A stretch of DNA of 64,000 bases from Pseudogemmatithrix spongiicola (GTDB lineage: Bacteria; Gemmatimonadota; Gemmatimonadetes; Gemmatimonadales; Gemmatimonadaceae): assembly GCF_030623445.1 (NCBI RefSeq), contig NZ_CP130613.1, positions 2,108,001 through 2,172,000 on the forward strand, given 5' to 3'. The notes under the pieces are model-generated. The model saw nothing but the letters and a program-made list of their open reading frames with translations, was not told the origin of the DNA and did no database searches. The position numbers were made by a program, and so were the translations under genes. Below are positions 1 to 64,000 of this stretch, piece by piece (positions within the stretch are counted from its first letter, which is position 1; the number at the start of each line of letters is the position of its first letter).

Positions 1-2
1 CC

Positions 3-740
3 ACGACGCAGCCACTCGAGGACGTGTCGTTCACCAAGGAAGGCTACGGCCGCATCCTCAGCCAGTTCACGCAGGAGGTCCGTCACGTCGCCGCGATCGT
101 CGGCTCGTCGGACGGCCAGGAGAAGTACGGTTCGCAGCCGGGCGCGCGCTTCACGCCGATTCCGCGCGAGCGCCAGCGGGCCGCAGTGCAGTTCATCCAG
201 CAGCAGGTGTTCGCAACGCCGACGTGGATGCTCGATCCGGCCATCCTGCGTCGCCTCGAGCCGGAAGGTTCCGTGGCGCGCATTAACGCCATGCAGCGCG
301 GCATCCTCGGCTTCATGATGGACGACAACCGCATGGCGCGGCTCGTTGAGTACGAGGCCCTGCCGGGCACCGTGCGCCCGTATCCGCTTTCGGAGTTCCT
401 CGCCGACATGCGGACCGGCATCTGGAGCGAGCTAGGCGCCGGCTCGGTGCGCGTGGATGCGTACCGCCGCGGCCTGCAGCGCATCTACCTCGAGGCGGTG
501 GCGGCGAAGCTCAACGCCAATCCGTCGACGGCACAGCGTGTCTCCGCGTCGGGAGCGGGCGGAACGCCGGTCTCGCGGGCAGCTGCCCGTCCGAGCACCG
601 ACGCGAAGTCGCTGCTCCGCATGGAACTGCGCAGCCTCGACGCCGCGCTCGCTGCCGCGCTGCCGAAGGCTGGCGATGCGGCGACCCGCGCGCATATCCA
701 GGACGCGCGGTGGCAGATTGACCAGCTGTTGAATCCGTAA
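3..740 (+). CDS. C-terminal part of a secreted zinc-dependent metalloprotease (DUF5117/DUF5118 type), 5' truncated
   Basis: The reading frame is open to the left edge, so this is only the C-terminal 245 residues or so of a longer protein. The visible part matches what I know of the C-terminal region downstream of the HExxH domain in large DUF5117-type zinc metalloproteases: a short strand with VGSSDGQEKYGSQPG, then a PIPRERQRAAVQFI helix, a run ending in PAILRRLEP, and a helical tail. The catalytic domain itself lies outside the window, so activity cannot be judged. A GTG at 24 is only an internal codon. The gene ends 18 bp before a perfect bidirectional terminator. Family call is from recognition of this conserved tail, not from a search. 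Confidence 0.75.
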   Translation, partial: TTQPLEDVSFTKEGYGRILSQFTQEVRHVAAIVGSSDGQEKYGSQPGARFTPIPRERQRAAVQFIQQQVFATPTWMLDPAILRRLEPEGSVARINAMQRGILGFMMDDNRMARLVEYEALPGTVRPYPLSEFLADMRTGIWSELGAGSVRVDAYRRGLQRIYLEAVAAKLNANPSTAQRVSASGAGGTPVSRAAARPSTDAKSLLRMELRSLDAALAAALPKAGDAATRAHIQDARWQIDQLLNP

Positions 741-758
741 GCGTTGGGAGAAGGGAGC

Positions 759-801
759 AAAAGGAACGGCCCCGGCGATGCTCGCCGGGGCCGTTCCTTT
801 T
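759..801. terminator. Bidirectional intrinsic terminator
   Basis: A perfect 20-bp inverted repeat (759-778 and 782-801) with a 3-nt loop. The outer bases are AAAA on the left and TTTT on the right, so a U-tract follows the hairpin on either strand. It sits between the convergent ends of the metalloprotease (stop at 740) and the M16 gene (stop at 895), serving both. Confidence 0.92.
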
Positions 802-825
802 GCTGCCAACAACTGCAGTTGGAGG

Positions 826-876
826 TTGGGAGTTGGCAGTTGGGAGAGCAGTTCTCTTTCAACTGCCAACTCCCAA
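826..876. repeat. Intergenic palindrome built from a repeated word
   Basis: A 17-bp perfect inverted repeat (826-842 and 860-876) around a 17-nt loop. The arms are made of repeats of the word AGTTGG/CAACTG, with degenerate copies on both sides (from about 811 to 893). It follows the terminator at 759-801 in the gap between convergent genes and codes for nothing evident. Similar word-built palindromes occur elsewhere in this window (44374-44437, 49596-49635). Confidence 0.7.
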
Positions 877-894
877 CCCGCAACTGCCGTTCAA

Positions 895-3015
895 TCACCG
901 CACTCGAACGAACTCCAGCGGCACCCCCGCCGGCCCGAACTTGAGCACACGATGCGGCGCCGCCTGCTCGATCCAGTACGTCCCCGGCGCCTCCCCTCCC
1001 GCATAGCTCACGCGGAACGCCGCCACCGCCCCGATCGGCAGGTTCACCACTTCCACGCCCTCGACGCGGAACGAGCGCCGTTCCACCACCCCGCGGCCCG
1101 ACGCGAAGACGGAGAGCTCAATCGTCGCCCCCTCCGCCCACGTGAAGAACGGCAGCAGCGCCGCCACGACGTTGTCGTCCACCGTCCCCTGCGGCACAGC
1201 GACGTCCTTGTAGTTCACCGGCTGCATGCCCGCCTGGCCCGGCGTCACCCCCTCGCCGCTGGCCTTGCCGTCCGCGTACTGCACCACGATCCGCAGGTCG
1301 TTGCCCTGCACCTTCCCGGACTGCTCGGTGCGCAGCATCGTGATCGCGTTGCTGAACTCCACCGTCGTCTGCTGCTGCAGGATCGGCCCGAGCACGCTGC
1401 GCTCGCGGAAGGTCCAGCCCGTCGCGCTCTGTTCGAGCGCCGTGGTCTGGTAGCCGAAGTTCTGGCCCTGCACCATCACGGCGAACGAGTCGCTCGACGG
1501 GCGCAGCTGCGCCGGGTCGAGTGCCAGCGGAATCGGCTTCACTTCCATCGTCTCGGCGGCGATCGGCTCGCCCTCCACATCCACCAGCGTCACGGGCGCA
1601 ATGGCGGAAAGCCGATCGCGCAGCGCGAGCCCGTCGCCGACGATGACGATCAACGCGGCGTCAGCGCGCATGCCGGCGCGCGACGCCGACTGGACCTGCT
1701 GCGGCGTCAGCGCCGCGAGGCGCTGGCGGTACGTCTGCACATAATCGTTGGGCAAGCCGAGGAGGCGCGCGCGTGCCACCTGCCCCGCCACCTGCTGCGC
1801 CGTCTCGATCTGCAGCGGGAACCGGCCCGTGAGCGTCTGCTGCTGGCGCTCGAACTCCGCGGTGGGCACCGGTTCGCTCCCCATGCGCCGCACCTGCCGC
1901 AGCAACTCCACCAGCGCCGAATCGGTCACGTCCGTTCGCACTTCCGCCGTCGCGGTGAACGAGCCGACGCCGCGCACCTCGGTCACGTCCGAGTACGCGC
2001 CATAGGTCCAACCCTTCTCCTCGCGGAGGATCGTGAACAGGCGCGAATCGCTGGCCCCGCCCAGGATCTGGTTGGCGAGGTCCATCGCGTGGCCTCGCAG
2101 ATCCGTCGGCAGCCACGTGGTGTTGCCCACGACGATGTTCGACTGCACCGACCCCGGCCGATGCACGAGAATGATCTCGCTGCGCATGCGCTGCGGGGCC
2201 GGACGGGCCGGCGGCGGCGTGGCGCCGCGTCCCGTCCACGCCGTGAAATGCCGCGCCACCAACCGGTGCGCCTCGACACTGTCGATCGCACCCGCCAGCA
2301 CCAACAGGCCCTGCGCCGGACGCGCCCGCGTCGTGTGGAAGAGCACCAAGTCGTCGCGCGTGATGGCGCGGACGCTCGCCTCGTCGGCGCGGCGCGCGTA
2401 CGGATGGTCCCCGTACAGCGCCTTCGCGAAGATCCGTCCGGCAATCGCTTCCGGCTGCGACTTGGCCAGCGCCAGCGCCGACAGCGTCTGCGTGCGCAGC
2501 AGCTCGACTTCCTCCGCCGGGAAGTTCGGGCGCAGCAACGCATCGGCCATGAGCTCGAAGGCGAGCTCGCGGTCGTCGAGGAGCACGGACGCAGAGATGC
2601 TGAGCACGTCCGGCCCTGCGCTCGCCGAGAGACTCCCACCCACGCGCTCGATGGACTCGGCAATCTGATCCGCACTGCGATTGCCGGCGCCCTTCGTCAG
2701 CAACCCGGCGACCATGTCGGCCACACCGCTCTTGCCCGGCGGGTCATACAGCGTGCCGCCGAGCACGGAGAGCTGCATGGAGAGCACCGGCTGCTTGGCG
2801 CTCGGCACGAGCACCACGCGCAGGCCGTTCTCCAGCTCGAATTCGACGAACGGCGGGAACTGCGCCTCCGTGAGCGGCAGCGGCGCCGGGGGTTGCTGGC
2901 GCGGCGACTGCTGCGGCGCGGGACGCGTGGGCTGCGGGCTGGGCCGCGTCGGCTGCTGCGCGACGGCAATGGTCGGCACCGCGGCAGCGAGAAGTGTCAT
3001 GAGGACGGCGCGCAT
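895..3015 (-). CDS. M16-family peptidase-like protein without the zinc motif
   Basis: Secreted or periplasmic M16 (pitrilysin/insulinase fold) protein of 706 residues: signal peptide (MRAVLMTLLAAAVPTIAVAQ), a low-complexity PQPTRP linker, then tandem M16 halves. Where active M16 enzymes have HxxEH this protein has GVADMVAGLLTKG, so both His and the Glu are lost and it is probably a non-catalytic partner. The ATG at 3015 is chosen because the signal peptide follows it directly and it lies 1 nt after the stop of the upstream active M16 gene (stop at 3017). The two are probably co-transcribed and form a catalytic/non-catalytic pair, as known for other bacterial M16B pairs. The last quarter (after about residue 480) is not a clear M16 match. 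Confidence 0.85.
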   Translation of the reverse strand: MRAVLMTLLAAAVPTIAVAQQPTRPSPQPTRPAPQQSPRQQPPAPLPLTEAQFPPFVEFELENGLRVVLVPSAKQPVLSMQLSVLGGTLYDPPGKSGVADMVAGLLTKGAGNRSADQIAESIERVGGSLSASAGPDVLSISASVLLDDRELAFELMADALLRPNFPAEEVELLRTQTLSALALAKSQPEAIAGRIFAKALYGDHPYARRADEASVRAITRDDLVLFHTTRARPAQGLLVLAGAIDSVEAHRLVARHFTAWTGRGATPPPARPAPQRMRSEIILVHRPGSVQSNIVVGNTTWLPTDLRGHAMDLANQILGGASDSRLFTILREEKGWTYGAYSDVTEVRGVGSFTATAEVRTDVTDSALVELLRQVRRMGSEPVPTAEFERQQQTLTGRFPLQIETAQQVAGQVARARLLGLPNDYVQTYRQRLAALTPQQVQSASRAGMRADAALIVIVGDGLALRDRLSAIAPVTLVDVEGEPIAAETMEVKPIPLALDPAQLRPSSDSFAVMVQGQNFGYQTTALEQSATGWTFRERSVLGPILQQQTTVEFSNAITMLRTEQSGKVQGNDLRIVVQYADGKASGEGVTPGQAGMQPVNYKDVAVPQGTVDDNVVAALLPFFTWAEGATIELSVFASGRGVVERRSFRVEGVEVVNLPIGAVAAFRVSYAGGEAPGTYWIEQAAPHRVLKFGPAGVPLEFVRVR

Positions 3016-3016
3016 C

Positions 3017-4360
3017 TCAGCGATCCTCCGGAGCGATGACCAGCGTGAGGGAGCGCTCGGGACGCAGGTAAGTCCGCGCCACGCGGCGCATGTCGGCAAG
3101 CGTGACGGCGGCGTAGCGCGCCGCCTCGGTGTTCAGGGCGTCGGGGCTGCCGAGATACATGTCCGCGAACTGCAGCGCCTCGGCCACGTCTGCCGCGCGC
3201 TGACGCCCGAAGATCGTGCGGGCGCGCCATGCGTTCTTGGCCTTCTCCAGTTCCTCGGCGTCGATGCGGTCGGCGACGTCGAACAGTTCGCGGGCGAGTT
3301 CTGACCGCACGGAATCCACCGGCACGCCGCCGTTCGCGATGGCCAGGGCACCGAACACTCCCGCGCCGCGCATCGGGCCGAAGGGATCGTGCAACGCCTG
3401 CACGGCCACCGACGACTTGCTGCCGCGCACCATCGCGCGGTTCAAGCGGCTGCTCTCGCCCTCGCCGAGAATCGTGGAGAGCAGTGCCAACGCGGGATAA
3501 TCCGCATGCGACGGCGCCACCACACGCACCGCGGTCAGCACCGCCGGCAGGGAGGCCTTTTCGTCCGCCACCCGGCGGACCGAGGCGCTGCCGACACCCG
3601 GTGCCGCATCGCAGCGGACCGCGTCACGGGCCGGGCCGGCCGGGATGTTGCCGAAGTACTGCTGCGTCAGCCGCATCACCTGCTGTGGCGTCACGTCGCC
3701 GACGACCACCAGCGTCGCGGTGTTCGGCGCGTAATGCGTGCGGAAGAAGTCGCGCACGTCGTCCACGCTCGCCGCATCGAGGTCGGCCATCGAGCCGATG
3801 ATGGAGTGCGCGTAGGCGAAGCAGCGCTCGCGGTCGAACAGCAGCGGCAGCGAGTCGATGAACGCCGCCGAGTAGGGCTGGTTGTCCACGCGCAGGCGCC
3901 GCTCTTCCTTCACGGCCTGGCGCTGGTTCTCCAGGTTCTCGGCCGAGATCACCAGCGACCGCATGCGGTCCGCCTCGAGCCAGAGCGCGAGGTTGAGCCG
4001 GTTCGACGGCACCGTCTGGAAGTAGTTGGTGCGGTCCGGCTGTGTGCTGCCGTTGTACGTGCCGCCGGCGCGTTCCACCAACTGCCCGTGCTCCATCTTG
4101 CCCACGTTCTGCGAGCCCTGGAACATCATGTGCTCGAAGAGGTGCGCGAAGCCGGTGCGGCCGGGCCGCTCGTTCCGCGAGCCGACGTCGTACCAGACGT
4201 TCACGGCGACGACCTGCGCCGAGTGGTCCTCGACGACGTGCACCTTGAGGCCATTGGTGAGCGTGAAGCTCTCGATCTTGACGGGCGTTGGCTGCTGCGC
4301 GGCAAGCGGCAGCGCACAGGCCATTGCCAGCAGTCCGTGGCGAAGTCTCTGCATGGGCAC
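3017..4360 (-). CDS. M16-family zinc peptidase (catalytic subunit)
   Basis: A 447-residue secreted peptidase. A short signal peptide ([14 protein letters not shown]) is followed by the M16 N-terminal domain with the inverted zinc motif HLFEH in [14 protein letters not shown] and the downstream glutamate region [12 protein letters not shown]. The second half is an M16C-type domain with the usual [11 protein letters not shown] strand-helix. The length fits a single-chain M16B subunit. It is first in a two-gene unit with the zinc-less M16 protein and starts 13 bp after the stop of dut, all on the minus strand, so a three-gene transcript dut-M16-M16 is plausible. Substrate is unknown. Confidence 0.9.
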
Positions 4361-4373
4361 GTGTGGTGGGCGC

Positions 4374-4874
4374 CTAGCGCCCGGTGGAGCCGAAGCCGCC
4401 GGCGCGCTCGGTCGAGCGCGCGACGGTCCCGGCCGCGAAGTCCAGGATCTCGTACTTGGCCAACACCATCTGGGCGATCCGCTCGCCGTGCGCGATGCGC
4501 AGCGGCGCCGTCCCGCCGTTCTTCACGGGCACCATCCACTCGTCGGGGAAGTCCGCGTCGATGGTGCCGGGGCTGTTCACGATCACGAGGTCGGTCTTGA
4601 GCGAGGTCCCCGAGCGCGGGCGCACCTGTGCCTCATACCCCACAGGCAGCCGCGCGCGGAAGCCGAGGGGAATCAGCGCCTTCTCCCCCGGCGCGAGCAC
4701 GACGGTGGGCGGATCGCCTGGCTCCAGCGCCCGCGGCTCCGGCTGGCCCGCGATGAACACCGTGACGCGCCCGCCAAGCAGGCAGGCGGCGAGATCATGG
4801 CCCGCGCTGGCGGCCGTCGCGCGCTGCGGGGGCCGCACGCCCGGATGCAACGCTTCGAACACAATCGGTTCCAT
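4374..4874 (-). CDS. dut: Deoxyuridine 5'-triphosphate nucleotidohydrolase (dUTPase)
   Basis: Cytoplasmic trimeric dUTPase (166 residues), which hydrolyses dUTP to dUMP and pyrophosphate, keeping uracil out of DNA and supplying thymidylate synthesis. All five family motifs are visible: AGHDLAA (I), RPRSGTSLK (II), NSPGTIDADFPDEW (III, with the substrate-discriminating beta-hairpin), RIAQMVLAK (IV) and the glycine-rich C-terminal arm RAGGFGSTGR (V). The gene diverges from the secreted protein starting at 4924, leaving a 49-bp shared promoter gap, and is followed within 13 bp by the M16 genes. Confidence 0.97.
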   Translation of the reverse strand: MEPIVFEALHPGVRPPQRATAASAGHDLAACLLGGRVTVFIAGQPEPRALEPGDPPTVVLAPGEKALIPLGFRARLPVGYEAQVRPRSGTSLKTDLVIVNSPGTIDADFPDEWMVPVKNGGTAPLRIAHGERIAQMVLAKYEILDFAAGTVARSTERAGGFGSTGR

Positions 4875-4923
4875 AGAGGGAGAAAGCTACAACCTGGCTC
4901 GGTCTGCGGGGTATCATTGAGAC

Positions 4924-6669
4924 ATGCAAATCTTGTCCGCCGTGCGCGGCGTCGTGGGGACCCTCGCGCTGACGCTGCCGCTGCTCCTGACGGCGCAGGC
5001 CTCGGGGGGCACCGAGCCCAGCCTCGACCCCCGCGACGTGGGTCAACGGGCCCAGCAGCGCTTCGAGACTTTTCGGCGTGCGAACCTGCCGGCGCATCGC
5101 GGCCGCACGAGCAACCGCTGCGAGGAACGCGTTGGGCGCTTCTGCTACTGGTACGACGAGGTCTCGCCGCCGCCGGAGCCCGAGAACCTCAGTGTCACGG
5201 CCGCGCGCTCGCAACTCATCCTCACGCTGGACTCCTTGGGCCGCGCCCTGCCCTCCGACGAATGGTTGGCCGGCCAGCGCGTGCGCTATCTCGACGAAGC
5301 GGGTCGCAACCGCGAGGCGCTGACCGCCGCCACCGAATGCGAAGCCTATGGCTGGTGGTGCATCGCGCTACGCGGATTCGCCCTGCACCAACTCGGCCGC
5401 TACCCCGAGGCCGAGCTCCGCTGGGACAGCACCCTCGTCACGATGCCGGCGTCGCTGCGCTGCCTCTGGCACGACGTCGGGCTCTACCTCGACGACGACG
5501 CGCGCCGACAGTACGCGCGGAACGGCTGCGGCACGGCACAGCGCGACTCGCTCACCGCCCGCATCTGGTGGCTGGCCCGCCCGCGCTACTCCCTGCGCGG
5601 CAATGACGCCCGCAGCGAGCACTTCGCACGGTTGACGTACGCCGAGTTCCTGCGAGCGGCGCCCAGCGCCTACATGTTCGGCTTCGACGAAGACGAGCGT
5701 GAGCTGCTCCTCCGGTTCGGCTGGGCCCGGGCCTGGTCGCGCGGCCCGGAGATGCCGATGGGCATGCCGGGCGAACGCGTCATGAACATCGTCGGGCACG
5801 ATCCCACGCCGGCGTACCGCTACATCCCGCCCAACTACGTCCTGAACGCGCCGCTCACGTCCGACTCCACCGATTGGGCCGTGCAGCTGCCGCCGGTGGT
5901 GGCACGCTATCAACCCCCGTACGCGAAGCGGCTCTACATGCTCGAGCACCAGCAGGCGCTGTTCCGGCGCGGCGACACCGCGCTGGTGCTGCTCGCCTAC
6001 GACGTACGGAAGATCGCGCAGCGCGGCAGCGCCGCACTCGAAGCCGGGCTTGTCGCCACATCGGGGTCGTTGGCGAACCCCGGCCTCGTCGTGCAGGCCA
6101 ACGCACCGGCCAAGGGCACGCTCATCGCCCGCGCCGCCTGGGGGCCGCTGCTCATGAGCGCCGAGGTGGCGGCGCCGGACTCCAGCGTGCTCGCCCGCGC
6201 GCGCTACGGCATCCGTCCGCCGCTCGCGACCGGCGCGCGGGTCTCGCTTTCGGACCTGCTCTTCTACGAACCCTTCGGCGAGTTCCCCACCACCGTCGAG
6301 CAGGCCCTGCCGCACGCCATCCCCACGCAGCGCATTCCGCGCGGGCAGAAGCTCGGCGTGTTCTGGGAAACCTACGGCACCGATCCCGCCGGCGAGGTCA
6401 TGACGATCTCACTGACCGTCGTGCCCGAGACCGAGGAAGCGGGCGCCATGCGTCGTGCCGCGCGGGCCCTGCGCCTCTCGCGGCAGTCGGCGCCCGTGAG
6501 CGTCGGCGCGCAGGACGTCTCGGCGCGCGGCAGCACGCGCACGGCGCGCGCCTTGGAACTCGACATCTCCACGCTGCGCCCCGGCGACTACCTCGTGCAG
6601 CTCGAAGTCGGCGTCGCCGGCCAGTACACCATCCGCGCCGACCGCCGTCTCGTCGTCGTCGCGCCCTGA
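4924..6669 (+). CDS. Secreted protein of unknown function (581 residues)
   Basis: The protein starts with a clear Sec signal peptide (GVVGTLALTLPLLLTAQA). The N-terminal half has four cysteines in pairs (CEERVGRFCYWY and CEAYGWWC) and a short TPR-like helix-turn-helix stretch (LRGFALHQLGRYPEAELRWD). The C-terminal third looks like beta-sandwich material ending in ADRRLVVVAP. I do not recognise the family. A second signal-peptide gene follows 17 bp downstream, so the pair probably forms one unit. It diverges from dut. Confidence 0.8.
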   Translation: MQILSAVRGVVGTLALTLPLLLTAQASGGTEPSLDPRDVGQRAQQRFETFRRANLPAHRGRTSNRCEERVGRFCYWYDEVSPPPEPENLSVTAARSQLILTLDSLGRALPSDEWLAGQRVRYLDEAGRNREALTAATECEAYGWWCIALRGFALHQLGRYPEAELRWDSTLVTMPASLRCLWHDVGLYLDDDARRQYARNGCGTAQRDSLTARIWWLARPRYSLRGNDARSEHFARLTYAEFLRAAPSAYMFGFDEDERELLLRFGWARAWSRGPEMPMGMPGERVMNIVGHDPTPAYRYIPPNYVLNAPLTSDSTDWAVQLPPVVARYQPPYAKRLYMLEHQQALFRRGDTALVLLAYDVRKIAQRGSAALEAGLVATSGSLANPGLVVQANAPAKGTLIARAAWGPLLMSAEVAAPDSSVLARARYGIRPPLATGARVSLSDLLFYEPFGEFPTTVEQALPHAIPTQRIPRGQKLGVFWETYGTDPAGEVMTISLTVVPETEEAGAMRRAARALRLSRQSAPVSVGAQDVSARGSTRTARALELDISTLRPGDYLVQLEVGVAGQYTIRADRRLVVVAP

Positions 6670-6686
6670 TTATCTTCCGCGCGCCT

Positions 6687-7610
6687 ATGCGCATCCCCCA
6701 CCTGCTCGCCCTCGCGACCATCGGCGCGCTGCTCGCCGCCGCGGCCGCCCACGCGCCGGACGCCGTCGCGCAGTCGCGCGGCACCGCCCAACCGGCCGCC
6801 GAGGAACCGATCCCCGGCGGGCGGCCCCGCCCCGGCGCCATCCTGCCCTACCACCGCATCATCGCGTTCTACGGCAATCCGCTCTCGCGCCGCATGGGCG
6901 TGATGGGCGAGTATCCGCCGGACCTCATGCTTGCGATGCTCGACGCCGAGGTCGCGACCTGGCAGGCGGCGGATCCCAGCACGCCGGTGAAGCCCGCGTT
7001 GCACCTCATCGCCGTGGTGGCGCGCGACAACCCCGGCCCCGACGGCAAGTATCGCGGCCGCATGGCCGACACGCTGATCGAGCGCGTCGCCCGCTGGGCG
7101 GAGACGCGCGATGCGCTGGTGTTCCTCGACGTGCAGGTCGGCCTCTCGACGCTTCAGGAAGAATTGCCGCGGCTCGCGCCCTTCCTGCGTCGTCCGAACT
7201 TCCACCTGGGCATCGACCCCGAGTTCTCCATGAAGAACGGCGGGATCCCGGGCAAGCGCATCGGCACCTACGACGCCGAGGACATCAACTACGCGGTGCG
7301 CTTCCTGTCGCAGCTCGCCCGCGACGCGAACGTCCCGCCGAAGATCCTCGTCGTGCATCGCTTCACGCGCCGCGGCGTGACGAACGCGCAGAACATCCGC
7401 CTCGACCCACACGTGCAGATCATCATGCACATGGACGGCTTCGGCACGCCGACGCTCAAGCGCGGTACGTGGAACGCGTACATCCGGACCGAGCCCGTGC
7501 AGTTCGCCGGCTGGAAGCAGTTCTACAAGGAGCGGAACGACAACCCGCGCACCACGCTGGCCGAGATCATCGCGCTCCGGCCGAAGGTGCTGTACGTGCA
7601 GTACCAGTGA
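6687..7610 (+). CDS. Secreted protein, possible TIM-barrel fold
   Basis: A 307-residue protein with a signal peptide (LLALATIGALLAAAAAHAPDAVAQ) and a Pro-rich linker, then a globular domain. Blocks such as ALVFLDVQVG, FHLGIDPEF, ILVVHRF and VQIIMHMDGFG repeat a strand-then-acidic pattern typical of a glycoside-hydrolase-like barrel and resemble, from memory, actinobacterial lipoproteins with LALDPEW. No function is known to me. ATG at 6687 is chosen because it begins the signal peptide; the frame is open much further upstream but that part is a shadow of the preceding gene. Confidence 0.78.
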   Translation: MRIPHLLALATIGALLAAAAAHAPDAVAQSRGTAQPAAEEPIPGGRPRPGAILPYHRIIAFYGNPLSRRMGVMGEYPPDLMLAMLDAEVATWQAADPSTPVKPALHLIAVVARDNPGPDGKYRGRMADTLIERVARWAETRDALVFLDVQVGLSTLQEELPRLAPFLRRPNFHLGIDPEFSMKNGGIPGKRIGTYDAEDINYAVRFLSQLARDANVPPKILVVHRFTRRGVTNAQNIRLDPHVQIIMHMDGFGTPTLKRGTWNAYIRTEPVQFAGWKQFYKERNDNPRTTLAEIIALRPKVLYVQYQ

Positions 7611-7620
7611 CGCGCGTGTC

Positions 7621-8238
7621 CTAGCGGACCAGCATCACGCCGCGCACCCCGTCCGACTGCGCGAAGAGCTTGCCGTTCGGGTTGTAGTAATAGATGCGAC
7701 GCTTGCGACCCTCGACGATCTCATCGGCGTTCGTGAACTGCTGCACCAAGGCCAACTGGCCTTCCTCGCGCACGGGAAACGTCGCGGCCGGGTAGCTGAC
7801 GAAGACCTCATCCTGCTGCACGTCGACGATGGCCGTCTCGCGCGTCTGCTTGATGACGGCGAGGGCTTCCTCGCGCTGCATCGGGGTCGCGATGATGTCC
7901 GACTGGACGACGCCGGCCTCGAACTCTGGCTCATCGGACGTCGCCATCCACAGGACGAGCACGAGCACGATGCCCGCCGAGGCGACGCGCACGATGGGCG
8001 TCTGCTTCTGGTAGAATGCCCAGCCGCGACGCGCGAGGGCACGCAGGCCATCGGTGAGATCACGCAGCACCGATGCAGCCCCCGCTCCCGCGCTCGACGC
8101 GCCGGACGCGGAGGCCGGCGGCGCTTGGCGGGTCGACGACGACCGCTTCGCCGACGGCCCCTCCGCCGGATACGGCGTGAAGCAATACGGGCAAACGCGC
8201 TTATTCTTGCTTTCCTTGTTGCAGACGGAGCAGAGCAT
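7621..8238 (-). CDS. Zinc-ribbon protein with one membrane segment
   Basis: A 205-residue protein. It starts with a four-cysteine zinc ribbon (MLCSVCNKESKNKRVCPYC), followed by a Ser/Ala-rich linker, a single transmembrane helix (VASAGIVLVLVLWMAT, about residues 104-119) and a C-terminal extracytoplasmic domain of mixed strand and helix. ATG at 8238 is chosen because it begins the zinc ribbon; the frame is open for another 12 residues upstream. The function is unknown. It is convergent with the secreted protein at 6687-7610. Confidence 0.72.
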   Translation of the reverse strand: MLCSVCNKESKNKRVCPYCFTPYPAEGPSAKRSSSTRQAPPASASGASSAGAGAASVLRDLTDGLRALARRGWAFYQKQTPIVRVASAGIVLVLVLWMATSDEPEFEAGVVQSDIIATPMQREEALAVIKQTRETAIVDVQQDEVFVSYPAATFPVREEGQLALVQQFTNADEIVEGRKRRIYYYNPNGKLFAQSDGVRGVMLVR

Positions 8239-8309
8239 CGCCCTAAAGCAACGCGGGGTAGGCCGCGCAGGCAATAGAGCGGACGCGATCCCCGGGACCG
8301 TGCGGGCCC

Positions 8310-8591
8310 TTAGGCGGCCGCGTAGTCCTGGCTCGCCGCGCCGATGCCCCCGCCGTCCACCACGTTCGCGTAGCCCGCGGCCTTGAGGATGCTGGCCGCC
8401 TGCGCGGAGCGCATGCCGCTGGCGCAGTAAACGAGGATACGGCTCTTCGGCGTGAGCCCGAGGCCGTCGAGCCCCTCGGGCAGGCGGTCCACGGGCACGT
8501 TGGTCGCACCCTCGAGGTGGCCCATCCAGAACTCGAGCTTCGAACGGACATCGATCACGGCATCAACGGGGCGATTGCGGAAGGTCGGCAT
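8310..8591 (-). CDS. Single-domain rhodanese-like sulfurtransferase
   Basis: A 93-residue cytoplasmic protein that is one rhodanese module: AVIDVRSKLEFWMGHLEGA (the CH2A-type DVR motif), then VYCASGMRSAQAA with the persulfide-carrying cysteine in the active-site loop, and the final helix. The loop is of the C-x-S-G-x-R type seen in thiosulfate or polysulfide sulfurtransferases such as GlpE and PspE. The region in front of the gene is unusually AT-rich (8601-8639), which may carry an operator. Confidence 0.92.
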   Translation of the reverse strand: MPTFRNRPVDAVIDVRSKLEFWMGHLEGATNVPVDRLPEGLDGLGLTPKSRILVYCASGMRSAQAASILKAAGYANVVDGGGIGAASQDYAAA

Positions 8592-8600
8592 GGTCGGTCA

Positions 8601-8639
8601 GGAGTATTAGTTATTACTTAACGATATAGTAGAATATAC
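8601..8639 (-). promoter_or_regulatory. AT-rich promoter/operator candidate for the rhodanese gene
   Basis: About 39 bp of nearly GC-free DNA directly upstream of the rhodanese start, in a genome where such stretches are rare. It contains an imperfect palindrome (TTAGTTATTACTTAA at 8608-8622) and a TATATT-like -10 on the minus strand. An ArsR-type sulfur sensor would be a reasonable guess, but no regulator gene is adjacent. Confidence 0.35.
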
Positions 8640-8678
8640 CGCGACCCCGCGCCCCGCAAGTCCCGTGGTCAGGGCCGC

Positions 8679-9056
8679 TCAGCGCCCTAGGCGGCTGCCC
8701 GCCACCGCGAGCAGCAGCCATCCGGCGAGGAATGCCACCCCGCCCAGCGGCGTGATGGCGCCCAGGGCCCGGATGCCGGTGAACGTCATCGCATAGAGCG
8801 AGCCCGAGAACAGCAGCGTGCCCGCGACGAAGCACCACCCCGCCCAGGCGGCGGGGCCCGCGACGCGTCCCCCCTGCCCCACCAGCCACGCCACCGCCAG
8901 GAGCGCGAGCGCATGGTACATCTGGTAGCGCGCGCCCGTCTCGAACACCTCGAGCAGCCGCGGCTCCACCCGCGCGCGCAGCGCATGCGCCCCGAACGCG
9001 CCCGCCGCCACGGCGATGCCCGCCGAGAGGGCCCCGAGGATCGTGAAGAGACGCAT
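8679..9056 (-). CDS. DUF423 (YgdD-like) inner-membrane protein
   Basis: A 125-residue membrane protein with four hydrophobic segments and the DUF423 hallmarks AGAFGAHALR near the N-terminus and ALGAITPLGG and FLAGW near the C-terminus. The function of the family is unknown. The ATG at 9056 overlaps the stop of the upstream gene (TGATG), showing translational coupling to the PycTM-like protein. Confidence 0.9.
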   Translation of the reverse strand: MRLFTILGALSAGIAVAAGAFGAHALRARVEPRLLEVFETGARYQMYHALALLAVAWLVGQGGRVAGPAAWAGWCFVAGTLLFSGSLYAMTFTGIRALGAITPLGGVAFLAGWLLLAVAGSRLGR

Positions 9057-9700
9057 CAGGTCACGAGGTGGTAGAGGCCCAGCGTCGCGAGCATGAGGCC
9101 GAGCAGCGCCGTCATGAGGTTGACGCCGACATACAGCCGGTCGAGTGCCGCGTACTTCCGTTGGTTCACCATCGACAGCGTGTAGAGCTGGTCGGCGAGC
9201 TCCGTCGTCAGGTTGTCCATGCGCAGGCGCTCCCAGAGCGCCCGGTACTCGTCGCGCTCGCGGGCCATCACGTCGGCATGGAACAGCATCCGCATCGACA
9301 CGCCGGGCTGCACGTCCCGCGGCATCTCGTGCGCCGGCGGCGGATGCACCCCCCGCGGCCGCAGGGCCGAGACCGCCTGCGCCACGAAGTACAGCGTGAC
9401 CACCACGTACACGGCGATCATCGCCGCGAGCGCGAGGCTCCACAGGCCGGTGGTCGGCAGCAGCGACGTCCCGCCCCGCGCGACGAGCAGCACGGCCACC
9501 GCATTGAGCACGCTCATGATGACCAGCGCGAACCGCGCCTTGCGGTCCCCCATCTCGATGAGGTCCTGGGCCTGCTTCACGGCATTCACGAGCGCTCGGT
9601 AGCGATCGCCGGGCTCGAGGAGGCCGCGCGATTCCTCGAGTTTGCGAAGCGCCTTCTCCAGCTTTTCCCCCTTCGGGGCCGATGCGATCTCGTCACTCAC
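9056..9700 (-). CDS. Four-helix membrane protein resembling the Pycsar effector PycTM (DUF5706)
   Basis: A 214-residue protein with a helical N-terminus, two transmembrane helices (about 57-73 and 87-107), a cytoplasmic helical block and a C-terminal pair of membrane-associated helices. The spacing and words fit DUF5706: DLIEMGDRKARFALVIMS (family form: aDtKA..LL), LFHADVMARERDEY, then QLYTLSMVNQRKYAALDRLY (family form: LS.I...Ky..l..ay). In Pycsar, such proteins are cyclic-nucleotide-gated membrane effectors. No cyclase gene is adjacent here; instead it is coupled by TGATG to DUF423, so it may have a housekeeping role. Family assignment is from memory of the pattern. Confidence 0.6.
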   Translation of the reverse strand: MSDEIASAPKGEKLEKALRKLEESRGLLEPGDRYRALVNAVKQAQDLIEMGDRKARFALVIMSVLNAVAVLLVARGGTSLLPTTGLWSLALAAMIAVYVVVTLYFVAQAVSALRPRGVHPPPAHEMPRDVQPGVSMRMLFHADVMARERDEYRALWERLRMDNLTTELADQLYTLSMVNQRKYAALDRLYVGVNLMTALLGLMLATLGLYHLVT

Positions 9701-9818
9701 GGCAGAGAAGATACAGGCTGTGCCCCACAGCGGAATCCCTGCGACGCGTCGGCAGAACCCCCGCTAGCCACGGCCGCCGGGGCGACGCACTTTACCATCG
9801 CTCGCACCCGTAGGGACC

Positions 9819-11786
9819 GTGGCCGTCAATCTTCCGCCGCTGCTTGAGCCCGAGCTCCGCCATCTGGTGGACACGCTCCCCGTGGGCGTGCTCGTGCAGG
9901 ATGCCACGCCCACGATTCGCTACGTCAACCAGCGGGCCCTCGACCTGCTCGGCATGACGGCCGACCAACTGCTGGGCCGCAGCATCCTCGATCCGCACTG
10001 GAGCGTCGTGCGGCTCGACGGCTCCACGTTCCCGCAGGACGAGTTTCCCGCCATGCAGGCGCTGCGCACGGGGCGGGCCGTGGACGATGTCGTGATGGGC
10101 GTGCGGAACAACTCACAGACCGCGCGCATCTGGATCCTCGTCCGCGCGCAGCCGAGCTTCGATGCGCAGGGGGCGGTCACACGGGTGATCGTCACCTTCA
10201 CCGACATCACGGCGCTGCGCGCCGCCGAGGAGGCGCGCGCCACGGCCGTCGTGGAGGCCGAGCGGTTTCGCTCCGCGCTCGATGAAGTCCCGGCCTTCGT
10301 GTACATCAAGGATCGTGCGTCGCGCTACCAGTACGCCAACGCCCCCACGCTGCGCCTCTTCGGCGTCAGCGCCGAGGAGCTCGCCGGCAGCGGCGACGAG
10401 CGCTTCTTCCCGCCGGACGTCGTCGCGCGGCTGCGCGCCGTGGACCTGCGCGCCTTGGCCGGCGAACGCACGCATGAGACGATCAGCGTCCGTACGCCGA
10501 CCGGCGAGCGCATCTATCTCGAAGTGAAGTCACCGCTGGCCCCAGACCCGGTGACCGGGGAGGTCCCCGGCCTGCTGGGCATTTCCATCGACATCACCGA
10601 GCGGCGGCACCTCGAGGATGTGTTCCGGCAGTCGCAGCGCCTCGAGGCGATCGGGCGCCTCGCCGGCGGCGTCGCGCACGACTTCAACAACATGCTCGGC
10701 GTCATCCTCGGACACACCGAGCTCGCGCTGGCCGCCGTGCCAGCCGGCAGCGCCCCGCATGAGCATCTCGAGGAGATCCACGCCGCGGCCCGTCGTTCGG
10801 CCGACCTCACCAAGCAGCTCCTCGCTTTCTCGCGCAAGCAGCCGTCGACGCCCATCCCCCTGCATATCGCCACGCACGCGCGGGAGACAATCCGGCTGCT
10901 GCGCCGCTTGGTCGGCGAGGACATCGCGCTCGGCATCGATGCCGGCGGGGACGATTGGATGGCCCATCTCGACCCCAGTCAGCTCGACCAGGTGCTCGCG
11001 AATCTCTGCGTGAACGCGGCTGATGCGATTCGCGGCGCGCGCACGACAGCCGCTGATGCGGGGCGGGCCCGCGCCATCCAGATCGAGACGGCGCACGCGG
11101 TCGTCGCGCCGACCGAGGCGCACCAGCAGGGCGTGCTGCCGGGCGAGTACGTGCGGCTCACGGTGCGCGATACCGGCCCGGGCATCCCACCGGATGTCCG
11201 CGAACGGATGTTCGAACCCTTCTTCACGACCAAGCCGGCCGGAGAGGGCACCGGACTCGGCCTGGCAACCGTGTTTGGCATCGTCGCGCAGGCCAACGGA
11301 TTCATCACCGTCGACTCGACCATGGGCGAGGGATCGGCGTTTCATCTCCACCTGCCGCGCGTGCGCGAGGGCACGTCCCCGACCGCCGCGCCGCCCGCCA
11401 CGCACGCCGCGAGCGGTGGCAGCGAAACGATCTTCGTGGTGGAGGACGAGCCGGCCGTCCTGCAGTTGGCCGTGCGCGCGCTCGGCGCGCTCGGGTATCG
11501 AGTCTTCAGCGCCGCCGACGGCGCGTCGGCCTTGCGCCTCGCGGAGGCGCACGACGGTCCAATCGACCTGCTGCTGACGGATCTCATCATGCCCGGCATG
11601 AACGGGCGCGAGCTCGCGGAAGCGCTGCAGGCGCGGCGTCCGGGACTTCGCGTGCTGTTCATGTCCGGCTACACCGCCGACATCCTGCACGGCGGCGTGG
11701 CGGCCTTCGATGACGCCGCCGTGCTCGCGAAGCCCTTCAGCATCCAAGAGCTCGCCGCGCACATCCGCGCCGCGCTGCTGCGCTGA
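9819..11786 (+). CDS. PAS-PAS hybrid histidine kinase with C-terminal receiver domain
   Basis: A 655-residue soluble sensor kinase with no signal peptide or membrane segment. Order: PAS (about 5-130), PAS (about 140-260), HisKA with the phospho-acceptor His in GGVAHDFNNMLGVILGHTEL (about 285), HATPase_c with N-box NLCVNAADAI, G1 DTGPGIP and G2 GEGTGLGLATV, then a receiver domain with phospho-acceptor Asp in LLLTDLIMPGMNG (about 590) and the conserved Lys in AVLAKPF. There is no output domain, so it must pass phosphate to a partner that is not encoded nearby. GTG start at 9819 follows TAGGGACC. The gene diverges from the PycTM-like gene. Confidence 0.95.
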   Translation: MAVNLPPLLEPELRHLVDTLPVGVLVQDATPTIRYVNQRALDLLGMTADQLLGRSILDPHWSVVRLDGSTFPQDEFPAMQALRTGRAVDDVVMGVRNNSQTARIWILVRAQPSFDAQGAVTRVIVTFTDITALRAAEEARATAVVEAERFRSALDEVPAFVYIKDRASRYQYANAPTLRLFGVSAEELAGSGDERFFPPDVVARLRAVDLRALAGERTHETISVRTPTGERIYLEVKSPLAPDPVTGEVPGLLGISIDITERRHLEDVFRQSQRLEAIGRLAGGVAHDFNNMLGVILGHTELALAAVPAGSAPHEHLEEIHAAARRSADLTKQLLAFSRKQPSTPIPLHIATHARETIRLLRRLVGEDIALGIDAGGDDWMAHLDPSQLDQVLANLCVNAADAIRGARTTAADAGRARAIQIETAHAVVAPTEAHQQGVLPGEYVRLTVRDTGPGIPPDVRERMFEPFFTTKPAGEGTGLGLATVFGIVAQANGFITVDSTMGEGSAFHLHLPRVREGTSPTAAPPATHAASGGSETIFVVEDEPAVLQLAVRALGALGYRVFSAADGASALRLAEAHDGPIDLLLTDLIMPGMNGRELAEALQARRPGLRVLFMSGYTADILHGGVAAFDDAAVLAKPFSIQELAAHIRAALLR

Positions 11787-11788
11787 GG

Positions 11789-12925
11789 TCAGTCCTCGGG
11801 CGCGCCCGGCAGCAGCGGCTCGAGATCCGGGGCCGACGACCCCTGCTCCGTACAGAGCGCGTACTTCGTCTCGCCGGCACGGTACAGCGAGACGCCCGCC
11901 CAGCGGCCCTGCTTGTCGAGGATGAAGAAGCGCACGTTGAAGTTCGGCAGCCCGCGCGCGTTCAGGAGGCGCCGCTCCACGGTGTTCTTCTGGATGCGGC
12001 GCAACGCCTCCATCCCCGCGTCCTTGGGTGCGCGCCCGCGGCGCAGCTCCTCGATGATGAGGTACGACGAGAGGTTGTAGAGGTTCGCCTCGCCGCGTCC
12101 GGTGGAGCCGGCGGCGCCCACGTCGTTGTCCACGTACATGCCAGCGCCGAGGATCGCCGAGTCGCCGACGCGGCCGGGAATCTTCCAGGCCAGGCCGCTG
12201 GTCGTCGTCACGCCCGCGAGGTCGCCGGCGGGCGTGATGCCGCTGCAGTTGATGGTGCCCCAGAACGAGCCTTCGCGGATGAGGCCGTCGCGGACCATCG
12301 AGAGGCCGGCGAGCAGCTCGGGATCACGCTCATGCGCGGGACGGTTCTCGTCGCGGCGACGCCGCCCCGCGCCGTTCGGATCCAGCCAATGCTCGGGATC
12401 GACGCGACGCCGCCATTCCATCCAGAGCCGACGGCTGTCCGGCGTGTTGAGATCGTCCTCGACCGTGAAGCCGACGTCGCGGGCGAAGTCCCGCGCATCG
12501 CGTCCCACGAGCAGATGGTGGTCCGTCAGCTCCATCACCGCCTTGGCCACGAGCGAGGGCGTGCGCACACCCTCAATGCTCGCCACCGCGCCGGCGCGGC
12601 GCTTGGGCCCGTGCATGCACGAGGCGTCGAGCTGCACCACCCCATAGGCATTGGGCAGTGCGCCGTAGCCGATGCCGTTCTCGGTGGGGTCGAGCTCCGG
12701 GATGTTCACGCCGGCAATCAACGCGTCGAGCACGTCCTCGCCCTGCGTGATGCCGCGGAAGGCGCGCTCGACGGCGTTCTCGCTGCCACCGTTCTTGAAG
12801 GCGTAGCCCGAGTAGTCGGCGATGACGACGGGCCTGGCCGCCCGTCGAATCAGGATGTTGGGGAGCGCCGGCGCGGCGGCGAGGCCGACGGCGGTGCTGC
12901 GGACGAAATCGCGGCGAGAGACCAT
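11789..12925 (-). CDS. Tat-exported N-terminal-nucleophile asparaginase / isoaspartyl peptidase (Ntn-hydrolase)
   Basis: A 378-residue protein. The N-terminus MVSRRDFVRSTAVGLAAAPA is a twin-arginine signal. The body follows glycosylasparaginase: alpha chain, then the autoprocessing site with the nucleophile Thr in FWGTINCSG, then TTTSGLAWKIPGRVGDS and the substrate-binding GAGMYVDNDVGAAGSTGRGE. Expected reaction: cleavage of N4-(beta-N-acetylglucosaminyl)-L-asparagine or a related amide after self-cleavage before the Thr. ATG at 12925 is supported by the Tat motif; a longer open frame upstream belongs to another gene's shadow. The stop lies 2 bp from the convergent kinase stop. Confidence 0.9.
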   Translation of the reverse strand: MVSRRDFVRSTAVGLAAAPALPNILIRRAARPVVIADYSGYAFKNGGSENAVERAFRGITQGEDVLDALIAGVNIPELDPTENGIGYGALPNAYGVVQLDASCMHGPKRRAGAVASIEGVRTPSLVAKAVMELTDHHLLVGRDARDFARDVGFTVEDDLNTPDSRRLWMEWRRRVDPEHWLDPNGAGRRRRDENRPAHERDPELLAGLSMVRDGLIREGSFWGTINCSGITPAGDLAGVTTTSGLAWKIPGRVGDSAILGAGMYVDNDVGAAGSTGRGEANLYNLSSYLIIEELRRGRAPKDAGMEALRRIQKNTVERRLLNARGLPNFNVRFFILDKQGRWAGVSLYRAGETKYALCTEQGSSAPDLEPLLPGAPED

Positions 12926-12990
12926 GCCGCATCCTACCTGCACCGCCCGCGGCCCGCCAGCGCACCCCGCCACCAACCGGAGCGCAAGAG

Positions 12991-13617
12991 CTAGAAGGTC
13001 TCGATCTCCGTCACCGAACGCCCGCAGACACGACCAGTCATGCGATAGCCGGTGGATGAGACGGAAATGGTGAGGTCGATGCTGCAGCGCCCCGACGCCC
13101 CGTTCGAGCTGAAGTTGAAGGCGCCGCGCTGCGCGCCCGTCACGGAGACCTCCTCCGTCTGAGCGTTGATGCTCATCGACAGCTGCGTGCGCAGGTCGGG
13201 ATCTCCGTTGAAGACCCAGAGACGGCCCGCGGTCGATGTGGAGCCGCAGTTGCTGAACGACTGCCGCAGATCGATCGAACCGGCGCCCGTGGTCTCGTTG
13301 ACCGTCAGTGAGCCGCGCATGCGGGTCGTCCCGCCGTTGGGGCAGGCGACGGATTCGTCGATGGATTCCGTGTACGCCGCGGTCGGCCCGGTGCCGAGGC
13401 GCAGCGCCTCGAGGCGCCCCTCGTCCGCACGCAGCCCTGCCATGGAGAACGCGCCAACGTCGAAGCCAATCGCATTGATGGCCTCGAGTGCGTCGTAGAC
13501 TTCTTCGGTCGTGAGGTTCGCTTCGGGTCCCGTCGCGGAGTCCTTGGAACACGCGAGCATCCCCACTGCGGCAGCGAGCAGGACGAATCGCAGGGACTCG
13601 TAGTGTGGGCTCAGCAT
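12991..13617 (-). CDS. Lipoprotein of unknown function
   Basis: A 208-residue exported protein starting MLSPHYESLRFVLLAAAVG with a lipobox-like MLAC at residues 24-27, then KDSATGPEANLTTEEVYDAL. The rest is rich in Ser, Thr, Gly and predicted strands, with a cysteine pair (ACPN...SNCG and GRCS...RVCG). This N-terminal layout, a short acidic linker after the lipid anchor, recurs in lipoproteins of this genome. I do not recognise a family. Confidence 0.75.
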   Translation of the reverse strand: MLSPHYESLRFVLLAAAVGMLACSKDSATGPEANLTTEEVYDALEAINAIGFDVGAFSMAGLRADEGRLEALRLGTGPTAAYTESIDESVACPNGGTTRMRGSLTVNETTGAGSIDLRQSFSNCGSTSTAGRLWVFNGDPDLRTQLSMSINAQTEEVSVTGAQRGAFNFSSNGASGRCSIDLTISVSSTGYRMTGRVCGRSVTEIETF

Positions 13618-13731
13618 CGTGGCGCTCCCTCTGGCATGGTGGATAGCCGCGACGCTAGGCTTTGGCCGTTGGCCGCGCAACAGGATGCTTGTTTGCCCTA
13701 GGTTGGTGGCCCACTACGTCGGAGGCGCAAC

Positions 13732-14361
13732 GTGTCGTCCATGCAACAGAAAGAACGTTGGCTCGTCGGCGGAATCTTCGGCGGCATTGGCCTCATCTTC
13801 GTCGCCGTCGGCTGGGCGCTCGTGCTGCAGCAATCGCGCCTGCTCGCGCGCGCCGTCGAGGTCCAAGGCGAGGTGCTCGAGGCGTACGTCGAGACCGCGA
13901 CCAGCGTGCGTGGGCCGGACTCGCATGTGGCGCGTGTGCGCTACCAGTACGTCGCGCGCGATACGCTCTGGACCAACGACCGCGTGCTGCCGCACGAGAT
14001 GCGCACGTCGAGCCGCAAGCAGATGCGGCAGCTGGCATCGCGGTTCCCGGTCGGGTCGGCGATTCCCGTGTGGGTGGACCCGGAAGACGCCGAGCGCGCG
14101 TTCCTGCTGAAGGAGCTGTTGTGGTTGCCGTACGTGATTGCGCTGGCGCCGCTGCTGTTCGTGCTCATCGGAGCGGCCGTGGCGCTGCCCGCATGGGGAA
14201 CGGCGGCGAGCGCCGTCGCGCTGCTGGGGCCGTTGTGGTGGCATCACGCGCAACTGCCTGAGCCGGTACCGCTGTGGATGCAGGCCTGCTACGCGGCGCT
14301 GCTCGCCGTCGCACTCATCGTGACCGTCGCCATGCGTCGAAGCGCATCCGCAAGGTCTTGA
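13732..14361 (+). CDS. DUF3592 membrane protein
   Basis: A 209-residue protein with an N-terminal membrane helix (GGIFGGIGLIFVAVGWALV), an extracytoplasmic beta domain (VQGEVLEAYVET, HVARVRYQYV, GSAIPVWVDPEDAERAFL) and a C-terminal cluster of hydrophobic segments. Strand order and the final V-W-V-D-P motif match DUF3592. Function unknown. GTG at 13732 is chosen because GGAGG lies 6 nt upstream; an ATG at 13741 is the alternative. The last 47 bp overlap the convergent end of the DUF1028 gene. Confidence 0.75.
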   Translation: MSSMQQKERWLVGGIFGGIGLIFVAVGWALVLQQSRLLARAVEVQGEVLEAYVETATSVRGPDSHVARVRYQYVARDTLWTNDRVLPHEMRTSSRKQMRQLASRFPVGSAIPVWVDPEDAERAFLLKELLWLPYVIALAPLLFVLIGAAVALPAWGTAASAVALLGPLWWHHAQLPEPVPLWMQACYAALLAVALIVTVAMRRSASARS

Positions 14362-15148
14362 CCGGGTTCGCGTCTTCGTCGCGGGTGATGTTCGCATCCG
14401 TCACGTCGATCACGCGCACGTAGTTCCCATCGTTCACGCCGACACCATCCGTGGAGCTGCGGTCGGCGATCGCGAGGTACGCCACGTGCGCGCTGCGCGA
14501 CGTGCAGGCGCGGACCGTCTCCGGCACCGGCGGCGTGGCGCAGGTGCAGCGCCGGTCACCGCCGGCCGCGTCCGCGGCTTCCATGGCCGCCATCACGCGG
14601 TCCTCCAGCGCGCCCGTGGCGGCCTCGAAGGCGCGCACCGCGGCCTGCACCACCTCATTCGAGGCCAAGATGTTGCCTTGGATGGCGTAGAACACCTCGG
14701 TGCCCGGTACCTGCCCCTGCACCGCCAGCGACGCCGCACCGTTCCGCGCGCCCGAGAACCCGGCGAAGCGCCCTTGGAGGTCGAGGATGCCGAACTGCCG
14801 CACCTGGATCGCGGAGTCGGCCATCAGCTGCTGCAGGATCTCCGCGGGATGCGTGCCCTTCTTCAGCTCCGTGTGGATCAGCGTCTGGTTCGCGCGCGTC
14901 CGGTCCACGCCCGCTTGCGCCGCCGCGATGCCAAAGCCCGGTGCGATGATCGCCTGCACATCCATCAGGCCCTTCGACGGGAAGCGCAGCAGGTTGGCCT
15001 GCGCGACGCAGGTCGCCGAGGAGATGACCATGCGACCCGTGCTCCGGTCGAGGGCGATGACGGACCAGGTCGCGTGGGCGATCGCCGGCGAAGCACTGGC
15101 GAGCGCGAGCGATGCGGCGAGGATGCGGCTGAGGCGGGGAAATGGCAC
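14315..15148 (-). CDS. Secreted DUF1028-family protein
   Basis: A 277-residue protein with a signal peptide (LSRILAASLALASASPAIAHA) followed by the DUF1028 domain: ATWSVIALDRSTGRMVISSATC, then GIAAAQAGVDRTRANQTLI and YAIQGNILASNEVV. The family has an Ntn-hydrolase-like fold with proposed but unproven hydrolase activity. GTG at 15148 is preferred, with GAGG about 7 nt upstream; the longer frame would run into the tRNA-Pro terminator. The C-terminal 75 residues contain four cysteines (CTCATPPVPETVRAC) not usual for the domain. Confidence 0.85.
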   Translation of the reverse strand: MPFPRLSRILAASLALASASPAIAHATWSVIALDRSTGRMVISSATCVAQANLLRFPSKGLMDVQAIIAPGFGIAAAQAGVDRTRANQTLIHTELKKGTHPAEILQQLMADSAIQVRQFGILDLQGRFAGFSGARNGAASLAVQGQVPGTEVFYAIQGNILASNEVVQAAVRAFEAATGALEDRVMAAMEAADAAGGDRRCTCATPPVPETVRACTSRSAHVAYLAIADRSSTDGVGVNDGNYVRVIDVTDANITRDEDANPVKTLRMRFDAWRRSR

Positions 15149-15173
15149 GGACGGACCTCGAAGCGAAGGGGCA

Positions 15174-15214
15174 CAAAAGAATGATGCCCCGCGACCGAGA
15201 TCGCGAGGCATCAT
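15174..15214 (-). terminator. Terminator of tRNA-Pro
   Basis: A 14-bp stem with one mismatch (15181-15194 and 15201-15214) and a 6-nt loop, followed on the minus strand by TTCTTTTG. It lies 9 bp beyond the 3' end of the tRNA. Confidence 0.85.
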
Positions 15215-15222
15215 GTGCAGTA

Positions 15223-15296
15223 TCGGGACGGCGGGATTCGAACCCGCGACCCCCTGAACCCCATTCAGGTGCGCTACCGGGCTGCGCTACGTCCCG
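15223..15296 (-). tRNA. tRNA-Pro(GGG), island integration site
   Basis: A full cloverleaf: acceptor CGGGACG/CGTCCCG, D arm GCGC..GCGC, anticodon stem CCTGA/TCAGG with anticodon GGG, T arm GCGGG/CCCGC with TTCGAAT, discriminator A; no encoded CCA. The 5' half (from the anticodon stem) plus about 39 bp of upstream DNA is repeated at 32649-32730. This copy is the reconstituted, working gene; its 5' half and promoter were most likely supplied by the island. Confidence 0.95.
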
Positions 15297-15335
15297 TCCG
15301 CCGCATGTGCGGACAGAACGGGAATACTAGTCGGG
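15254..15335. repeat. Left attachment site (att repeat inside tRNA-Pro)
   Basis: It runs from the 3' strand of the anticodon stem through the 5' half of the tRNA into upstream DNA. The first 51 bp are identical to 32649-32699; the rest has six mismatches, ending with CTAGTCGG. The repeat includes an imperfect palindrome (TCCGCCGCATGTGCGGA) just upstream of the tRNA. Confidence 0.88.
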
Positions 15336-15695
15336 TGGTGGCCCAAATGCCAACCCCAGCAAACCCCTGCGCCACAAGCAGTTAGGACTCTCTGGCAGCT
15401 CGCGCGGACACCCTCATGGCGATTCGAACGGCGAGGCGAGGCCGATCGTCCCAAGCTCAGCTACTTCGCGAAGCTTCTGCAGATTGCCGATGGTTCGCAC
15501 ACTACTCGCACAATGCCGCCGCGCGCGCGTACGGTCGGAAAAGCTGAAAGACGAGGCACAGCCCACTGGCCAAGGTGAACATCGCTTTGCGGCCTTAGTC
15601 TCTTCGCAGAACCGCGGCCTAGGCTTACTGGCGCGCCGGTGTGCACCTCACATCTTCTAGTCTAGCGCCCACCCCTTCCTAGAGAGGTCGCTTAC
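15297..15695. other. Left end of the island, no convincing gene
   Basis: About 400 bp between tRNA-Pro and the OLD gene. It holds the rest of the att repeat, an 18-bp repeat shared with the right end (15496-15513) and a good ribosome-binding site (AGAGAGG at 15681) for the next gene. A 61-codon minus-strand frame (15461-15646) shows no recognisable features. Confidence 0.6.
15496..15513 (+). repeat. Subterminal repeat, left copy
   Basis: CGCACACTACTCGCACAA occurs here and, in the same orientation, at 32525-32542 near the right end. Position about 200 bp inside the att repeat suggests an integrase or excisionase arm-binding site. Confidence 0.6.
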
Positions 15696-17528
15696 GTGGC
15701 GGACAAGCAGCCGAAGAAGAGTGCAAAGAAGAAGCCGTCGAAGACGGAGAAAGACGATACGCGGGGACCAGATGCCAGCGGCGATCCGGCGGCAGTGCCC
15801 AGACCACGCCTCTCAAGGCTCACCGTTCAAAACTTTCGCGCGATTGGAGCTCAGCCGGTCTCGATCGAACTCGACAACATCGTCGTCTTGGTCGGACCCA
15901 ACAATACCGGCAAGAGCTCTATCCTCAAGGCCTACCAGCTCGTGATGAACGATGGTTCAGGAGAGGTGTCGCTCTCCGCCGATGACTTCCCCAACGGAAT
16001 CCCGGACCCGAACAACCCACCGACGATCGAGCTCACGACCATCGTCTATGGAGACTTGCCTGGCAAGGAATGGATTCACACGACTGCCGACGGCGAAATG
16101 GTGGTCCGCGAGCGCTGGCAGTGGAAGCAGGTGGGTAAGCCAGAGCGGGTTGGCTTTAACGTGCACAGAGGCCGATGGGCGGAACCCTCTGATGATGAGA
16201 AGGGGCCTTGGGGAGTTGCCAGCGTCGCGAATTCCCGACGACCCGAACCTCATCACATTGATGCGTTCGCTTCGCCCGACAAGCAGGCGACGGCGATTTC
16301 GAAGCTTCTCAGCGAGGTGCTCACACAGAGAATGGCGGAGCACAAGTCGAAAGGCAGCGACCCCGAGTCAGCCTTTGGGAAACTTCTCAAGTCGGTCTCT
16401 GAGCTCCAGGAAACCGTTTTAGCTGAAGTTCAGAGCGAAGTTGTCAAGCTCGAAGACTCCCTCAGCGAATCGCTGAACGAGCTGTTCCCCAAACATCGTG
16501 TCAAGTTTGACACGAACACCGGGAAGGACCTTAGCGAGTATGTCTCGCTATTCAAATCAGCGCCCAGTATTCGAATGGGGCCCACCGGTGGATTTCAGTC
16601 CCCGCTGGAACAACAAGGTAGTGGAGCGCGCCGCACGCTGCTCTGGACTGCAATCAAGCTGGTCGCTGAAGCCAATCGGGCAAAAAAAGGGCGCAATCAG
16701 CGACCATTCGTGCTCTTGTTGGATGAACCCGAGATCTGTCTGCATCCCGGGGCGGTCAGGGAGGCGAGCCGACTGCTCTATGAACTTCCAGAGAAGGCAT
16801 CGAACTGGCAGGTAATGCTCACGACGCATTCACCATGCTTCATCGACTTCTCACGCGACCACACCTCCGTCGTACGCGTCGAGCGTGCGGAGACGGGGGC
16901 GGTCACAGGCACCACGATCTTCCGGCCGAAGCTCGCAAAGTTTGACGCGACAGACAAAGAGGCCTTGAAACTACTCAATCTCTGCGATCCATACGTAGCA
17001 GAGTTCTTCTTCGGCGGTCGAGTTGTGCTTGTCGAAGGAGATACCGAGTACGCGGCGTTCCGATTCGTTATCGCGCAGAACCCTGACACGTTCCGCAACA
17101 TCCACATCGTGAAGGCGCGAGGAAAGGCAACCATCGTAGCCCTTTCCAAGATCCTGAATCAGTTCGGTGCACCCTACGCGATCCTTCATGATTCGGACAT
17201 GCCGACCGTCACAACCAAGACTGGCACGCGCAGGAACTCGGCTTGGACAGACAACCTGAGTATTCTGGCCGAGATCCAGAAGGCACCCGCTGAAACAAGA
17301 TTGCTTGCCTCAATCGAGAACTTTGAAGTTGGGTTTCTCGGCATCCCGAGCGGCAGATCTGAAAAGCCGTACAACGCTCTCGAGCACTTGCGCTCCGACG
17401 CTGACGCCCTGGCTGCGGTCACTGAACTCCTTTGGGCACTGGTTGATTTTCAACGATCGGTGCCAGCAGGTGCGGTTGAGTGGAGCGCCGAGAACGATTT
17501 GCTGGATGCCATCAAGAATAGAACTTGA
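15696..17528 (+). CDS. OLD-family ATPase with TOPRIM nuclease domain
   Basis: A 610-residue protein. After a Lys-rich tail (about 1-35) comes an ABC-type ATPase: P-loop GPNNTGKSS at 67-75, a coiled central part (ELQETVLAEVQSEVVKLEDSL), the signature-like QGSGARRTL, and Walker B FVLLLDEPEICLHP. A TOPRIM domain follows (VVLVEGDTEYAAF, then ILHDSDMP with the metal-binding DxD). This is the layout of OLD/overcoming lysogenization defect nucleases and of GajA. No UvrD-like GajB follows, so it looks like a stand-alone class 1 OLD rather than Gabija. GTG start with AGAGAGG 8 nt upstream. First cargo gene at the left end of the island. Confidence 0.88.
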   Translation: MADKQPKKSAKKKPSKTEKDDTRGPDASGDPAAVPRPRLSRLTVQNFRAIGAQPVSIELDNIVVLVGPNNTGKSSILKAYQLVMNDGSGEVSLSADDFPNGIPDPNNPPTIELTTIVYGDLPGKEWIHTTADGEMVVRERWQWKQVGKPERVGFNVHRGRWAEPSDDEKGPWGVASVANSRRPEPHHIDAFASPDKQATAISKLLSEVLTQRMAEHKSKGSDPESAFGKLLKSVSELQETVLAEVQSEVVKLEDSLSESLNELFPKHRVKFDTNTGKDLSEYVSLFKSAPSIRMGPTGGFQSPLEQQGSGARRTLLWTAIKLVAEANRAKKGRNQRPFVLLLDEPEICLHPGAVREASRLLYELPEKASNWQVMLTTHSPCFIDFSRDHTSVVRVERAETGAVTGTTIFRPKLAKFDATDKEALKLLNLCDPYVAEFFFGGRVVLVEGDTEYAAFRFVIAQNPDTFRNIHIVKARGKATIVALSKILNQFGAPYAILHDSDMPTVTTKTGTRRNSAWTDNLSILAEIQKAPAETRLLASIENFEVGFLGIPSGRSEKPYNALEHLRSDADALAAVTELLWALVDFQRSVPAGAVEWSAENDLLDAIKNRT

Positions 17529-17596
17529 CGATTGAGCGACTTCGCGGCGCGCTATTCATTGAAACGGGGGCCAGCATGATGCATCCTCGCTCGTCC

Positions 17597-18019
17597 TCAA
17601 GCCGTTGGCGGCATCTGCGCGCTCAAGTTCGGAAATGCAAGCTCATCCTTACCGTACCTCTTACAGATGTAGTGCGAAGCCCCGCGCTCTGGGTCATAGA
17701 CCTGAACATCTGAACGTCCCGACGTCCAGCTTTCCCGCAGGATGTTTGCTGGCAGCCCTCCAGTCCCGAACACCAAAGCATGATGATGCAGGAAGCCGGC
17801 AGTCGTCAGCTCCGAGAACATGGCGAACTGCACTGACCGCCCTGCCAACTGCTCTAGGCGACGAATCCACCGATAGAACTGACGATCGCCGCGAGCCGAG
17901 TAGTGGTAGGTCAACGTGACGAAGTGGTTCCAGCGGTGTCCGCCCAGCCACGCCCCCAGCTCGTCAGTAAGTCGCTCTTCCCCAAGCAGGGGGTATGTGT
18001 TCGTGTGTGCCGCGCCCAT
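17597..18019 (-). CDS. Small HUH endonuclease / replication-initiator-like protein
   Basis: A 140-residue protein with the three-motif pattern of rolling-circle Rep proteins in order: motif 1 HFVTLTYHYS, motif 2 (metal-binding HUH) FLHHHALVFG, preceded by FSELT, and motif 3 with catalytic-type tyrosines and lysine in SHYICKRYGK. It is shorter than most Rep proteins and has no helicase domain. The ATG at 18019 has GGGAG 8 nt upstream; an open frame further upstream is ignored. It faces a 750-bp gene-free stretch with iteron-like repeats. Alternative: a degenerate Rep relic or a transposase-like HUH enzyme. Confidence 0.58.
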   Translation of the reverse strand: MGAAHTNTYPLLGEERLTDELGAWLGGHRWNHFVTLTYHYSARGDRQFYRWIRRLEQLAGRSVQFAMFSELTTAGFLHHHALVFGTGGLPANILRESWTSGRSDVQVYDPERGASHYICKRYGKDELAFPNLSAQMPPTA

Positions 18020-18298
18020 GTCGATTGCTCCCTTCGCTGCGGAACTGGCGCGTAGACACCCAGCCTGGTCGGCTTGGGGTGCACCCGTGGTACAAGGCCG
18101 ACCGGGGCCAGTTCCTAGGTTGAGTTGAGGAAGAGGGCAGTTCGCATCACGGGTCATTGTCGATGGTGCCGATTTGCGCCTGCCTGGTTCTCCCGTTCAC
18201 CTAGTTAGTCGCTGTCACCGAGCACAAATCGCAAGAATCCACGGCGATCAGCGCTTGGAGCAGTCAGCAGCAGCTAAGAGATGCTAGATGTCACCAGA

Positions 18299-18337
18299 GG
18301 CCCCTGCTCCCCGTTCGGGGAGTGGGGGCCTTTTTTT
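18299..18337 (+). terminator. Strong intrinsic terminator
   Basis: A stem of GGCCCC..TGCTCCCC with GGGGAGT..GGGGCC around a GTTC loop, then seven Ts. No plus-strand gene ends just before it, so it may end a short RNA that runs antisense to the leader of the Rep-like gene. Confidence 0.85.
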
Positions 18338-18441
18338 CGTTCCCTCAAGGTCCATTGGCCGTCTCGGCTCGGATGGCCGGCGGCATAGCTAGCCCCTATT
18401 GCGTCCCGGCGCCTGCCGTCCTCAGCGTCTTCGTCGATAGA

Positions 18442-18534
18442 GGTGTATCGCGGTCGCGGTCAACGTGTATCGACGACCCTCCAAATACACCTCAACGTGT
18501 ATCCGTCTGGGGTTTCCGGATACTGGGTATATCG
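18442..18534 (+). repeat. Iteron-like GTGTAT repeats
   Basis: Copies of (A/G)(C/G)GTGTATC at 18442-18450, 18463-18472 and 18494-18503, an inverted copy (ATACAC at 18485-18490) and a weaker GGGTATATCG at 18525-18534. Spacing is about 21 to 31 bp, roughly two to three helical turns. They lie 420-515 bp upstream of the Rep-like gene. Confidence 0.55.
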
Positions 18535-18676
18535 ACGTGCAGGAGGCGCTCTTTTCGTCGATGGGCAGCCGCAGGAGCGGTACCCACTATCTCATCCCCA
18601 GTCCGACGCGTTTTTCTGAGCCCATACCTAGTCTGACGGCCTCCGTGGGCAGCATCTATCCCGGAAGCCCCCCTAC

Positions 18677-18698
18677 CCCGCCTCGCCCCTGAGGCGGG
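18677..18698. other. Hairpin without T-tract
   Basis: CCCGCCTC and GAGGCGGG around a short loop, directly before the stronger hairpin at 18704-18735. Confidence 0.6.
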
Positions 18699-18703
18699 TT
18701 CAC

Positions 18704-18743
18704 GCGGCCCCCAGAGCCTTCGCTCTGGGGGCCGCTCTTGTTT
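18704..18743 (+). terminator. Terminator-like hairpin just upstream of ardC
   Basis: A perfect 14-bp stem (18704-18717 and 18722-18735) with a CTTC tetraloop, followed by TCTTGTTT. It ends only 12 bp before the ribosome-binding site of ardC (GGAGG at 18756-18760), so it would attenuate ardC unless a promoter lies in the short remaining gap. Confidence 0.8.
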
Positions 18744-18768
18744 CCACCCTTTGCTGGAGGGCACCCAA

Positions 18769-19704
18769 ATGCCCAGGAAGACGGAAGGACCCCGCTATCT
18801 CGAGGTGACCGACCGAATCGTCGAGGCTCTCAAGAACGGCGTGGTGCCGTGGGAGCGCCCGTGGGCGTCGGCGGCACCCCGAAACGCCGAGAGCGGCAGA
18901 CGCTACCGCGGTATCAATCGGCTCCTGCTGGAGCTCACCGCGTTGGAGCGCGGCTACGAGTGCTCGGGCTGGCTGACCTACAGTGCGGCCAAGCGCCTCG
19001 GCGGCCACGTTCGGCGTGGCGAGTCGGGAACGATGGTGATTTTCTACGAGCGTCGCCCAAAACGGCCCTCCGAGGAGCCAAGCTGGGACCAGGAAGTTGA
19101 TCAGGAGTTTGTGTACCTAGCCCGGCACCACTGGGTCTTCTCCCTGCACCAAGTCGAAGGCTTGGACGGCCTCAGGGAGCACTTCGGCCGGATGTCATTC
19201 GTGGCTGATCCTGATGGGCGCGCTGAGCAGATCATCCAACGGTGCGGGGCGACCATCATCCACGCCGGTGACCGCGCGGCCTACGCCCCTGAGGAGGACT
19301 GCATCTACCTTCCCCCGCGAGCCCAGTTTGTCAGCGCCCCGGGCTACTACGCGACGGCCTTCCATGAAGCTGCGCACTGGACCGGCCACCCCACCCGGCT
19401 CCACCGGAACTTCGAGGGACGGTTTGGCGACCCGGCGTACGCCGCTGAGGAGCTGATCGCGGAGCTGGCGTCCGCGTTCCTCTGCACCGACGCTGGGCTG
19501 GAGACCGTGAGCCAGTCGGCCAGCTACATCGAGAGCTGGCTTCGCCTGTTGGATGGCGACTGCCGGGCGGTGTTCACGGCTGCGAAGGAGGCGCAGCTCG
19601 CTGCGGACTTCGTACTCGGGGAGTGGGAGCCGGAGGTCAGGCCTGCCACCGAACTGGGAGTCGAGGAGGCGTCCAAGCGGACCGAGCTGGTTTGCCTCGG
19701 ATGA
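18769..19704 (+). CDS. ArdC-type antirestriction protein
   Basis: A 311-residue protein. Residues 1-115 form the ArdC N-terminal ssDNA-binding domain (DUF1738: YLEVTDRIVEALKNGVVPWERPW, YRGINRLLL, GGHVRRGESGTMVIFY). Residues 160-300 are the zincin-like 'polyvalent' metallopeptidase domain with AFHEAAHWTGHP (HExxH) and downstream AEELIAELASAFLC. Such proteins travel on plasmids and ICEs and protect incoming DNA from restriction. ATG 18769 has GGAGG 8 nt upstream; the TTG at 18751 is less likely. Its presence in an island that itself carries a type III restriction system is worth noting. Confidence 0.92.
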   Translation: MPRKTEGPRYLEVTDRIVEALKNGVVPWERPWASAAPRNAESGRRYRGINRLLLELTALERGYECSGWLTYSAAKRLGGHVRRGESGTMVIFYERRPKRPSEEPSWDQEVDQEFVYLARHHWVFSLHQVEGLDGLREHFGRMSFVADPDGRAEQIIQRCGATIIHAGDRAAYAPEEDCIYLPPRAQFVSAPGYYATAFHEAAHWTGHPTRLHRNFEGRFGDPAYAAEELIAELASAFLCTDAGLETVSQSASYIESWLRLLDGDCRAVFTAAKEAQLAADFVLGEWEPEVRPATELGVEEASKRTELVCLG

Positions 19705-19755
19705 CGGGCGCCCACTTGATCACGTTCTGCTGTACCCAGGTGGTAACGACAACTG

Positions 19756-19845
19756 ACTACCTGTTATCACGCCGAGAGGGGATCAGCTCGCGCACCCTTG
19801 GGTGCGCGCGAGCTGATCCCCTCTCGGCTTATCAGTACAGGTAGT
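19756..19845. repeat. Long (90 bp) intergenic hairpin with flanking direct repeats
   Basis: The inner arms 19771-19797 and 19801-19828 pair over 27 bp with only a 2-nt bulge and a 3-nt loop; the outer arms ACTACCTGT (19756-19764) and ACAGGTAGT (19837-19845) extend it. It is flanked by a 15-bp direct repeat with two mismatches (19738-19752 and 19839-19853). No T-tract follows the inner stem, so it is not an ordinary terminator. It lies between ardC and the excisionase-like gene. Confidence 0.8.
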
Positions 19846-19961
19846 AACGCCAAGAATGGCTGCTTTTGTCAAGGCCTGGCGCGCAAAACCACCAACTGAG
19901 GATTGCAGATGTACAGGAAGTATTCTGCTCAACCAGCAATGCCGGGCAACGCGGGGCCGAC

Positions 19962-20237
19962 GTGGATCTCGGCGACGACAGGCTCCTGACCGCTGAGGAG
20001 CTCGCCAGCATTCTGAAGCTCGATGTCTCGAAGGTGTACGCCCTTCCCATCGACAAGATCGTGCTGTCCCCGAGGCGTACTCGCTGGAAGCTGGGAGATG
20101 TTCGTCGGTACCTCGCGTCGGTGACGGTGTCAGCACCGCGACCACTGCAAGCGAGCCCAAGCATTCCAGCAGCCCACCCGCTGCGACACAGTAGCTTGGC
20201 GCACGCAGCGCCTCTCGCGCAGCGCCGTAGCAAGTAA
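19962..20237 (+). CDS. Excisionase-like helix-turn-helix protein
   Basis: A small protein (91 residues from the GTG at 19962) with one winged-helix DNA-binding domain of the AlpA/Xis/HTH_17 kind: LLTAEELASILKLDVSKVYAL, then VLSPRRTRWKLGDVRRYLAS. The tail is low-complexity and basic. It lies 75 bp upstream of the integrase, as an excisionase would. The start is uncertain: TTG at 19866 gives 123 residues, and neither start has a strong ribosome-binding site. Confidence 0.7.
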   Translation: MDLGDDRLLTAEELASILKLDVSKVYALPIDKIVLSPRRTRWKLGDVRRYLASVTVSAPRPLQASPSIPAAHPLRHSSLAHAAPLAQRRSK

Positions 20238-20252
20238 CACACCTACAACCAC

Positions 20253-20298
20253 ACACGACGCGGGCCCTCGAGCATTTGCTCGGGGGCCCGTCGTGTTT
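20253..20298 (+). terminator. Terminator-like hairpin just upstream of the integrase
   Basis: A stem of about 20 bp with one bulge and a short loop, then TTTT. It ends at 20298 and the integrase ribosome-binding site (GGAG) starts at 20302, so it ends transcription of the excisionase-like gene and insulates the integrase. Confidence 0.8.
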
Positions 20299-20312
20299 TC
20301 CGGAGATTCACA

Positions 20313-21431
20313 ATGTCACGTCGTTCTGGCCAGTGTAAGCTCATCGCAAGAGGGAAGTATCGCATTCGGATCGTCGTCGGCACGATCGGCGGAAGGCGTC
20401 GCACGTACTCAGAAACGATTCACGCCACAAAGGAGGCGGCCGAGAAGAGGCTCAGGGAGTTGCTGGTGCAGCGGGATGCTGGCACGCTCCTTAGTCCGGT
20501 CACGATGTCGGTAGCCGAGTGGCTCGATGAGTGGCTGAGGAAGACGGTTGAACCCAACAGGAAGCAGCGCACAACGGACGGGTACCGGGAGATGGCCCGT
20601 CGGTACATCGTCCCCCACCTCGGCGAGATCGGTGTATCCGAGCTGACTCGCGACCACGTAGTCGCCTGGGTCAATACGCTGAAGGCCAAGGGGCTCAGCC
20701 CGCGAAGCATCAAGCACGCGTTCTCAGTGCTCCACAATGCGTTCACCCAGCTTGTTAAGGCCGGCAAGCTGGGGACGCATCCCTGTAAGGATATCGAACG
20801 GCCGACGGTCGAGCGGGCGAAGGTAGCCTCCCTCACAGTCGAGCAGGCGCAGACGTTGTTGCGTGCGCTGCCTGGCGAGCCACTGGGGGCGCTCTGGGCC
20901 CTACTTCTGACGGCCGCACTCCGTCCATCCGAATCGCTGGCGCTCCGGTGGTGCGACATCGAGGGCGGGACAATCAACGTGCGGCGCGCTGTGTCTTGGA
21001 CGAGCAAGGGGCTGGTGATCCAGTCTCCCAAGACCAAGCAGGGCTACCGCCACATACCTCTTGACCCACTGGCCACCACACTCCTGAAGGCACGGTGGGA
21101 CCAGTCAGAGCATCGGAAGCCGGAGGATCTCATCTTCAGCCAGGACGGGGTCACCCCGATGAACCAGAAGGTTCTGGCACGGCGGCAGTTCAAGACGCTG
21201 CTCCAGCGTCATGGGCTTCCGCAGATTCGGCTCTACGACCTGCGGCACACGGGGACCACCCTCCTCCTGGCCGCCCAGGTCCCGCTCACGGTTCTCAAGG
21301 AGAGGCTCGGCCACAAGGACGCGGCATTTCTGATCGACACGTATGCCCACGTGCTGCCGAACCAGCAGAACGAAGCTACGGCAGCGCTGGCCACGCTGCT
21401 CGGAACATCGCAGCACGAGAGCGGATCCTAG
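20313..21431 (+). CDS. int: Tyrosine recombinase / integrase
   Basis: A 372-residue phage-type integrase: N-terminal AP2-like arm-binding domain (YRIRIVVGTIGGRRRTYSETI), SAM-like core-binding domain (about 65-150) and catalytic domain with the full active site: Arg in ALRPSESL, Lys in SPKTKQGYRHIPL, His-x-x-Arg in YDLRHTGTTLL, His in LGHKDA and the nucleophile Tyr in IDTYAHVL. It presumably recombines the tRNA-Pro att sites. GGAG 7 nt before the ATG. Its distance from both ends (about 5 kb and 11 kb) is unusual. Confidence 0.96.
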   Translation: MSRRSGQCKLIARGKYRIRIVVGTIGGRRRTYSETIHATKEAAEKRLRELLVQRDAGTLLSPVTMSVAEWLDEWLRKTVEPNRKQRTTDGYREMARRYIVPHLGEIGVSELTRDHVVAWVNTLKAKGLSPRSIKHAFSVLHNAFTQLVKAGKLGTHPCKDIERPTVERAKVASLTVEQAQTLLRALPGEPLGALWALLLTAALRPSESLALRWCDIEGGTINVRRAVSWTSKGLVIQSPKTKQGYRHIPLDPLATTLLKARWDQSEHRKPEDLIFSQDGVTPMNQKVLARRQFKTLLQRHGLPQIRLYDLRHTGTTLLLAAQVPLTVLKERLGHKDAAFLIDTYAHVLPNQQNEATAALATLLGTSQHESGS

Positions 21432-21522
21432 CGCTTGATGCTAGTAATCAACGGCTGTACACGGCACCAGAGCCGCAACTCTCGACCCATTCCGAACGCG
21501 GCCGCGGGCGCTGCAATGCCGG

Positions 21523-22257
21523 CTACCACCAGGCAGGACGGCCAGTCGCGTCAAGCAACTCGCTGCAGCTCAGATAGTCTCGCCGAACCTCGCGGCCAAT
21601 CGCCAGGATTGAGGCTTCGCAGCCGGCGTCTCGCAGGGCGAGCACCGCCGACGCCGCAGTGGTCCCCCGAACCCAAAGGTCTTCGATCAGAAGAACCCGT
21701 TCTCCTCGTAGACCGGATCGAGCCTCAAACAGCCCAGCTTGAACCTCGCGAGTGACACGCGGGAGCCCAGTGTGCTTCAGTGCGGGCTCGGCTACGCTCT
21801 TGATAGCACCCACGCTGCGAAGGACCCTCAGGAGTGGCTGAACATCCGCCGCTACCTTTGTAGAGGGAACTGGGGCAACAACCGTCGGTGCGCCACCAAG
21901 CTCCTTTGAAATCTCATCGAGATGTTGCTCAACGGCACCAGAGAGAATCGCCGTGACGCGTTCTAGACTAGCTGTGTCCGGGCGCCCGGGCGTTCGCTTA
22001 TATGAGATGAAGGACGGATAGAGGTCGGACGGGTTTGGGACCAACACCCCGACGTGAACTCTTCCGAGCTTCACAGACCGCGCTACGATAGTGCAACCAC
22101 CGCACGTCTTGAACAGAGAATCCTTCGTTCCGCTGCATCTCGGGCACTGATCCGCGCGACCGGTGTGGTCAGCGGAGTGAAGCGCCCCACTGAGTGGCGC
22201 AAGAACCGACCGTCGTCGCTCAGAAAGCGATGTCGGCAACGGTATCCCAAGCCTCAC
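21523..22257 (-). CDS. ComF-like phosphoribosyltransferase-domain protein (ShosT-like)
   Basis: About 244 residues. A four-cysteine zinc ribbon (CPRCSGTKDSLFKTCGGC) comes first, then a type I phosphoribosyltransferase domain with the PRPP loop VLLIEDLWVRGTTAASA. In ComF the partners act in DNA uptake; here the gene is last in a defence operon, directly after a DprA-like gene. That pair is the composition of ShosTA, in which the PRTase (ShosT) is toxic and the DprA-like protein (ShosA) neutralises it. GTG at 22257 is my choice and overlaps the DprA gene by 38 bp; TTG at 22239 or ATG at 22332 are alternatives. Confidence 0.75.
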   Translation of the reverse strand: MRLGIPLPTSLSERRRSVLAPLSGALHSADHTGRADQCPRCSGTKDSLFKTCGGCTIVARSVKLGRVHVGVLVPNPSDLYPSFISYKRTPGRPDTASLERVTAILSGAVEQHLDEISKELGGAPTVVAPVPSTKVAADVQPLLRVLRSVGAIKSVAEPALKHTGLPRVTREVQAGLFEARSGLRGERVLLIEDLWVRGTTAASAVLALRDAGCEASILAIGREVRRDYLSCSELLDATGRPAWW

Positions 22258-23173
22258 CAGCGAGCGCTTCGGCGATCTCGTCGGCTTCCCGAACCAAGAT
22301 TGCCCTCCTGCCCCGTCGGCCCTCTTCGACAAGCGACTTGGCCCAAGCGTGTTGTTCCGTCAATGACTGCGGCAGAAACACCGGTCGCCCGTGCTCCAAG
22401 GCTGCGAATGCTTGCGACTTGGCGCCTGACGTCTCTGACGCCTCGATCACCACGGTTGCCAGCGTTAGCCCCGACATGGTTCGATTGCGACGCAAAAAGT
22501 GCCATGGCCGCGTCACGGTCCCTGGCGGAAACTCGCTCACGAGTGCTCCACCTTGACCAACGATGCTTTCGGCAAGCGTGGCGTTTGCGGCAGGATAGCG
22601 TCGATCAATCGACGTTCCCATCACAGCTACCGTGACCCCGTCAGACTCCAGGGCAGCTGAGTGAGCCGCCGCGTCGATTCCAGCGGCAAGCCCAGAGACG
22701 ACCGTAAAGCCTGACTTCACCAAGGCCTCGGCCGCCTTGCGAGCCCTCACTATGCCGGCCTTCGAAGCCTTGCGGGTGCCGACCACCGCTACGCCAGGTC
22801 GAAGTAGTGACTCCGATGCGCCTTCGACAAAGAGGATCGGCGGCGCGTCAGCAATCTCGGCCAGTTGGCTGGGATACGACTCGGTTCCGAGCGGAATGGG
22901 CTTGAAAGCTTTGCCCTGCCAAGCGCTCGGTGCCGATGCAGCGATTGAGCTTCCGTCTACCTCGACGGCTGCAGCGAAAAGGTCTCCGAACTGCTGTTGC
23001 CTGTCGCGCCAAGTGCGAAGGGCAGCGGACGGCGCCTCAAACTCTTGAACGTAGGCGCTATAGCGACGATAGACCTGCTCGAGGGCACCGTGGTTCCTAC
23101 CCTCGGAGATCTCGATCCAAAGCTGCCAGGCGCTCTGTATCTCAGCTTCCAGCTTGGCGTTGGCGTGAGTCAT
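22220..23173 (-). CDS. DprA/Smf-like protein (ShosA-like)
   Basis: A 317-residue protein. After a helical N-terminal part (about 1-110, unlike the SAM domain of standard DprA) comes the DprA Rossmann-like domain: GVAVVGTRKASKAG, VVSGLAAGIDAAAHSAAL, VMGTSIDRRYPA, LVSEFPPGT and FLRRNRTMSGL. Standard DprA binds ssDNA and loads RecA during transformation. Here it is in a mobile defence operon, 120 bp after the Res gene and overlapping a PRTase gene, which suggests a role in immunity, either as ShosA-type antitoxin or as a nucleic-acid sensor. The chromosome should carry its own housekeeping dprA elsewhere. Confidence 0.88.
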   Translation of the reverse strand: MTHANAKLEAEIQSAWQLWIEISEGRNHGALEQVYRRYSAYVQEFEAPSAALRTWRDRQQQFGDLFAAAVEVDGSSIAASAPSAWQGKAFKPIPLGTESYPSQLAEIADAPPILFVEGASESLLRPGVAVVGTRKASKAGIVRARKAAEALVKSGFTVVSGLAAGIDAAAHSAALESDGVTVAVMGTSIDRRYPAANATLAESIVGQGGALVSEFPPGTVTRPWHFLRRNRTMSGLTLATVVIEASETSGAKSQAFAALEHGRPVFLPQSLTEQHAWAKSLVEEGRRGRRAILVREADEIAEALAGEAWDTVADIAF

Positions 23174-23293
23174 CGTGCTCCCGACGTAGGCAGTGCTTCG
23201 GATTATGTTCGGGAATCTAATGGAAGTCCAGCACGAGCGCCAGAGAGCCCGTTCCTACTGTCCGCCACAACCGAGGGTCGCGGCAAGCGCACA

Positions 23294-26272
23294 TCACGAC
23301 GATGTAGCAAGGAGGTCATCGAGCGTCCGAACCACGGTGTACTCCGCTGGACTCTCCCTGACCGCAAGCGCACGGAAATGCGCCTTGCCGCACTCAATCT
23401 TTCCCTTCTCCACGTCACGGAGACTGTCCAGGAAGAGATCCCCCTTCGTCTCCACCACGAAGTAGAGGCGCTCCGCACCATCCTTCTCGACCAGCACCGC
23501 CCAGTCCGGGTTGTAGCCACCGAGCGGCGTTGGCACGACGAACCACCCCGGCAGCTTGGCGTACACCTTGATCGAGTCGTTCTTCTCTAACTGGTCAGCA
23601 AAGGCGCGCTCGACGTCCGAGTCGTATACGACACCCTCATAGACCGCCTTCTTCGCCTCCAACAGATTCTTGAGGTAGCCAGTCAGCTCCTTCTCCGCGA
23701 AGAGCTCTTGCGCGTAGTAGTGCTCGTCGCCCATCCGCTCGTACTTGATGCCATCGACGATAGCGAGGCGCTTGCAGCGATTGATCGCCTCAGCGGTGAA
23801 CTCGATGAAGGCCTGCGGATTGCGCTTGAAGTCACCGAGCCTCCCGCTACCGGTTAGGATGCGCTGGATGCTTCGGCGGGTCAGTTGCGTACGGTCCTGC
23901 AGGTCGGTGAGCAGATCGGGCAACTCGATGTCGGCCTCATCGAGCACCACCGTAGCCGACCCCGCCCGCTCTGTGGCCTCGACGCCGGCCTTGCCAATGG
24001 CAATGTCAGCCTTACGCCACTGCAAGCGGGTTTTCGGGATTGGAGGCGCCTCGCGCACCGCGCGGATGCAGTTCTCGACAAGCTTCTCGTTGTCGAACTG
24101 CACGCGATAAGTCGTCTTGTGCTTGATACGATCCCACAGAGCCTTGAACTCAGGGCTGTGCAACACGGCTTGACGAGTGCCAACCTGCCGACGCTCGTCA
24201 GCGTTCTTGATCTCGAGGCGCCCTGCCAGCTTCTTCAAGACCTGGGCGATCTGATCGCGCTGCGTAGCGAACGGTTCTGGCATAGTTAGAGTACCGTCCT
24301 TCAACGCCTGCTTTAGCGCATCCTGCACCTTCCCTCTCGCGTCTATGAGCCCAACGGCCTTGAGGTGGTCCCACAGCGCCCTGGATTGCTTAACGCCAAG
24401 CGGCGCGGTGCTGCCGTCAGGCTGTGGGACCGCGAGCCCAGCGAACTGGTGCGGCTCGACGACGCCGAATCGTATTCCCGTATCCTGCTCGATCTCCTTC
24501 TGAAGGTTCTCGGCGAACTGTTCGTAGCGCTCCATCGCGACAACAGTAAGCGTGTTGACCTCGAAGCCGCGTACACGCTCGCCGTTCTGGTTGACGCAGA
24601 GTCGCAGCCCTCGCCCAATCGTCTGGCGCCGTTCGCGTTCGGTCTGGATGTCACGCAGGGTACAGATCTGGAAGACGTTCGGGTTGTCCCAACCTTCTTT
24701 TAGCGCAGAGTGTGAGAAGATGAACTTGAGCGGCGTCTCGAACCCGAGCAGCTTCTCTTTCTCCTTCATAATCAAGTTGTAGGCGCGCTCAGCGTTGTCG
24801 CGGTTCGTCTGGTTGTTCTCCGCGGTGTCCGTCCATCCGCCCTTCTTGTCGATGGAGAAGTAACCATTGTGCACCGCCTCAGCGGCACGAGTGAGGTCCA
24901 CCTCCTGAAACAGCGTGCGATAGTCGGGCAGATTCGCCGCGCGGCGGTACTCCTCTTCAAAGATACGCGCGTACTCTCCCTTCACCGGATTGCCGTCTGC
25001 GTCGTACGACCGGTACTTGGCAACCTCATCGATGAAGAACAGCGATAGCACCTTGATGCCTTGCGGCCTGAGACGCTTCTCCTTGTCCAGGTGCTCTCGA
25101 ATCGTCCTGCGGATCATCTCGCGTTGCACCGCCATCGGATCTACGTCACCCCAAGCCTGCCCGGGCTTCAGATAGTGCTCACCACCAGGCACTCGCAACT
25201 CTAGGTACGTGTCGCCCTTAGCCACACGGATCTCGCCAATCCTGCAGTCAGTGTAGAGTGCTCGGCCGGTAGTCAGCTCCAAGCTGTCGCCGTCCTGGAC
25301 GGTAACCTCCTGCCGGCGCACCCCGCCCCCTGCAACCTGCATATCCAGCTCAACCCGTGCACTGACCGCACCGCGCCTGTTGTTAGCGGAAACAAGCCGC
25401 ACATAGGGCTTGTTGTGAGCGTCTTCGATCGTTGCCGATGCGACCTCGATTTGCTTCACCAGCCGCCTCTCATACGCATCCACCGCGTCAAGCCGGTAGA
25501 CCATATGGTGCTTGTCCACATGGGTGGCGGAGTAGCGCAAGGTGCAGAGCGGGTTCATCGCATCGAGTGCTTCTTTGCCGCGTCCCTCGAGGCCGCCGTC
25601 TACGCTCTGCGGCTCGTCCACGATTAAGACGGGACGCGTGGCCCTGATTAGGTCGATCGGCTTCTCGCCGCCGGTCTTCTCACTGTCCTTGTAGAGGTTG
25701 TTGACGTCCTTCTTGTTGATGGCTCCCACAGTAACCACCATGATCTGGATGCTGGCACTGGTGGCGAAACTGCGTACCTGGCCAAGCTTGGCAGAGTCGT
25801 ACAGAAAGAAGTCGAAGGGGACGCCGGCATAGAGCCCTCGGAAGTGCTCCTCGGTAATCTGTAGCGACTTGTAGACCCCCTCTTTAATCGCCACTGACGG
25901 CACAACGATCACGAACTTGGTGAATCCATACCGCTTGTTCAGCTCAAAGATCGTTCGCAGATAGACGTACGTCTTGCCGGTACCGGTCTCCATCTCGACT
26001 GTGAAGTCGCCCGAAGCCAGCGTGCCCGACGGGAGGAGACTGTGGCGCAGCTGAATGTCCTCGAGGTTCTTCAACAATTCCTCGTCGAGCAGCGTCAGCC
26101 GGTTTCCAACACCCAGGTCGCTTTCGGCAAAGGCCAATGCCTCCTGTCCGCCCACCGCATTCCGTGTAACGGTGAACTCCGTGCGACAGACCTCCTGCCC
26201 GCGGAACAGGTCGCAGACGGCCTCGATCGCTTGAAGCTGGTAGTCAAGGTTCGGCTCGAAGTGGAGCCTCAT
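23294..26272 (-). CDS. Type III restriction enzyme, Res subunit
   Basis: A 992-residue SF2 helicase/nuclease. Walker A is METGTGKTY (94-102), the DEAD-box variant is VDEPQS as usual for Res, motif III-like RYSATHVDKHH, and motif VI QTIGRGLRL. The C-terminal PD-(D/E)xK nuclease is visible as YNPDWAVLVEK followed by VVETKGD. Res works only with Mod and cuts after ATP-dependent communication between two inversely oriented sites. ATG at 26272 gives the usual short N-terminus MRLHFEPNLDYQLQAI; the 150-bp gap to mod is unusually long for this pair and contains a CTCGGAG/CTCCGAG palindrome. Confidence 0.96.
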   Translation of the reverse strand: MRLHFEPNLDYQLQAIEAVCDLFRGQEVCRTEFTVTRNAVGGQEALAFAESDLGVGNRLTLLDEELLKNLEDIQLRHSLLPSGTLASGDFTVEMETGTGKTYVYLRTIFELNKRYGFTKFVIVVPSVAIKEGVYKSLQITEEHFRGLYAGVPFDFFLYDSAKLGQVRSFATSASIQIMVVTVGAINKKDVNNLYKDSEKTGGEKPIDLIRATRPVLIVDEPQSVDGGLEGRGKEALDAMNPLCTLRYSATHVDKHHMVYRLDAVDAYERRLVKQIEVASATIEDAHNKPYVRLVSANNRRGAVSARVELDMQVAGGGVRRQEVTVQDGDSLELTTGRALYTDCRIGEIRVAKGDTYLELRVPGGEHYLKPGQAWGDVDPMAVQREMIRRTIREHLDKEKRLRPQGIKVLSLFFIDEVAKYRSYDADGNPVKGEYARIFEEEYRRAANLPDYRTLFQEVDLTRAAEAVHNGYFSIDKKGGWTDTAENNQTNRDNAERAYNLIMKEKEKLLGFETPLKFIFSHSALKEGWDNPNVFQICTLRDIQTERERRQTIGRGLRLCVNQNGERVRGFEVNTLTVVAMERYEQFAENLQKEIEQDTGIRFGVVEPHQFAGLAVPQPDGSTAPLGVKQSRALWDHLKAVGLIDARGKVQDALKQALKDGTLTMPEPFATQRDQIAQVLKKLAGRLEIKNADERRQVGTRQAVLHSPEFKALWDRIKHKTTYRVQFDNEKLVENCIRAVREAPPIPKTRLQWRKADIAIGKAGVEATERAGSATVVLDEADIELPDLLTDLQDRTQLTRRSIQRILTGSGRLGDFKRNPQAFIEFTAEAINRCKRLAIVDGIKYERMGDEHYYAQELFAEKELTGYLKNLLEAKKAVYEGVVYDSDVERAFADQLEKNDSIKVYAKLPGWFVVPTPLGGYNPDWAVLVEKDGAERLYFVVETKGDLFLDSLRDVEKGKIECGKAHFRALAVRESPAEYTVVRTLDDLLATSS

Positions 26273-26423
26273 CGGGGACCGCCCTTCCTGCCTTGTGTGC
26301 TTGCAGCTGCACCGGGGAGCCGCGACTGCCTCGGAGCCTCCGAGAGCACGAGGCGAATCGGAACCGACGCCCCGTACTCTGCCGCAGGGCGCCTGCCGGT
26401 CGGTTCGTTTGGCTTCGACACTT

Positions 26424-28367
26424 CTACAGGCTCCGCACGTTTGTGATGCCGTGCTGATTAAGTATGGCCGCCATATTGGTCTTGGCCACGTCGTCGGCAA
26501 AGGCGCTGTCGCGGAACACGCAGGTGGTGTCGCCCGCCGGCGAGAGCGCCTTGTGCCAGTCCACGATGCCTTCAGCGAGGAGATTCACCTCTTCGCGAGT
26601 AATCTCTGTAGTGAGACACGCTAGGAGCACTCCGCCTCCGATGCTGTGCACCTCCCGGCCGGCGATAGTCGCTTTCTGGATTGGCACACACAGATCGAGG
26701 CCCAGCTTAAGCAGCAGCTCGTAAAGGATGTCCTGCTCGGTGCGGCCTTCCTTAAGGTGGTCGGCGTGCTCGAGGAGCGTTTCTTCCAGATTGTCGCGAT
26801 CAGGCTCCCACGCACGGATGTTGCTGGAGTCGAGCTTGAACACGCGGAATCCAAGATCACCAGCGAAGAGCGGATTGTCACCCCTGACCTTCGCCGCGGC
26901 GCGACGAAGACGCTCCTTGGTCAGCTCAGCGATATTGCGCGGCTTGCCGAGTTTGTCGCAGAAGTCGGCCGGCACCTTTTGTTCTCTTGTCTCTGGGTCC
27001 AGTGGTTCGGGCAGTTGGACGAGGATAAAGCGCCTCTGACCGCCGTCGCTCGCATTGTGCTCAAGCACGGCGTGTGCAGTGGTGCCGCTGCCGGCGAAAA
27101 AGTCCACAACGATTGCATCCTGCTCCGCAGCCGCCATTTGAAGAATGTGCCGGAGCAGACCAACTGGCTTCGGATAGCTGAAAACCTTCTCTCCGTCGAA
27201 GAGAGTCTTGAGAGCCCGCGTTGCCTTCTTGTTGCCCTCCAGTTCGTCCCAAAGGTTCGACGGCTGCTTAAGGCGTCCTTCAAGGTAGAACTTCTGATAC
27301 ACTTGCCACGTGAGCGCGCCGCTACTCTCGACCTGCTGCCATTCGATGAGACCTTCAGCAACCATCTCCTCATAGCGATCCCGACCACAGATCCATCGGC
27401 TCTGATAGCCCGTAGGTCCAATCGGAAATATCTCGCTACCGTCCGGAGCGGTTAGTCCAAAGTACATACTAGGCCGATCCTCTCGTCTGTCCTCACCTCC
27501 GGTCCTGCGCAGAGACCGAATGAGGTACCTACCGTTCGCGTCTTCGCGGTCGTAGATCGCGGCGTCATCTTCACTGAAGGCGACGCCCTGAATCTCGACA
27601 TCCGGCTGCCGCAAGTAGAGAAGGACGTTGTCCGTTTCGTTGACCAGCGTTCGGAATCCACCGCCAGTCGGTGTTCCTGTGACTCGTGCCACACATCCAG
27701 CGTAGCACTCGGGACCAAACACTTCGTCACAGACTGCCTTTAGGTTGGAAAGCTCATTGTCATCGATTGAAATAAAGATCGCACCGGACTGCTTAAGCAG
27801 GGCCCGCGCCAGCTTCAACCGCGGATACATCATGTTGAGCCAATCCGTATGGAACCTTCCACTGGCCTCAGTATTGCTGCTAGTCCTCCGCCCGCCCTCT
27901 GTCTGTGACGTGAGCTCAAGGTAGTTCTTGATGTTGTCCTTGAAGTCGTCGGGATATACGAAGTCTTTGCCCGTGTTATAGGGCGGGTCGATGTAAATGA
28001 GCTTCACCTTCCCCGCGTAGCTCTTCTGAAGGAGCTTGAGCACCTCGAGGTTGTCGCCCTCGATCATCACATTCTGGGTCGTCTCCCAGTCAACGCTGTC
28101 CTCTGGGCAGGGGCGCAACGTGCCGGTGGAGGGTGTGAGGGCAAGCTGCCGGGCGCGACGCTTGCCGTGCCACGTGAGGCCGTACTTCTCCTCGGCGTCG
28201 GTTACCGTCCTGTCGCCAACAAGCGACTTAAGCACGTCCACGTTGATAGCGACGCCATCCAGCCCCTCGGTCACAAGCTCGGGAAACAAAGCCTTGAGGC
28301 GCTCGACGTTCTCAGACACGAGATCTGCGCTCTTGGTCTCCGAATCTGCGGCAGACAGCTTCTTCAT
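26424..28367 (-). CDS. Type III restriction system DNA methyltransferase, Mod subunit
   Basis: A 647-residue beta-class adenine methyltransferase. The catalytic motif IV DPPYNTG is at 127-133, before the SAM-binding motif I VDFFAGSGTTAHAV (about 424-437), the order expected for Mod proteins. The variable target-recognition region lies in between (about 210-380). The C-terminal part (about 480-647) contacts Res. It methylates one strand of an asymmetric site at N6-adenine; the target cannot be read from the sequence. It starts 14 bp after the DUF4391 stop. Confidence 0.96.
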   Translation of the reverse strand: MKKLSAADSETKSADLVSENVERLKALFPELVTEGLDGVAINVDVLKSLVGDRTVTDAEEKYGLTWHGKRRARQLALTPSTGTLRPCPEDSVDWETTQNVMIEGDNLEVLKLLQKSYAGKVKLIYIDPPYNTGKDFVYPDDFKDNIKNYLELTSQTEGGRRTSSNTEASGRFHTDWLNMMYPRLKLARALLKQSGAIFISIDDNELSNLKAVCDEVFGPECYAGCVARVTGTPTGGGFRTLVNETDNVLLYLRQPDVEIQGVAFSEDDAAIYDREDANGRYLIRSLRRTGGEDRREDRPSMYFGLTAPDGSEIFPIGPTGYQSRWICGRDRYEEMVAEGLIEWQQVESSGALTWQVYQKFYLEGRLKQPSNLWDELEGNKKATRALKTLFDGEKVFSYPKPVGLLRHILQMAAAEQDAIVVDFFAGSGTTAHAVLEHNASDGGQRRFILVQLPEPLDPETREQKVPADFCDKLGKPRNIAELTKERLRRAAAKVRGDNPLFAGDLGFRVFKLDSSNIRAWEPDRDNLEETLLEHADHLKEGRTEQDILYELLLKLGLDLCVPIQKATIAGREVHSIGGGVLLACLTTEITREEVNLLAEGIVDWHKALSPAGDTTCVFRDSAFADDVAKTNMAAILNQHGITNVRSL

Positions 28368-28381
28368 CGAGTCCTCATTCC

Positions 28382-29140
28382 TCAGAGCCTTGCCAGCGCC
28401 GCAGCCAGCTCGGCCTCGACGCGCTTAAGTTCGAGATTCAGTTCCACTTGCCGGGGCACCTGCCGTTCCTTCGCGGCAGCCGCGCGCAGCCGAGCGACTT
28501 CGGCACTATACCGCTCGTGCGCCCGAAGCGCCTCTCGCCTTGCGCAGCGTTCTCCAGCCTCGGACAAGATAGCAAACCGCCCTGACACCTGAGCGGCAAG
28601 CAGTGCAATCAGGGTGTCCATCCAGCCCTGATACAGTTCATACAGGTCGGAGCGCGGCTGCCGTGCCAGAGACAGCGCATTCCGAAACTCTGAAAGCACG
28701 TCCGCCTGCTCCGTCGTCGCTACGTGCGCCGCCACCACCTCGCCATCGAGCACCGTTGATCGCTCCTGCCCCATCGACCATCGCTTGTGGGCCAGTGAAA
28801 GCGCACGACTCCCGCCGTCGTCCGAAAGAAGCAAGACCGGATATGGTATCGCGCGATGAAGCAGTTCGACGAGACGGCCGGCCCTGGCGCCAACCCGAAG
28901 CGAAGCGATAAGCACCGCGATCTCCAGGTACTCACGCACGTCGTCGCGGAACGCTGGCACGCCGACCGTACCCGGCTTCAGGGTGGCCACCCAGTGCACC
29001 TCCTCAACACCTTCAATAATCCGACGCCGGTCAGCAGCCGTCGGCGCACCGTGCTCCACCAGAAGGGTCTTGGGCACACGGCGGCCCACCCGCGCGCTTG
29101 GTGGCAGGTCCAGCGCGGCAATCGTATCGGCAACCGTCAC
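28382..29140 (-). CDS. DUF4391 protein of the helicase/RM operon
   Basis: A 252-residue protein. The N-terminal half matches my memory of DUF4391: RVGRRVPKTLLVEHG, then RRIIEGVEEVHWVATLKPGTVGVP and REYLEIAVLIASLR, and LLHRAIPYPVLLL, an alpha/beta fold of unknown activity. The C-terminal 80 residues are a coiled coil (EVARLRAAAAKERQVPRQVE). The start overlaps the helicase stop by 4 bp (ATGA) and mod follows after 14 bp, so it is bound into the operon. DUF4391 is repeatedly found between SNF2 helicases and type III Mod/Res genes. Confidence 0.85.
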   Translation of the reverse strand: MTVADTIAALDLPPSARVGRRVPKTLLVEHGAPTAADRRRIIEGVEEVHWVATLKPGTVGVPAFRDDVREYLEIAVLIASLRVGARAGRLVELLHRAIPYPVLLLSDDGGSRALSLAHKRWSMGQERSTVLDGEVVAAHVATTEQADVLSEFRNALSLARQPRSDLYELYQGWMDTLIALLAAQVSGRFAILSEAGERCARREALRAHERYSAEVARLRAAAAKERQVPRQVELNLELKRVEAELAAALARL

Positions 29141-32100
29141 GAGGCGTTATCTGACAGGATCGCAAGGAACGCCACTACCTCAAAGTCGTCAATCCCGGCA
29201 AACTCGCCCTCGAGCGCGTGGGTACCGCCCGGGGTAAAGAGGCTGGCGACAGCACGTTCCTCGGTCTTTCCGACGACAGAGGTTACCGCCGCACCAAGGA
29301 GCCGCCTGACACGATTCATATCCTCACCGCGCTTGGTGGCCACGTCGAAGCTGGCGCAGGCAGCGGCGTCGGGCAGATCCCGGCCCACACACATGCGCTT
29401 GAGCCGATCCAGAATCTGCTTTGCCTGCGTAAACGGCAGCAACACGGTGCCGTCGTCGCCGACGTGCACGAGGTAGTGCGGTGCCAGCGGGTAGCCCGGC
29501 TCGAAGGACCGGGCGGCGGCCTCACCCTCGGCTCGTATGCAGTACACAACGCCCGGCGGGATAGCATCGTCCGCGGTGACAACAGCGGCCATCGTCCCGA
29601 GCGGCAGAGTTTCGAGCACACCAGGACGGGCTCGCAGGTACTCCGCCAAGTCAATGCGGAAGTCGGTCAGCGTCAGATCCGCAATCGATACACCGGTGGA
29701 CAGGTCCTCGAGGTCGATGACCGCATCCTGCAGCTTCAGCAACTGCTTGCGACGATACTCGAGGTCGTTCATCGGATTACCTGACTGCTGCTCGATCAGG
29801 TTCTCCTCCCCCGTGGCCGAAATGTCGAGGAGCACCATACGGCCACTCACCTTCTGCTCGAGGCCGATATACTCCTCGAGCTCCATGTTGGGCCAGAAGT
29901 TCACGAGCTGGATGCTGGCATTGGGTGACCCCAGGCGGTCAATCCGACCAAAGCGCTGGATGATCCGGACCGGGTTCCAGTGAATGTCGTAGTTGATCAG
30001 CCAGTCGCAGTCCTGAAGGTTCTGACCTTCAGAAATGCAATCCGTGGCGATGAGCAAGTCGACGTCACCCTCATCCGCCAGTTCCTCTGGCCGCTCTTTC
30101 GAACGCGGCGCAAAGGAAGTCAAGATCGACGCAAGATCCCTGCGCAGACCGGGCAGCGTGGTCTGGTTTCCGCCCGCGCCTGTGACCAGCGCGGCGTGTA
30201 TTCCCAGGGACTTCTTGGCCCAGGGAGCGAGCTGTTCGTACAGGTAGCGGGCAGTGTCGGCGAACGCGGTGAAGACGATGACCTTGCGGTTGCCGGGATT
30301 GATTGGCTGGCGACACTTGTGCTCGATCACCTCGCGCAGTGCCGCCAGCTTGGCGTCTCGGCCGGCATCGACCTCCCGCGCCGCGGAGACTAAGCTCGCA
30401 AGCCGGTTACGGTCCTCGATCAAGTCCTGCCTCCAGCGCACCACGTCCACGTCCCTGAGCAACACCTTGACCTTGCGCCCAACGACCAGGCTCTCGAACG
30501 CTGGATCCTCAAGGTCGAGGTCATCAGCGGACATCTCTATCTCTTCCAAGTCGTCGGCCTGCGCCTCGATGCGCGCGATCGTCGCCTCTACGTCGCGGAG
30601 CTGGCGCTCCACGGTGAGCGCGAATGACGGCACCGCGCTCTCCATCCGTTTCAAGACATTGACCCGCAGCAAGTGTATGAGGCTTTCCTCGCGGTCAACC
30701 TGGCGGAAGAAGCCCGTTCCCCCCTTCACCTGAGTGCTGTACTTGCGATCGTAGGCCTCCTGCTTGTGCGGCAGCACGTAACGTAGGGGGGCGTATGAGG
30801 CGAGGTTCAGCCGGCGAATCTCGAGATTGATGGCCGCGATTGCCGGGAATTCTCCTGCTCGATCCACGTCGGCCTTGATGTTGATGGGCCTGAGGCGCTC
30901 TGGGAATCGGCCAGTTTCCTTGGTGCCGTAGTACTTCTCGATGTGGCGACGAGAACGAGCGATGGTAAGGAGGTCGAGCAAAGTGAAGTAGTCGAATCCC
31001 AGCATCTCAATGAGACGCGAGGGCGTGCGTTCGGCTTCGTCCAGATCGAGCCAGCGGTTGAACTGCCGCTGCGCAAGGCGAGTCGTGGCATCAATGCTTC
31101 CGATGCCGTGGTCCAACAGTGCGGTGTCGTCGCCCTCGGTGGCGAATGCGATCTGATTCCTGAGGTCAGCCAGGCGGTTGTTAACTGGCGTGGCCGAGAG
31201 CATCAGAACCCGCGTTTTCACCCCTTCGCGGATGATCTTGCGCATGAGACGGTCATAGCGCGTCTCGCCTCCGGCCTGAGGCGTCTTCTTGTTCCGGAAG
31301 TTGTGCGACTCGTCGATCACAACGAGATCGTAATTGCCCCAGTTCACGTGGGCGAGATCGATATCGCCGGAAAGCCCGCCGTCACGGGACAAGTCCGTGT
31401 GATTCAGGACATCGTAGTTAAACCGGTCCCCCGCCAGCACGTTCCGACGGTCATTGGCCTTGTAGAGCGTCCAGTTGTCGCGCAGACGCTTTGGGCAAAG
31501 CACCAGCACCCGATCATTCCGAAGCTCGTGGTACTTGATGATGGCCAGTGCTTCGAAAGTCTTTCCGAGCCCCACGCTGTCTGCGATAATGCAGCCGCCG
31601 AACCGCTCTAGCTTGTCGATAGCACCGACCACGCCGTCTCGCTGGAACTTGTAGAGCTTCTTCCACACCTGCGTCTCGCGGATCCCCGTGGCCGACTTGA
31701 CGACCCGCTCCTCATCCAAGTCGTCTCCGCGCGCCTTGAAGACGTGATGTAAAATCAGGTTGTAGACGAGGGATGGATCCTTGTGCGAAGCCAGACCGTC
31801 GAGCTCGGCCAGCAGCTCACTCTTGGCGCTCTCGTCAGCGAGCAAGCTTTTCCACTGAACGTCAAACCAGCCGCTCAACGCTGCCGCTTCGCCGACCGAC
31901 TCGGATGCTTGGATCAGGCTGAGCGAGTTTCCAGGGGCGAGCCCGAGGCCATCCGTGCTCAGGGAGAGTGAGCCCAGCACCACGTTGAGCGGCGCGCCGG
32001 AGGCATCACGCACCACGGCGGTGCCTTGAGGCACGGCTCCCCTAGCTCGGCGCACCTCAACTGTCGTTCTTAGCCATTCGGCCAGAGAACGGGCGAGCCA

Positions 32101-32340
32101 ACGCTGCTGAAGCCGATTCCGGGCTGCGCGATCCTGCTCTGAGCCCAGGAGTAGCAGGTCGGAGCCAGACCTCGGTAGTACGAGCCGGCTGTGGCCGAGC
32201 CTGGACAACGGCGCTCTCAGTTCCGCGAAGGCGAAGAGCGAGAGCGACGACGTCACCAGGTCAAGTCGCCGTCCCGGTTGCAATGCGGAGCTGAAGATGT
32301 CGATGACTCGATCGCTACCGGCATTCGCAACTAGTCGCAT
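29137..32340 (-). CDS. SNF2-family helicase with degenerate PLD-like N-terminal domain
   Basis: A 1067-residue protein leading the operon. Residues 1-150 look like a phospholipase-D-type nuclease domain (DIFSSALQPGRRLDLVTSS, then VLGSLSLSTDGLG in place of the GSxNxT motif) but the HxK residues are missing. The SNF2/RapA-type motor follows: FGGCIIADSVGLGKT (Walker A), VLCPKRLRDNW, VVIDESHNF (motif II), LMLSATPVNNR, then C-terminal helicase motifs LIATDCISEGQNLQDC and QRFGRIDRLGS. Residues 880-1067 are of unknown fold. RapA-like translocases of this kind remodel protein-DNA complexes; here it probably cooperates with Mod/Res. Confidence 0.92.
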   Translation of the reverse strand: MRLVANAGSDRVIDIFSSALQPGRRLDLVTSSLSLFAFAELRAPLSRLGHSRLVLPRSGSDLLLLGSEQDRAARNRLQQRWLARSLAEWLRTTVEVRRARGAVPQGTAVVRDASGAPLNVVLGSLSLSTDGLGLAPGNSLSLIQASESVGEAAALSGWFDVQWKSLLADESAKSELLAELDGLASHKDPSLVYNLILHHVFKARGDDLDEERVVKSATGIRETQVWKKLYKFQRDGVVGAIDKLERFGGCIIADSVGLGKTFEALAIIKYHELRNDRVLVLCPKRLRDNWTLYKANDRRNVLAGDRFNYDVLNHTDLSRDGGLSGDIDLAHVNWGNYDLVVIDESHNFRNKKTPQAGGETRYDRLMRKIIREGVKTRVLMLSATPVNNRLADLRNQIAFATEGDDTALLDHGIGSIDATTRLAQRQFNRWLDLDEAERTPSRLIEMLGFDYFTLLDLLTIARSRRHIEKYYGTKETGRFPERLRPINIKADVDRAGEFPAIAAINLEIRRLNLASYAPLRYVLPHKQEAYDRKYSTQVKGGTGFFRQVDREESLIHLLRVNVLKRMESAVPSFALTVERQLRDVEATIARIEAQADDLEEIEMSADDLDLEDPAFESLVVGRKVKVLLRDVDVVRWRQDLIEDRNRLASLVSAAREVDAGRDAKLAALREVIEHKCRQPINPGNRKVIVFTAFADTARYLYEQLAPWAKKSLGIHAALVTGAGGNQTTLPGLRRDLASILTSFAPRSKERPEELADEGDVDLLIATDCISEGQNLQDCDWLINYDIHWNPVRIIQRFGRIDRLGSPNASIQLVNFWPNMELEEYIGLEQKVSGRMVLLDISATGEENLIEQQSGNPMNDLEYRRKQLLKLQDAVIDLEDLSTGVSIADLTLTDFRIDLAEYLRARPGVLETLPLGTMAAVVTADDAIPPGVVYCIRAEGEAAARSFEPGYPLAPHYLVHVGDDGTVLLPFTQAKQILDRLKRMCVGRDLPDAAACASFDVATKRGEDMNRVRRLLGAAVTSVVGKTEERAVASLFTPGGTHALEGEFAGIDDFEVVAFLAILSDNAS

Positions 32341-32524
32341 GACAACTACTGGGCTCTGGTGTCGTGGCGGAGGCTATTGCCTCTGGGTTTGGATGCAGTT
32401 CGACGCTTCGGTCAACCTACGACTCGGGACGAGTCCGCGACAGCGCAACCGAGCGGCTTACGGAGCGAAATGGCCTAGGGCTGAAGCTGAGGGGGAGGCT
32501 GACAGGGTAGCGGTCTGGTCATCC

Positions 32525-32542
32525 CGCACACTACTCGCACAA
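32525..32542 (+). repeat. Subterminal repeat, right copy
   Basis: It is identical to 15496-15513 over 18 bp and in the same orientation. It lies 107 bp inside the right att repeat. Confidence 0.6.
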
Positions 32543-32552
32543 CTCCAGAAAC

Positions 32553-32577
32553 GAAAAGAGCCCCAATCAAGGGGCTC
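32553..32577 (-). terminator. Minus-strand terminator at the island's right end
   Basis: GAGCCCC and GGGGCTC (32558-32564 and 32571-32577) around a 6-nt loop, followed on the minus strand by TTTTCG. It stops transcription from the serine-hydrolase gene before it enters the island operon. Confidence 0.85.
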
Positions 32578-32648
32578 CGGCTGGCACAACACATTGTCTC
32601 ACAAACACTTATCCAATCACTCATCCCAGCTTCCAACACGCGGTCGTA

Positions 32649-32730
32649 CTGAACCCCATTCAGGTGCGCTACCGGGCTGCGCTACGTCCCGTCCGCCGCG
32701 TGCGCGGACAGACCGGGAAACCTAGTCGGT
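32649..32730. repeat. Right attachment site: displaced 5' half of tRNA-Pro
   Basis: It holds the 5' acceptor strand, D arm and anticodon stem-loop of tRNA-Pro(GGG) plus upstream DNA, without the T arm or 3' acceptor strand, so it cannot fold into a tRNA. The 51-bp exact repeat is 32649-32699; weaker identity continues into the last codons of the serine-hydrolase gene. This is most likely the original host 5' half, separated by the insertion. Confidence 0.88.
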
Positions 32731-34005
32731 CCCGCGCTGGGATTCCACCCGGGCGCGTCGCCGACGCTCGGCGGCCAGCACCTCGCGCCCCAGCGCCGCA
32801 AGGAACGGCAGTCCCACCTCCTCATATTCGTACCGCCCATCGTTGAGGATGCCGTCGGCGTTCACGTAGATCGACGCGGACAGCAGGAACTCCGCCCCGG
32901 ACAGCGAGTCCACGACGTAGGCCGCGTCGGTGAGAAAGCCGTACGCGTTGCCAACCTTGTTATAGATGCGCAGTCCCGCGTCCGGCTCGGCGTCGCGCCG
33001 GCTGCCGTACACGAGGAACTTCACATAGGCGGGCCAGGCCGGCGGTGCGACCACGGGATCCGCACTCTCGGCGGGCCACATGCCCATATATCGCCGTAGG
33101 AACGCATAGTCCTCCCGCGTGAGCCGCAACCGACGGTCGGCGGGCTGCGTCTCCGGGAAGAGCAGCCACTGCGTCAGGCGATGCGCGTGCTCCAGCGTCC
33201 AGCGGTTGCGCAGGCTGAAGTCGAAGGGCGCGTTCACGAGGCGACCGTCGGCGAGAAAGCCGACGCCGAGCAGGTCGCGACGCGTGGGATGGTGCACGGG
33301 CGCCGTGTCGGCGGGCTGCCGATGCAGCACGCGGCCCGTAGCATCGCGAAACTCCACCGCGTTGCTGCGCGCGTTCTCCGACGGCGGCAGCGGCCGTTCA
33401 AGCCGGTGCATGATCTCGGCATCAGCGAAGCCGAGCGCGTGCAGACGGGCGTTGATCGCCTCCCGCCCCACGAATTCGAAGAGATGGTTGAACGAGGCGT
33501 TGTCGCTGACCAACAGGATCCGCTTGATATAGTGCTCCACGCTCGGCCGGCCGCTGGCGGCGGTGCTGTCGCGGTCGACGAGCGTGTCGCCCTCGAGCAG
33601 CGGATGCGTGACCATCCAGGAATCGCGCCGCACGCCCGATGCGGCGAGCGCGTTGACCTTCTCCAGCGCAAGCACCGCCACGGGCAGCTTTACCGTGGAG
33701 GCCGGATAGTGGTACTCGGCCCCGGCACGGAAGCGGTGTTCGGTGAACCGCGGCCGACCGGCCGCGTCGCGATCGATCTGCGTCCAGATCGCCTGCACGC
33801 GGTAGCGCGCGGGATCTGCAAAGATCTCAGGTGCACCCGCTACGGTTGCGGCGGTCGCGACGGAGGCGGCGAGGGGGTCTGCGTCCTGCCGTGGAGCCGG
33901 TGCCCCTGCAGGCCCCGGGCAGCCCGACAACGCAACCAGCAGGATGAGCCACGGGGCTGTCCGTCGTGGCCTCAGGGGTCGGTGCGGCCGGCATGGGATC
34001 GGCAT
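32722..34005 (-). CDS. Class A beta-lactamase-fold serine hydrolase, lipoprotein
   Basis: A 427-residue protein with a basic N-terminus, hydrophobic stretch and lipobox (LILLVALSGC). The active-site motifs of the beta-lactamase/PBP fold are present: SxxK in YPASTVKLPV, SDN in LLVSDNASFN, and KxG in YNKVGNAYG in place of KTG. This corresponds to the Beta-lactamase2 family; peptidoglycan or peptide hydrolysis is as likely as beta-lactam hydrolysis. ATG at 34005 begins the lipoprotein signal. The gene diverges from susC. Its 3' end touches the island's right att repeat. Confidence 0.85.
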   Translation of the reverse strand: MPIPCRPHRPLRPRRTAPWLILLVALSGCPGPAGAPAPRQDADPLAASVATAATVAGAPEIFADPARYRVQAIWTQIDRDAAGRPRFTEHRFRAGAEYHYPASTVKLPVAVLALEKVNALAASGVRRDSWMVTHPLLEGDTLVDRDSTAASGRPSVEHYIKRILLVSDNASFNHLFEFVGREAINARLHALGFADAEIMHRLERPLPPSENARSNAVEFRDATGRVLHRQPADTAPVHHPTRRDLLGVGFLADGRLVNAPFDFSLRNRWTLEHAHRLTQWLLFPETQPADRRLRLTREDYAFLRRYMGMWPAESADPVVAPPAWPAYVKFLVYGSRRDAEPDAGLRIYNKVGNAYGFLTDAAYVVDSLSGAEFLLSASIYVNADGILNDGRYEYEEVGLPFLAALGREVLAAERRRRARVESQRGTD

Positions 34006-34127
34006 GGCCGCAAGCTCGGGCACCCGCCATCCACCCGCAAGCCGGCCCATCTTGCGGCGCTGCCCGCAAAGTCATACGATGGCGACCGCGACTCGTTCAT
34101 GTGACCCAACCTTTACGGAGAGATCCT

Positions 34128-37100
34128 ATGGTCGCAGCGATTCCTCGTTCATGGTGGCCTGCCACGCTCGCGCTCTTGTCCGCCCTCGCCGCCGCGGTGC
34201 CGATCGGCGCGCAGACGGGTGGCGTCATCAGCGGCACCGTAGTCAGCGAACGCACCGGTGGTCCCCTCGCGGGAGCGCAGGTGCTCGTCCAGGCCCGCAA
34301 CCTTGCCGTCGCCACGGACGCCAGCGGCCGGTTCCGGCTCGTTGGACTCCCGACGAGCGGAACGGTCGAAATCACCGTCCGACGCCTTGGTTTCGCGCCG
34401 CGCACGCTGAGCGCCGACGTGGGCCAACTGGACCTTCGCATCGGCCTCACGGAACGCGCCGTGGAGTTGGGCGGCGTGGTCGTCACCGGCACGGCAGGCG
34501 TGGCCGAGCGCCGCGCCATCGGCAACGCCGTGTCCACGGTGAACGCCGCCGAGATCGTCGCGACGCAGCCGGTCAGCTCGTTCCAGGAGCTGCTCAACGG
34601 GCGGGCCGCAGGGGTCAGCGTCGTCGGGAGCTCGGGCCAAGTCGGCACGGGCTCGCGCATCCGCGTCCGCGGTGCCTCGTCGCTCTCGCTCACCAACAAC
34701 CCGCTCATCTTCGTGGACGGGGTGCGCGTCGATAACTCGCAGGCCAGCGGCCCCACGACGCAAGGGTTCGGGTCGCAATCGATCTCGCGCTGGAATGACT
34801 TCAATCCCGACGACATCGAGAGCATCGAGGTCATCAAGGGGCCCGCGGCGGCAACGCTCTACGGCACCGAGGCGGCGGCCGGCGTCATCCAGATCATCAC
34901 CAAGAAGGGCAGCGCCGGACGCCCGACGTGGAACCTCACGCTGCGTAGCGGCGGCAACTGGGTGCCGGACTGGCGCACACGCTTCGCGGACAACTACGGC
35001 ACGGTGCCGCGTGCCGGCGGCGGCCTCGACACCGTCTCCATCTCGACGCGACAGCTCAACGACTCGCTGCAGCGCAACTTCGGCCGCGACATCTTCGAGG
35101 TCGGCGCCCTGCAGGACCTCCAGCTCTCCGTCGGTGGCGGGACGGACGCCCTGCGCTACTACCTCGGCGTGGGCTACGAGGAGAACCAGGGTGCGGAGCC
35201 GGTCAACCGCCTCAACCGCTCCAATCTCCGGCTGAACCTCTCGGCCGTGCCGAACGACAAGGTGAGCGTCACGACGTCCATCAACTACACGTCGGGCCGC
35301 ACGTACCTACCCTACGAAGCCGGTGGCGGCGGTGCGACGTGGGGCACGTACTTCTCCTCCCCCGCATTCCTGTATAGCGCGGGGAATCCCGGCAACCCGC
35401 AACTGGGGTTCCGCTCGGGTCCGCCGGATGTGTACTACGACGCCTACAACAACTTCCAGGACGCCGACCGCTTCACCGGTAGCATCACGCTGGCGCATCG
35501 CCCGCTGGCGTGGCTGAACCACCGCATCATCGTCGGCGTCGACCGGTTGATGGAAGACAACCAGGCGCTCTCGCCACGCGACGACGTGATCGGTGCGCGC
35601 TACGCGGCGTTCAGCGGCTTGACGGCGCCCACCAACGGGTCGATGGCCGTCTCCACCCGCGACGTCGTCGTCTCGACCTGGGACTATGCCGCCAACGCGG
35701 ACTTCACCTGGAACGACCGCTGGCGCACCGTGACCTCGGCCGGCGGCCAGTTCTTCGGACGGCGGTCGTTGTTCCGGGCCGCCTCGGCGACCGGCTTCCC
35801 GGCCGCGGGCCTGACCTCGCTGGCCGCAGCGGCCATCCGCGACATCTCGGGCGACGAGGTGTTCGAGAACAACACCGTCGGCGGCTATGTGCAGCAGCAG
35901 GTCATCTGGCGCGACCGGCTCTACCTGACCGGCGCGATGCGCGCCGACGACAACTCGGCCTTCGGCACCAACTTCGACATCGTCACCTACCCGAAGCTCA
36001 GTGCGTCCTACGTCATCAGCGAGGACCCGCGGGTCCCGCTGCCGGACGCGGTGGGCGAGTTGCGGCTCCGCGCGGCCTTTGGCGGCAGCGGCCAGCAGCC
36101 GGGCGCCTTCGACGCCGTGCGCACTTATGCGGCCGCCGGCGGCTTCCTCACGCCGGCCAACGCGGGCAACCCCGACCTCGGCCCCGAGCGCAGCCTCGAG
36201 ACGGAGCTCGGCCTCGATGCCTCGCTGCTGGACGACCGCCTCGGCGTGGAGTTCACGTACTTCAACGGCACCACCCGCGACGCGATCCTCTCGCGCCTCG
36301 CACCGCCGTCCGCGGGCTTCCCCGGGAGCCAGCTCTTCAACGCCGGGCGCGTCGACCGCAGCGGCATGGAGTGGCTCATCCGCTACCAGCCGCTCAACAC
36401 GCCGCGGGTGGCGCTCGATCTCGCTCTCAGCGGCTCGACGGTGGGCTACGACATCAAGAGCCTCGGCGCCAACACGCAGATCGTCGCGGTCACGAGCAAT
36501 GTGCAGCACCGCGTCGGCTACGCCCCGGGCGCCTGGTTCGATCGGCGGATCGTGAGCGCCGATTACGACCCCGCGACCAACGTCGTGTCCAACGTCCTCT
36601 GCGACGACGGCGCCGGCGGCTCAGTCGCCTGCGCGAGCGCGCCCGCGGTGTTCCTCGGCAACTCCGTCCCGACCCGCGAGGGCTCGTTCAGCATCGGCAG
36701 CACGCTCTTCCGCGACTGGCGCGTGAATGCGTTCTTCGATTACCGGGGCGGCTACAGCAAGCTCGACGGCAACGACCGCGTGCGCTGCAGCCTCTTCAAT
36801 CTCTGCCGCATCAACTACTACCCGCAGGACGGCTATGCGCCCGAGCTCATCGCGGCGCACCGCGGCGGCACGGCGTACACGTACCAACTGATCCACGACG
36901 CCAGCTTCACGCGCTTCCGCGAGCTGTCCGTCACGTACACGATCCCCACGCCGCTGGCCAGCCGGTTCGGCAGCACCAGGGCCAGCATCACCGTGGCCGG
37001 CCGCAACCTCGCGCTCTGGACGGACTTCCCGGGCATCGAACCCGAGGCCTCGTTCAACAGCGGCACCCGCGGCGGCGCCTACGGCCAGTGGGAGCAGAAC

Positions 37101-37151
37101 GTGCTCCCGCAACTGCGCAGCTATGTCGTGACCATCAACCTCAACTTCTGA
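34128..37151 (+). CDS. SusC/RagA-family TonB-dependent outer-membrane transporter
   Basis: A 1007-residue protein: signal peptide (ALLSALAAAVPIGAQ), carboxypeptidase-regulatory-like domain (GVISGTVVSERTGGPLAGAQ, about 30-110), TonB plug (RIRVRGASSLSLTNNPLIFVDGVRVD and SIEVIKGPAAATLYGTEAAAGVI), then a 22-strand type barrel ending in YVVTINLNF with terminal Phe for BAM recognition. GGAGAG lies 5-6 nt before the ATG. It imports a ligand too large for porins with its lipoprotein partner, which follows 5 bp downstream. The ligand is unknown: no hydrolase or regulator is adjacent. Confidence 0.95.
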   Translation: MVAAIPRSWWPATLALLSALAAAVPIGAQTGGVISGTVVSERTGGPLAGAQVLVQARNLAVATDASGRFRLVGLPTSGTVEITVRRLGFAPRTLSADVGQLDLRIGLTERAVELGGVVVTGTAGVAERRAIGNAVSTVNAAEIVATQPVSSFQELLNGRAAGVSVVGSSGQVGTGSRIRVRGASSLSLTNNPLIFVDGVRVDNSQASGPTTQGFGSQSISRWNDFNPDDIESIEVIKGPAAATLYGTEAAAGVIQIITKKGSAGRPTWNLTLRSGGNWVPDWRTRFADNYGTVPRAGGGLDTVSISTRQLNDSLQRNFGRDIFEVGALQDLQLSVGGGTDALRYYLGVGYEENQGAEPVNRLNRSNLRLNLSAVPNDKVSVTTSINYTSGRTYLPYEAGGGGATWGTYFSSPAFLYSAGNPGNPQLGFRSGPPDVYYDAYNNFQDADRFTGSITLAHRPLAWLNHRIIVGVDRLMEDNQALSPRDDVIGARYAAFSGLTAPTNGSMAVSTRDVVVSTWDYAANADFTWNDRWRTVTSAGGQFFGRRSLFRAASATGFPAAGLTSLAAAAIRDISGDEVFENNTVGGYVQQQVIWRDRLYLTGAMRADDNSAFGTNFDIVTYPKLSASYVISEDPRVPLPDAVGELRLRAAFGGSGQQPGAFDAVRTYAAAGGFLTPANAGNPDLGPERSLETELGLDASLLDDRLGVEFTYFNGTTRDAILSRLAPPSAGFPGSQLFNAGRVDRSGMEWLIRYQPLNTPRVALDLALSGSTVGYDIKSLGANTQIVAVTSNVQHRVGYAPGAWFDRRIVSADYDPATNVVSNVLCDDGAGGSVACASAPAVFLGNSVPTREGSFSIGSTLFRDWRVNAFFDYRGGYSKLDGNDRVRCSLFNLCRINYYPQDGYAPELIAAHRGGTAYTYQLIHDASFTRFRELSVTYTIPTPLASRFGSTRASITVAGRNLALWTDFPGIEPEASFNSGTRGGAYGQWEQNVLPQLRSYVVTINLNF

Positions 37152-37156
37152 CACCG

Positions 37157-38410
37157 ATGCGCACCGACTTCCGCGCGACCCTTTGCGTCGCCGTCCTCGT
37201 GCTTGGCACGTCGGCCTGCGATGCCTTCGACCGCCTGCTCTCCGTCGAGTCTCCGAGCCGGCTCTCCGAGAACAACTTCCTCCAACCCTCCAACGCGGCA
37301 CTGATCTCGGCCTCGGCCGTCGCGGACTTCGAGTGCGCCTTGGGGGGGTACATCGTCGCTGCCGGCCTCGCCGCGGGCGAGTTGGCCGACGGCAGCCAGA
37401 CGGCGGCGCGCTGGAGCTACGACCGCCGCGACGTCGACGCCAACCAGGACCTCTACTCCTCGGGCAGCTGCGTGGGAATCGGCGTGTATACGCCGCTCAA
37501 CGTAGCCCGGCACACCAACGACCAAGCGGTGCGCCTCTTGTCCGAATGGACGGACGCGCAGGTGCCGAACCGCCAGCTGATGATTGCGCGCAACGCGGCG
37601 ATGGCGGGCTACGCCATCCTCCTGCTCGGCGAGTCCTTCTGTGAGTGCGTGATCAACGTCGGGCCGGCACTCACGCAGGCGGCCGCCTTCGACTCGGCGG
37701 AAGCCCGGTTCACCGTGGCGCTCGCCGCAGCGCAGGCGGCCAACAACGCGGCCCTGATCAACCTCGCGTACGCCGGACGGGCGCGCGCCCGCCTCAACGG
37801 GGGCGATGGTCCCGGCGCCGCGGCCGACGCGGCCAACGTCCCGCAGAGTTTCGTCTACAACGCCACGGCCGACGCCAACGCGGCCGTTCGTAACAACCGC
37901 ATCTTCGCGCAGAACAACCAAGGCCGGGCGGTCACGATTGCCCCGGCGTACCGCGGCCTCCAGGTCCAAGGCGCGCCGGATCCTCGGGTCGCCGTGAGCG
38001 CGGGAACGCCCACCTTGATGCCCGATCAAGTCAACACGTTCTTCGTCCAGGCCAAGTACACGTCGCTCACCGCGCCGACGCCGATCGCGACCGGCATCGA
38101 GATGGCCCTCATCCGTGCCGAAGTCGCGGGCCCCGGCACTGGCGTCGGGATCCTCAACACCCTCCGGGCGCGACCGGGCGTCGCCCTGCCGCCGCTCGAT
38201 GCCGCCGAGCAAGCGAACTACTCCGCCACGCTGGCAAGCGAGCGGAGCCGCGAGCTCTTCCTGCAGGGCACGCGTTGGTGGGACATGAATCGGCTGAACC
38301 TCGCGCAGGTCCCGGCGGCCGGAACGGCGTATCCGAAGGGGAGCCAGTACGGCAACCAGCGCTGCTGGCCGCTTCCGAACGTCGAGCGCTTGGCGAACCC
38401 GAACTTCTGA
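37157..38410 (+). CDS. SusD/RagB-family substrate-binding lipoprotein
   Basis: A 417-residue protein with signal peptide and lipobox (VLVLGTSACD, lipidated Cys at about 22). The TPR-like SusD fold is suggested by ARNAAMAGYAILLLGESFCE and AYAGRARARLNGGD, and the C-terminal family block ERSRELFLQGTRWWDMNRL is clear. It caps the SusC channel at the cell surface and binds the ligand. It is coupled to susC with a 5-bp gap. Confidence 0.92.
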   Translation: MRTDFRATLCVAVLVLGTSACDAFDRLLSVESPSRLSENNFLQPSNAALISASAVADFECALGGYIVAAGLAAGELADGSQTAARWSYDRRDVDANQDLYSSGSCVGIGVYTPLNVARHTNDQAVRLLSEWTDAQVPNRQLMIARNAAMAGYAILLLGESFCECVINVGPALTQAAAFDSAEARFTVALAAAQAANNAALINLAYAGRARARLNGGDGPGAAADAANVPQSFVYNATADANAAVRNNRIFAQNNQGRAVTIAPAYRGLQVQGAPDPRVAVSAGTPTLMPDQVNTFFVQAKYTSLTAPTPIATGIEMALIRAEVAGPGTGVGILNTLRARPGVALPPLDAAEQANYSATLASERSRELFLQGTRWWDMNRLNLAQVPAAGTAYPKGSQYGNQRCWPLPNVERLANPNF

Positions 38411-38419
38411 CGCCCTCAG

Positions 38420-38454
38420 GCGGGGCCGGCCACCAAGCGTGTGGCCGGCCCGCC
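38420..38454. other. GC-rich hairpin after susD
   Basis: Arms 38420-38433 and 38441-38454 pair almost perfectly around a 7-nt loop, with no T-tract. It may stop transcription of the susCD unit in a factor-assisted way or protect its 3' end. Confidence 0.6.
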
Positions 38455-38456
38455 GA

Positions 38457-38491
38457 CGGGACTGGAACAGTCCCGCGTCGCCCACTACGAT
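38457..38491 (+). promoter_or_regulatory. Promoter candidate with palindrome, upstream of the Tyr leader
   Basis: A perfect 8-bp palindrome CGGGACTG-GAA-CAGTCCCG (38457-38475) overlaps a weak -35 (TGGAAC, 38463-38468); 17 bp later comes TACGAT (38486-38491) as -10. The expected transcription start falls on the ATG at 38498. Confidence 0.4.
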
Positions 38492-38497
38492 TCCTGT

Positions 38498-38578
38498 ATG
38501 GCCTGCCGCTCCGTGACCCGCTCCTATTACTACGCGCCCCGAATCCCGGGACGCGGAGTCCGAGCCGTGCGCGCCTAG
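38498..38578 (+). CDS. Putative 26-residue leader peptide with three consecutive Tyr codons
   Basis: A short frame of 26 codons plus stop. Codons 10-12 are TAT TAC TAC (Tyr-Tyr-Tyr, 38525-38533), followed at once by GCGCCCCG (38534-38541), which is the same sequence as the 5' arm of the terminator at 38616. No ribosome-binding site is seen, but a -10 box 7 nt upstream would make the message leaderless. The next gene makes tyrosine from phenylalanine, so ribosome stalling at these codons could sense tyrosyl-tRNA. It could also be a chance frame; three Tyr codons in a row in GC-rich DNA are rare. Confidence 0.45.
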   Translation: MACRSVTRSYYYAPRIPGRGVRAVRA

Positions 38579-38615
38579 CGACAGAGCAGCGCCTCACCGA
38601 AGCTCGAGTTCCCCA

Positions 38616-38648
38616 GCGCCCCGTGGATTCTCCACGGGGCGCTTTTCG
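38616..38648 (+). terminator. Intrinsic terminator (possible attenuator) upstream of phhA
   Basis: A perfect 11-bp stem (38616-38626 and 38632-38642) with a 5-nt loop, then TTTTCGTTTT. It ends about 27 bp before the phhA start codon, so it lies between the only visible promoter and the gene. Confidence 0.85.
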
Positions 38649-38674
38649 TTTTCCACCCGCACCCGCACACCGCC

Positions 38675-39460
38675 ATGTCACACACGCACGCGCACCACCA
38701 CGCCGGTCAGCATGATGCCGTCACGCCCACCGAAGCCGAGCTGCCGGAGTTCCGCGCCCAGCAATACGCGCGCTACGACGATGAGGCACATGCCGTCTGG
38801 CAGATACTCTTCGAGCGCCGCATGGCCACGCTGCAGGACACGGCGAGCCGCGTGTTCCTCGACGGCATGGCGCGCATCGGCCTTGCGCCCGATCGTGTGC
38901 CCGACCTGAACGACGTCAACCGCCGCCTCGACGCGAGCACCGGCTGGAACGCCGTCGGTGTCGATGGCTTCATCCCCGCCGCGCAGTTCTTCCGCTGCCT
39001 CTCGCGCCGGCGCTTCCCGACCACGCTGATCGTGCGCCCGCGCGCGCAGCTCGACTACCTCCCCGAGCCGGACATCTTCCACGACGTGTTCGGTCACGTA
39101 CCGCTGCACGCGGATCCCGTCTTTGCGGACTTCCTGCAGCGCTTCGGTGCCCTCGCGGCCGCCGTGCGCACGCCGGAGGAGACCACGCAGATGGCGCGGC
39201 TCTTCTGGTTCACCGTGGAGTTCGGGCTCATCCGCGAGCGCGGCGACGTGCGCATCTACGGCAGCGGCCTCATCTCCTCCCATGGTGACGCCGCGAACGC
39301 CCTTGGCCCGAAGGTGGACCGCCGGCCGTTCTCGGTGGAGGCCGTCATCAACCAGCCGTTCGAGATCGACCACTTCCAGGACGTGCTCTTCGTGGTCGAG
39401 CACTTCGACCAACTGTTCGAGGCGGTGGAGACGCTGACGGCGCGGCAACGCGCGGCCTAG
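38675..39460 (+). CDS. phhA: Phenylalanine 4-monooxygenase (phenylalanine hydroxylase)
   Basis: A 261-residue bacterial-type, single-domain enzyme that hydroxylates L-Phe to L-Tyr with O2 and tetrahydropterin. A His-rich start (MSHTHAHHHAGQH) precedes the catalytic domain with the iron ligands in DIFHDVFGHVPLH (two His) and LFWFTVEFGLI (Glu), plus FRCLSRRRFPTT and YLPEPD. There is no regulatory ACT domain, as usual in bacteria. No ribosome-binding site is clear upstream of the ATG. The region before it holds a possible Tyr leader peptide and terminator. Confidence 0.96.
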   Translation: MSHTHAHHHAGQHDAVTPTEAELPEFRAQQYARYDDEAHAVWQILFERRMATLQDTASRVFLDGMARIGLAPDRVPDLNDVNRRLDASTGWNAVGVDGFIPAAQFFRCLSRRRFPTTLIVRPRAQLDYLPEPDIFHDVFGHVPLHADPVFADFLQRFGALAAAVRTPEETTQMARLFWFTVEFGLIRERGDVRIYGSGLISSHGDAANALGPKVDRRPFSVEAVINQPFEIDHFQDVLFVVEHFDQLFEAVETLTARQRAA

Positions 39461-39488
39461 CCACGATGCGATACCATGGGAAATCGCC

Positions 39489-39520
39489 GGATACCCGCGC
39501 GCCCGTGCGGGCGGGTATCC
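39489..39520. terminator. Hairpin after phhA
   Basis: GGATACCCGC and GCGGGTATCC (39489-39498 and 39511-39520) with a GC-rich loop; no T-tract follows. It separates phhA from the toxin-antitoxin pair. Confidence 0.5.
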
Positions 39521-39546
39521 TGTGGCACTTGCCACGGGCCTCTCAC

Positions 39547-39566
39547 TTAGCTATGTTATTAGCTAA
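39547..39566 (+). promoter_or_regulatory. Palindromic operator of the Phd/PIN toxin-antitoxin pair
   Basis: TTAGCTA and TAGCTAA with a 6-nt spacer, 14 bp before the antitoxin start. AT-rich against a GC-rich background. Antitoxins of this kind usually repress their own operon by binding such a site. Confidence 0.6.
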
Positions 39567-39580
39567 CTGGAGCCCCTCTC

Positions 39581-39811
39581 ATGAAGACCGTCACCATGCA
39601 CGTCGCAAAGACCACCCTCTCCAAGCTCGTCGCAGCCGCAGAGGCCGGAGAGGAAGTCGTGATCCTGCGGGGCCGCACCCCCGTGGCGCGGCTCGTGGGC
39701 ATCGGCACAGCGCCTACCCGCAGCTTCGGCGCCCTCGCGGGCTCGGTCCAGGTCACGCCGGCGTTCTTCGACCCGCTGCCGGCCTCGGAACTCGATGCGT
39801 GGGAGAGCTGA
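39581..39811 (+). CDS. Phd/YefM-family antitoxin
   Basis: A 76-residue protein. The N-terminal DNA-binding part HVAKTTLSKLVAAAEAGEEVVILRGRTPVARLV is the standard Phd/YefM domain; the C-terminal 30 residues (FFDPLPASELDAWES) would wrap the toxin. The toxin gene starts 3 bp after its stop. Confidence 0.92.
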   Translation: MKTVTMHVAKTTLSKLVAAAEAGEEVVILRGRTPVARLVGIGTAPTRSFGALAGSVQVTPAFFDPLPASELDAWES

Positions 39812-39814
39812 CGC

Positions 39815-40201
39815 GTGCGCGTCTTGCTGGACACGCACGCGTTGCTCTGGTGGCTGGCCGGCGATGCCGCGCTCTCGCCGCGCGCCAAGCGCACCATCTC
39901 GGACGAGCGCCACGAGATCTTCGTCAGCGCTGCGTCCGCTTGGGAAGTGGCGACCAAGCACCGCATCGGCAAGTTGCCCGGTGCGGGCCCCTTGGCCGTG
40001 GACTTCGCCCGCGTGATTCGCGCGCAAGGATTCTCCGCGCTGCCCATCACGGTTGAGCAGGCACAGGTCGCGGGTGAGCTTCCGGGCGAGCATCGGGATC
40101 CCTTCGACCGCATGCTGATCGCACAGGCCCGCGGCGAACGCCTCGCGCTGGTCTCAACCGAATCGCTCTTCGACGCCTACGGCATCACGCGCATCTGGTA
40201 G
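39815..40201 (+). CDS. PIN-domain toxin (VapC-like ribonuclease)
   Basis: A 128-residue PIN protein. Acidic residues of the metal site are visible: first Asp in VLLDTHALLWWL, Glu in SAASAWEVATK, and the Asp in EHRDPFDRMLIAQA with Ser-Thr-Glu in LVSTESLFD. This is the PIN subtype usually paired with Phd/YefM-type antitoxins. GTG start 3 bp after the antitoxin. Expected activity: Mg-dependent RNA cleavage, target unknown. Confidence 0.93.
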   Translation: MRVLLDTHALLWWLAGDAALSPRAKRTISDERHEIFVSAASAWEVATKHRIGKLPGAGPLAVDFARVIRAQGFSALPITVEQAQVAGELPGEHRDPFDRMLIAQARGERLALVSTESLFDAYGITRIW

Positions 40202-40219
40202 TGCTGCGCAGCTGCTGAG

Positions 40220-41539
40220 TCAGCGCCCGGCGCGCCGCTCCACCAACGCCTCGCGCACGCCGCGCCCGCGCAGCGTCAGCACCTCGATGCGCATCTCCTC
40301 GTATTCCACCACGTCGCCGACCTTCGCGGGGCGGCCGAGCAGCGCCAGCACGAGCCCGCTCACCGACTCCACGTCGGGATGCTCGACCACCGCGCCGATC
40401 GCCGCGCCGGCATCGAGCACGCGCACCGTGCCCGCGACCACGAAGCGTCCCTGTTCGCGCGGCCGGATCTCCGCCGGCGCCGAGGCGTCCTCGGTGAGCT
40501 CACCGACGACTTCCTCGATCAGGTCCTCGAGCGTGATGATGCCCGCGGTGCCGCCGTGCTCGTCCATCACGACCACCAGCTGCGAGCGCTGCTGGCGCAT
40601 CGTCGCGAGCACTTGGTCGGCGGTCATCGTCTCGGGCACGAAGGGGACGGGGCGCGCCGAGAGACTGCGCACGGTTTGCCCCGGGGCGAGGCCGCCGAGC
40701 AGGTCCTTCACGTGCACCATCCCCATGATGTGATCGAGATCGCCGTCGATCACCGGATACCGCGAGTGCGGCGCATCGCGCAGCAGCTTTGCGACCTCCG
40801 GCGCCTGATCGGCCACGTCGACCCCGACCACGCGCACACGCGGCACCATGACCTGCCCCGCCGTGAGGTCGCCGAACTCCAGCAGCTCCTGCACGACGGT
40901 GGCGCTCTGTTTCTTGAGCAGGCCGCCCGCCGAGCTCTCGCGCACGATGTACGCCAGCTCGTCCGGCGTCCGCACCGACTCGGCGCTCATCTCCTGCCGG
41001 CGGACGCCGAACAGCGCCAGCGTCGCGTTGCCGATGCCATTGAGCACCACCACGAAGGGGAACAGCACCAGCTGGAAGCCCCGCATCAGCGGCGCGATCC
41101 ACAGCACGGCGCGATCGGCCTTCGCCAAGGCGATGCTCTTCGGCACCATCTCGCCGACGACGATGTGTATGTAGGTGAGCACCGCGATGGCGCCGATGCT
41201 CCCCAGCGTATGCGCGGCGATCCAGCGGCTCGCCCCCAGCGCCTCGAACTTCACCGAGAGCCACTCGGCCAGCAGGTGCTCGCCGTACATGCCGAGCCCC
41301 AGCGAGGCCAGTGTGATGCCGAGCTGGGCCGTGGCGATGAACCGGTCCACCTCGCGCGCATCCTCGACGATGCGCCGGACGAGGCGCGCGGCGCGGTTGC
41401 CGCCATTGGCGAGCCGGTCGATGGTCGCGCGCGGCGCGCCGACGATCGCGAACTCGGCCGCAACGAAGAGACCGTTGGCCAGCACCAGCGCCGTGACGAT
41501 CAGCGTCGGGGCGATGGCAGCGGCGAGTGCCTCAAGCAT
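40220..41539 (-). CDS. CorC/HlyC-family membrane protein with CBS pair (second of two)
   Basis: A 439-residue protein: CNNM/DUF21 transmembrane domain (about 1-190; LANGLFVAAEFAIVGA, GITLASLGLGMYGE, GEMVPKSIAL), a tandem CBS pair (VMVPRVRVVGVD, then VMDEHGGTAGIITLEDLIEEVVGE) and the C-terminal CorC_HlyC domain (about 360-430). Family members act in Mg2+/Co2+ export or related ion homeostasis. Its start overlaps the stop of the upstream paralogue by 8 bp. Confidence 0.94.
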   Translation of the reverse strand: MLEALAAAIAPTLIVTALVLANGLFVAAEFAIVGAPRATIDRLANGGNRAARLVRRIVEDAREVDRFIATAQLGITLASLGLGMYGEHLLAEWLSVKFEALGASRWIAAHTLGSIGAIAVLTYIHIVVGEMVPKSIALAKADRAVLWIAPLMRGFQLVLFPFVVVLNGIGNATLALFGVRRQEMSAESVRTPDELAYIVRESSAGGLLKKQSATVVQELLEFGDLTAGQVMVPRVRVVGVDVADQAPEVAKLLRDAPHSRYPVIDGDLDHIMGMVHVKDLLGGLAPGQTVRSLSARPVPFVPETMTADQVLATMRQQRSQLVVVMDEHGGTAGIITLEDLIEEVVGELTEDASAPAEIRPREQGRFVVAGTVRVLDAGAAIGAVVEHPDVESVSGLVLALLGRPAKVGDVVEYEEMRIEVLTLRGRGVREALVERRAGR

Positions 41540-42848
41540 CGCGGGCCTCCGCGCGCTTCGGCGTGACGACCAGCCACTCCACGGCGCGACCGCGCAGCGC
41601 CTCGACTTCGATGCGCACGCCGTCGACCTCGAGCGCGTCCCCGGCCACCGGGAGGCGTCCGAGACGCTCCATCACGAGTCCACCCACCGTGTACGCGTCC
41701 GCTTCCCAATGCACCCCGACCCACGGCGTGGCTTCGTCCAGCCGCAGCGCGCCTGGCAGACGCACACGCCCGTCGGCGAGGCGCTGCGGCGCGTTCTCCT
41801 TCGGCTTGAACTCGTCGCCGGTCTCGCCGAGTAGTTCGTCGAGGAGGTCGCCGACGGTGATGAGGCCCGCCGTGCCGCCGAACTCGTCGGCGACGATCGC
41901 CAGCGCCTTCCGCTCGGCGCGCAGGCGCTCGAGCAGGCGATCGACGGCCATCGTCTCCGGCACCACGAGCACCGGCGTGATCACGTCGCGCAGCGAGGCC
42001 GGCGGCTCGGCGCCGTCGATCAAGCGCCGCACCACGTCGCGCACGTGCAGGACGCCGACGACATGATCCAGCGTCTCTTCGTAGACCGGCAGGCGCGAGA
42101 AGGGCGTGCGCCGCAGCACCTCGACCACCTCGGGCCAGGTCGTGTCGTCCGCGATGCCGACGACACGCGTCCGCGGCACCATCAGCTCGCCCACGGTGCG
42201 CATGCCGAGGCGCAGGGCCTCGCGCAGGCGCTGCGACTCCTGGGGATCCAACTGCCCGCCCTCGCGGCTCTCGGCGATCAGGTACTCGATCTCCGTCGGC
42301 GAGTGGATGTGCGCGTGCCCGTGCGTCGGCATGCGCAAGGCACGGAGGATCGCCGCACCGCTGCCGTTCAGCAGCGAGATGGGCCAGCGCATCAGCTTGA
42401 GCGACAGCAGCAGCGGCAGCACCGTCAGGCGCGAGACCTTTGTCGGGAACTGCAGCGCCAGCGACTTCGGCACGAGCTCGCCGATGACCATCTGCAGGAC
42501 GGTGAGCAAGACGAGGACAACGGCCGCCGCGACGCTCTCGGCCGTGGCCTCCTGCAGGTCTCCGAGGCGCGCGAACATCGGCGCGAGATCCACGGCGAGC
42601 GTGGCCTGCGCGTAGGCGCCGAGCACCAGCGACGAGATCGTGATGCCGACCTGGCACGCGGCGATGTAGCGGTCAAGCGCGACGCCGTCGTTGAGCACGG
42701 CGAGCATGCGCGCGGCGAGTCGATCGCCCTCCTCCGCCATCTGCTGCAAGCGGCTCCGCCGCACGCTTACCGCCGAGAACTCGGCGGCCACGTAGAGGGC
42801 GTTGACCAGGATCAATGCAGCGACGACCGCCGCGACGACCAGACTCAT
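41532..42848 (-). CDS. CorC/HlyC-family membrane protein with CBS pair (first of two)
   Basis: A 438-residue paralogue of the next gene with the same order of domains: DUF21 (ALYVAAEFSAVSVRRSRL, GITISSLVLGAY, GELVPKSLAL), CBS pair (LMVPRTRVVGIA, IVADEFGGTAGLITVGDLLDELLGE) and CorC_HlyC. The His-rich bit HGHAHIH near residue 200 is not shared with the paralogue and might touch metal. ATG at 42848 begins the first membrane helix; tRNA-Gly lies upstream on the same strand. The two proteins may form a heterodimer. Confidence 0.94.
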   Translation of the reverse strand: MSLVVAAVVAALILVNALYVAAEFSAVSVRRSRLQQMAEEGDRLAARMLAVLNDGVALDRYIAACQVGITISSLVLGAYAQATLAVDLAPMFARLGDLQEATAESVAAAVVLVLLTVLQMVIGELVPKSLALQFPTKVSRLTVLPLLLSLKLMRWPISLLNGSGAAILRALRMPTHGHAHIHSPTEIEYLIAESREGGQLDPQESQRLREALRLGMRTVGELMVPRTRVVGIADDTTWPEVVEVLRRTPFSRLPVYEETLDHVVGVLHVRDVVRRLIDGAEPPASLRDVITPVLVVPETMAVDRLLERLRAERKALAIVADEFGGTAGLITVGDLLDELLGETGDEFKPKENAPQRLADGRVRLPGALRLDEATPWVGVHWEADAYTVGGLVMERLGRLPVAGDALEVDGVRIEVEALRGRAVEWLVVTPKRAEARDA

Positions 42849-42911
42849 AAAGTGGGAAATGAGAAGGTCCCTGCGGCCACCGGCCAGAGGGACCCTATCA
42901 GGACCTGCCAG

Positions 42912-42984
42912 AGCGGGCGATGGGGTTCGAACCCACGACATCCAGCTTGGGAAGCTGGCGCTCTACCAACTGAGCTACGCCCGC
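42912..42984 (-). tRNA. tRNA-Gly(CCC)
   Basis: Acceptor GCGGGCG/CGCCCGC, D arm with AGCTCAGTTGGTAGAGC, anticodon loop TTCCCAA (anticodon CCC), T arm with GGGTTCGAACCCC; discriminator T on the minus strand; no encoded CCA. Confidence 0.96.
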
Positions 42985-43063
42985 ATGAGAGGGAACATAC
43001 CGTGCGGCAGGGGCGCCATCAAGCCGCGTGACGCAAGTGCTTGCAAACGTTAGACTTCCCGGC

Positions 43064-44341
43064 ATGACGCTCCCCCCCACTTGGGCCCAGGCGGCGGGCT
43101 CGCCCGACGAAGTCGTCAAGCACATCCGCTCGGGCATGCACGTGTTCGTCCACGGCTCCGCCGCGACGCCACATCCGCTGCTGCAGGCGCTCTGCCGCCG
43201 CAGCGACCTCGAGAACGTCACGCTGTACCACCTGCACACGGACGGCCCCGCGCCGTGGATGGCGCCCGAGATGGCCGGCCGCATCCGCGGTGTCTCGCTG
43301 TTCACCGGACCCTCGCAGCGAGAGCCGGTGAATGCGGGGCGCGCCGACTATGTCCCGATCTTCCTCTCGGACGTCCCGGGGCTCTTCACCAGCGGCATCG
43401 TGAAGCTCGACGCCGTGCTGGTGCAGCTCTCCGCGCCGGATCGCCACGGCCGCTGTTCGCTGGGCACCGCCGTGGACGCCGCGCGCGCCGCCGTCGACAG
43501 CGCCGCGCTGGTGCTCGCCGAGATCAATGCCAAGATGCCGCGCACGCACGGCAACACGGCCGTCGCGCTCACCAGGCTCACCGCCTTCACCACGACGGAT
43601 CGCCCGCTGCCCGAGCACGCGCCTGCCGCCGAGACGCCGGAGATCGCGCGCATCGGCGAGTTGGTGGCCGATCTCATCGAGGACGGCTCCACGCTGCAGA
43701 TGGGCATCGGCGCGATTCCCGATGCCGTGCTCGCGCGCCTCGGCACCCGGCGCAACCTCGGCGTGCACACGGAGATGTTCTCCGACCGTCTCGTGGACCT
43801 CTACCACACCGGCGCGATCACGAACGACCAGAAGTCCTTCGCGCGCGGGCGCATCGTGACGTCGTTCGTGCTCGGGTCGCAGAAGGTCTTCGACTTCGTC
43901 CACGACAACTCGGCCGTGCAGTTCGAAGGCTGCGACTACACCAACGACACCGGCCGGATCGGGCGCAACCCGAAGGTCGTGGCCATCAACTCCGCGTTGC
44001 AGGTGGACCTCACGGGCCAGGTCTGCGCCGACTCCATCGGCACGCGCATCTATTCCGGCATCGGTGGCCAGATGGACTTCATCCGCGGCGCCGCGCGCTC
44101 CGCGGGCGGCAAGCCGATCATCGCGCTGCCGAGCACCGCGGCGAAAGGCACTGTCTCGCGCATCGCGCCCGTGCTGGATGAGGGCGCGGGCGTGGTCACC
44201 ACGCGAGGCCATGTGCACTGGGTCGTCACGGAGTTCGGCGCGGTGAACTTGCATGGGCGGTCGCTGCGGGAGCGCGCGGACTTGCTGATCTCGATTGCGC
44301 ATCCGGACTTTCGGGCGGAACTCCGAAAGTGGAAGAGGTGA
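43064..44341 (+). CDS. Acetyl-CoA hydrolase / 4-hydroxybutyrate CoA-transferase family protein
   Basis: A 425-residue cytoplasmic enzyme of the class I CoA-transferase type with two alpha/beta domains: MHVFVHGSAATPHPLLQAL and VQLSAPDRHGRCSLG in the first, GSTLQMGIGAIPDAVLARLG and the presumed catalytic Glu in GVHTEMFSDRLVDL, then GGQMDFIRGAARSAGGK in the second. It would move CoA between acyl groups, with acetyl-CoA or 4-hydroxybutyryl-CoA as likely partners. The ATG at 43064 is chosen by similarity of the N-terminus; GTG at 43028 is possible. No ribosome-binding site is seen. Confidence 0.92.
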   Translation: MTLPPTWAQAAGSPDEVVKHIRSGMHVFVHGSAATPHPLLQALCRRSDLENVTLYHLHTDGPAPWMAPEMAGRIRGVSLFTGPSQREPVNAGRADYVPIFLSDVPGLFTSGIVKLDAVLVQLSAPDRHGRCSLGTAVDAARAAVDSAALVLAEINAKMPRTHGNTAVALTRLTAFTTTDRPLPEHAPAAETPEIARIGELVADLIEDGSTLQMGIGAIPDAVLARLGTRRNLGVHTEMFSDRLVDLYHTGAITNDQKSFARGRIVTSFVLGSQKVFDFVHDNSAVQFEGCDYTNDTGRIGRNPKVVAINSALQVDLTGQVCADSIGTRIYSGIGGQMDFIRGAARSAGGKPIIALPSTAAKGTVSRIAPVLDEGAGVVTTRGHVHWVVTEFGAVNLHGRSLRERADLLISIAHPDFRAELRKWKR

Positions 44342-44470
44342 GACGGCGGTAGGGGCGGAGATGGAGAGAGGCCAATGGGGGAGATGGGGGGACGACGTGA
44401 GACGAACGTGAGACGTCTGCCCCCCATCTCCCCCATTCCCGTATCCCACCCCCCGCCCGTACCGCCGTCT
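44341..44470. repeat. Nested intergenic palindrome
   Basis: Outer arms of 11 bp (44341-44351 and 44460-44470) and inner arms of 18 bp, perfectly matched (44374-44391 and 44420-44437), made of the words AGATGGGGG/CCCCCATCT. The centre contains two ACGTGAGACG units. It lies after the CoA-transferase stop and 20 bp before the promoter of the GntR operon. Confidence 0.75.
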
Positions 44471-44489
44471 CCCCTCTCCCAGCCGTGTC

Positions 44490-44536
44490 TTGACAGCCTC
44501 CGCCCGCACGCCTAGTGTATTGGCACACCAATACAC
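44490..44536 (+). promoter_or_regulatory. Promoter and palindromic operator of the GntR/ABC operon
   Basis: TTGACA (44490-44495), a 17-bp spacer and TAGTGT (44513-44518) form a good sigma-70-type promoter. A perfect inverted repeat GTGTATTGG-CACA-CCAATACAC (44515-44536) overlaps the -10 and start. It is the expected self-regulatory site of the adjacent GntR protein, since it sits 6 bp before its start codon. Confidence 0.8.
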
Positions 44537-44542
44537 CAGACC

Positions 44543-44920
44543 ATGTTCTCCCGCATCGACCCCCGCAGCCCCGTCCCGATCTACGCGCAGATCGCCGATC
44601 GCGTCCGCGTGGCCATCGCCGCCGGGGACCTGAAGGAGGGCGATGCCCTGCCCTCAGTCCGCGCGCTGGCCGCCGAGCTGCGCGTGAATCCGGCCACCAT
44701 CGTCCAAGCGTACCGCGCCCTCGAACGCGAAGCGATCGTCGAGCTGCGGCAGGGTGCCGGCACCTTCATCGCGCCGATCGGCGCCGAGACGAAGACCCGC
44801 GAACGCAGTGCCGCCGCACGCCGCCTCGTGCGTGAGATGCTCGCCGAGGCTACGCGCCTCGGCCTGACCCCGCGCGACGTCCGCGTCGCGCTCGACAAGG
44901 AACTCCCGGAGGACGCGTGA
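44543..44920 (+). CDS. YtrA-subfamily GntR transcriptional regulator
   Basis: A 125-residue repressor: winged-helix domain (PIYAQIADRVRVAIAAGDLKEG, LPSVRALAAELRVNPATIVQAYRALE) and a short helical tail in place of a ligand-binding domain, which defines the YtrA subfamily. Such regulators control the ABC transporter encoded next to them, often in response to cell-envelope stress or antibiotics. It reads into the ATPase gene with a GTGA overlap. Confidence 0.93.
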   Translation: MFSRIDPRSPVPIYAQIADRVRVAIAAGDLKEGDALPSVRALAAELRVNPATIVQAYRALEREAIVELRQGAGTFIAPIGAETKTRERSAAARRLVREMLAEATRLGLTPRDVRVALDKELPEDA

Positions 44921-45822
44921 CCGACGCCATCCGCATTCGCGACCTGCACTGGAAGGCCGGCCGCGAGTTCGCCATCCGCGACCTCTCGATGCGCGTGCCC
45001 ACCGGCGCCATCTATGGATTCCTTGGGCCCAATGGTTCGGGCAAGACGAGCACCATCCGCTGCCTGCTGGGCATGCAGCCTCCGCACGGCGGCAGCATCG
45101 AGGTGCTCGGCCACGCCATGCCCGCCAAGGCGCCGGCGGCCCTCGCGCGCATCGGCTACGTGCCGGAACGCCTGCATCTGTACGGGCGGCTCACGGTCGA
45201 AGAGAGCATCCGCTTTCACGCGACCTTCTTCCCGACCTTCGACCACGCCGAGGCGGAGCGCCTGCGCAAGCGCTTCACCTTGCGCGAGACGCAGCGGATC
45301 GCCGCGCTGTCGAAGGGCGAAGCCGGCAAGCTGATGATGCTGCTCGCACTCGCGCAGCGGCCCGAGCTGTTGGTGCTCGACGAGCCAACCGATGGCTTGG
45401 ATCCCGTCATCCGCCGCGACGTGCTCTCCGCGCTGGTCGAGTTCGTCGAGGCCAAGCAGGCGACCGTGCTCATCTCGTCGCACCTGGTCCATGAGCAGGA
45501 GCGCATCTGCGACTGGGTCGGCGTCATGGATGGCGGTCGGCTCGTGGCCGAGCTGCCGATGCAGGAGTTCCGCTCGGGCATCAAGCGCCTGCGCGTGTCG
45601 GGCGACGCCGTGAGTACGGCGCCGTTCCCCTGCACGCTGCTCTCCAAGGGCGCGAGCGGACCGCATGTCGACACCTGGGTGGTGCGCGGCTGGCAGCCCG
45701 AGATGCGGGAGTGGTTCGCGCGCGCCGGCGCCGAGTTGCGCGAGGTGGAGGATCTGGACCTGGAAGAGAGCTTTGTCGAACTGCTGAGCGGCGCCCGCGC
45801 CGCGACCATGGAGGCCCGCTGA
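44917..45822 (+). CDS. ABC transporter ATP-binding protein
   Basis: A 301-residue ATPase: Walker A LGPNGSGKTS (about 37-46), signature LSKGEAGKLM in place of LSGGQ, Walker B LLVLDEPTDGLDP and the switch His in LISSHLV. The C-terminal 90 residues are an accessory domain as in export ATPases of the YtrB/GldA type. GTG start overlaps the regulator stop; the permease start overlaps its stop (TGATG). Confidence 0.93.
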   Translation: MTDAIRIRDLHWKAGREFAIRDLSMRVPTGAIYGFLGPNGSGKTSTIRCLLGMQPPHGGSIEVLGHAMPAKAPAALARIGYVPERLHLYGRLTVEESIRFHATFFPTFDHAEAERLRKRFTLRETQRIAALSKGEAGKLMMLLALAQRPELLVLDEPTDGLDPVIRRDVLSALVEFVEAKQATVLISSHLVHEQERICDWVGVMDGGRLVAELPMQEFRSGIKRLRVSGDAVSTAPFPCTLLSKGASGPHVDTWVVRGWQPEMREWFARAGAELREVEDLDLEESFVELLSGARAATMEAR

Positions 45823-46475
45823 TGTTCGCGATGATGTTCCGCATGCAGTGGCGCTGGACGCGGCTGGCGGTGTTCGGAATCGCGGCGCTGGCGTTGGTGT
45901 TCCCCACGCTGGTCCGCTACCTGACGCGCAGCGCGGGCGCCGATCGCGCCATCACGCAGGTCCTCGATGGATTCGCCTTGCTGGGACCGATGCTCGGCTT
46001 CCTCGCCCTGCTCGGCCCGTTCGTGCTCGCCGCGCTGCCCTGGACCATCGACCACGAGACGCGGCACGTGTACCCGCTCTCGCTGCCGGTCGAGTGGTCG
46101 TGGTGGGTGCGGACGCGCTTCCTCATCGGCGCGATCACGCTGGTGATCCCCGCGGTTGCGCTGTACATCGGCGCCTGGGCCACGGTCTCGACCATTGACC
46201 TGCCGCCGCTGCTGCGCGCGTATCCGGGCGCACTCGCGTTCCGGTTCTTCCTCGCGTCGCTGCTGGCCTACGCCATCTCGTTTGCGTTGCAGTATCTCGC
46301 AGGCCGCCGTGCGACGCACGTCGCGGCGGGCATCCTGGTCGGCGTGCTCGTGATTGTCTTGGGGGCCACGCTCCTCGGCCAAGGGGATCTGCTGGAGCGC
46401 GGCGCCGAGCTGCTCTTCCTCTGGCCGGGCCCGCTCTCGCTGTTCGTCGCGCCGTGGACGCTGATCGATGTGTGA
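45822..46475 (+). CDS. ABC transporter permease (ABC-2 type)
   Basis: A 217-residue protein with about six membrane helices, for example LAVFGIAALALVFPTLV, LGFLALLGPFVLAALPW and GILVGVLVIVLGATLLG. There is no periplasmic domain. It pairs with the preceding ATPase; the substrate is unknown. Confidence 0.85.
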   Translation: MFAMMFRMQWRWTRLAVFGIAALALVFPTLVRYLTRSAGADRAITQVLDGFALLGPMLGFLALLGPFVLAALPWTIDHETRHVYPLSLPVEWSWWVRTRFLIGAITLVIPAVALYIGAWATVSTIDLPPLLRAYPGALAFRFFLASLLAYAISFALQYLAGRRATHVAAGILVGVLVIVLGATLLGQGDLLERGAELLFLWPGPLSLFVAPWTLIDV

Positions 46476-47487
46476 GTCGCTGATGTTTCGCCGCCCGGTG
46501 CGCCGACTCGCCGCGATCGCGGTGATGCTCGGTGCCGCGCTGGCCCCCGACGCACGCGCGCAGGATATCGCGGCCATCGAGGACTCCGTCGCGGCGCTGC
46601 GGCTGCGCTCGGGCGAAGCGCGGGCGCAGCTGGCACAGGCCGAAGCGCGCCTGCGGTCGCGGCCGGACGATTCCCTCGTGTTCTCGGGCGCCGTCGTGCG
46701 CTTCACGTCGGCGGATGTCCCGGCAGCCGAGCGTCGCCGCTTGGCCGCCGCATTCGCGACGGCGGATCGCGAGCTGCAGGCCGAGCTCGGCGACGTCGCG
46801 CGCACGCTGCTGGCCGAGACTCGGTGGCAGCTGACGGTCCTCAAGCGTCCCGGCGCGCTGGGCCGTCCCTTTGTCAGCCTCCTCCCGGCGACGCGTCGCT
46901 CCGAGTCCGCCGCGAGCCTGCTGCGATTCCCGCTGTCGAGCGAAACCGTGGTCCGCATCATCAAGAACGGCGTCGGGGACCGGATCGTCGCGCGGCATGC
47001 GGCCTTCGGCAGCTGGCTCGGCGGCTCGCTGTTCCTGCGCGATCGCGCGGAGATGTACTACGGCGCCTCGCGCGATCTCGTCCTGCGTGGCACGACGCGC
47101 TCGCGCCGCTGCGCGCGCGGCGACGTGCGGGAGTGCACCATCATCCTCGACCCCGCGCGCCGCGACGAGTGGTACACGGAGGAAGACACGCGGCGCAACT
47201 TCCCGCCCGCCTCGGCGGGCGTGCGCGCGACGCTGTTCATGTTCGTGATGGAACGCGCGGGGCCGCAGCTCGTGACCGCGATGGACGCCGCGCCCGCCGA
47301 CGCGAGTCCGATCGCCGTGCTCGCCTCGGCCGCATCCCTGGATCCCGACCAACTCATCACGCAATGGCAGGCGGCGATCTCCAGTGGCGGCGAGGCGCGC
47401 GCGCGCGTATCGCCCGCCATGGGTCTGACCAGCCTCGCGTGGATCCTGGTGTTCGGACTCGTCGCGACCCGCCGGAGGCCTCGCTGA
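46468..47487 (+). CDS. Exported protein of unknown function, fourth gene of the GntR/ABC operon
   Basis: A 339-residue protein with a signal peptide (RLAAIAVMLGAALAPDARA), a coiled coil of Ala/Glu/Arg (VAALRLRSGEARAQLAQAEARL), a globular part without recognised motifs and a C-terminal membrane helix (LAWILVFGLVA) with an Arg-rich end, so it is anchored facing outwards. The start at 46468 overlaps the permease by 8 bp; ATG at 46483 is the alternative. No family recognised. Confidence 0.78.
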   Translation: MCESLMFRRPVRRLAAIAVMLGAALAPDARAQDIAAIEDSVAALRLRSGEARAQLAQAEARLRSRPDDSLVFSGAVVRFTSADVPAAERRRLAAAFATADRELQAELGDVARTLLAETRWQLTVLKRPGALGRPFVSLLPATRRSESAASLLRFPLSSETVVRIIKNGVGDRIVARHAAFGSWLGGSLFLRDRAEMYYGASRDLVLRGTTRSRRCARGDVRECTIILDPARRDEWYTEEDTRRNFPPASAGVRATLFMFVMERAGPQLVTAMDAAPADASPIAVLASAASLDPDQLITQWQAAISSGGEARARVSPAMGLTSLAWILVFGLVATRRRPR

Positions 47488-48584
47488 TGCGCCGCTGGAT
47501 CACTGCCACCGTCGTCACCGGCATCGTCGTCGCGACCGTGCTCGTGGCCCGCATGCGCGAGCGCACGCCGGACGCCGTCTTCGCCCAGCAGCACCCGGAG
47601 GTGGCGGAAGCGCGCGCGCAGGTGCTCGCCCGCGGCGACACCATGCGCGCCTGGTCTGCGGCGCTGGCGCGCGCGCAGACGCTCGCGATCGCCGCGTCCG
47701 TCACCCGCGGGCCGCAGCCATTCGTGCTCGAGACGCGAGGAGCCATCAGCGCGGGCACGCGCGCGGCCTTCTTGCAGCTGATCGAGCGCGAACTCCAGGC
47801 GATCGGCACACCGAAGGTCCCGCTGCGCGTGCTCCTCGTCGCCGACAGCAACGCGAGCTTCAGCTCGTACTCGGGCTGGTACCTGCGACCGGCGCGCCTA
47901 GGCGAGCCCTGCATCGTCATGATCCGCATCCGCGAATCGCGCAGCCAGACCTTCGCCCCGCGCACGGGGGACCGCCGCCTCGGCGTCTGCGGCCTGTATG
48001 CACGCCACGGGATGCCCGGGCCCGGCATCGCCGCGTGGCTGGACGAGACGCGCGCCATCAGCGCGGCGGGTGACAGCTCCGCATCCTGGGACCGCGAGGC
48101 CCCGACCCAACGGCAGGTTGCCTGGGGCGGCGTCAGCCGGCTCAGCGGCGGCATGATGCTCGAGGCTGCCGCGCCGCTGGCCTGCGCCGCGGGGCGCGGC
48201 GACGCCTGCCACATCGCGCTGCTGAATCCTGTGAACGACACCAGGCGCCGCGTCAGCCTCCCGGTCGCGCAAGAACCGCGGCTCTCGTCGGCGTATCCGT
48301 TCGAGCTGCGTGACTACCCGGGCGACGTCACGGCGACCCTCCGGGCATCCATGGGCGCCGAGCGCTTCGCACGCTGGTGGCAGAGCGCCCTTCCGCCGGC
48401 GCAGGCGTACGAGGCCGTGACCGGGGAGGCCTTCGAGACCTGGGCGATGTCGTACATGCGCCGCTACGTCGGGGAGCGCAACAGCGGGCCGCTGCGCGCG
48501 GGCCTCCCGCTGGCGCTCGGGTTGCTGTTGGTGGCGGGACTCAGCGGCTGGGCCGTGCTGCGCGCGCCCCGCGCGCGCAGCTAG
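47487..48584 (+). CDS. Exported protein of unknown function, fifth gene of the GntR/ABC operon
   Basis: A 365-residue protein of the same plan as the gene before it: N-terminal membrane anchor or signal (TATVVTGIVVATVLVA), an Ala-rich helical stretch, a globular domain with two Cys pairs and a C-terminal membrane helix (LPLALGLLLVAGLSGWAVL) ending ARS. Coupled by TGATG. The region around YLRPARLGEPCIVMIRI is strand-rich. No family recognised; it probably works with the transporter at the membrane. Confidence 0.78.
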   Translation: MRRWITATVVTGIVVATVLVARMRERTPDAVFAQQHPEVAEARAQVLARGDTMRAWSAALARAQTLAIAASVTRGPQPFVLETRGAISAGTRAAFLQLIERELQAIGTPKVPLRVLLVADSNASFSSYSGWYLRPARLGEPCIVMIRIRESRSQTFAPRTGDRRLGVCGLYARHGMPGPGIAAWLDETRAISAAGDSSASWDREAPTQRQVAWGGVSRLSGGMMLEAAAPLACAAGRGDACHIALLNPVNDTRRRVSLPVAQEPRLSSAYPFELRDYPGDVTATLRASMGAERFARWWQSALPPAQAYEAVTGEAFETWAMSYMRRYVGERNSGPLRAGLPLALGLLLVAGLSGWAVLRAPRARS

Positions 48585-48604
48585 GGCCGAGCGCGCGGCG
48601 CCGA

Positions 48605-49192
48605 CTAGGGCTGCTGCACCATCGCCGCGACGCGCTGCTGCACCATGTCGCGGATGCGGATCTCGAGGTCGCCGGTCGACGAGCAGCGAACGTCCTGCGT
48701 GCTCGACGTGATGGGATTGCGTCCGACCGCCGAGATGATCGTGCCGACCACGGAGCCGCCGCCGGGATTCGCCGTCACCGTCGTGACGATGGTGATGTTC
48801 ATCTGGTAGGTCTCGGCGTTTTCGATCGTACCCGAGCGGCCGCACTCGAGGTAGCGTTGCATCGGCACGCGCCCGATCTGGCGACGCGTACGCCAGCCCT
48901 CGTTGCCAATCACCTTGCGATTGGCGTCGTTGACCGTGAGCGGGATGCCGAGATCCTCGTACACGCTGGGCAGCACCGACCACACCTGGGCAACGGTGCC
49001 GGTCGAGAGGAGGCGGATGTTGTTGTCGAGATTGGCCGACGTGATGGCGAGACCGCCGCCGCCCGACGACGTCACGACACGCTCGGTCTGGATGGTCGGG
49101 GCCGTGGACGGAACCGGCGCGGGATCGGAGCCGCCAGGACCGGAAGCACAGGCGGCAGTGACGAGCAGCAGCGCGAGCGGGGCGTGACGCAT
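48605..49192 (-). CDS. Lipoprotein of unknown function
   Basis: A 195-residue protein: MRHAPLALLLVTAACASG gives a lipoprotein signal with the lipidated Cys at about 15, then a Pro/Ser linker. The body contains an Asn-rich block (ITSANLDNNIRLL), VWSVLPSVYEDLGIPL, a Cys pair (LECGRS and VRCSST) and ends in a helix (RIRDMVQQRVAAMVQQ). No family recognised. ATG at 49192 is chosen at the signal peptide. Confidence 0.78.
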   Translation of the reverse strand: MRHAPLALLLVTAACASGPGGSDPAPVPSTAPTIQTERVVTSSGGGGLAITSANLDNNIRLLSTGTVAQVWSVLPSVYEDLGIPLTVNDANRKVIGNEGWRTRRQIGRVPMQRYLECGRSGTIENAETYQMNITIVTTVTANPGGGSVVGTIISAVGRNPITSSTQDVRCSSTGDLEIRIRDMVQQRVAAMVQQP

Positions 49193-49329
49193 GACGGTCC
49201 TCTCGAGGTGGTGAGCACGGGGACATCCCATGGGACGTCCGCACCGCGCAGAAGTTACCCCGCGAGCGCCCTGTGGTGCCACCGGGCGCGGGACGCCGGC
49301 GCGCGGTCGCACCCCGTCCGCATGCACAT

Positions 49330-49358
49330 GCGGCCCCCGGCGGGAAGCCGGGGGCCGC
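49330..49358. terminator. Hairpin downstream of the tRNA cluster
   Basis: A perfect 12-bp GC stem (49330-49341 and 49347-49358) with a 5-nt loop, about 20 bp past the 3' end of tRNA-Thr on the minus strand. No T-tract is seen. Confidence 0.6.
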
Positions 49359-49377
49359 GACGTGAATACTGCTGGAG

Positions 49378-49449
49378 AGCCACAGGTGGGAATTGAACCC
49401 ACGACCGCTCGATTACGAATCGAGTGCTCTACCCCTGAGCTACTGTGGC
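49378..49449 (-). tRNA. tRNA-Thr(CGT)
   Basis: Acceptor GCCACAG/CTGTGGC, anticodon stem CTCGA/TCGAG with loop TTCGTAA, T loop TTCAATT. Last of the seven-tRNA minus-strand cluster. Confidence 0.95.
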
Positions 49450-49490
49450 GGGGAGAGGATCCCACTCGGTACTGAGGAACCACACCGACA

Positions 49491-49572
49491 TGCCCTGGCG
49501 CGGACTCGAACCGCGACGCCTTGCGGCACCACCCCCTCAAGATGGCGTGTCTACCAATTTCACCACCAGGGC
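49491..49572 (-). tRNA. tRNA-Leu(GAG)
   Basis: Acceptor GCCCTGG/CCAGGGC, D arm AAATTGGTAGACACG, anticodon stem CCATC/GGTGG with loop TTGAGGG, long variable arm (GTGCCGCAAGGCGT), class II shape; discriminator A. Confidence 0.95.
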
Positions 49573-49595
49573 TTTCCTACGGGGGAGGAACGGAC

Positions 49596-49635
49596 AAGGT
49601 GAAGGCTGAACGGAAACCCCTTCATCCTTCACCTT
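49596..49635. repeat. Small palindrome between tRNA-Leu and tRNA-Asp
   Basis: AAGGTGAAGG and CCTTCACCTT (49596-49605 and 49626-49635). Its words resemble the larger palindromes near 826 and 44374 in style. Confidence 0.6.
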
Positions 49636-49651
49636 TGCCATTCTTCCTGAA

Positions 49652-49726
49652 CGGGAGCGACGGGGCTCGAACCCGCGACCTCTCGAGTGACAGTCGAGTG
49701 CTCTAACCAAACTGAGCTACGCCCCC
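49652..49726 (-). tRNA. tRNA-Asp(GTC)
   Basis: Acceptor GGGGGCG/CGCTCCC, anticodon stem CTCGA/TCGAG with loop CTGTCAC, T arm GCGGGTTCGAGCCCCGT, discriminator G. Confidence 0.95.
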
Positions 49727-49819
49727 AACTACGTCCTGCGCGTGCACTGGCTGGGAACGGTGACCCGATCCTTCACCCGCACCTCCTGCTCCAACTTCCT
49801 CCCCCAAGCGGGGGCGGAG

Positions 49820-49891
49820 TAGCCCCAACGGGAATCGAACCCGTCTCTGCACCTTGAAAGGGTGCCGTCCTAGCCGATAGACGATGGGGCC
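49820..49891 (-). tRNA. tRNA-Glu(TTC)
   Basis: Acceptor GGCCCCA/TGGGGCT, anticodon stem GCACC/GGTGC with loop CTTTCAA, T arm ACGGGTTCGATTCCCGT. Confidence 0.95.
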
Positions 49892-49932
49892 GATGTCCCA
49901 CGGTGCCACACCAGCGATGCTGCATCCAACAG

Positions 49933-50005
<73 letters not shown>

Positions 50006-50139
50006 AAAGGGCAGACTTGAGATCAGAGACGTGAGATGAAAGCGGACTGCAACCGAACTGCAACCACTTCCACGCTCTGCCGTCTCGCACTCCCGTCTTC
50101 TCACATCTTCCGACTTACAGCTTACATCTGCAGTCCCAA

Positions 50140-50212
50140 CAGGCCCGGAGGGAATCGAACCCCCAACCGCCGGTTTTGGAGACCGGTGCTCTACCAATTG
50201 AGCTACGGACCT
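50140..50212 (-). tRNA. tRNA-Trp(CCA)
   Basis: Acceptor AGGTCCG/CGGGCCT, D arm AGCTCAATTGGTAGAGC, anticodon stem CCGGT/ACCGG with loop CTCCAAA, discriminator G. Confidence 0.96.
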
Positions 50213-50224
50213 AAGACCTCGAGG

Positions 50225-50299
50225 GGTGGCTGACGGGATTCGAACCCGCGACCCTCGGAACCACAATCCGATGCTCTAACCGACTGAGCTACAGCCACC
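50225..50299 (-). tRNA. tRNA-His(GTG)
   Basis: Acceptor with the extra 5' G typical of tRNA-His (GGTGGCTG/CAGCCACC), anticodon stem TCGGA/TCCGA with loop TTGTGGT. First gene of the seven-tRNA cluster in the direction of transcription. Confidence 0.96.
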
Positions 50300-50360
50300 A
50301 TATCTCGGCCCGCATCGGCCGGAGAATCCGAAAAATAGTGGAGCGGTCCGGGCTTATCAA

Positions 50361-50927
50361 CTAGTCCTTTGCGCGATCCATGTACTCGCCAGTGTTCGGA
50401 TTCACGCGCACGCGCTCACCCGTGGCGATGAACTCCGGCACGTTGATCGTCACGCCGTTCTCGAGCTTGGCCGGCTTCGAGCTGGCCGTCTTCGTCGCCG
50501 TCTTCATCACCGGCGCGGTGTCGACGATCGTGAAGTTCAGGAACTGCGGGAGCTGCACCGACATCGGCTTGCCGTTATAGAACTCCACCATCACCATCAT
50601 GTTGTCCTGCATCCACTGGGCATTGTCCCCGAGCGTCTCGTCGTCCATCTCGAGCTGCTCGTAGTTGTCCGTGTTCATGAAGTGATACGTGTCGCCCGCC
50701 TTGTACAGGAACTGCAGTTCCTGCGTCTCCATGTCCGCCTTGTGGATCTGGTCGTCGGCGCGGAAGCGGTGCTCGAAGTTGTTGCCCGAGCGCAGGTTCT
50801 TGAGCTTCGCCTGCACCATCGCACGCAGGTTGCCCGGCGTGTGGTGGCGGAACTCGATGATACGGCAGGGATCGCCCTCGAAGACGATCACCATCCCGCG
50901 GCGGATCTGGGTGGCCGGCAGTGCCAT
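50361..50927 (-). CDS. efp: Elongation factor P
   Basis: A 188-residue, three-domain translation factor that relieves ribosome stalling at consecutive prolines. Domain I: QIRRGMVIVFEGDPCRIIEF with the loop TPGNLRAM; domain II: DTYHFMNTDNYEQLEM; domain III: GVTINVPEFIATGERVRVNP and GEYMDRAKD. The loop that in E. coli carries the modified Lys34 (PGKG) has PGNLRA here, so the Lys-beta-lysylation pathway is unlikely; the nearby Arg might take its place. The tRNA cluster follows downstream on the same strand. Confidence 0.96.
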   Translation of the reverse strand: MALPATQIRRGMVIVFEGDPCRIIEFRHHTPGNLRAMVQAKLKNLRSGNNFEHRFRADDQIHKADMETQELQFLYKAGDTYHFMNTDNYEQLEMDDETLGDNAQWMQDNMMVMVEFYNGKPMSVQLPQFLNFTIVDTAPVMKTATKTASSKPAKLENGVTINVPEFIATGERVRVNPNTGEYMDRAKD

Positions 50928-51034
50928 AGTCGGACCGAAAAGAACGGAGTGAAAAGCGCAGGTAAACCTAGACAGCCTTTAAGCTTAACTGCGCTTTCCC
51001 CCTCGGTCAACGGACCCCGTTCGCCCCGTCCTGC

Positions 51035-54000
51035 CTACCGGAGCCGCGCCAGCAGCGCGCGCACCGCCGCATCCAGCTGGCTGTCGACCCCCCGGTACTC
51101 CTCGCCCACCGGCCGGTCCACCCGCACGTCCACCGGCCGCGGGAAGAGCTCCATGTCCTTGCCCTCGGCGTCGCGGATCCGGATGAACGGGATGCGCAGC
51201 GTCGTGCCCTCGAACAGCGTGACGTTGCTCGTGTAGATGATCCAGCCCGACGTCGGCTCGCCGATCACCGGCCCCAGACCCAGCGCGCGATAGCCCTCGG
51301 TGAAGTCCTCGGCGTCGCTCAGCGAATGCTGGTTCGTGACCAGCACCGTGGGCTTCTCGTAGGCCCGCTGGCCCAGCTGCAACCGCGCCGACGCTTCGAC
51401 CCCCGTGCCGCGCCGCTCCATCGTGATGTACGGCCGGCGCGCGAACACGTCGAGCGCATACGCGTTCACGAAGCCGCCGTTGTTGTTGCGGATGTCGATC
51501 ACGACGCCATCGCGGCCCAGGTTCTCGGCGTCGAGGTCCAAGTAGAGCTGGCGCAGCGAACCCTCGCCCATGTCCAGCATGTGCACGTAGCCCAAGCGGC
51601 CGTTGCTGGCCTTGGCGACGTACGCCCGGCGCTCCTCCACCCACGCCTCGTAGCGCAGCGCCTTCTCGGCACCGGTGCTGATCGGCTGCACCGTCACCAG
51701 ACGCGACGTGCGGCCGTCCGACGCATTCCGCACGCGCAGTGTGACGCGGCGGCCCGTGGTGAAGGTGAGCAGCGAGTCGAGATTGGCGCCGCGCACGGGC
51801 GACTCGTCCACGGCGACGATGATATCACCCACCGCGACGCCGCCCGCCAAGGCCACGGGGCCGCGCGGCAGGATGGCGGCGATCCGCAGCGAGCCATCGC
51901 GCTCGAGTGCGGCGCGGTCGAGGTCGATGCCCAGGCGCCCCGTGGAAGGCGGCTGCGCCGACGGCCCGCCGACGCCCGTGTGCGACGCGTTGAGTTCGCC
52001 GATCATGAGGCCGAGCGCGCGGCGCATTTCCTCCGGCGTCTGCGCAGCGGCGACGATCGGCGCATAGCGCGTGCGCATCGCCGGCCAGTCGACGTCGTGC
52101 ATGTCGGCATCATAGAAGTTCTCAGCCGTCCAGCCCCAGACCTGGCGGAAAACCTCGGCGCGCTCGGCCACGAAGTCCGTGGTCAGCGTGGCCGTCAGGC
52201 TGATGCTGCGGAGCTGCCGGTTCTCGACGCCGATCGCCTGCACGCGGCCGCCGCTGAGGAACCAGAGCTCCTTGCTGTCCGGCGACCAGCGCAGGTTGCC
52301 CTTGCCGCCCGCGCTCGACGTGACCTGCCGCAACTGCGGCGCCTCGCTGCCACCCTCCTCGAGCGGCCAGGTCCACAGCTGCGTCTGGCCGGCCGCCGTG
52401 CCGATCATGGCGAGCGTCTTGCCATCGGGACTCACCGCGACCGACCCCACGGAGAGATTGATCGGCATGGCCGTGGCCCGACGCCGCAGGCCCGTGGTGT
52501 CGATGCGCACGCTGCCGGCGGGCGTCGAGTCCCGCGTGAAGAGCGCATCGAAGCGCGCCTCACGGAACGCGGGTCCGCGCGACACGAGGTCCACGCGGAT
52601 CACTTGGCTCTGCTCGGTGCGCTGCGAGTTGGTGAAGTAGAGTGCGCGGCCATCCGCAGCCCAGGTGACGGTGCCGCCGAAGGCGCTGGAGAGGAAGCTG
52701 ACCTGCCGCGCCGCACCTCCGGCCACGGGCACGACGAAGGCATTCAGGAAACCGCGGTCGGTGATGTCGAGATACGCGAGGTGTGAGCCGTCCGGCGAGA
52801 ATGCGAAGTTCCGCTCGGGGAGAAACGGTACGCGCCCGAGCTGACGCCCGGTCGCGAGCAGGCGTTCGGCGCCGCTCGCCACGTCGACGATGCGAAGCTC
52901 GCGTCCATCGCGCACGAAGGCGACGAGCTTGCCGTCCGGGGACCACGTCGGGTTCACGTCGTCACCGCCCGGCGTGAGCGGGCGCTCGCTCCGCGCCGCC
53001 ACGTCATAGAGGAAGAGACCCGCCTTCGCACCGCGCCAGGCCGTGAACGCCAGGCGCCGACTGTCCGGCGCCCAGGCGGGCATGCCCTCGGGGACGACGC
53101 TGGTCGTGAGGCGCGTCGCCTCCCCGCCCTCCTTGGCGTCGGCGGCGAACAGCTCGCCACGGACGATGACGGCGAGCTTCTTCGCATCTGGCGAGAGCGC
53201 GAACTCCTGCACGCCGGTGGTGAGCGACAGGCGCTCGCCCTGCGGGCGCGTGGCGCTGCCGCGCAGCGTGATGGGCAGCGGTGCGGGTGCCGAGCCGTCG
53301 AGCGTGAGCTTCCACACCTGGAAATCCCGCTCGAAGTACACCGTGCTGCCGTCGCGGCTCATGCGCGGCCAGAGGACGCGCCCGTCGGTGAAGCGCGTGA
53401 GCGCCTCGCGATCCGCCGCGCCGACGCGCTGGCGATACAGGTTCTCGACGCCGCCGCGGTCGCTCATGTACACGATCGCCTGGCCATCGGGCGTCCACAT
53501 CGGCCACACGTCGCGCCCCTTGCCCGGGCGCTCCCCCGAGGACACGCGCGCATAGACGGGGGTCTCCTCCAGCGACACGGTCCAGATCTCGGCTTCGTCG
53601 ATGTGCGAGGACCCGCGCCGCCACCATTGGCCCGCCGTGGTGCCGCGCGCGGTGATCGCCAGCCGGCGGCCATCCGGTGCCGGGGCCGCCCAGTACTCGC
53701 TCGCGTAACGATCCCCGGCGACGCGCGCCGGCGTGCCGCCGCTCGCCCGCACGCGATACACATCCTGCATGCCGGCGATGTCCTGCGAGGAACTCGAGAA
53801 GTACAGCCACTGCCCGTCGGGAGACCACGCATCCAGCTGTTCGGCACCGTCGTCGTACGTCACGCGACGCACGGCGTTGGTCGCGAGCTCCAGCACGTAG
53901 ATGTCGCCGTTGCCGCTGCGCGTGGAGACGAACGCGAGCTGCTTGCCATCCGGCGACCAGCGCGGGCGATAGTCATTGGCCTCGTGCGCGACGAGCAGGC

Positions 54001-54202
54001 GTGCCTCGCCACCGCTGGCCGACACGACCCAGATGTCGCCACCCGAGACGACCGCGAGCTCGCGGCCGTCGGGCGAGGGGTCGGGCTCGGCGAAGAGCGC
54101 AGGGCGCGGCGTGCCCAGCGACTGTGCCGAGAGCGGCGCCGCAGCAGCGATCGCCCCAAGCGTGGGGACGAGTACGAGGCCCAGCATGCGCGCGCGGCTC
54201 AT
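51035..54202 (-). CDS. Secreted tricorn-like protease (TolB/WD40 propellers plus PDZ and S41 domain)
   Basis: A 1055-residue protein with signal peptide (LGLVLVPTLGAIAAAAPLSAQ). Two beta-propellers follow, with repeated TolB/WD40-like blocks such as PRWSPDGKQLAFVSTRSG, DAWSPDGQWLYF and PTWSPDGKLVAFV. Then a helical linker, a PDZ domain (RGPVALAGGVAVGDIIVAVD) and a tail-specific S41 peptidase domain with the serine in TNQHSLSDAEDF and VIDIRNNNGG. This is the tricorn layout, probably a large oligomer trimming peptides in the periplasm. It shares a 4-bp overlap (ATGA) with the upstream TesA-like gene. Confidence 0.94.
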   Translation of the reverse strand: MSRARMLGLVLVPTLGAIAAAAPLSAQSLGTPRPALFAEPDPSPDGRELAVVSGGDIWVVSASGGEARLLVAHEANDYRPRWSPDGKQLAFVSTRSGNGDIYVLELATNAVRRVTYDDGAEQLDAWSPDGQWLYFSSSSQDIAGMQDVYRVRASGGTPARVAGDRYASEYWAAPAPDGRRLAITARGTTAGQWWRRGSSHIDEAEIWTVSLEETPVYARVSSGERPGKGRDVWPMWTPDGQAIVYMSDRGGVENLYRQRVGAADREALTRFTDGRVLWPRMSRDGSTVYFERDFQVWKLTLDGSAPAPLPITLRGSATRPQGERLSLTTGVQEFALSPDAKKLAVIVRGELFAADAKEGGEATRLTTSVVPEGMPAWAPDSRRLAFTAWRGAKAGLFLYDVAARSERPLTPGGDDVNPTWSPDGKLVAFVRDGRELRIVDVASGAERLLATGRQLGRVPFLPERNFAFSPDGSHLAYLDITDRGFLNAFVVPVAGGAARQVSFLSSAFGGTVTWAADGRALYFTNSQRTEQSQVIRVDLVSRGPAFREARFDALFTRDSTPAGSVRIDTTGLRRRATAMPINLSVGSVAVSPDGKTLAMIGTAAGQTQLWTWPLEEGGSEAPQLRQVTSSAGGKGNLRWSPDSKELWFLSGGRVQAIGVENRQLRSISLTATLTTDFVAERAEVFRQVWGWTAENFYDADMHDVDWPAMRTRYAPIVAAAQTPEEMRRALGLMIGELNASHTGVGGPSAQPPSTGRLGIDLDRAALERDGSLRIAAILPRGPVALAGGVAVGDIIVAVDESPVRGANLDSLLTFTTGRRVTLRVRNASDGRTSRLVTVQPISTGAEKALRYEAWVEERRAYVAKASNGRLGYVHMLDMGEGSLRQLYLDLDAENLGRDGVVIDIRNNNGGFVNAYALDVFARRPYITMERRGTGVEASARLQLGQRAYEKPTVLVTNQHSLSDAEDFTEGYRALGLGPVIGEPTSGWIIYTSNVTLFEGTTLRIPFIRIRDAEGKDMELFPRPVDVRVDRPVGEEYRGVDSQLDAAVRALLARLR

Positions 54203-54927
54203 TGGGCCAACACTCCCGGCACTTCGCGCAGCACCGGTGCGAGGGTACGCCACATGTTACGCGCCGCGAGCTGCGCGCCCTCCGCCGTGGGATGAATGCC
54301 ATCCGCCTGGTTCATGGTCGGCACGCCGGCGACTCCGTCGAGGAAGAAGGGGATGAGCGTCACCGCCTGGTCGGCGGCGACGGCGAGGAAGACATCGCGG
54401 AAGCGCCGCGTGTACTGCGGCCCGAGGTTCGGCGGCGCCTCCATCTGCGCCAGCAGGATGCGCGCCTCGGGATTCACGGCGCGCACCTTCGTGATGATGC
54501 CGGTGAGATTGGCCTGCGTGGTATCCGGCAAGAGGCCGCGCAGCCCGTCGTTGGCCCCGGTCTCGATAACGACGACCTGCGGCGGCGTGTCGCGGAGGAG
54601 CCAATCCACGCGCCGCAGCGCGCCGGCCGAGGTCTCGCCGGACAGGCCGGCGTTGACGACCTGGATGCGATAGTTGGCCGAATCGGCGATCGCTTGAAGG
54701 ACGGCCGGATAGGCCTGCTCGGGGTCCAGCCCCAATCCGGCGGTCAGCGACGTCCCGACAAACAGGACGCGCACACGACCATCCGTTGCCACAGTCGGTG
54801 TCGCCGTGGTTGATTCCACCGGAACCTGCGCCGTCGCGGCGGGCTTGGTCTCGGAGCCCCCGCAGGCCGCGACCGCGGCCCCGAGCGCCACCAGCGCCAT
54901 TCCCGCCCGAACTCTCACTCTGCCCAT
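54199..54927 (-). CDS. TesA-like SGNH/GDSL hydrolase, lipoprotein
   Basis: A 242-residue lipoprotein: basic start (MGRVRVRAG), hydrophobic stretch and lipobox (LGAAVAAC). The SGNH blocks are FVGTSLTAGLGL (block I, Ser nucleophile), NAGLSGETSAG (block II Gly), ETGANDGLRG (block III Asn) and DGIHPTAEG (block V, Asp/His). In E. coli, TesA acts as thioesterase/lysophospholipase and is divergent from ybbA-ybbP; the same arrangement is seen here. The lipid anchor is unlike E. coli TesA. Its ATG (54925-54927) overlaps the ATG of the divergent ybbA gene; ATG at 54900 would be a shorter alternative. Confidence 0.9.
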   Translation of the reverse strand: MGRVRVRAGMALVALGAAVAACGGSETKPAATAQVPVESTTATPTVATDGRVRVLFVGTSLTAGLGLDPEQAYPAVLQAIADSANYRIQVVNAGLSGETSAGALRRVDWLLRDTPPQVVVIETGANDGLRGLLPDTTQANLTGIITKVRAVNPEARILLAQMEAPPNLGPQYTRRFRDVFLAVAADQAVTLIPFFLDGVAGVPTMNQADGIHPTAEGAQLAARNMWRTLAPVLREVPGVLAQ

Positions 54928-55663
54928 GCTCGTCGCTCGCACGTTGACGAAGGAATACCGCAGCGGCACGGCCCCGTTGGCCGTGCTGCGTGACGTGTCA
55001 TTCGACATTCCCGAAGGAGCGTTCGTTGCCATCGTGGGGCCCTCGGGAAGCGGGAAGACGACGCTGCTCGGCCTGCTCGCGGGCCTCGATCAGCCCACGC
55101 GCGGCGCCGTCCTCCTGGATGGCGTGGACCTGACGCGCCTCGATGAGGACGCGCGGGCCCGCCTGCGTGGCGAGAAAGTTGGGTTCATTTTCCAATCGTT
55201 TCAACTCATCCCGACGCTGACGGCGCAGGAGAACGTGCAAGTGCCGCTCGAGCTGCAGGGCCGCAGCGACGCGGGCGAGAAGGCCCGCGACCTCCTCTCG
55301 CGCGTCGGGCTGGGCGACCGTCTCGACCACTTTCCCTCGCAGCTCTCCGGCGGCGAGCAGCAGCGCGTCGCCATCGCGCGCGCCTTCGCGAACGAGCCGA
55401 AGATCCTCTTCGCCGACGAACCCACGGGGAATCTCGACGGGGCGACCGGCGCGAAGATCGTCGCGCTGCTCGACCAACTGAACCAGGAGTCCGGCGCGAC
55501 GGTCGTCATCGTCACGCACGACCTCTCGCTGGCCGAGCACGCGCAGCGCGTCATCCGCCTGCGCGACGGCGTCGTCATCGAGGATCGCGCGGGGCGCGGC
55601 GGTTCGGGTACGCACGCCGCGGCTTCGGACGACCCGACCGCAGCCGCCGGAGCCAGCGCGTGA
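54926..55663 (+). CDS. ybbA: ABC transporter ATPase, YbbA/LolD type
   Basis: A 245-residue ATPase of the MacB/LolD class: Walker A VGPSGSGKTT, Q-loop FIFQSFQLIPTL, signature LSGGEQQRVAIARAF, Walker B ILFADEPTGNLDG and switch VTHDLSLAE. The ATG at 54926 is the only sensible start (MLVARTLTKEYRSG). The permease GTG overlaps its stop (GTGA). Together with a TesA-like neighbour this is the YbbA position; the proposed role is moving hydrophobic compounds out of the membrane for TesA to cleave. Confidence 0.94.
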   Translation: MLVARTLTKEYRSGTAPLAVLRDVSFDIPEGAFVAIVGPSGSGKTTLLGLLAGLDQPTRGAVLLDGVDLTRLDEDARARLRGEKVGFIFQSFQLIPTLTAQENVQVPLELQGRSDAGEKARDLLSRVGLGDRLDHFPSQLSGGEQQRVAIARAFANEPKILFADEPTGNLDGATGAKIVALLDQLNQESGATVVIVTHDLSLAEHAQRVIRLRDGVVIEDRAGRGGSGTHAAASDDPTAAAGASA

Positions 55664-58206
55664 GGGCTCCGCTCTCGACGCTCTTCCGCCTCGCGTGGCG
55701 GGAGAGCCGCACCGCTCGCCGTCGCCTGCTGCTCTATATGAGCAGCATCTCGCTGGGTGTGGCGGCGCTGGTGGCCATCGACTCCTTTGCGGCCAACGTC
55801 CAGCGCTCGATCAAGGACCAGTCGCGCACCCTCATGGGCGGCGACCTCAACCTGCGCGCGCGCCAAGGCTTCACCGCCGCCGCCGATTCCGTGCTCGACT
55901 CGCTGGCGACGGCCGGCTACCCCTGGGCCAAGGTCACGAGCTTCGCCTCGATGGCATCGGCGTACCCGAGTGGCAACACGCGGCTCACGCAGGTGCGCGC
56001 GGTGACGCCCGGCTTCCCGTTCTACGGCGAAGTGCTGACCGAACCCGCCGGCCGCTGGGCCGAGTTGCATCGCGGCCGCTACGTGATGGTCGATCCCTCC
56101 GTGCTGATCGGGCTCGACGCCCAGGTCGGCGACTCGCTGCGGATCGGCTACGCGCGCTTCGAGATCCTGGCGTCGATCACCAACATCCCGGGCGATCCGG
56201 GCATCGCCGCGACCATCGGGCCGCGGGTGTTCATCCCGGCGCGGCATCTCGCCGAGACGGGCCTCATCACGGCCGGCGCGCGCGCCGAGTACGAGGCCGT
56301 GCTCAAGCTCCCCGAGGGCACGAAGACGCCGATCTGGGTCGCGCCGCTGCGACCGCGCCTCGAGAAGGAGAACATCCGCATCCGCACGGTCGAGGAACGG
56401 GAGATCGACCTGACCGATGCCATCCAGCAGCTCGCGCGCTTTCTCTCCGTCGTCGGCCTCATCGCGCTGCTGCTCGGCGGCATCGGCGTCGCGAGCGGCG
56501 TGAATGCCTTCGTGCAGCGGAAGATCGACACCGTCGCGGTCCTGCGCTGCCTCGGGGCGTCCAGCGCGCAGGTGCTGACGATCTATCTCGTGCAGGCGGC
56601 GGCGATGGGTTTCGTGGGTGCCGCGGTGGGCGTGGTCCTCGGCATCGGCATCCAGTTCGGCTTGCCGCAGGTGCTCGGCGACTTCCTGCCCGTCGATGTG
56701 CAGGTGACGTTGGTGCCGAGTGCGATCCTGCTCGGCCTGGCGATCGGCGTCTGGGTGGCGGTGGTCTTCGCGCTGCGTCCGCTGCTGGTCCTCCGTCGCG
56801 TCTCGCCGTTGCAGGCGATCCGCCGCGATGACGCGGCGCTCGCGGAATCGCGCCGCAAGGACACCGCCACGCAGCTCACCAACGTCGCGCTGGTGGCGTC
56901 GGTGATCGGGCTCGCGGTCAACCGCGCCGAGACCGTGCCGCAGGGCCTGCTGTTTGCCGTGGGCGTGTTCGTGAGCATCGGCACGCTGTGGCTCGCCGCC
57001 GCGGGCTTGGCCCGCCTCACGCGCCGCATCGTCGCGCCGAGCTGGCCGTACGTGCTGCGCCAAGGCGTGGCGAACCTGCACCGCCCCGCCGCCCAGACGC
57101 AGTCGGTGATCCTGGCGCTGGGATTCGGCTCGTTCCTCGTGACGACGATCGTGCTCGTGCAGACGAACTTGCTGGCGCAGTTCGAGTTCACGGCCGCGCA
57201 GTCGCGGGGCAACCTGGTGTTCTTCGACGTCCAGGAAGACCAGCGCAGCGGATTGGCCGAGCTGATCGGCACGGCGGGCCATGAGATCGTCAGCGAAACG
57301 CCGATCGTGACCATGCGGTTCGCCGGCGGCAACGGGCTCACGAGCGAGGAATGGGCGGAGCGCGTCGGCATCCCCGCGCGCAACTGGGCGCTGCGGCGCG
57401 AGTATCGCTCGACGTACCGGGACTCGATCGTCCCGACGGAGACGCTGCTGACCGGCGAGTGGTTCGGCGCGCGGGCACTGCCCAGCGGCGTCTACGAGGT
57501 GTCGCTCGAGCGCGACATCACCGACGAGCTGCACGCCGCGCTCGGCGACACGCTGCAGTGGGACGTGCAGGGCGTCACGATCCGGGCGGTGGTGACGAGC
57601 ACCCGCGAGGTGGACTGGGGCCGCTTCGAACCGAACTTCTTCGCGGTGTTCCAAACGGCGGCGCTGCAAGGCGCGCCCGCCCAGTTCGTGACCATCGCCG
57701 CCGTGTCGAGCGACACGGCGGTCGCCCGCCTGCAGCGCGACGCGGTGCGGCGGTACCCGAACGTATCGAGCATCGACCTCTCGCTGGTACGCGGCACGAT
57801 CAACCAGATCGTGAGCAAGGTGACGCTCACCGTGCGCTTCCTCGCGCTGTTCTCGCTCGCGATGGGCATCCCGGTGCTGTTCAGCGCCGTGGCCGCCACG
57901 CGCCGCGACCGCCTGCGCGAGGGCGTGCTGCTCAAGACGCTGGGCGCGACGCGCGCGCAGATCGGCCGCATCCTGCTCGCCGAGTACGCGGTGCTGGGGC
58001 TGCTCGGCAGCCTCTCGGGCATGCTGCTCGCGGTCGGCGGCGCGTGGGGACTGATCACCTTCGTGTTCGAAGGCACGTTCACGTTCGCGGCGTTACCGGC
58101 GCTCGGCATCGCCGGCGCGATGATGGCACTCGCGGTCTCGATCGGCCTGCTCACCGGTCGCGACGTGTTCCGCGAGACCCCGATGGCGGTGCTGCGAGAG
58201 GCGTAG
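55660..58206 (+). CDS. ybbP: ABC transporter permease, YbbP type (two FtsX domains)
   Basis: An 848-residue mechanotransmission-type permease. N-terminal helix (LLLYMSSISLGVAALVAID), periplasmic domain (about 45-250), FtsX-like triple helix (SVVGLIALLLGGIGVASGVNAFV and on to about 400), a further helix pair, a second periplasmic domain (about 500-710) and a second FtsX unit (VRFLALFSLAMGIPVLFSA, LRETPMAVLREA). Slightly longer than E. coli YbbP. Coupled to ybbA by GTGA. Confidence 0.92.
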   Translation: MRAPLSTLFRLAWRESRTARRRLLLYMSSISLGVAALVAIDSFAANVQRSIKDQSRTLMGGDLNLRARQGFTAAADSVLDSLATAGYPWAKVTSFASMASAYPSGNTRLTQVRAVTPGFPFYGEVLTEPAGRWAELHRGRYVMVDPSVLIGLDAQVGDSLRIGYARFEILASITNIPGDPGIAATIGPRVFIPARHLAETGLITAGARAEYEAVLKLPEGTKTPIWVAPLRPRLEKENIRIRTVEEREIDLTDAIQQLARFLSVVGLIALLLGGIGVASGVNAFVQRKIDTVAVLRCLGASSAQVLTIYLVQAAAMGFVGAAVGVVLGIGIQFGLPQVLGDFLPVDVQVTLVPSAILLGLAIGVWVAVVFALRPLLVLRRVSPLQAIRRDDAALAESRRKDTATQLTNVALVASVIGLAVNRAETVPQGLLFAVGVFVSIGTLWLAAAGLARLTRRIVAPSWPYVLRQGVANLHRPAAQTQSVILALGFGSFLVTTIVLVQTNLLAQFEFTAAQSRGNLVFFDVQEDQRSGLAELIGTAGHEIVSETPIVTMRFAGGNGLTSEEWAERVGIPARNWALRREYRSTYRDSIVPTETLLTGEWFGARALPSGVYEVSLERDITDELHAALGDTLQWDVQGVTIRAVVTSTREVDWGRFEPNFFAVFQTAALQGAPAQFVTIAAVSSDTAVARLQRDAVRRYPNVSSIDLSLVRGTINQIVSKVTLTVRFLALFSLAMGIPVLFSAVAATRRDRLREGVLLKTLGATRAQIGRILLAEYAVLGLLGSLSGMLLAVGGAWGLITFVFEGTFTFAALPALGIAGAMMALAVSIGLLTGRDVFRETPMAVLREA

Positions 58207-58207
58207 G

Positions 58208-60733
58208 CTACTCGACGCGCAGCAACGCGACGCGCGCCGTCGACGGCAACGGCGCGCCGCCGAGTCCGCGCAAGCGCAGCAGCCTGGTGCTGCCGGCGGT
58301 GGACGGCGCGAGTTCGAACGTCGCGAAGCCACCGGGCGCGAGTTCGGCGAGATCGACCGTCACGTTGCCGGCTAAGGCCGTGCGCCGCACGGGATCCGCC
58401 CGACCGAACACGTCGTTCACGCCGCCGCTACCGCCACAGGCCCCGAGGTCACCGCAGAAGCCCTCGAAGAGATCGCCGAGCGCCCAGCCCTTGAGCCGCA
58501 GCGTCGGCTCGACCGCGGCGCCGGCGGCGCGACCGTCGGTGACCACCGCGAGCGACCAGCGCGCGAGCAGCTCGTCCCAGCTGCGGCCGCTGCGCGCCTC
58601 GAGATTGGCGATCCCGGACTGTCCGTTGACGCTGAGCGCGCGCGTGAAGCTCGCTTCATCGATGGCGGCGTGATCCATCGCGAAGCGGAGCAATGACCAT
58701 CCGCTCCCGTAGTAGCTGTCGTCGCCGGACGCGACGCTCCCGAGCGGCGACCGGGCGCCGCGCGCGTCGAGAAAGCGATACAGTCCGGCGAGCGCCGGCC
58801 GCATGAGCACCGGTGTGTCCTGGCAACTGCCGTCGCCGAGCGCCGCGCGCGCCTCGCAGCGGATGCTGGCGTAGGCGGCGTCGCTGGTGGACGTCAGCCC
58901 GGTGAGCGCGCGTGTGTAGAGCTCCTCCGCATGGCGCGCGGTGGCTTCCTCGAGCCAGGATTCCTCGAGCAGCTGGCCGCGCGCGATGCGCTCGGCGAAA
59001 CCGACGACGTGCTTGAGTTCGTGCGCGATGGTGCCGCGCACGGCCGCCCGCCACACGCGGAGCGCCTCGACCGGATCCGGATGCGCGCGGACATCGGGCA
59101 CCTGCAGGTAGAGCATCTCGCCCACATTGCTCGCCGGCGCCGCGGCGCGCGGGAAGAAGTCGCAGCTCACCACCGCACCCATGATGGCGCCGCCCCGCAT
59201 CGCGTTGAGCGTCGGCGTGAGCACGACCACCACCTTGCCATTGGCGTCCAGGCGGTCGTCCATGACGAGCGGATTGCCGAAGCGTTCGATCAGCGGCCAG
59301 ATGGTGAGATCGATCTCGCTGCCGAGGGCGGCGATGGCCGCATCCATCTGCCCGGCCAGCGACGGGCGGTCACCGATGAGCGACGTCGTGTCCTCGAGGA
59401 TGGCGATGCGGGTGCCGTCATACACGGTGCGCGCGCCGATGGCGCGGAACCCGACGCAGAGCCGCGGATCGTCGAGATCCGGTACGCGGACGGCGGCGAA
59501 GCCGCCGAGTGGCGGGAGTTGCAGCGAGGCGCGCACACCGACGCGTGGAGCTTCGGGCGCACCATCGTGCGCGGCAAAGGCTCGGTTGCGCTCCAGCAGC
59601 GCCAGGTGCGCGTGCTGTCCCGAGGACGGGACGGGGCCCGACGCGAACTGCAGCGTCGACGGCGCCTCGCGACCGCTGCGGTGATCGACCGAGAGGGCGA
59701 TGCTGCCGGCCCCGACGGCGCGCGCCGCGTGCAGGACGTTCACGAGGTAGCGACCCGACGCCGGCAACTCGACGCAGGCCGCCTCCGCGGCGGAGAGTAG
59801 CAACACGGCGCTGCCGAGGGCCGGCGTGCGGCGCGGCGCCAAAGCGATGCGCACCGGATGGGCGCCGATGCCGTCGGCCGTGCTCACTTGCACCGCCGCC
59901 TCGCCGCTCGGCACGCAGGCGGCGGCGGTGGACGGCACCAGCGCGGTGATCTGCGTACTCGCGCTGGTGAGCACCTGTGCGGCGAAGCCATCCACGGCGA
60001 GACCGCTCGATAAGCCGCCCGCCGTCAACCGCGTGCCGTATACCGTGAATGGCGCGCCGGTCACGATCGTAGACGGCACCACGGAATCGATGCTCGGCGC
60101 CGACGCGCCGCCCGCCGCGTCGACGCGCACCATGAGGTCGCGCGAGACCGCGTCGAGTTCGACGCGCAGCGTGGAGGCACCGACCGCGACGGGCGTGACA
60201 CTGCCCGTCGGCGACACCGTCGCGATACGCGGGGCGTCCGATGACCAGCGCAGCGCCGCGCCGATGATCGGTTCGCCAAACACGTCGAGCGGGATCACGC
60301 TTGGGACGACGCTCGGTCCCGGCAGGCGCAGGGCCAGCGACTCCGGCTCGACGATGAAGGCGACGGCCGGCGGGTTCACCAGCTGGATTTCGCGGTCGCG
60401 CACGACGCTTCCCACGGCGGCGCGTACGACGCCCACCCCGGGGGCGAGCGCGAGCAGTTGGCCGGCGGCGCTGACGGCGAGGGTCGTTGGCGTGAGCGAG
60501 CGCCAGACCACGGGCGCATCGACGATCTCACCGCCGAATCCCGTCGCGACCGCGCGCGCGAGGCGCTGCTGCCCCGGGCGCATAGTATCGGCATCGAGGA
60601 GAATCGCCACCTGCCGCACGCCGAACGGCGGCAGCGGCCGATCGGGCGCGCAGCCCAGCGACAGCGCAATCATCACGATGGCGCTGCCGACCAAGGGGAC
60701 GCGCCCCAAGCGGATGGCGGGGGAGAGGCGCAC
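58208..60733 (-). CDS. Lipoprotein with Ig-like domains and an M30-like metallopeptidase domain
   Basis: An 841-residue protein. Lipoprotein signal (VMIALSLGC, lipidated Cys at about 28). Residues about 35-230 hold two Big2-like Ig modules (VVWRSLTPTTLAVSAAGQ, RWSSDAPRIATVSPTGSVTP), followed by an IPT-like block (SIDSVVPSTIVTGAPFTVYG). The metallopeptidase part starts at about 470: TIAHELKHVVGFAERI (HExxH) and the third-ligand region SWLEEATARHAEELY, the pattern of the hyicolysin (M30) family. The end is a beta-rich domain. Probably a surface or periplasmic protease. Confidence 0.82.
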   Translation of the reverse strand: MRLSPAIRLGRVPLVGSAIVMIALSLGCAPDRPLPPFGVRQVAILLDADTMRPGQQRLARAVATGFGGEIVDAPVVWRSLTPTTLAVSAAGQLLALAPGVGVVRAAVGSVVRDREIQLVNPPAVAFIVEPESLALRLPGPSVVPSVIPLDVFGEPIIGAALRWSSDAPRIATVSPTGSVTPVAVGASTLRVELDAVSRDLMVRVDAAGGASAPSIDSVVPSTIVTGAPFTVYGTRLTAGGLSSGLAVDGFAAQVLTSASTQITALVPSTAAACVPSGEAAVQVSTADGIGAHPVRIALAPRRTPALGSAVLLLSAAEAACVELPASGRYLVNVLHAARAVGAGSIALSVDHRSGREAPSTLQFASGPVPSSGQHAHLALLERNRAFAAHDGAPEAPRVGVRASLQLPPLGGFAAVRVPDLDDPRLCVGFRAIGARTVYDGTRIAILEDTTSLIGDRPSLAGQMDAAIAALGSEIDLTIWPLIERFGNPLVMDDRLDANGKVVVVLTPTLNAMRGGAIMGAVVSCDFFPRAAAPASNVGEMLYLQVPDVRAHPDPVEALRVWRAAVRGTIAHELKHVVGFAERIARGQLLEESWLEEATARHAEELYTRALTGLTSTSDAAYASIRCEARAALGDGSCQDTPVLMRPALAGLYRFLDARGARSPLGSVASGDDSYYGSGWSLLRFAMDHAAIDEASFTRALSVNGQSGIANLEARSGRSWDELLARWSLAVVTDGRAAGAAVEPTLRLKGWALGDLFEGFCGDLGACGGSGGVNDVFGRADPVRRTALAGNVTVDLAELAPGGFATFELAPSTAGSTRLLRLRGLGGAPLPSTARVALLRVE

Positions 60734-60801
60734 GACGCTGCTCGTACTCTACGACAACCCCACGCCCCACGCCACCGTTCCGCCCGCGGTAGATTCGACG
60801 C

Positions 60802-61347
60802 GTGCTGACCCCGCCCCGGACTTGGGCTGCCGGCCGTTCATGGCACTGGCGCGTACCGCTCTTCGCGGTGCTCGCCTGGCAGGCCGTGCGCCCGCTCCGG
60901 GCGATGGGTGGTCACCTCTTCGCGGGCATCAACTTCGGCGCCCACGAGTTCGGGCACCTGTTCTTCGCGTTCTTCGGCGAATGGATGACCATCGCCGGCG
61001 GCAGCCTCATGCAACTGCTCGTGCCGATCGGCGCGGCGGCCGTGGTGCTGCGATCCAAAGACTGGTTCGGCGTCGCCGTCTGCGCGCTGTTCCTCGCCTC
61101 TGCGCTCGGCGATCTCTCGTGGTACGTGGCCGATGCGCGAGCGCAGGACCTCGATCTCGTGAGTTTCTCGCCCGACGGCGGCGGCCACGACTGGCACTAC
61201 CTGCTCGCGAGTGCCGGCGCGCTCAAGCAGGACCTGGCGTTGGCGCGCATGCTGCGCGGCGTGGGCTGGCTGCTCGTGATCGGCGCGACGCTGTTCACGC
61301 TGCAGCTCGCCCGCTGGATGGCGACGGAGCGGCCGCCCGAGGCCTAG
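60802..61347 (+). CDS. Membrane protein with an HExxH motif
   Basis: A 181-residue protein with about four membrane helices. Near residue 47 it has FGAHEFGHLFFAFFG, an HExxH, followed by GGSLMQLLVPIGAAAVVL. The layout recalls site-2 (M50-type) intramembrane proteins, in which the HExxH lies in a membrane helix, but I cannot see the distal Asp motif. Family not recognised with confidence. GTG start at 60802; the end overlaps the convergent small gene by 4 bp. Confidence 0.72.
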   Translation: MLTPPRTWAAGRSWHWRVPLFAVLAWQAVRPLRAMGGHLFAGINFGAHEFGHLFFAFFGEWMTIAGGSLMQLLVPIGAAAVVLRSKDWFGVAVCALFLASALGDLSWYVADARAQDLDLVSFSPDGGGHDWHYLLASAGALKQDLALARMLRGVGWLLVIGATLFTLQLARWMATERPPEA

Positions 61348-61613
61348 CGCGTGCGGCAGACGGGGCGCTGCGGCGGCATCCCCGAGCAGCGGATGCTGCC
61401 GTCCATGCCCTGCGAGATGGTGCCGCAGGCCGTGTTCACGACGGTCTTCAACGCTTCGGCCTCGTCCTTGCCGGTGGCCGTCGCGCAGTTCGTCTTGCCC
61501 TCGAAGGTCACGCAGGCCGAGCACTCCACCTGCTGTGCCGAGAGCGTGGAGTACAGCAGGAGGCCGGTGAAGCCGGCAATGATGAGGATGGTGACCAGCG
61601 TGCTCTTCTTCAT
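61344..61613 (-). CDS. Small exported protein with six cysteines
   Basis: An 89-residue protein with one N-terminal membrane helix (LVTILIIAGFTGLLLYSTL) and a small outward-facing domain with six Cys (VECSACVTFEGKTNCATATG, TACGTI, IRCSG, PVCRT), which may be cross-linked. ATG overlaps the stop of manC (TGATG), so the two are co-translated. Unknown function. Confidence 0.75.
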   Translation of the reverse strand: MKKSTLVTILIIAGFTGLLLYSTLSAQQVECSACVTFEGKTNCATATGKDEAEALKTVVNTACGTISQGMDGSIRCSGMPPQRPVCRTR

Positions 61614-62800
61614 CAGGACCCCGTGGGATGGATGCGCATCGAGCCCGGCAGGGCGTCGAGCAGCGGACGCAGATCGGTGGCGCGGTCGAGCGAGGTGACG
61701 AACGTCAGGCCATCGAGCGTGACGACAAGCATACGCGAGACGCCGTACACCACGACCGTCCCGCGCTCAGCGTGCACGACGTTGCAGTCGGCCTCGACGA
61801 AATGGACGTGGCCGACGGCGCCGTTCCCGTCGTCATCGAGGTCGCGGGCGCGGCGCAGCGAGGCCCAGGTACCGACGTCGTCCCAGCCGAACTCGCCCTG
61901 GATGACGAGGAGACGCTGCGTGCGTTCCAGCAATCCGCGCTCGAGCGAGGTGGCGCGGACCATGCCGACGAACGTGGGCAGGTTGCCGAGCCGCAGCGCC
62001 TCGAGGCCGTCGCGCACTTCCGGGGTGTGCGCCGCCAGCTCGGAGAGGATCGTCTCCGCCGAGGCGACGACGATGCCGGAGTGCCAGCGGCACCCCTCGC
62101 GGATCAACTGTGCCGCTTCGTGTTCGCTCGGCTTCTCGACGTAGCGCAGCGTCGTGGCCGCTCCACCCTTGCCGAGCGGGTGGTCCACGTCGAGCGCCGG
62201 CCCCGGCACGATGTATCCGAAGCCCGTCTCCGGACGCGAGGGCTGGATGCCGACGGAGACCAACGCGCGCTCGCGGGCGGCGTAGGAGGCGGCACGGCGC
62301 AGCGTGCGCCGGAACTCCTCGGGGAAATCCACCGCGAGATCCGCGTGGATCGCGACGCACATCGCGCTCGGGCCCGCGCGACGCACGAGCTCCTGCGCCC
62401 CCCACGCCAGCGCCGCCGCGGTGCCCAACGGACGCGGTTCGACGAGCACGTTCTCGTCCGGTACGTCCTTCGTCACGGAGCGGATGGCCGGCGCGATGTC
62501 GCGGCTGGTGAGGATCAGCACGCGCTCGGGCGGGATCGTCGGCTGCAGCCGTCCCACCGTCTCCTCGATGAGCGTCTGCTCGGACACGAGCGCGAGCAGC
62601 GGCTTCGGGCGCGCCGGCGTCGAGAGCGGCCAGAATCGCGAGCCGATGCCGCCGGCGAAGATCACCGCCCAGAGCGCGACGTCCGTTTCGGGCTCGCTGA
62701 ACGCCGCCAGCTGCTCCGCGGGCAGCGTGCCGGCGGCAGTGCTGCCGGCGGCAGTGCTGCCGGAGAGGTCGCCGGGAGGCGTCGCGCCGGGAAGAGGCAT
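61613..62800 (-). CDS. manC: Mannose-1-phosphate guanylyltransferase
   Basis: A 395-residue nucleotidyltransferase making GDP-mannose from mannose-1-phosphate and GTP. After a low-complexity start containing a tandem GSTAA repeat (62740-62770) comes the catalytic domain with the signature FAGGIGSRFWPLSTPARPKP, then LVEPRPLGTAAALAW, GYIVPG, FVEKPS-like YVEKPSEHEA and WHSGIVV, and GEFGWDDVGTWASL. There is no phosphomannose-isomerase domain. GDP-mannose feeds polysaccharide or glycan synthesis, but no such genes are adjacent. The long tail before the signature (about 45 residues) is unusual; the start could be internal. Confidence 0.93.
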   Translation of the reverse strand: MPLPGATPPGDLSGSTAAGSTAAGTLPAEQLAAFSEPETDVALWAVIFAGGIGSRFWPLSTPARPKPLLALVSEQTLIEETVGRLQPTIPPERVLILTSRDIAPAIRSVTKDVPDENVLVEPRPLGTAAALAWGAQELVRRAGPSAMCVAIHADLAVDFPEEFRRTLRRAASYAARERALVSVGIQPSRPETGFGYIVPGPALDVDHPLGKGGAATTLRYVEKPSEHEAAQLIREGCRWHSGIVVASAETILSELAAHTPEVRDGLEALRLGNLPTFVGMVRATSLERGLLERTQRLLVIQGEFGWDDVGTWASLRRARDLDDDGNGAVGHVHFVEADCNVVHAERGTVVVYGVSRMLVVTLDGLTFVTSLDRATDLRPLLDALPGSMRIHPTGS

Positions 62801-62849
62801 AGACAGGAAAACCTAGACGGGGCGTCGCGGCATCGCCACGGCTCGGCGG

Positions 62850-64000
62850 CTAGCCGAGGAGCACGATGCCGACCGCGGCCGCGGTCCAGACGAGCAGCAT
62901 CCCGGGGATCGCGAACTTGAGCCAGCGTCCGTAGGTGAGCTTGGCATTCAGGAGCATCGCGAAGAGCGCGCCGTTCGTGGGGTTCACGGCATCGGTGAAC
63001 ACGCCGCCGGCGGAGAACGCGAGCACGACGGCATCGCGCGAGATGCCCAGCAGGTCCCCCAGCGGCGCGAGGATCGGCATCGTGAGCATCGCCTGGCCGC
63101 TCGTGGAGGAAACGCCGATGTGGATGATGGCGTGCGCCGGGATCATTGCGACCGCCGCCACCTCGGCGGGCACCAGCTGCAACGGCGCGACGATGCCCGC
63201 GATGATCGTGTCGATGATGCGCCCGTCGGTGAGCACCAAGCCAATGCCGCGCGCGACGCCGACGAGCACGCCGGCCGCGACCATGCCTTCCATCGCCACG
63301 AGGAACCTCGCGGCCGTCTCGCGCAGCGCATAGCGCTGCAGGGCGCCGACCACGAAGCCCCCGACGAGCACGAGGGCGGAGAGTTCGTTGATGCCCCAGC
63401 CCCAGCGCAGGATGCCGACGACGTACAACAGGATCGGCAGCACGAGCGCGAGCAGCGAGCAGGCGTCGCGCCAGGTCGGCGGCTCCGTCGAGGGGGCAGT
63501 GACCTCGGGGCGCACGTCGTCCGCGGGCGCGCGCCAGAGCGTGTAGGCGATCCACGCCGCAAGCGCCGCCAGCAGCACGGCGACGCGCGTCCCCGCCGCG
63601 CTCATCGGCGCGAGCTCGGCCGCCTTCAAGGCGGCACCGGTGCCAAAGGGATTCGTCGGACCGAACGCCGCGCCGACCATCGCCGCCCCCATGCTCATCG
63701 CCAGCGCCGTGACCGAGCCGTAGCCGAGGTTGCGCGCGAGGATCACGAGCACCGGGATCAGCGCGACGAACTCCTCGTGCATCTGCTCCGCGGCGCCGAA
63801 TCCGGCGAACACGATGCTGAGCCCGATGACGACGAGCGCCGGACGCCGCGTGCGGCCGACCAAGGCGCCGAGGAGCCGCGAGAGCGCGCCGCTGGCATCG
63901 AGCAGCCCGAATGCGCCGCCGGTCACGAGGATCGTCATGATGACGTCGGCACCAGAGACGAAGCCGCGCGGCACGGCGAGCAGCGCGTCCATGAGTCCGA
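62850..64000 (-). CDS. YfcC-family membrane transporter, N-terminus outside the window
   Basis: The frame is open to the right edge, so the first 60-100 residues are missing. The visible part has about ten membrane helices with the family blocks DALLAVPRGFVSGADVIMTI, GGAFGLLDASGAL, GFGAAEQMHEEFVALIPVL, AFGPTNPFGTG and, near the end, SSTSGQAMLTMPILAPLGD and FTDAVNPTNGALFAML. The family belongs to the ion-transporter superfamily of dicarboxylate/amino-acid carriers; substrate unknown. Confidence 0.88.
   Translation of the reverse strand, partial: GLMDALLAVPRGFVSGADVIMTILVTGGAFGLLDASGALSRLLGALVGRTRRPALVVIGLSIVFAGFGAAEQMHEEFVALIPVLVILARNLGYGSVTALAMSMGAAMVGAAFGPTNPFGTGAALKAAELAPMSAAGTRVAVLLAALAAWIAYTLWRAPADDVRPEVTAPSTEPPTWRDACSLLALVLPILLYVVGILRWGWGINELSALVLVGGFVVGALQRYALRETAARFLVAMEGMVAAGVLVGVARGIGLVLTDGRIIDTIIAGIVAPLQLVPAEVAAVAMIPAHAIIHIGVSSTSGQAMLTMPILAPLGDLLGISRDAVVLAFSAGGVFTDAVNPTNGALFAMLLNAKLTYGRWLKFAIPGMLLVWTAAAVGIVLLG

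Follow-up and report, generated by a model that had tools for sequence, protein, structure and literature searches.

The 140-residue protein encoded at 17597-18019 of the window, the whole stretch of 64,000 nucleotides analysed here, probably initiates the replication of a mobile element integrated at a tRNA gene, and this element would replicate by a rolling-circle mode after excision. The interval is a real open reading frame on the minus strand (18019..17597), the plus strand not being open, and its single-domain product reads MGAAHTNTYPLL...NHFVTLTY...FLHHHALVF...SHYICKRYGKD... An alternative in-frame start at 18157 would give an HUH protein of 186 residues.

17597..18019, minus strand: HUH endonuclease, single-domain, REP_ORF2-G2P family, with H78, H80, Y117 and K120 (Pfam, tblastn, alignment, fold)

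The earlier note on this DNA had recognized FVTLT, HHHALVF and Y-x-x-K motifs in the order of rolling-circle initiators. These lie at approximately residues 33-37 (FVTLT), H78-H-H80 and Y117-I-C-K120 (Y-x-x-K), and their identification is upheld by the Pfam match, by matches to microvirus proteins and by the conserved columns described below. The protein matches one Pfam family, REP_ORF2-G2P (PF23343), at 38.7 bits over profile positions 1-98 of 99; since the curated cut-off of the family is 27.8 bits, the motifs are not due to chance. Two weak replication-initiation families were matched in PHROGs, and the best match in the viral model library was a microvirus-type Rep (E 1.2e-6). In tblastn searches against annotated phages the matches, of microvirus type (E 1e-5 to 7e-4), were solely to replication initiators of ssDNA phages with genomes of ~4.4 kb. 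No helicase domain was found in the 140-residue protein, as had been noted before; this absence is not unusual, being the norm in the G2P/microvirus Rep class. The protein resembles the microvirus initiators (VP4) and filamentous phage G2P in its Pfam family, motif order and lack of a helicase; however, those proteins are larger and belong to free phage genomes of ~4.4 kb. Ancestry shared with the Reps of ssDNA phages and plasmids is part of the best reading.

Both the structure prediction and the profile search that had been proposed as checks were conducted. AlphaFold models had a pLDDT of 77.5 when built from six sequences and of 89.4, with a pTM of 0.83, when built from twelve. In a Foldseek search of the PDB the best match to the model was the SIRV1 ORF119 Rep (2x3g, E 2.2e-4), and VIA-align superposed the two with a Z of 9.4 and 3.0 A over 103 residues at 16% identity, followed by the Rep domains of TYLCV, FBNYV, WDV and a circovirus (Z 8.5 to 7.4). 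Each of the top eight VIA-align rows (Z 9.4 to 7.4) is a Rep nuclease; as unrelated ferredoxin-like folds begin at Z 7.3, these first rows alone stand out. A sequence profile of twelve relatives likewise placed 2x3g first in the PDB (E 0.0035), its nine weaker rows (E 0.5-1) being HUH replication proteins throughout (Rep/NS1 nucleases), and the HUH histidines of the window protein align with the SIRV1 LHYH. That the 140-residue protein has an HUH Rep nuclease domain is confirmed by fold prediction and two independent profile searches, and H78, H80 and Y117 are expected, based on the fold match, to stand side by side in space.

Like the window protein, the SIRV1 ORF119 Rep (119 residues), its best match by both fold and profile, is a stand-alone HUH domain without a helicase, although SIRV1 is an archaeal linear dsDNA virus and in this respect unlike the window element. 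Nicking and joining by the stand-alone SIRV1 domain have been shown, in work cited in PMC6668415, so a domain this small can act without a helicase. The SIRV1 Rep uses a flip-flop mechanism and acts as a dimer (PMC4187194).

When genome and viral contig collections, and plasmids, were scanned with the single protein, no relatives were returned because these are too diverged for such patterns, and whole-genome profile searches were therefore used. By these searches, a few percent of the genomes drawn from the same family, order, class and phylum have a diverged relative (7 of 148, 15 of 394 and 16 of 395, in draws that overlap). The alignment of 12 relatives has W30, H78, H80, L82 and Y117 as its only invariant columns, with K120 (at least 90%) and E70 nearly invariant, although these relatives have only 22-36% identity to the window protein. 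It does not include the G002:C316 and G172 matches, nor the partial ones in G012, G040 and G115. For one pair of relatives, L046 and L047 (56% amino-acid identity), dN/dS is ~0.22. At the sequence level, this conservation pattern and the dN/dS of the pair point to selection on an active HUH site.

These data also bear on whether the gene is an inactive remnant of an integrated microvirus or plasmid, in an island that moves by its integrase only or not at all. The nearest phage relatives are indeed microvirus Reps, and the HUH gene is broken by stop codons in two relatives (G090 and G134), in which HUH function is therefore dispensable. In contrast, the window copy is intact with all catalytic residues present, it is the catalytic columns that stay invariant in relatives this divergent, and a repeated association with integrases (see below) is unexpected for a random relic, all of which makes a remnant very improbable. 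A search for the microvirus major capsid protein (PF02305) gave matches in 0 of 13 genomes, and no control matched either.

The HUH gene lies in an island of 17.5 kb that is a genuine tRNA-integrated mobile element with its own integrase, based on the following boundary features and on the tyrosine integrase gene (20313-21431) inside them.

15223..15296, minus strand: tRNA-Pro (anticodon GGG), integration target, intact at the left end (ARAGORN, Rfam; also in same-genus genomes)
15254..15334, unstranded: left attachment repeat, the 5' half of tRNA-Pro plus 38 nt upstream (81-nt direct repeat, 94%)
32649..32729, unstranded: right attachment repeat, a displaced (orphan) 5' half of tRNA-Pro plus upstream DNA (direct repeat)

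The two copies of the 81-nt direct repeat, 94% identical, bound the island exactly. The first 43 nt of the repeat are the 5' half of tRNA-Pro(GGG). The remainder derives from the DNA preceding the tRNA, and this DNA shows partial conservation next to the same tRNA in same-genus genomes. We therefore conclude that insertion took place within the tRNA gene, whose 5' half the element restored, while an orphan half remained at the right end. The G+C content is ~0.56-0.64 inside the island versus ~0.66-0.71 outside, and same-genus genomes have the tRNA-Pro without the HUH gene, except for G134 with its stop-interrupted copy.

The other annotated genes of the island are as follows.

15696..17528, plus strand: OLD-family ATPase/TOPRIM nuclease, defence cargo (Pfam AAA_15 and OLD-like_TOPRIM; PADLOC Old 7e-94)
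18751..19704, plus strand: ArdC-like antirestriction protein, ArdcN plus MPTase-PolyVal (Pfam 1.8e-30 and 7.4e-45)
19866..20237, plus strand: HTH_17-like small protein, likely an excisionase (Pfam HTH_17 16.4 bits, below the cut-off of 27; PHROG excisionase 3.5e-4)
20313..21431, plus strand: tyrosine recombinase (integrase) (Pfam Phage_integrase 64 bits; PHROG integrase 3.4e-70)
21523..22332, minus strand: PRTase-like protein, probable ShosT partner (weak Pribosyltran match below cut-off; overlaps the DprA-like gene)
22220..23173, minus strand: ShosA/DprA-like protein (Pfam DNA_processg_A 1.7e-62; PADLOC ShosA 2.8e-69)
23294..26500, minus strand: type III restriction subunit (PADLOC REase_III 1374 bits)
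26424..28367, minus strand: type III methyltransferase (PADLOC MTase_III 3.9e-219)
28382..29140, minus strand: DUF4391 protein (Pfam 1.3e-68)
29137..32340, minus strand: HKD/SNF2-type helicase (PADLOC HKD+Snf2 7.4e-108; Pfam Helicase_C and SNF2-rel_dom)

The overlapping PRTase-like and DprA-like genes (21523-23173) resemble the ShosTA defence pair. From 23294 to 32340, the type III methylase and restriction subunits adjoin the DUF4391 and HKD/SNF2 helicase genes in a compact minus-strand defence cluster. The orphan tRNA-Pro half at the right end points into this minus-strand operon, which starts at 32340, and the old tRNA promoter may drive it.

ArdC proteins are typical of transferred DNA, and the ArdC gene adjoins the HUH gene, as would suit the main rival to a replication initiator, a mobilization relaxase. 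Such an HUH protein would nick the excised element at an oriT, from which a single strand would exit via a helper conjugation machine (an integrative mobilizable element), similar to MobT/Rep_trans-type initiators in Gram-positive elements. There is precedent for this in the Rep-like HUH proteins that serve as relaxases in some ICEs and IMEs, as described for MOBT in PMC6499999. However, both sequence and fold group the window protein with replication initiators, the island genes included no recognizable coupling protein or accessory Mob protein, and the VirB4-type ATPase (PF03135), for which a control genome matched, is absent from the host genome. We consequently consider a relaxase role unlikely.

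The earlier note had proposed that the island can replicate or transfer after excision, or has plasmid or ssDNA-phage ancestry. Given that the island is truly integrated at a tRNA gene and encodes an integrase of its own, this is the best reading of the fold, profiles, integrase and tRNA repeats taken together, while replication itself is something we infer. From the computed parts list, predicted fold, conserved residues and integrase association we likewise infer each step by which the replication initiator would act. The integrase and the HTH/Xis protein would excise the 17.5 kb island as a circle, on which the HUH protein would nick one strand at an origin and stay bound via Y117, leaving a 3'-OH for the host polymerase. 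A host UvrD/Rep-type helicase could then unwind the DNA, as for helicase-less phage Reps, and the HUH protein would re-join the displaced strand, with re-integration following. The extra circles may raise both maintenance and the chance of transfer, and ArdC could protect the incoming element DNA from restriction.

The association of HUH and integrase genes recurs in the phylum. A Phage_integrase match was found within 6.5 kb of the HUH gene in nine of the 15 genomes with a relative, and several contigs among the six remaining genomes end close to the HUH gene. Based on integrase density, 0.35 genomes were expected to have an integrase near the HUH gene (within 7 kb; P ~6e-12). An integrase-seeded contig scan detected only remote integrases of Clostridia and Actinobacteria, and no HUH-family gene was present in those loci. 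There are tRNA genes in 10 of 14 scanned HUH loci, and when each tRNA was searched against its own locus, six elements of 5.1-17.5 kb, including the window island, were closed by tRNA repeats; two of these are just ~5 kb. The other five are listed here.

L019: 10.1 kb, tRNA-Asn, with McrBC and DUF3800 cargo (no integrase match on the contig)
L020: 10.4 kb, tRNA-Lys, with DndB-like and Eco57I-like cargo
L021 (genome G002): 5.4 kb, tRNA-Met
L024: 5.1 kb, tRNA-Arg, integrase and HUH gene broken
L048: 8.0 kb, tRNA-Lys

In L020, L047, L048 and L049 the HUH gene occurs together with HTH and integrase genes, and BrxC/D-like genes lie near L049. At L021 2364-3598 the HUH gene is directly followed by a gene for a terminase small subunit (PF03592, 1.6e-36). 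This gene, in an element of 5.4 kb, suggests phage satellites, in which the HUH protein would replicate the element upon helper phage infection and the DNA would be packaged in helper capsids. Defence genes are frequent in satellites (PMC11389934), and satellite packaging is possible for at least L021. As a general explanation it is quite unlikely, based on the fact that no terminase, capsid or other phage structural gene is among the annotated genes of the window island, nor, the L021 terminase small subunit apart, was any phage structural gene among the genes examined in the other elements. It is conceivable, if rather doubtful, that all of these belong to one class, spread across the phylum, of minimal integrative elements of 5-17 kb that consist of an integrase, an HTH protein and a single-domain Rep plus interchangeable defence cargo. 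Such elements would alternate between tRNA-integrated and rolling-circle states, and some would have acquired a terminase small subunit and travel as phage satellites.

There are precedents for a replication initiator of this kind in HUH Reps of integrated plasmids, RepSA of AICEs and a G2P-family protein of CP4-57. Integrative plasmids have HUH Reps and site-specific integration and are without viral structural genes (Kazlauskas et al., 2019, PMC6668415), and the window element is similar in being integrated site-specifically, encoding an HUH Rep and having no viral structural genes among its annotated genes. Unlike those plasmids, most of its 17.5 kb is defence cargo, and while the pCRESS groups detailed in that paper have Rep nuclease-helicase fusions, the window Rep is a single domain of 140 residues. 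That paper names, in addition, viral Reps that have no helicase and integrated HUH groups left unassigned. AICEs such as pSAM2 (RepSA, Int and Xis) combine a tyrosine integrase with an HUH rolling-circle initiator that has ϕX174-like motifs (PMC3218068). The window element shares with them its integrated state, tyrosine integrase and HUH rolling-circle-type initiator; however, no FtsK/SpoIIIE Tra gene is named among its individually annotated genes, and its Rep is very small and belongs to the ORF2-G2P family, unlike RepSA. In the E. coli K-12 element CP4-57, YfjJ (L057 7048-7674) matches REP_ORF2-G2P at 29.9 bits, over the cut-off, and, as in the window, sits in a chromosomal element that carries an integrase, AlpA and anti-phage genes. 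YfjJ differs from the window Rep in subfamily (PF11726, YagK_YfjJ_C) and in its cryptic prophage context. What is distinctive in the window element is the unusually small Rep together with the heavy defence cargo. An anonymous defence island has thus become a bounded element with a predicted replication engine, which points to a means by which large defence cargo could be maintained and passed on within this bacterial group. The minimal HUH nickase (~120 ordered residues) and the near-minimal elements of ~5 kb are direct test systems for excision and rolling-circle replication.

The nick site of the HUH protein was sought in the window and not found. The candidate structures between the HUH and HTH genes are listed here.

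18296..18333, plus strand: terminator-like hairpin with a T tract (hairpin analysis)
18431..18537, unstranded: short repeats around GTGTATC, with two exact TCAACGTGTATC copies 32 nt apart and an imperfect palindrome; weak candidate for a Rep/Xis binding region
18704..18735, plus strand: 14-bp hairpin, terminator-like, directly upstream of ardC
19771..19828, unstranded: perfect 23-bp inverted repeat with a 12-nt spacer; candidate origin or regulatory structure (z -10 to -12)

The repeats and hairpins that had been noted near the HUH gene exist, but two of the hairpins at 18.0-18.8 kb are terminator-like and the strongest inverted repeat (19771-19828) is outside that region. The hairpins adjoining the HUH gene were rejected as evidence of an origin, both strong ones being terminator-like on the plus strand. 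The inverted repeat at 19771-19828 is the strongest structure in the window, is single copy in the genome, has no T tract and sits within an imperfect palindrome of ~90 nt (19756-19845) between ardC and the HTH gene.

Upstream of the window HUH gene, the best stem within 150 nt is only 5 bp, and the gene is without the upstream hairpin that several relatives possess. Across the family, stems upstream of HUH genes are longer than those upstream of other genes (P 0.008, from one exploratory test that includes two related loci), which is no more than suggestive. Upstream of the HUH genes of the related pair L046 and L047, a noncoding block of ~95 nt has stayed almost the same in surroundings that vary, and this block is a candidate origin. 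Within the hairpin right before the start codon the loop AGACTTGAA is kept and the stem has a paired change. The regions with this block are L047 8460-9480 and L046 3440-4405, in elements that have otherwise diverged.
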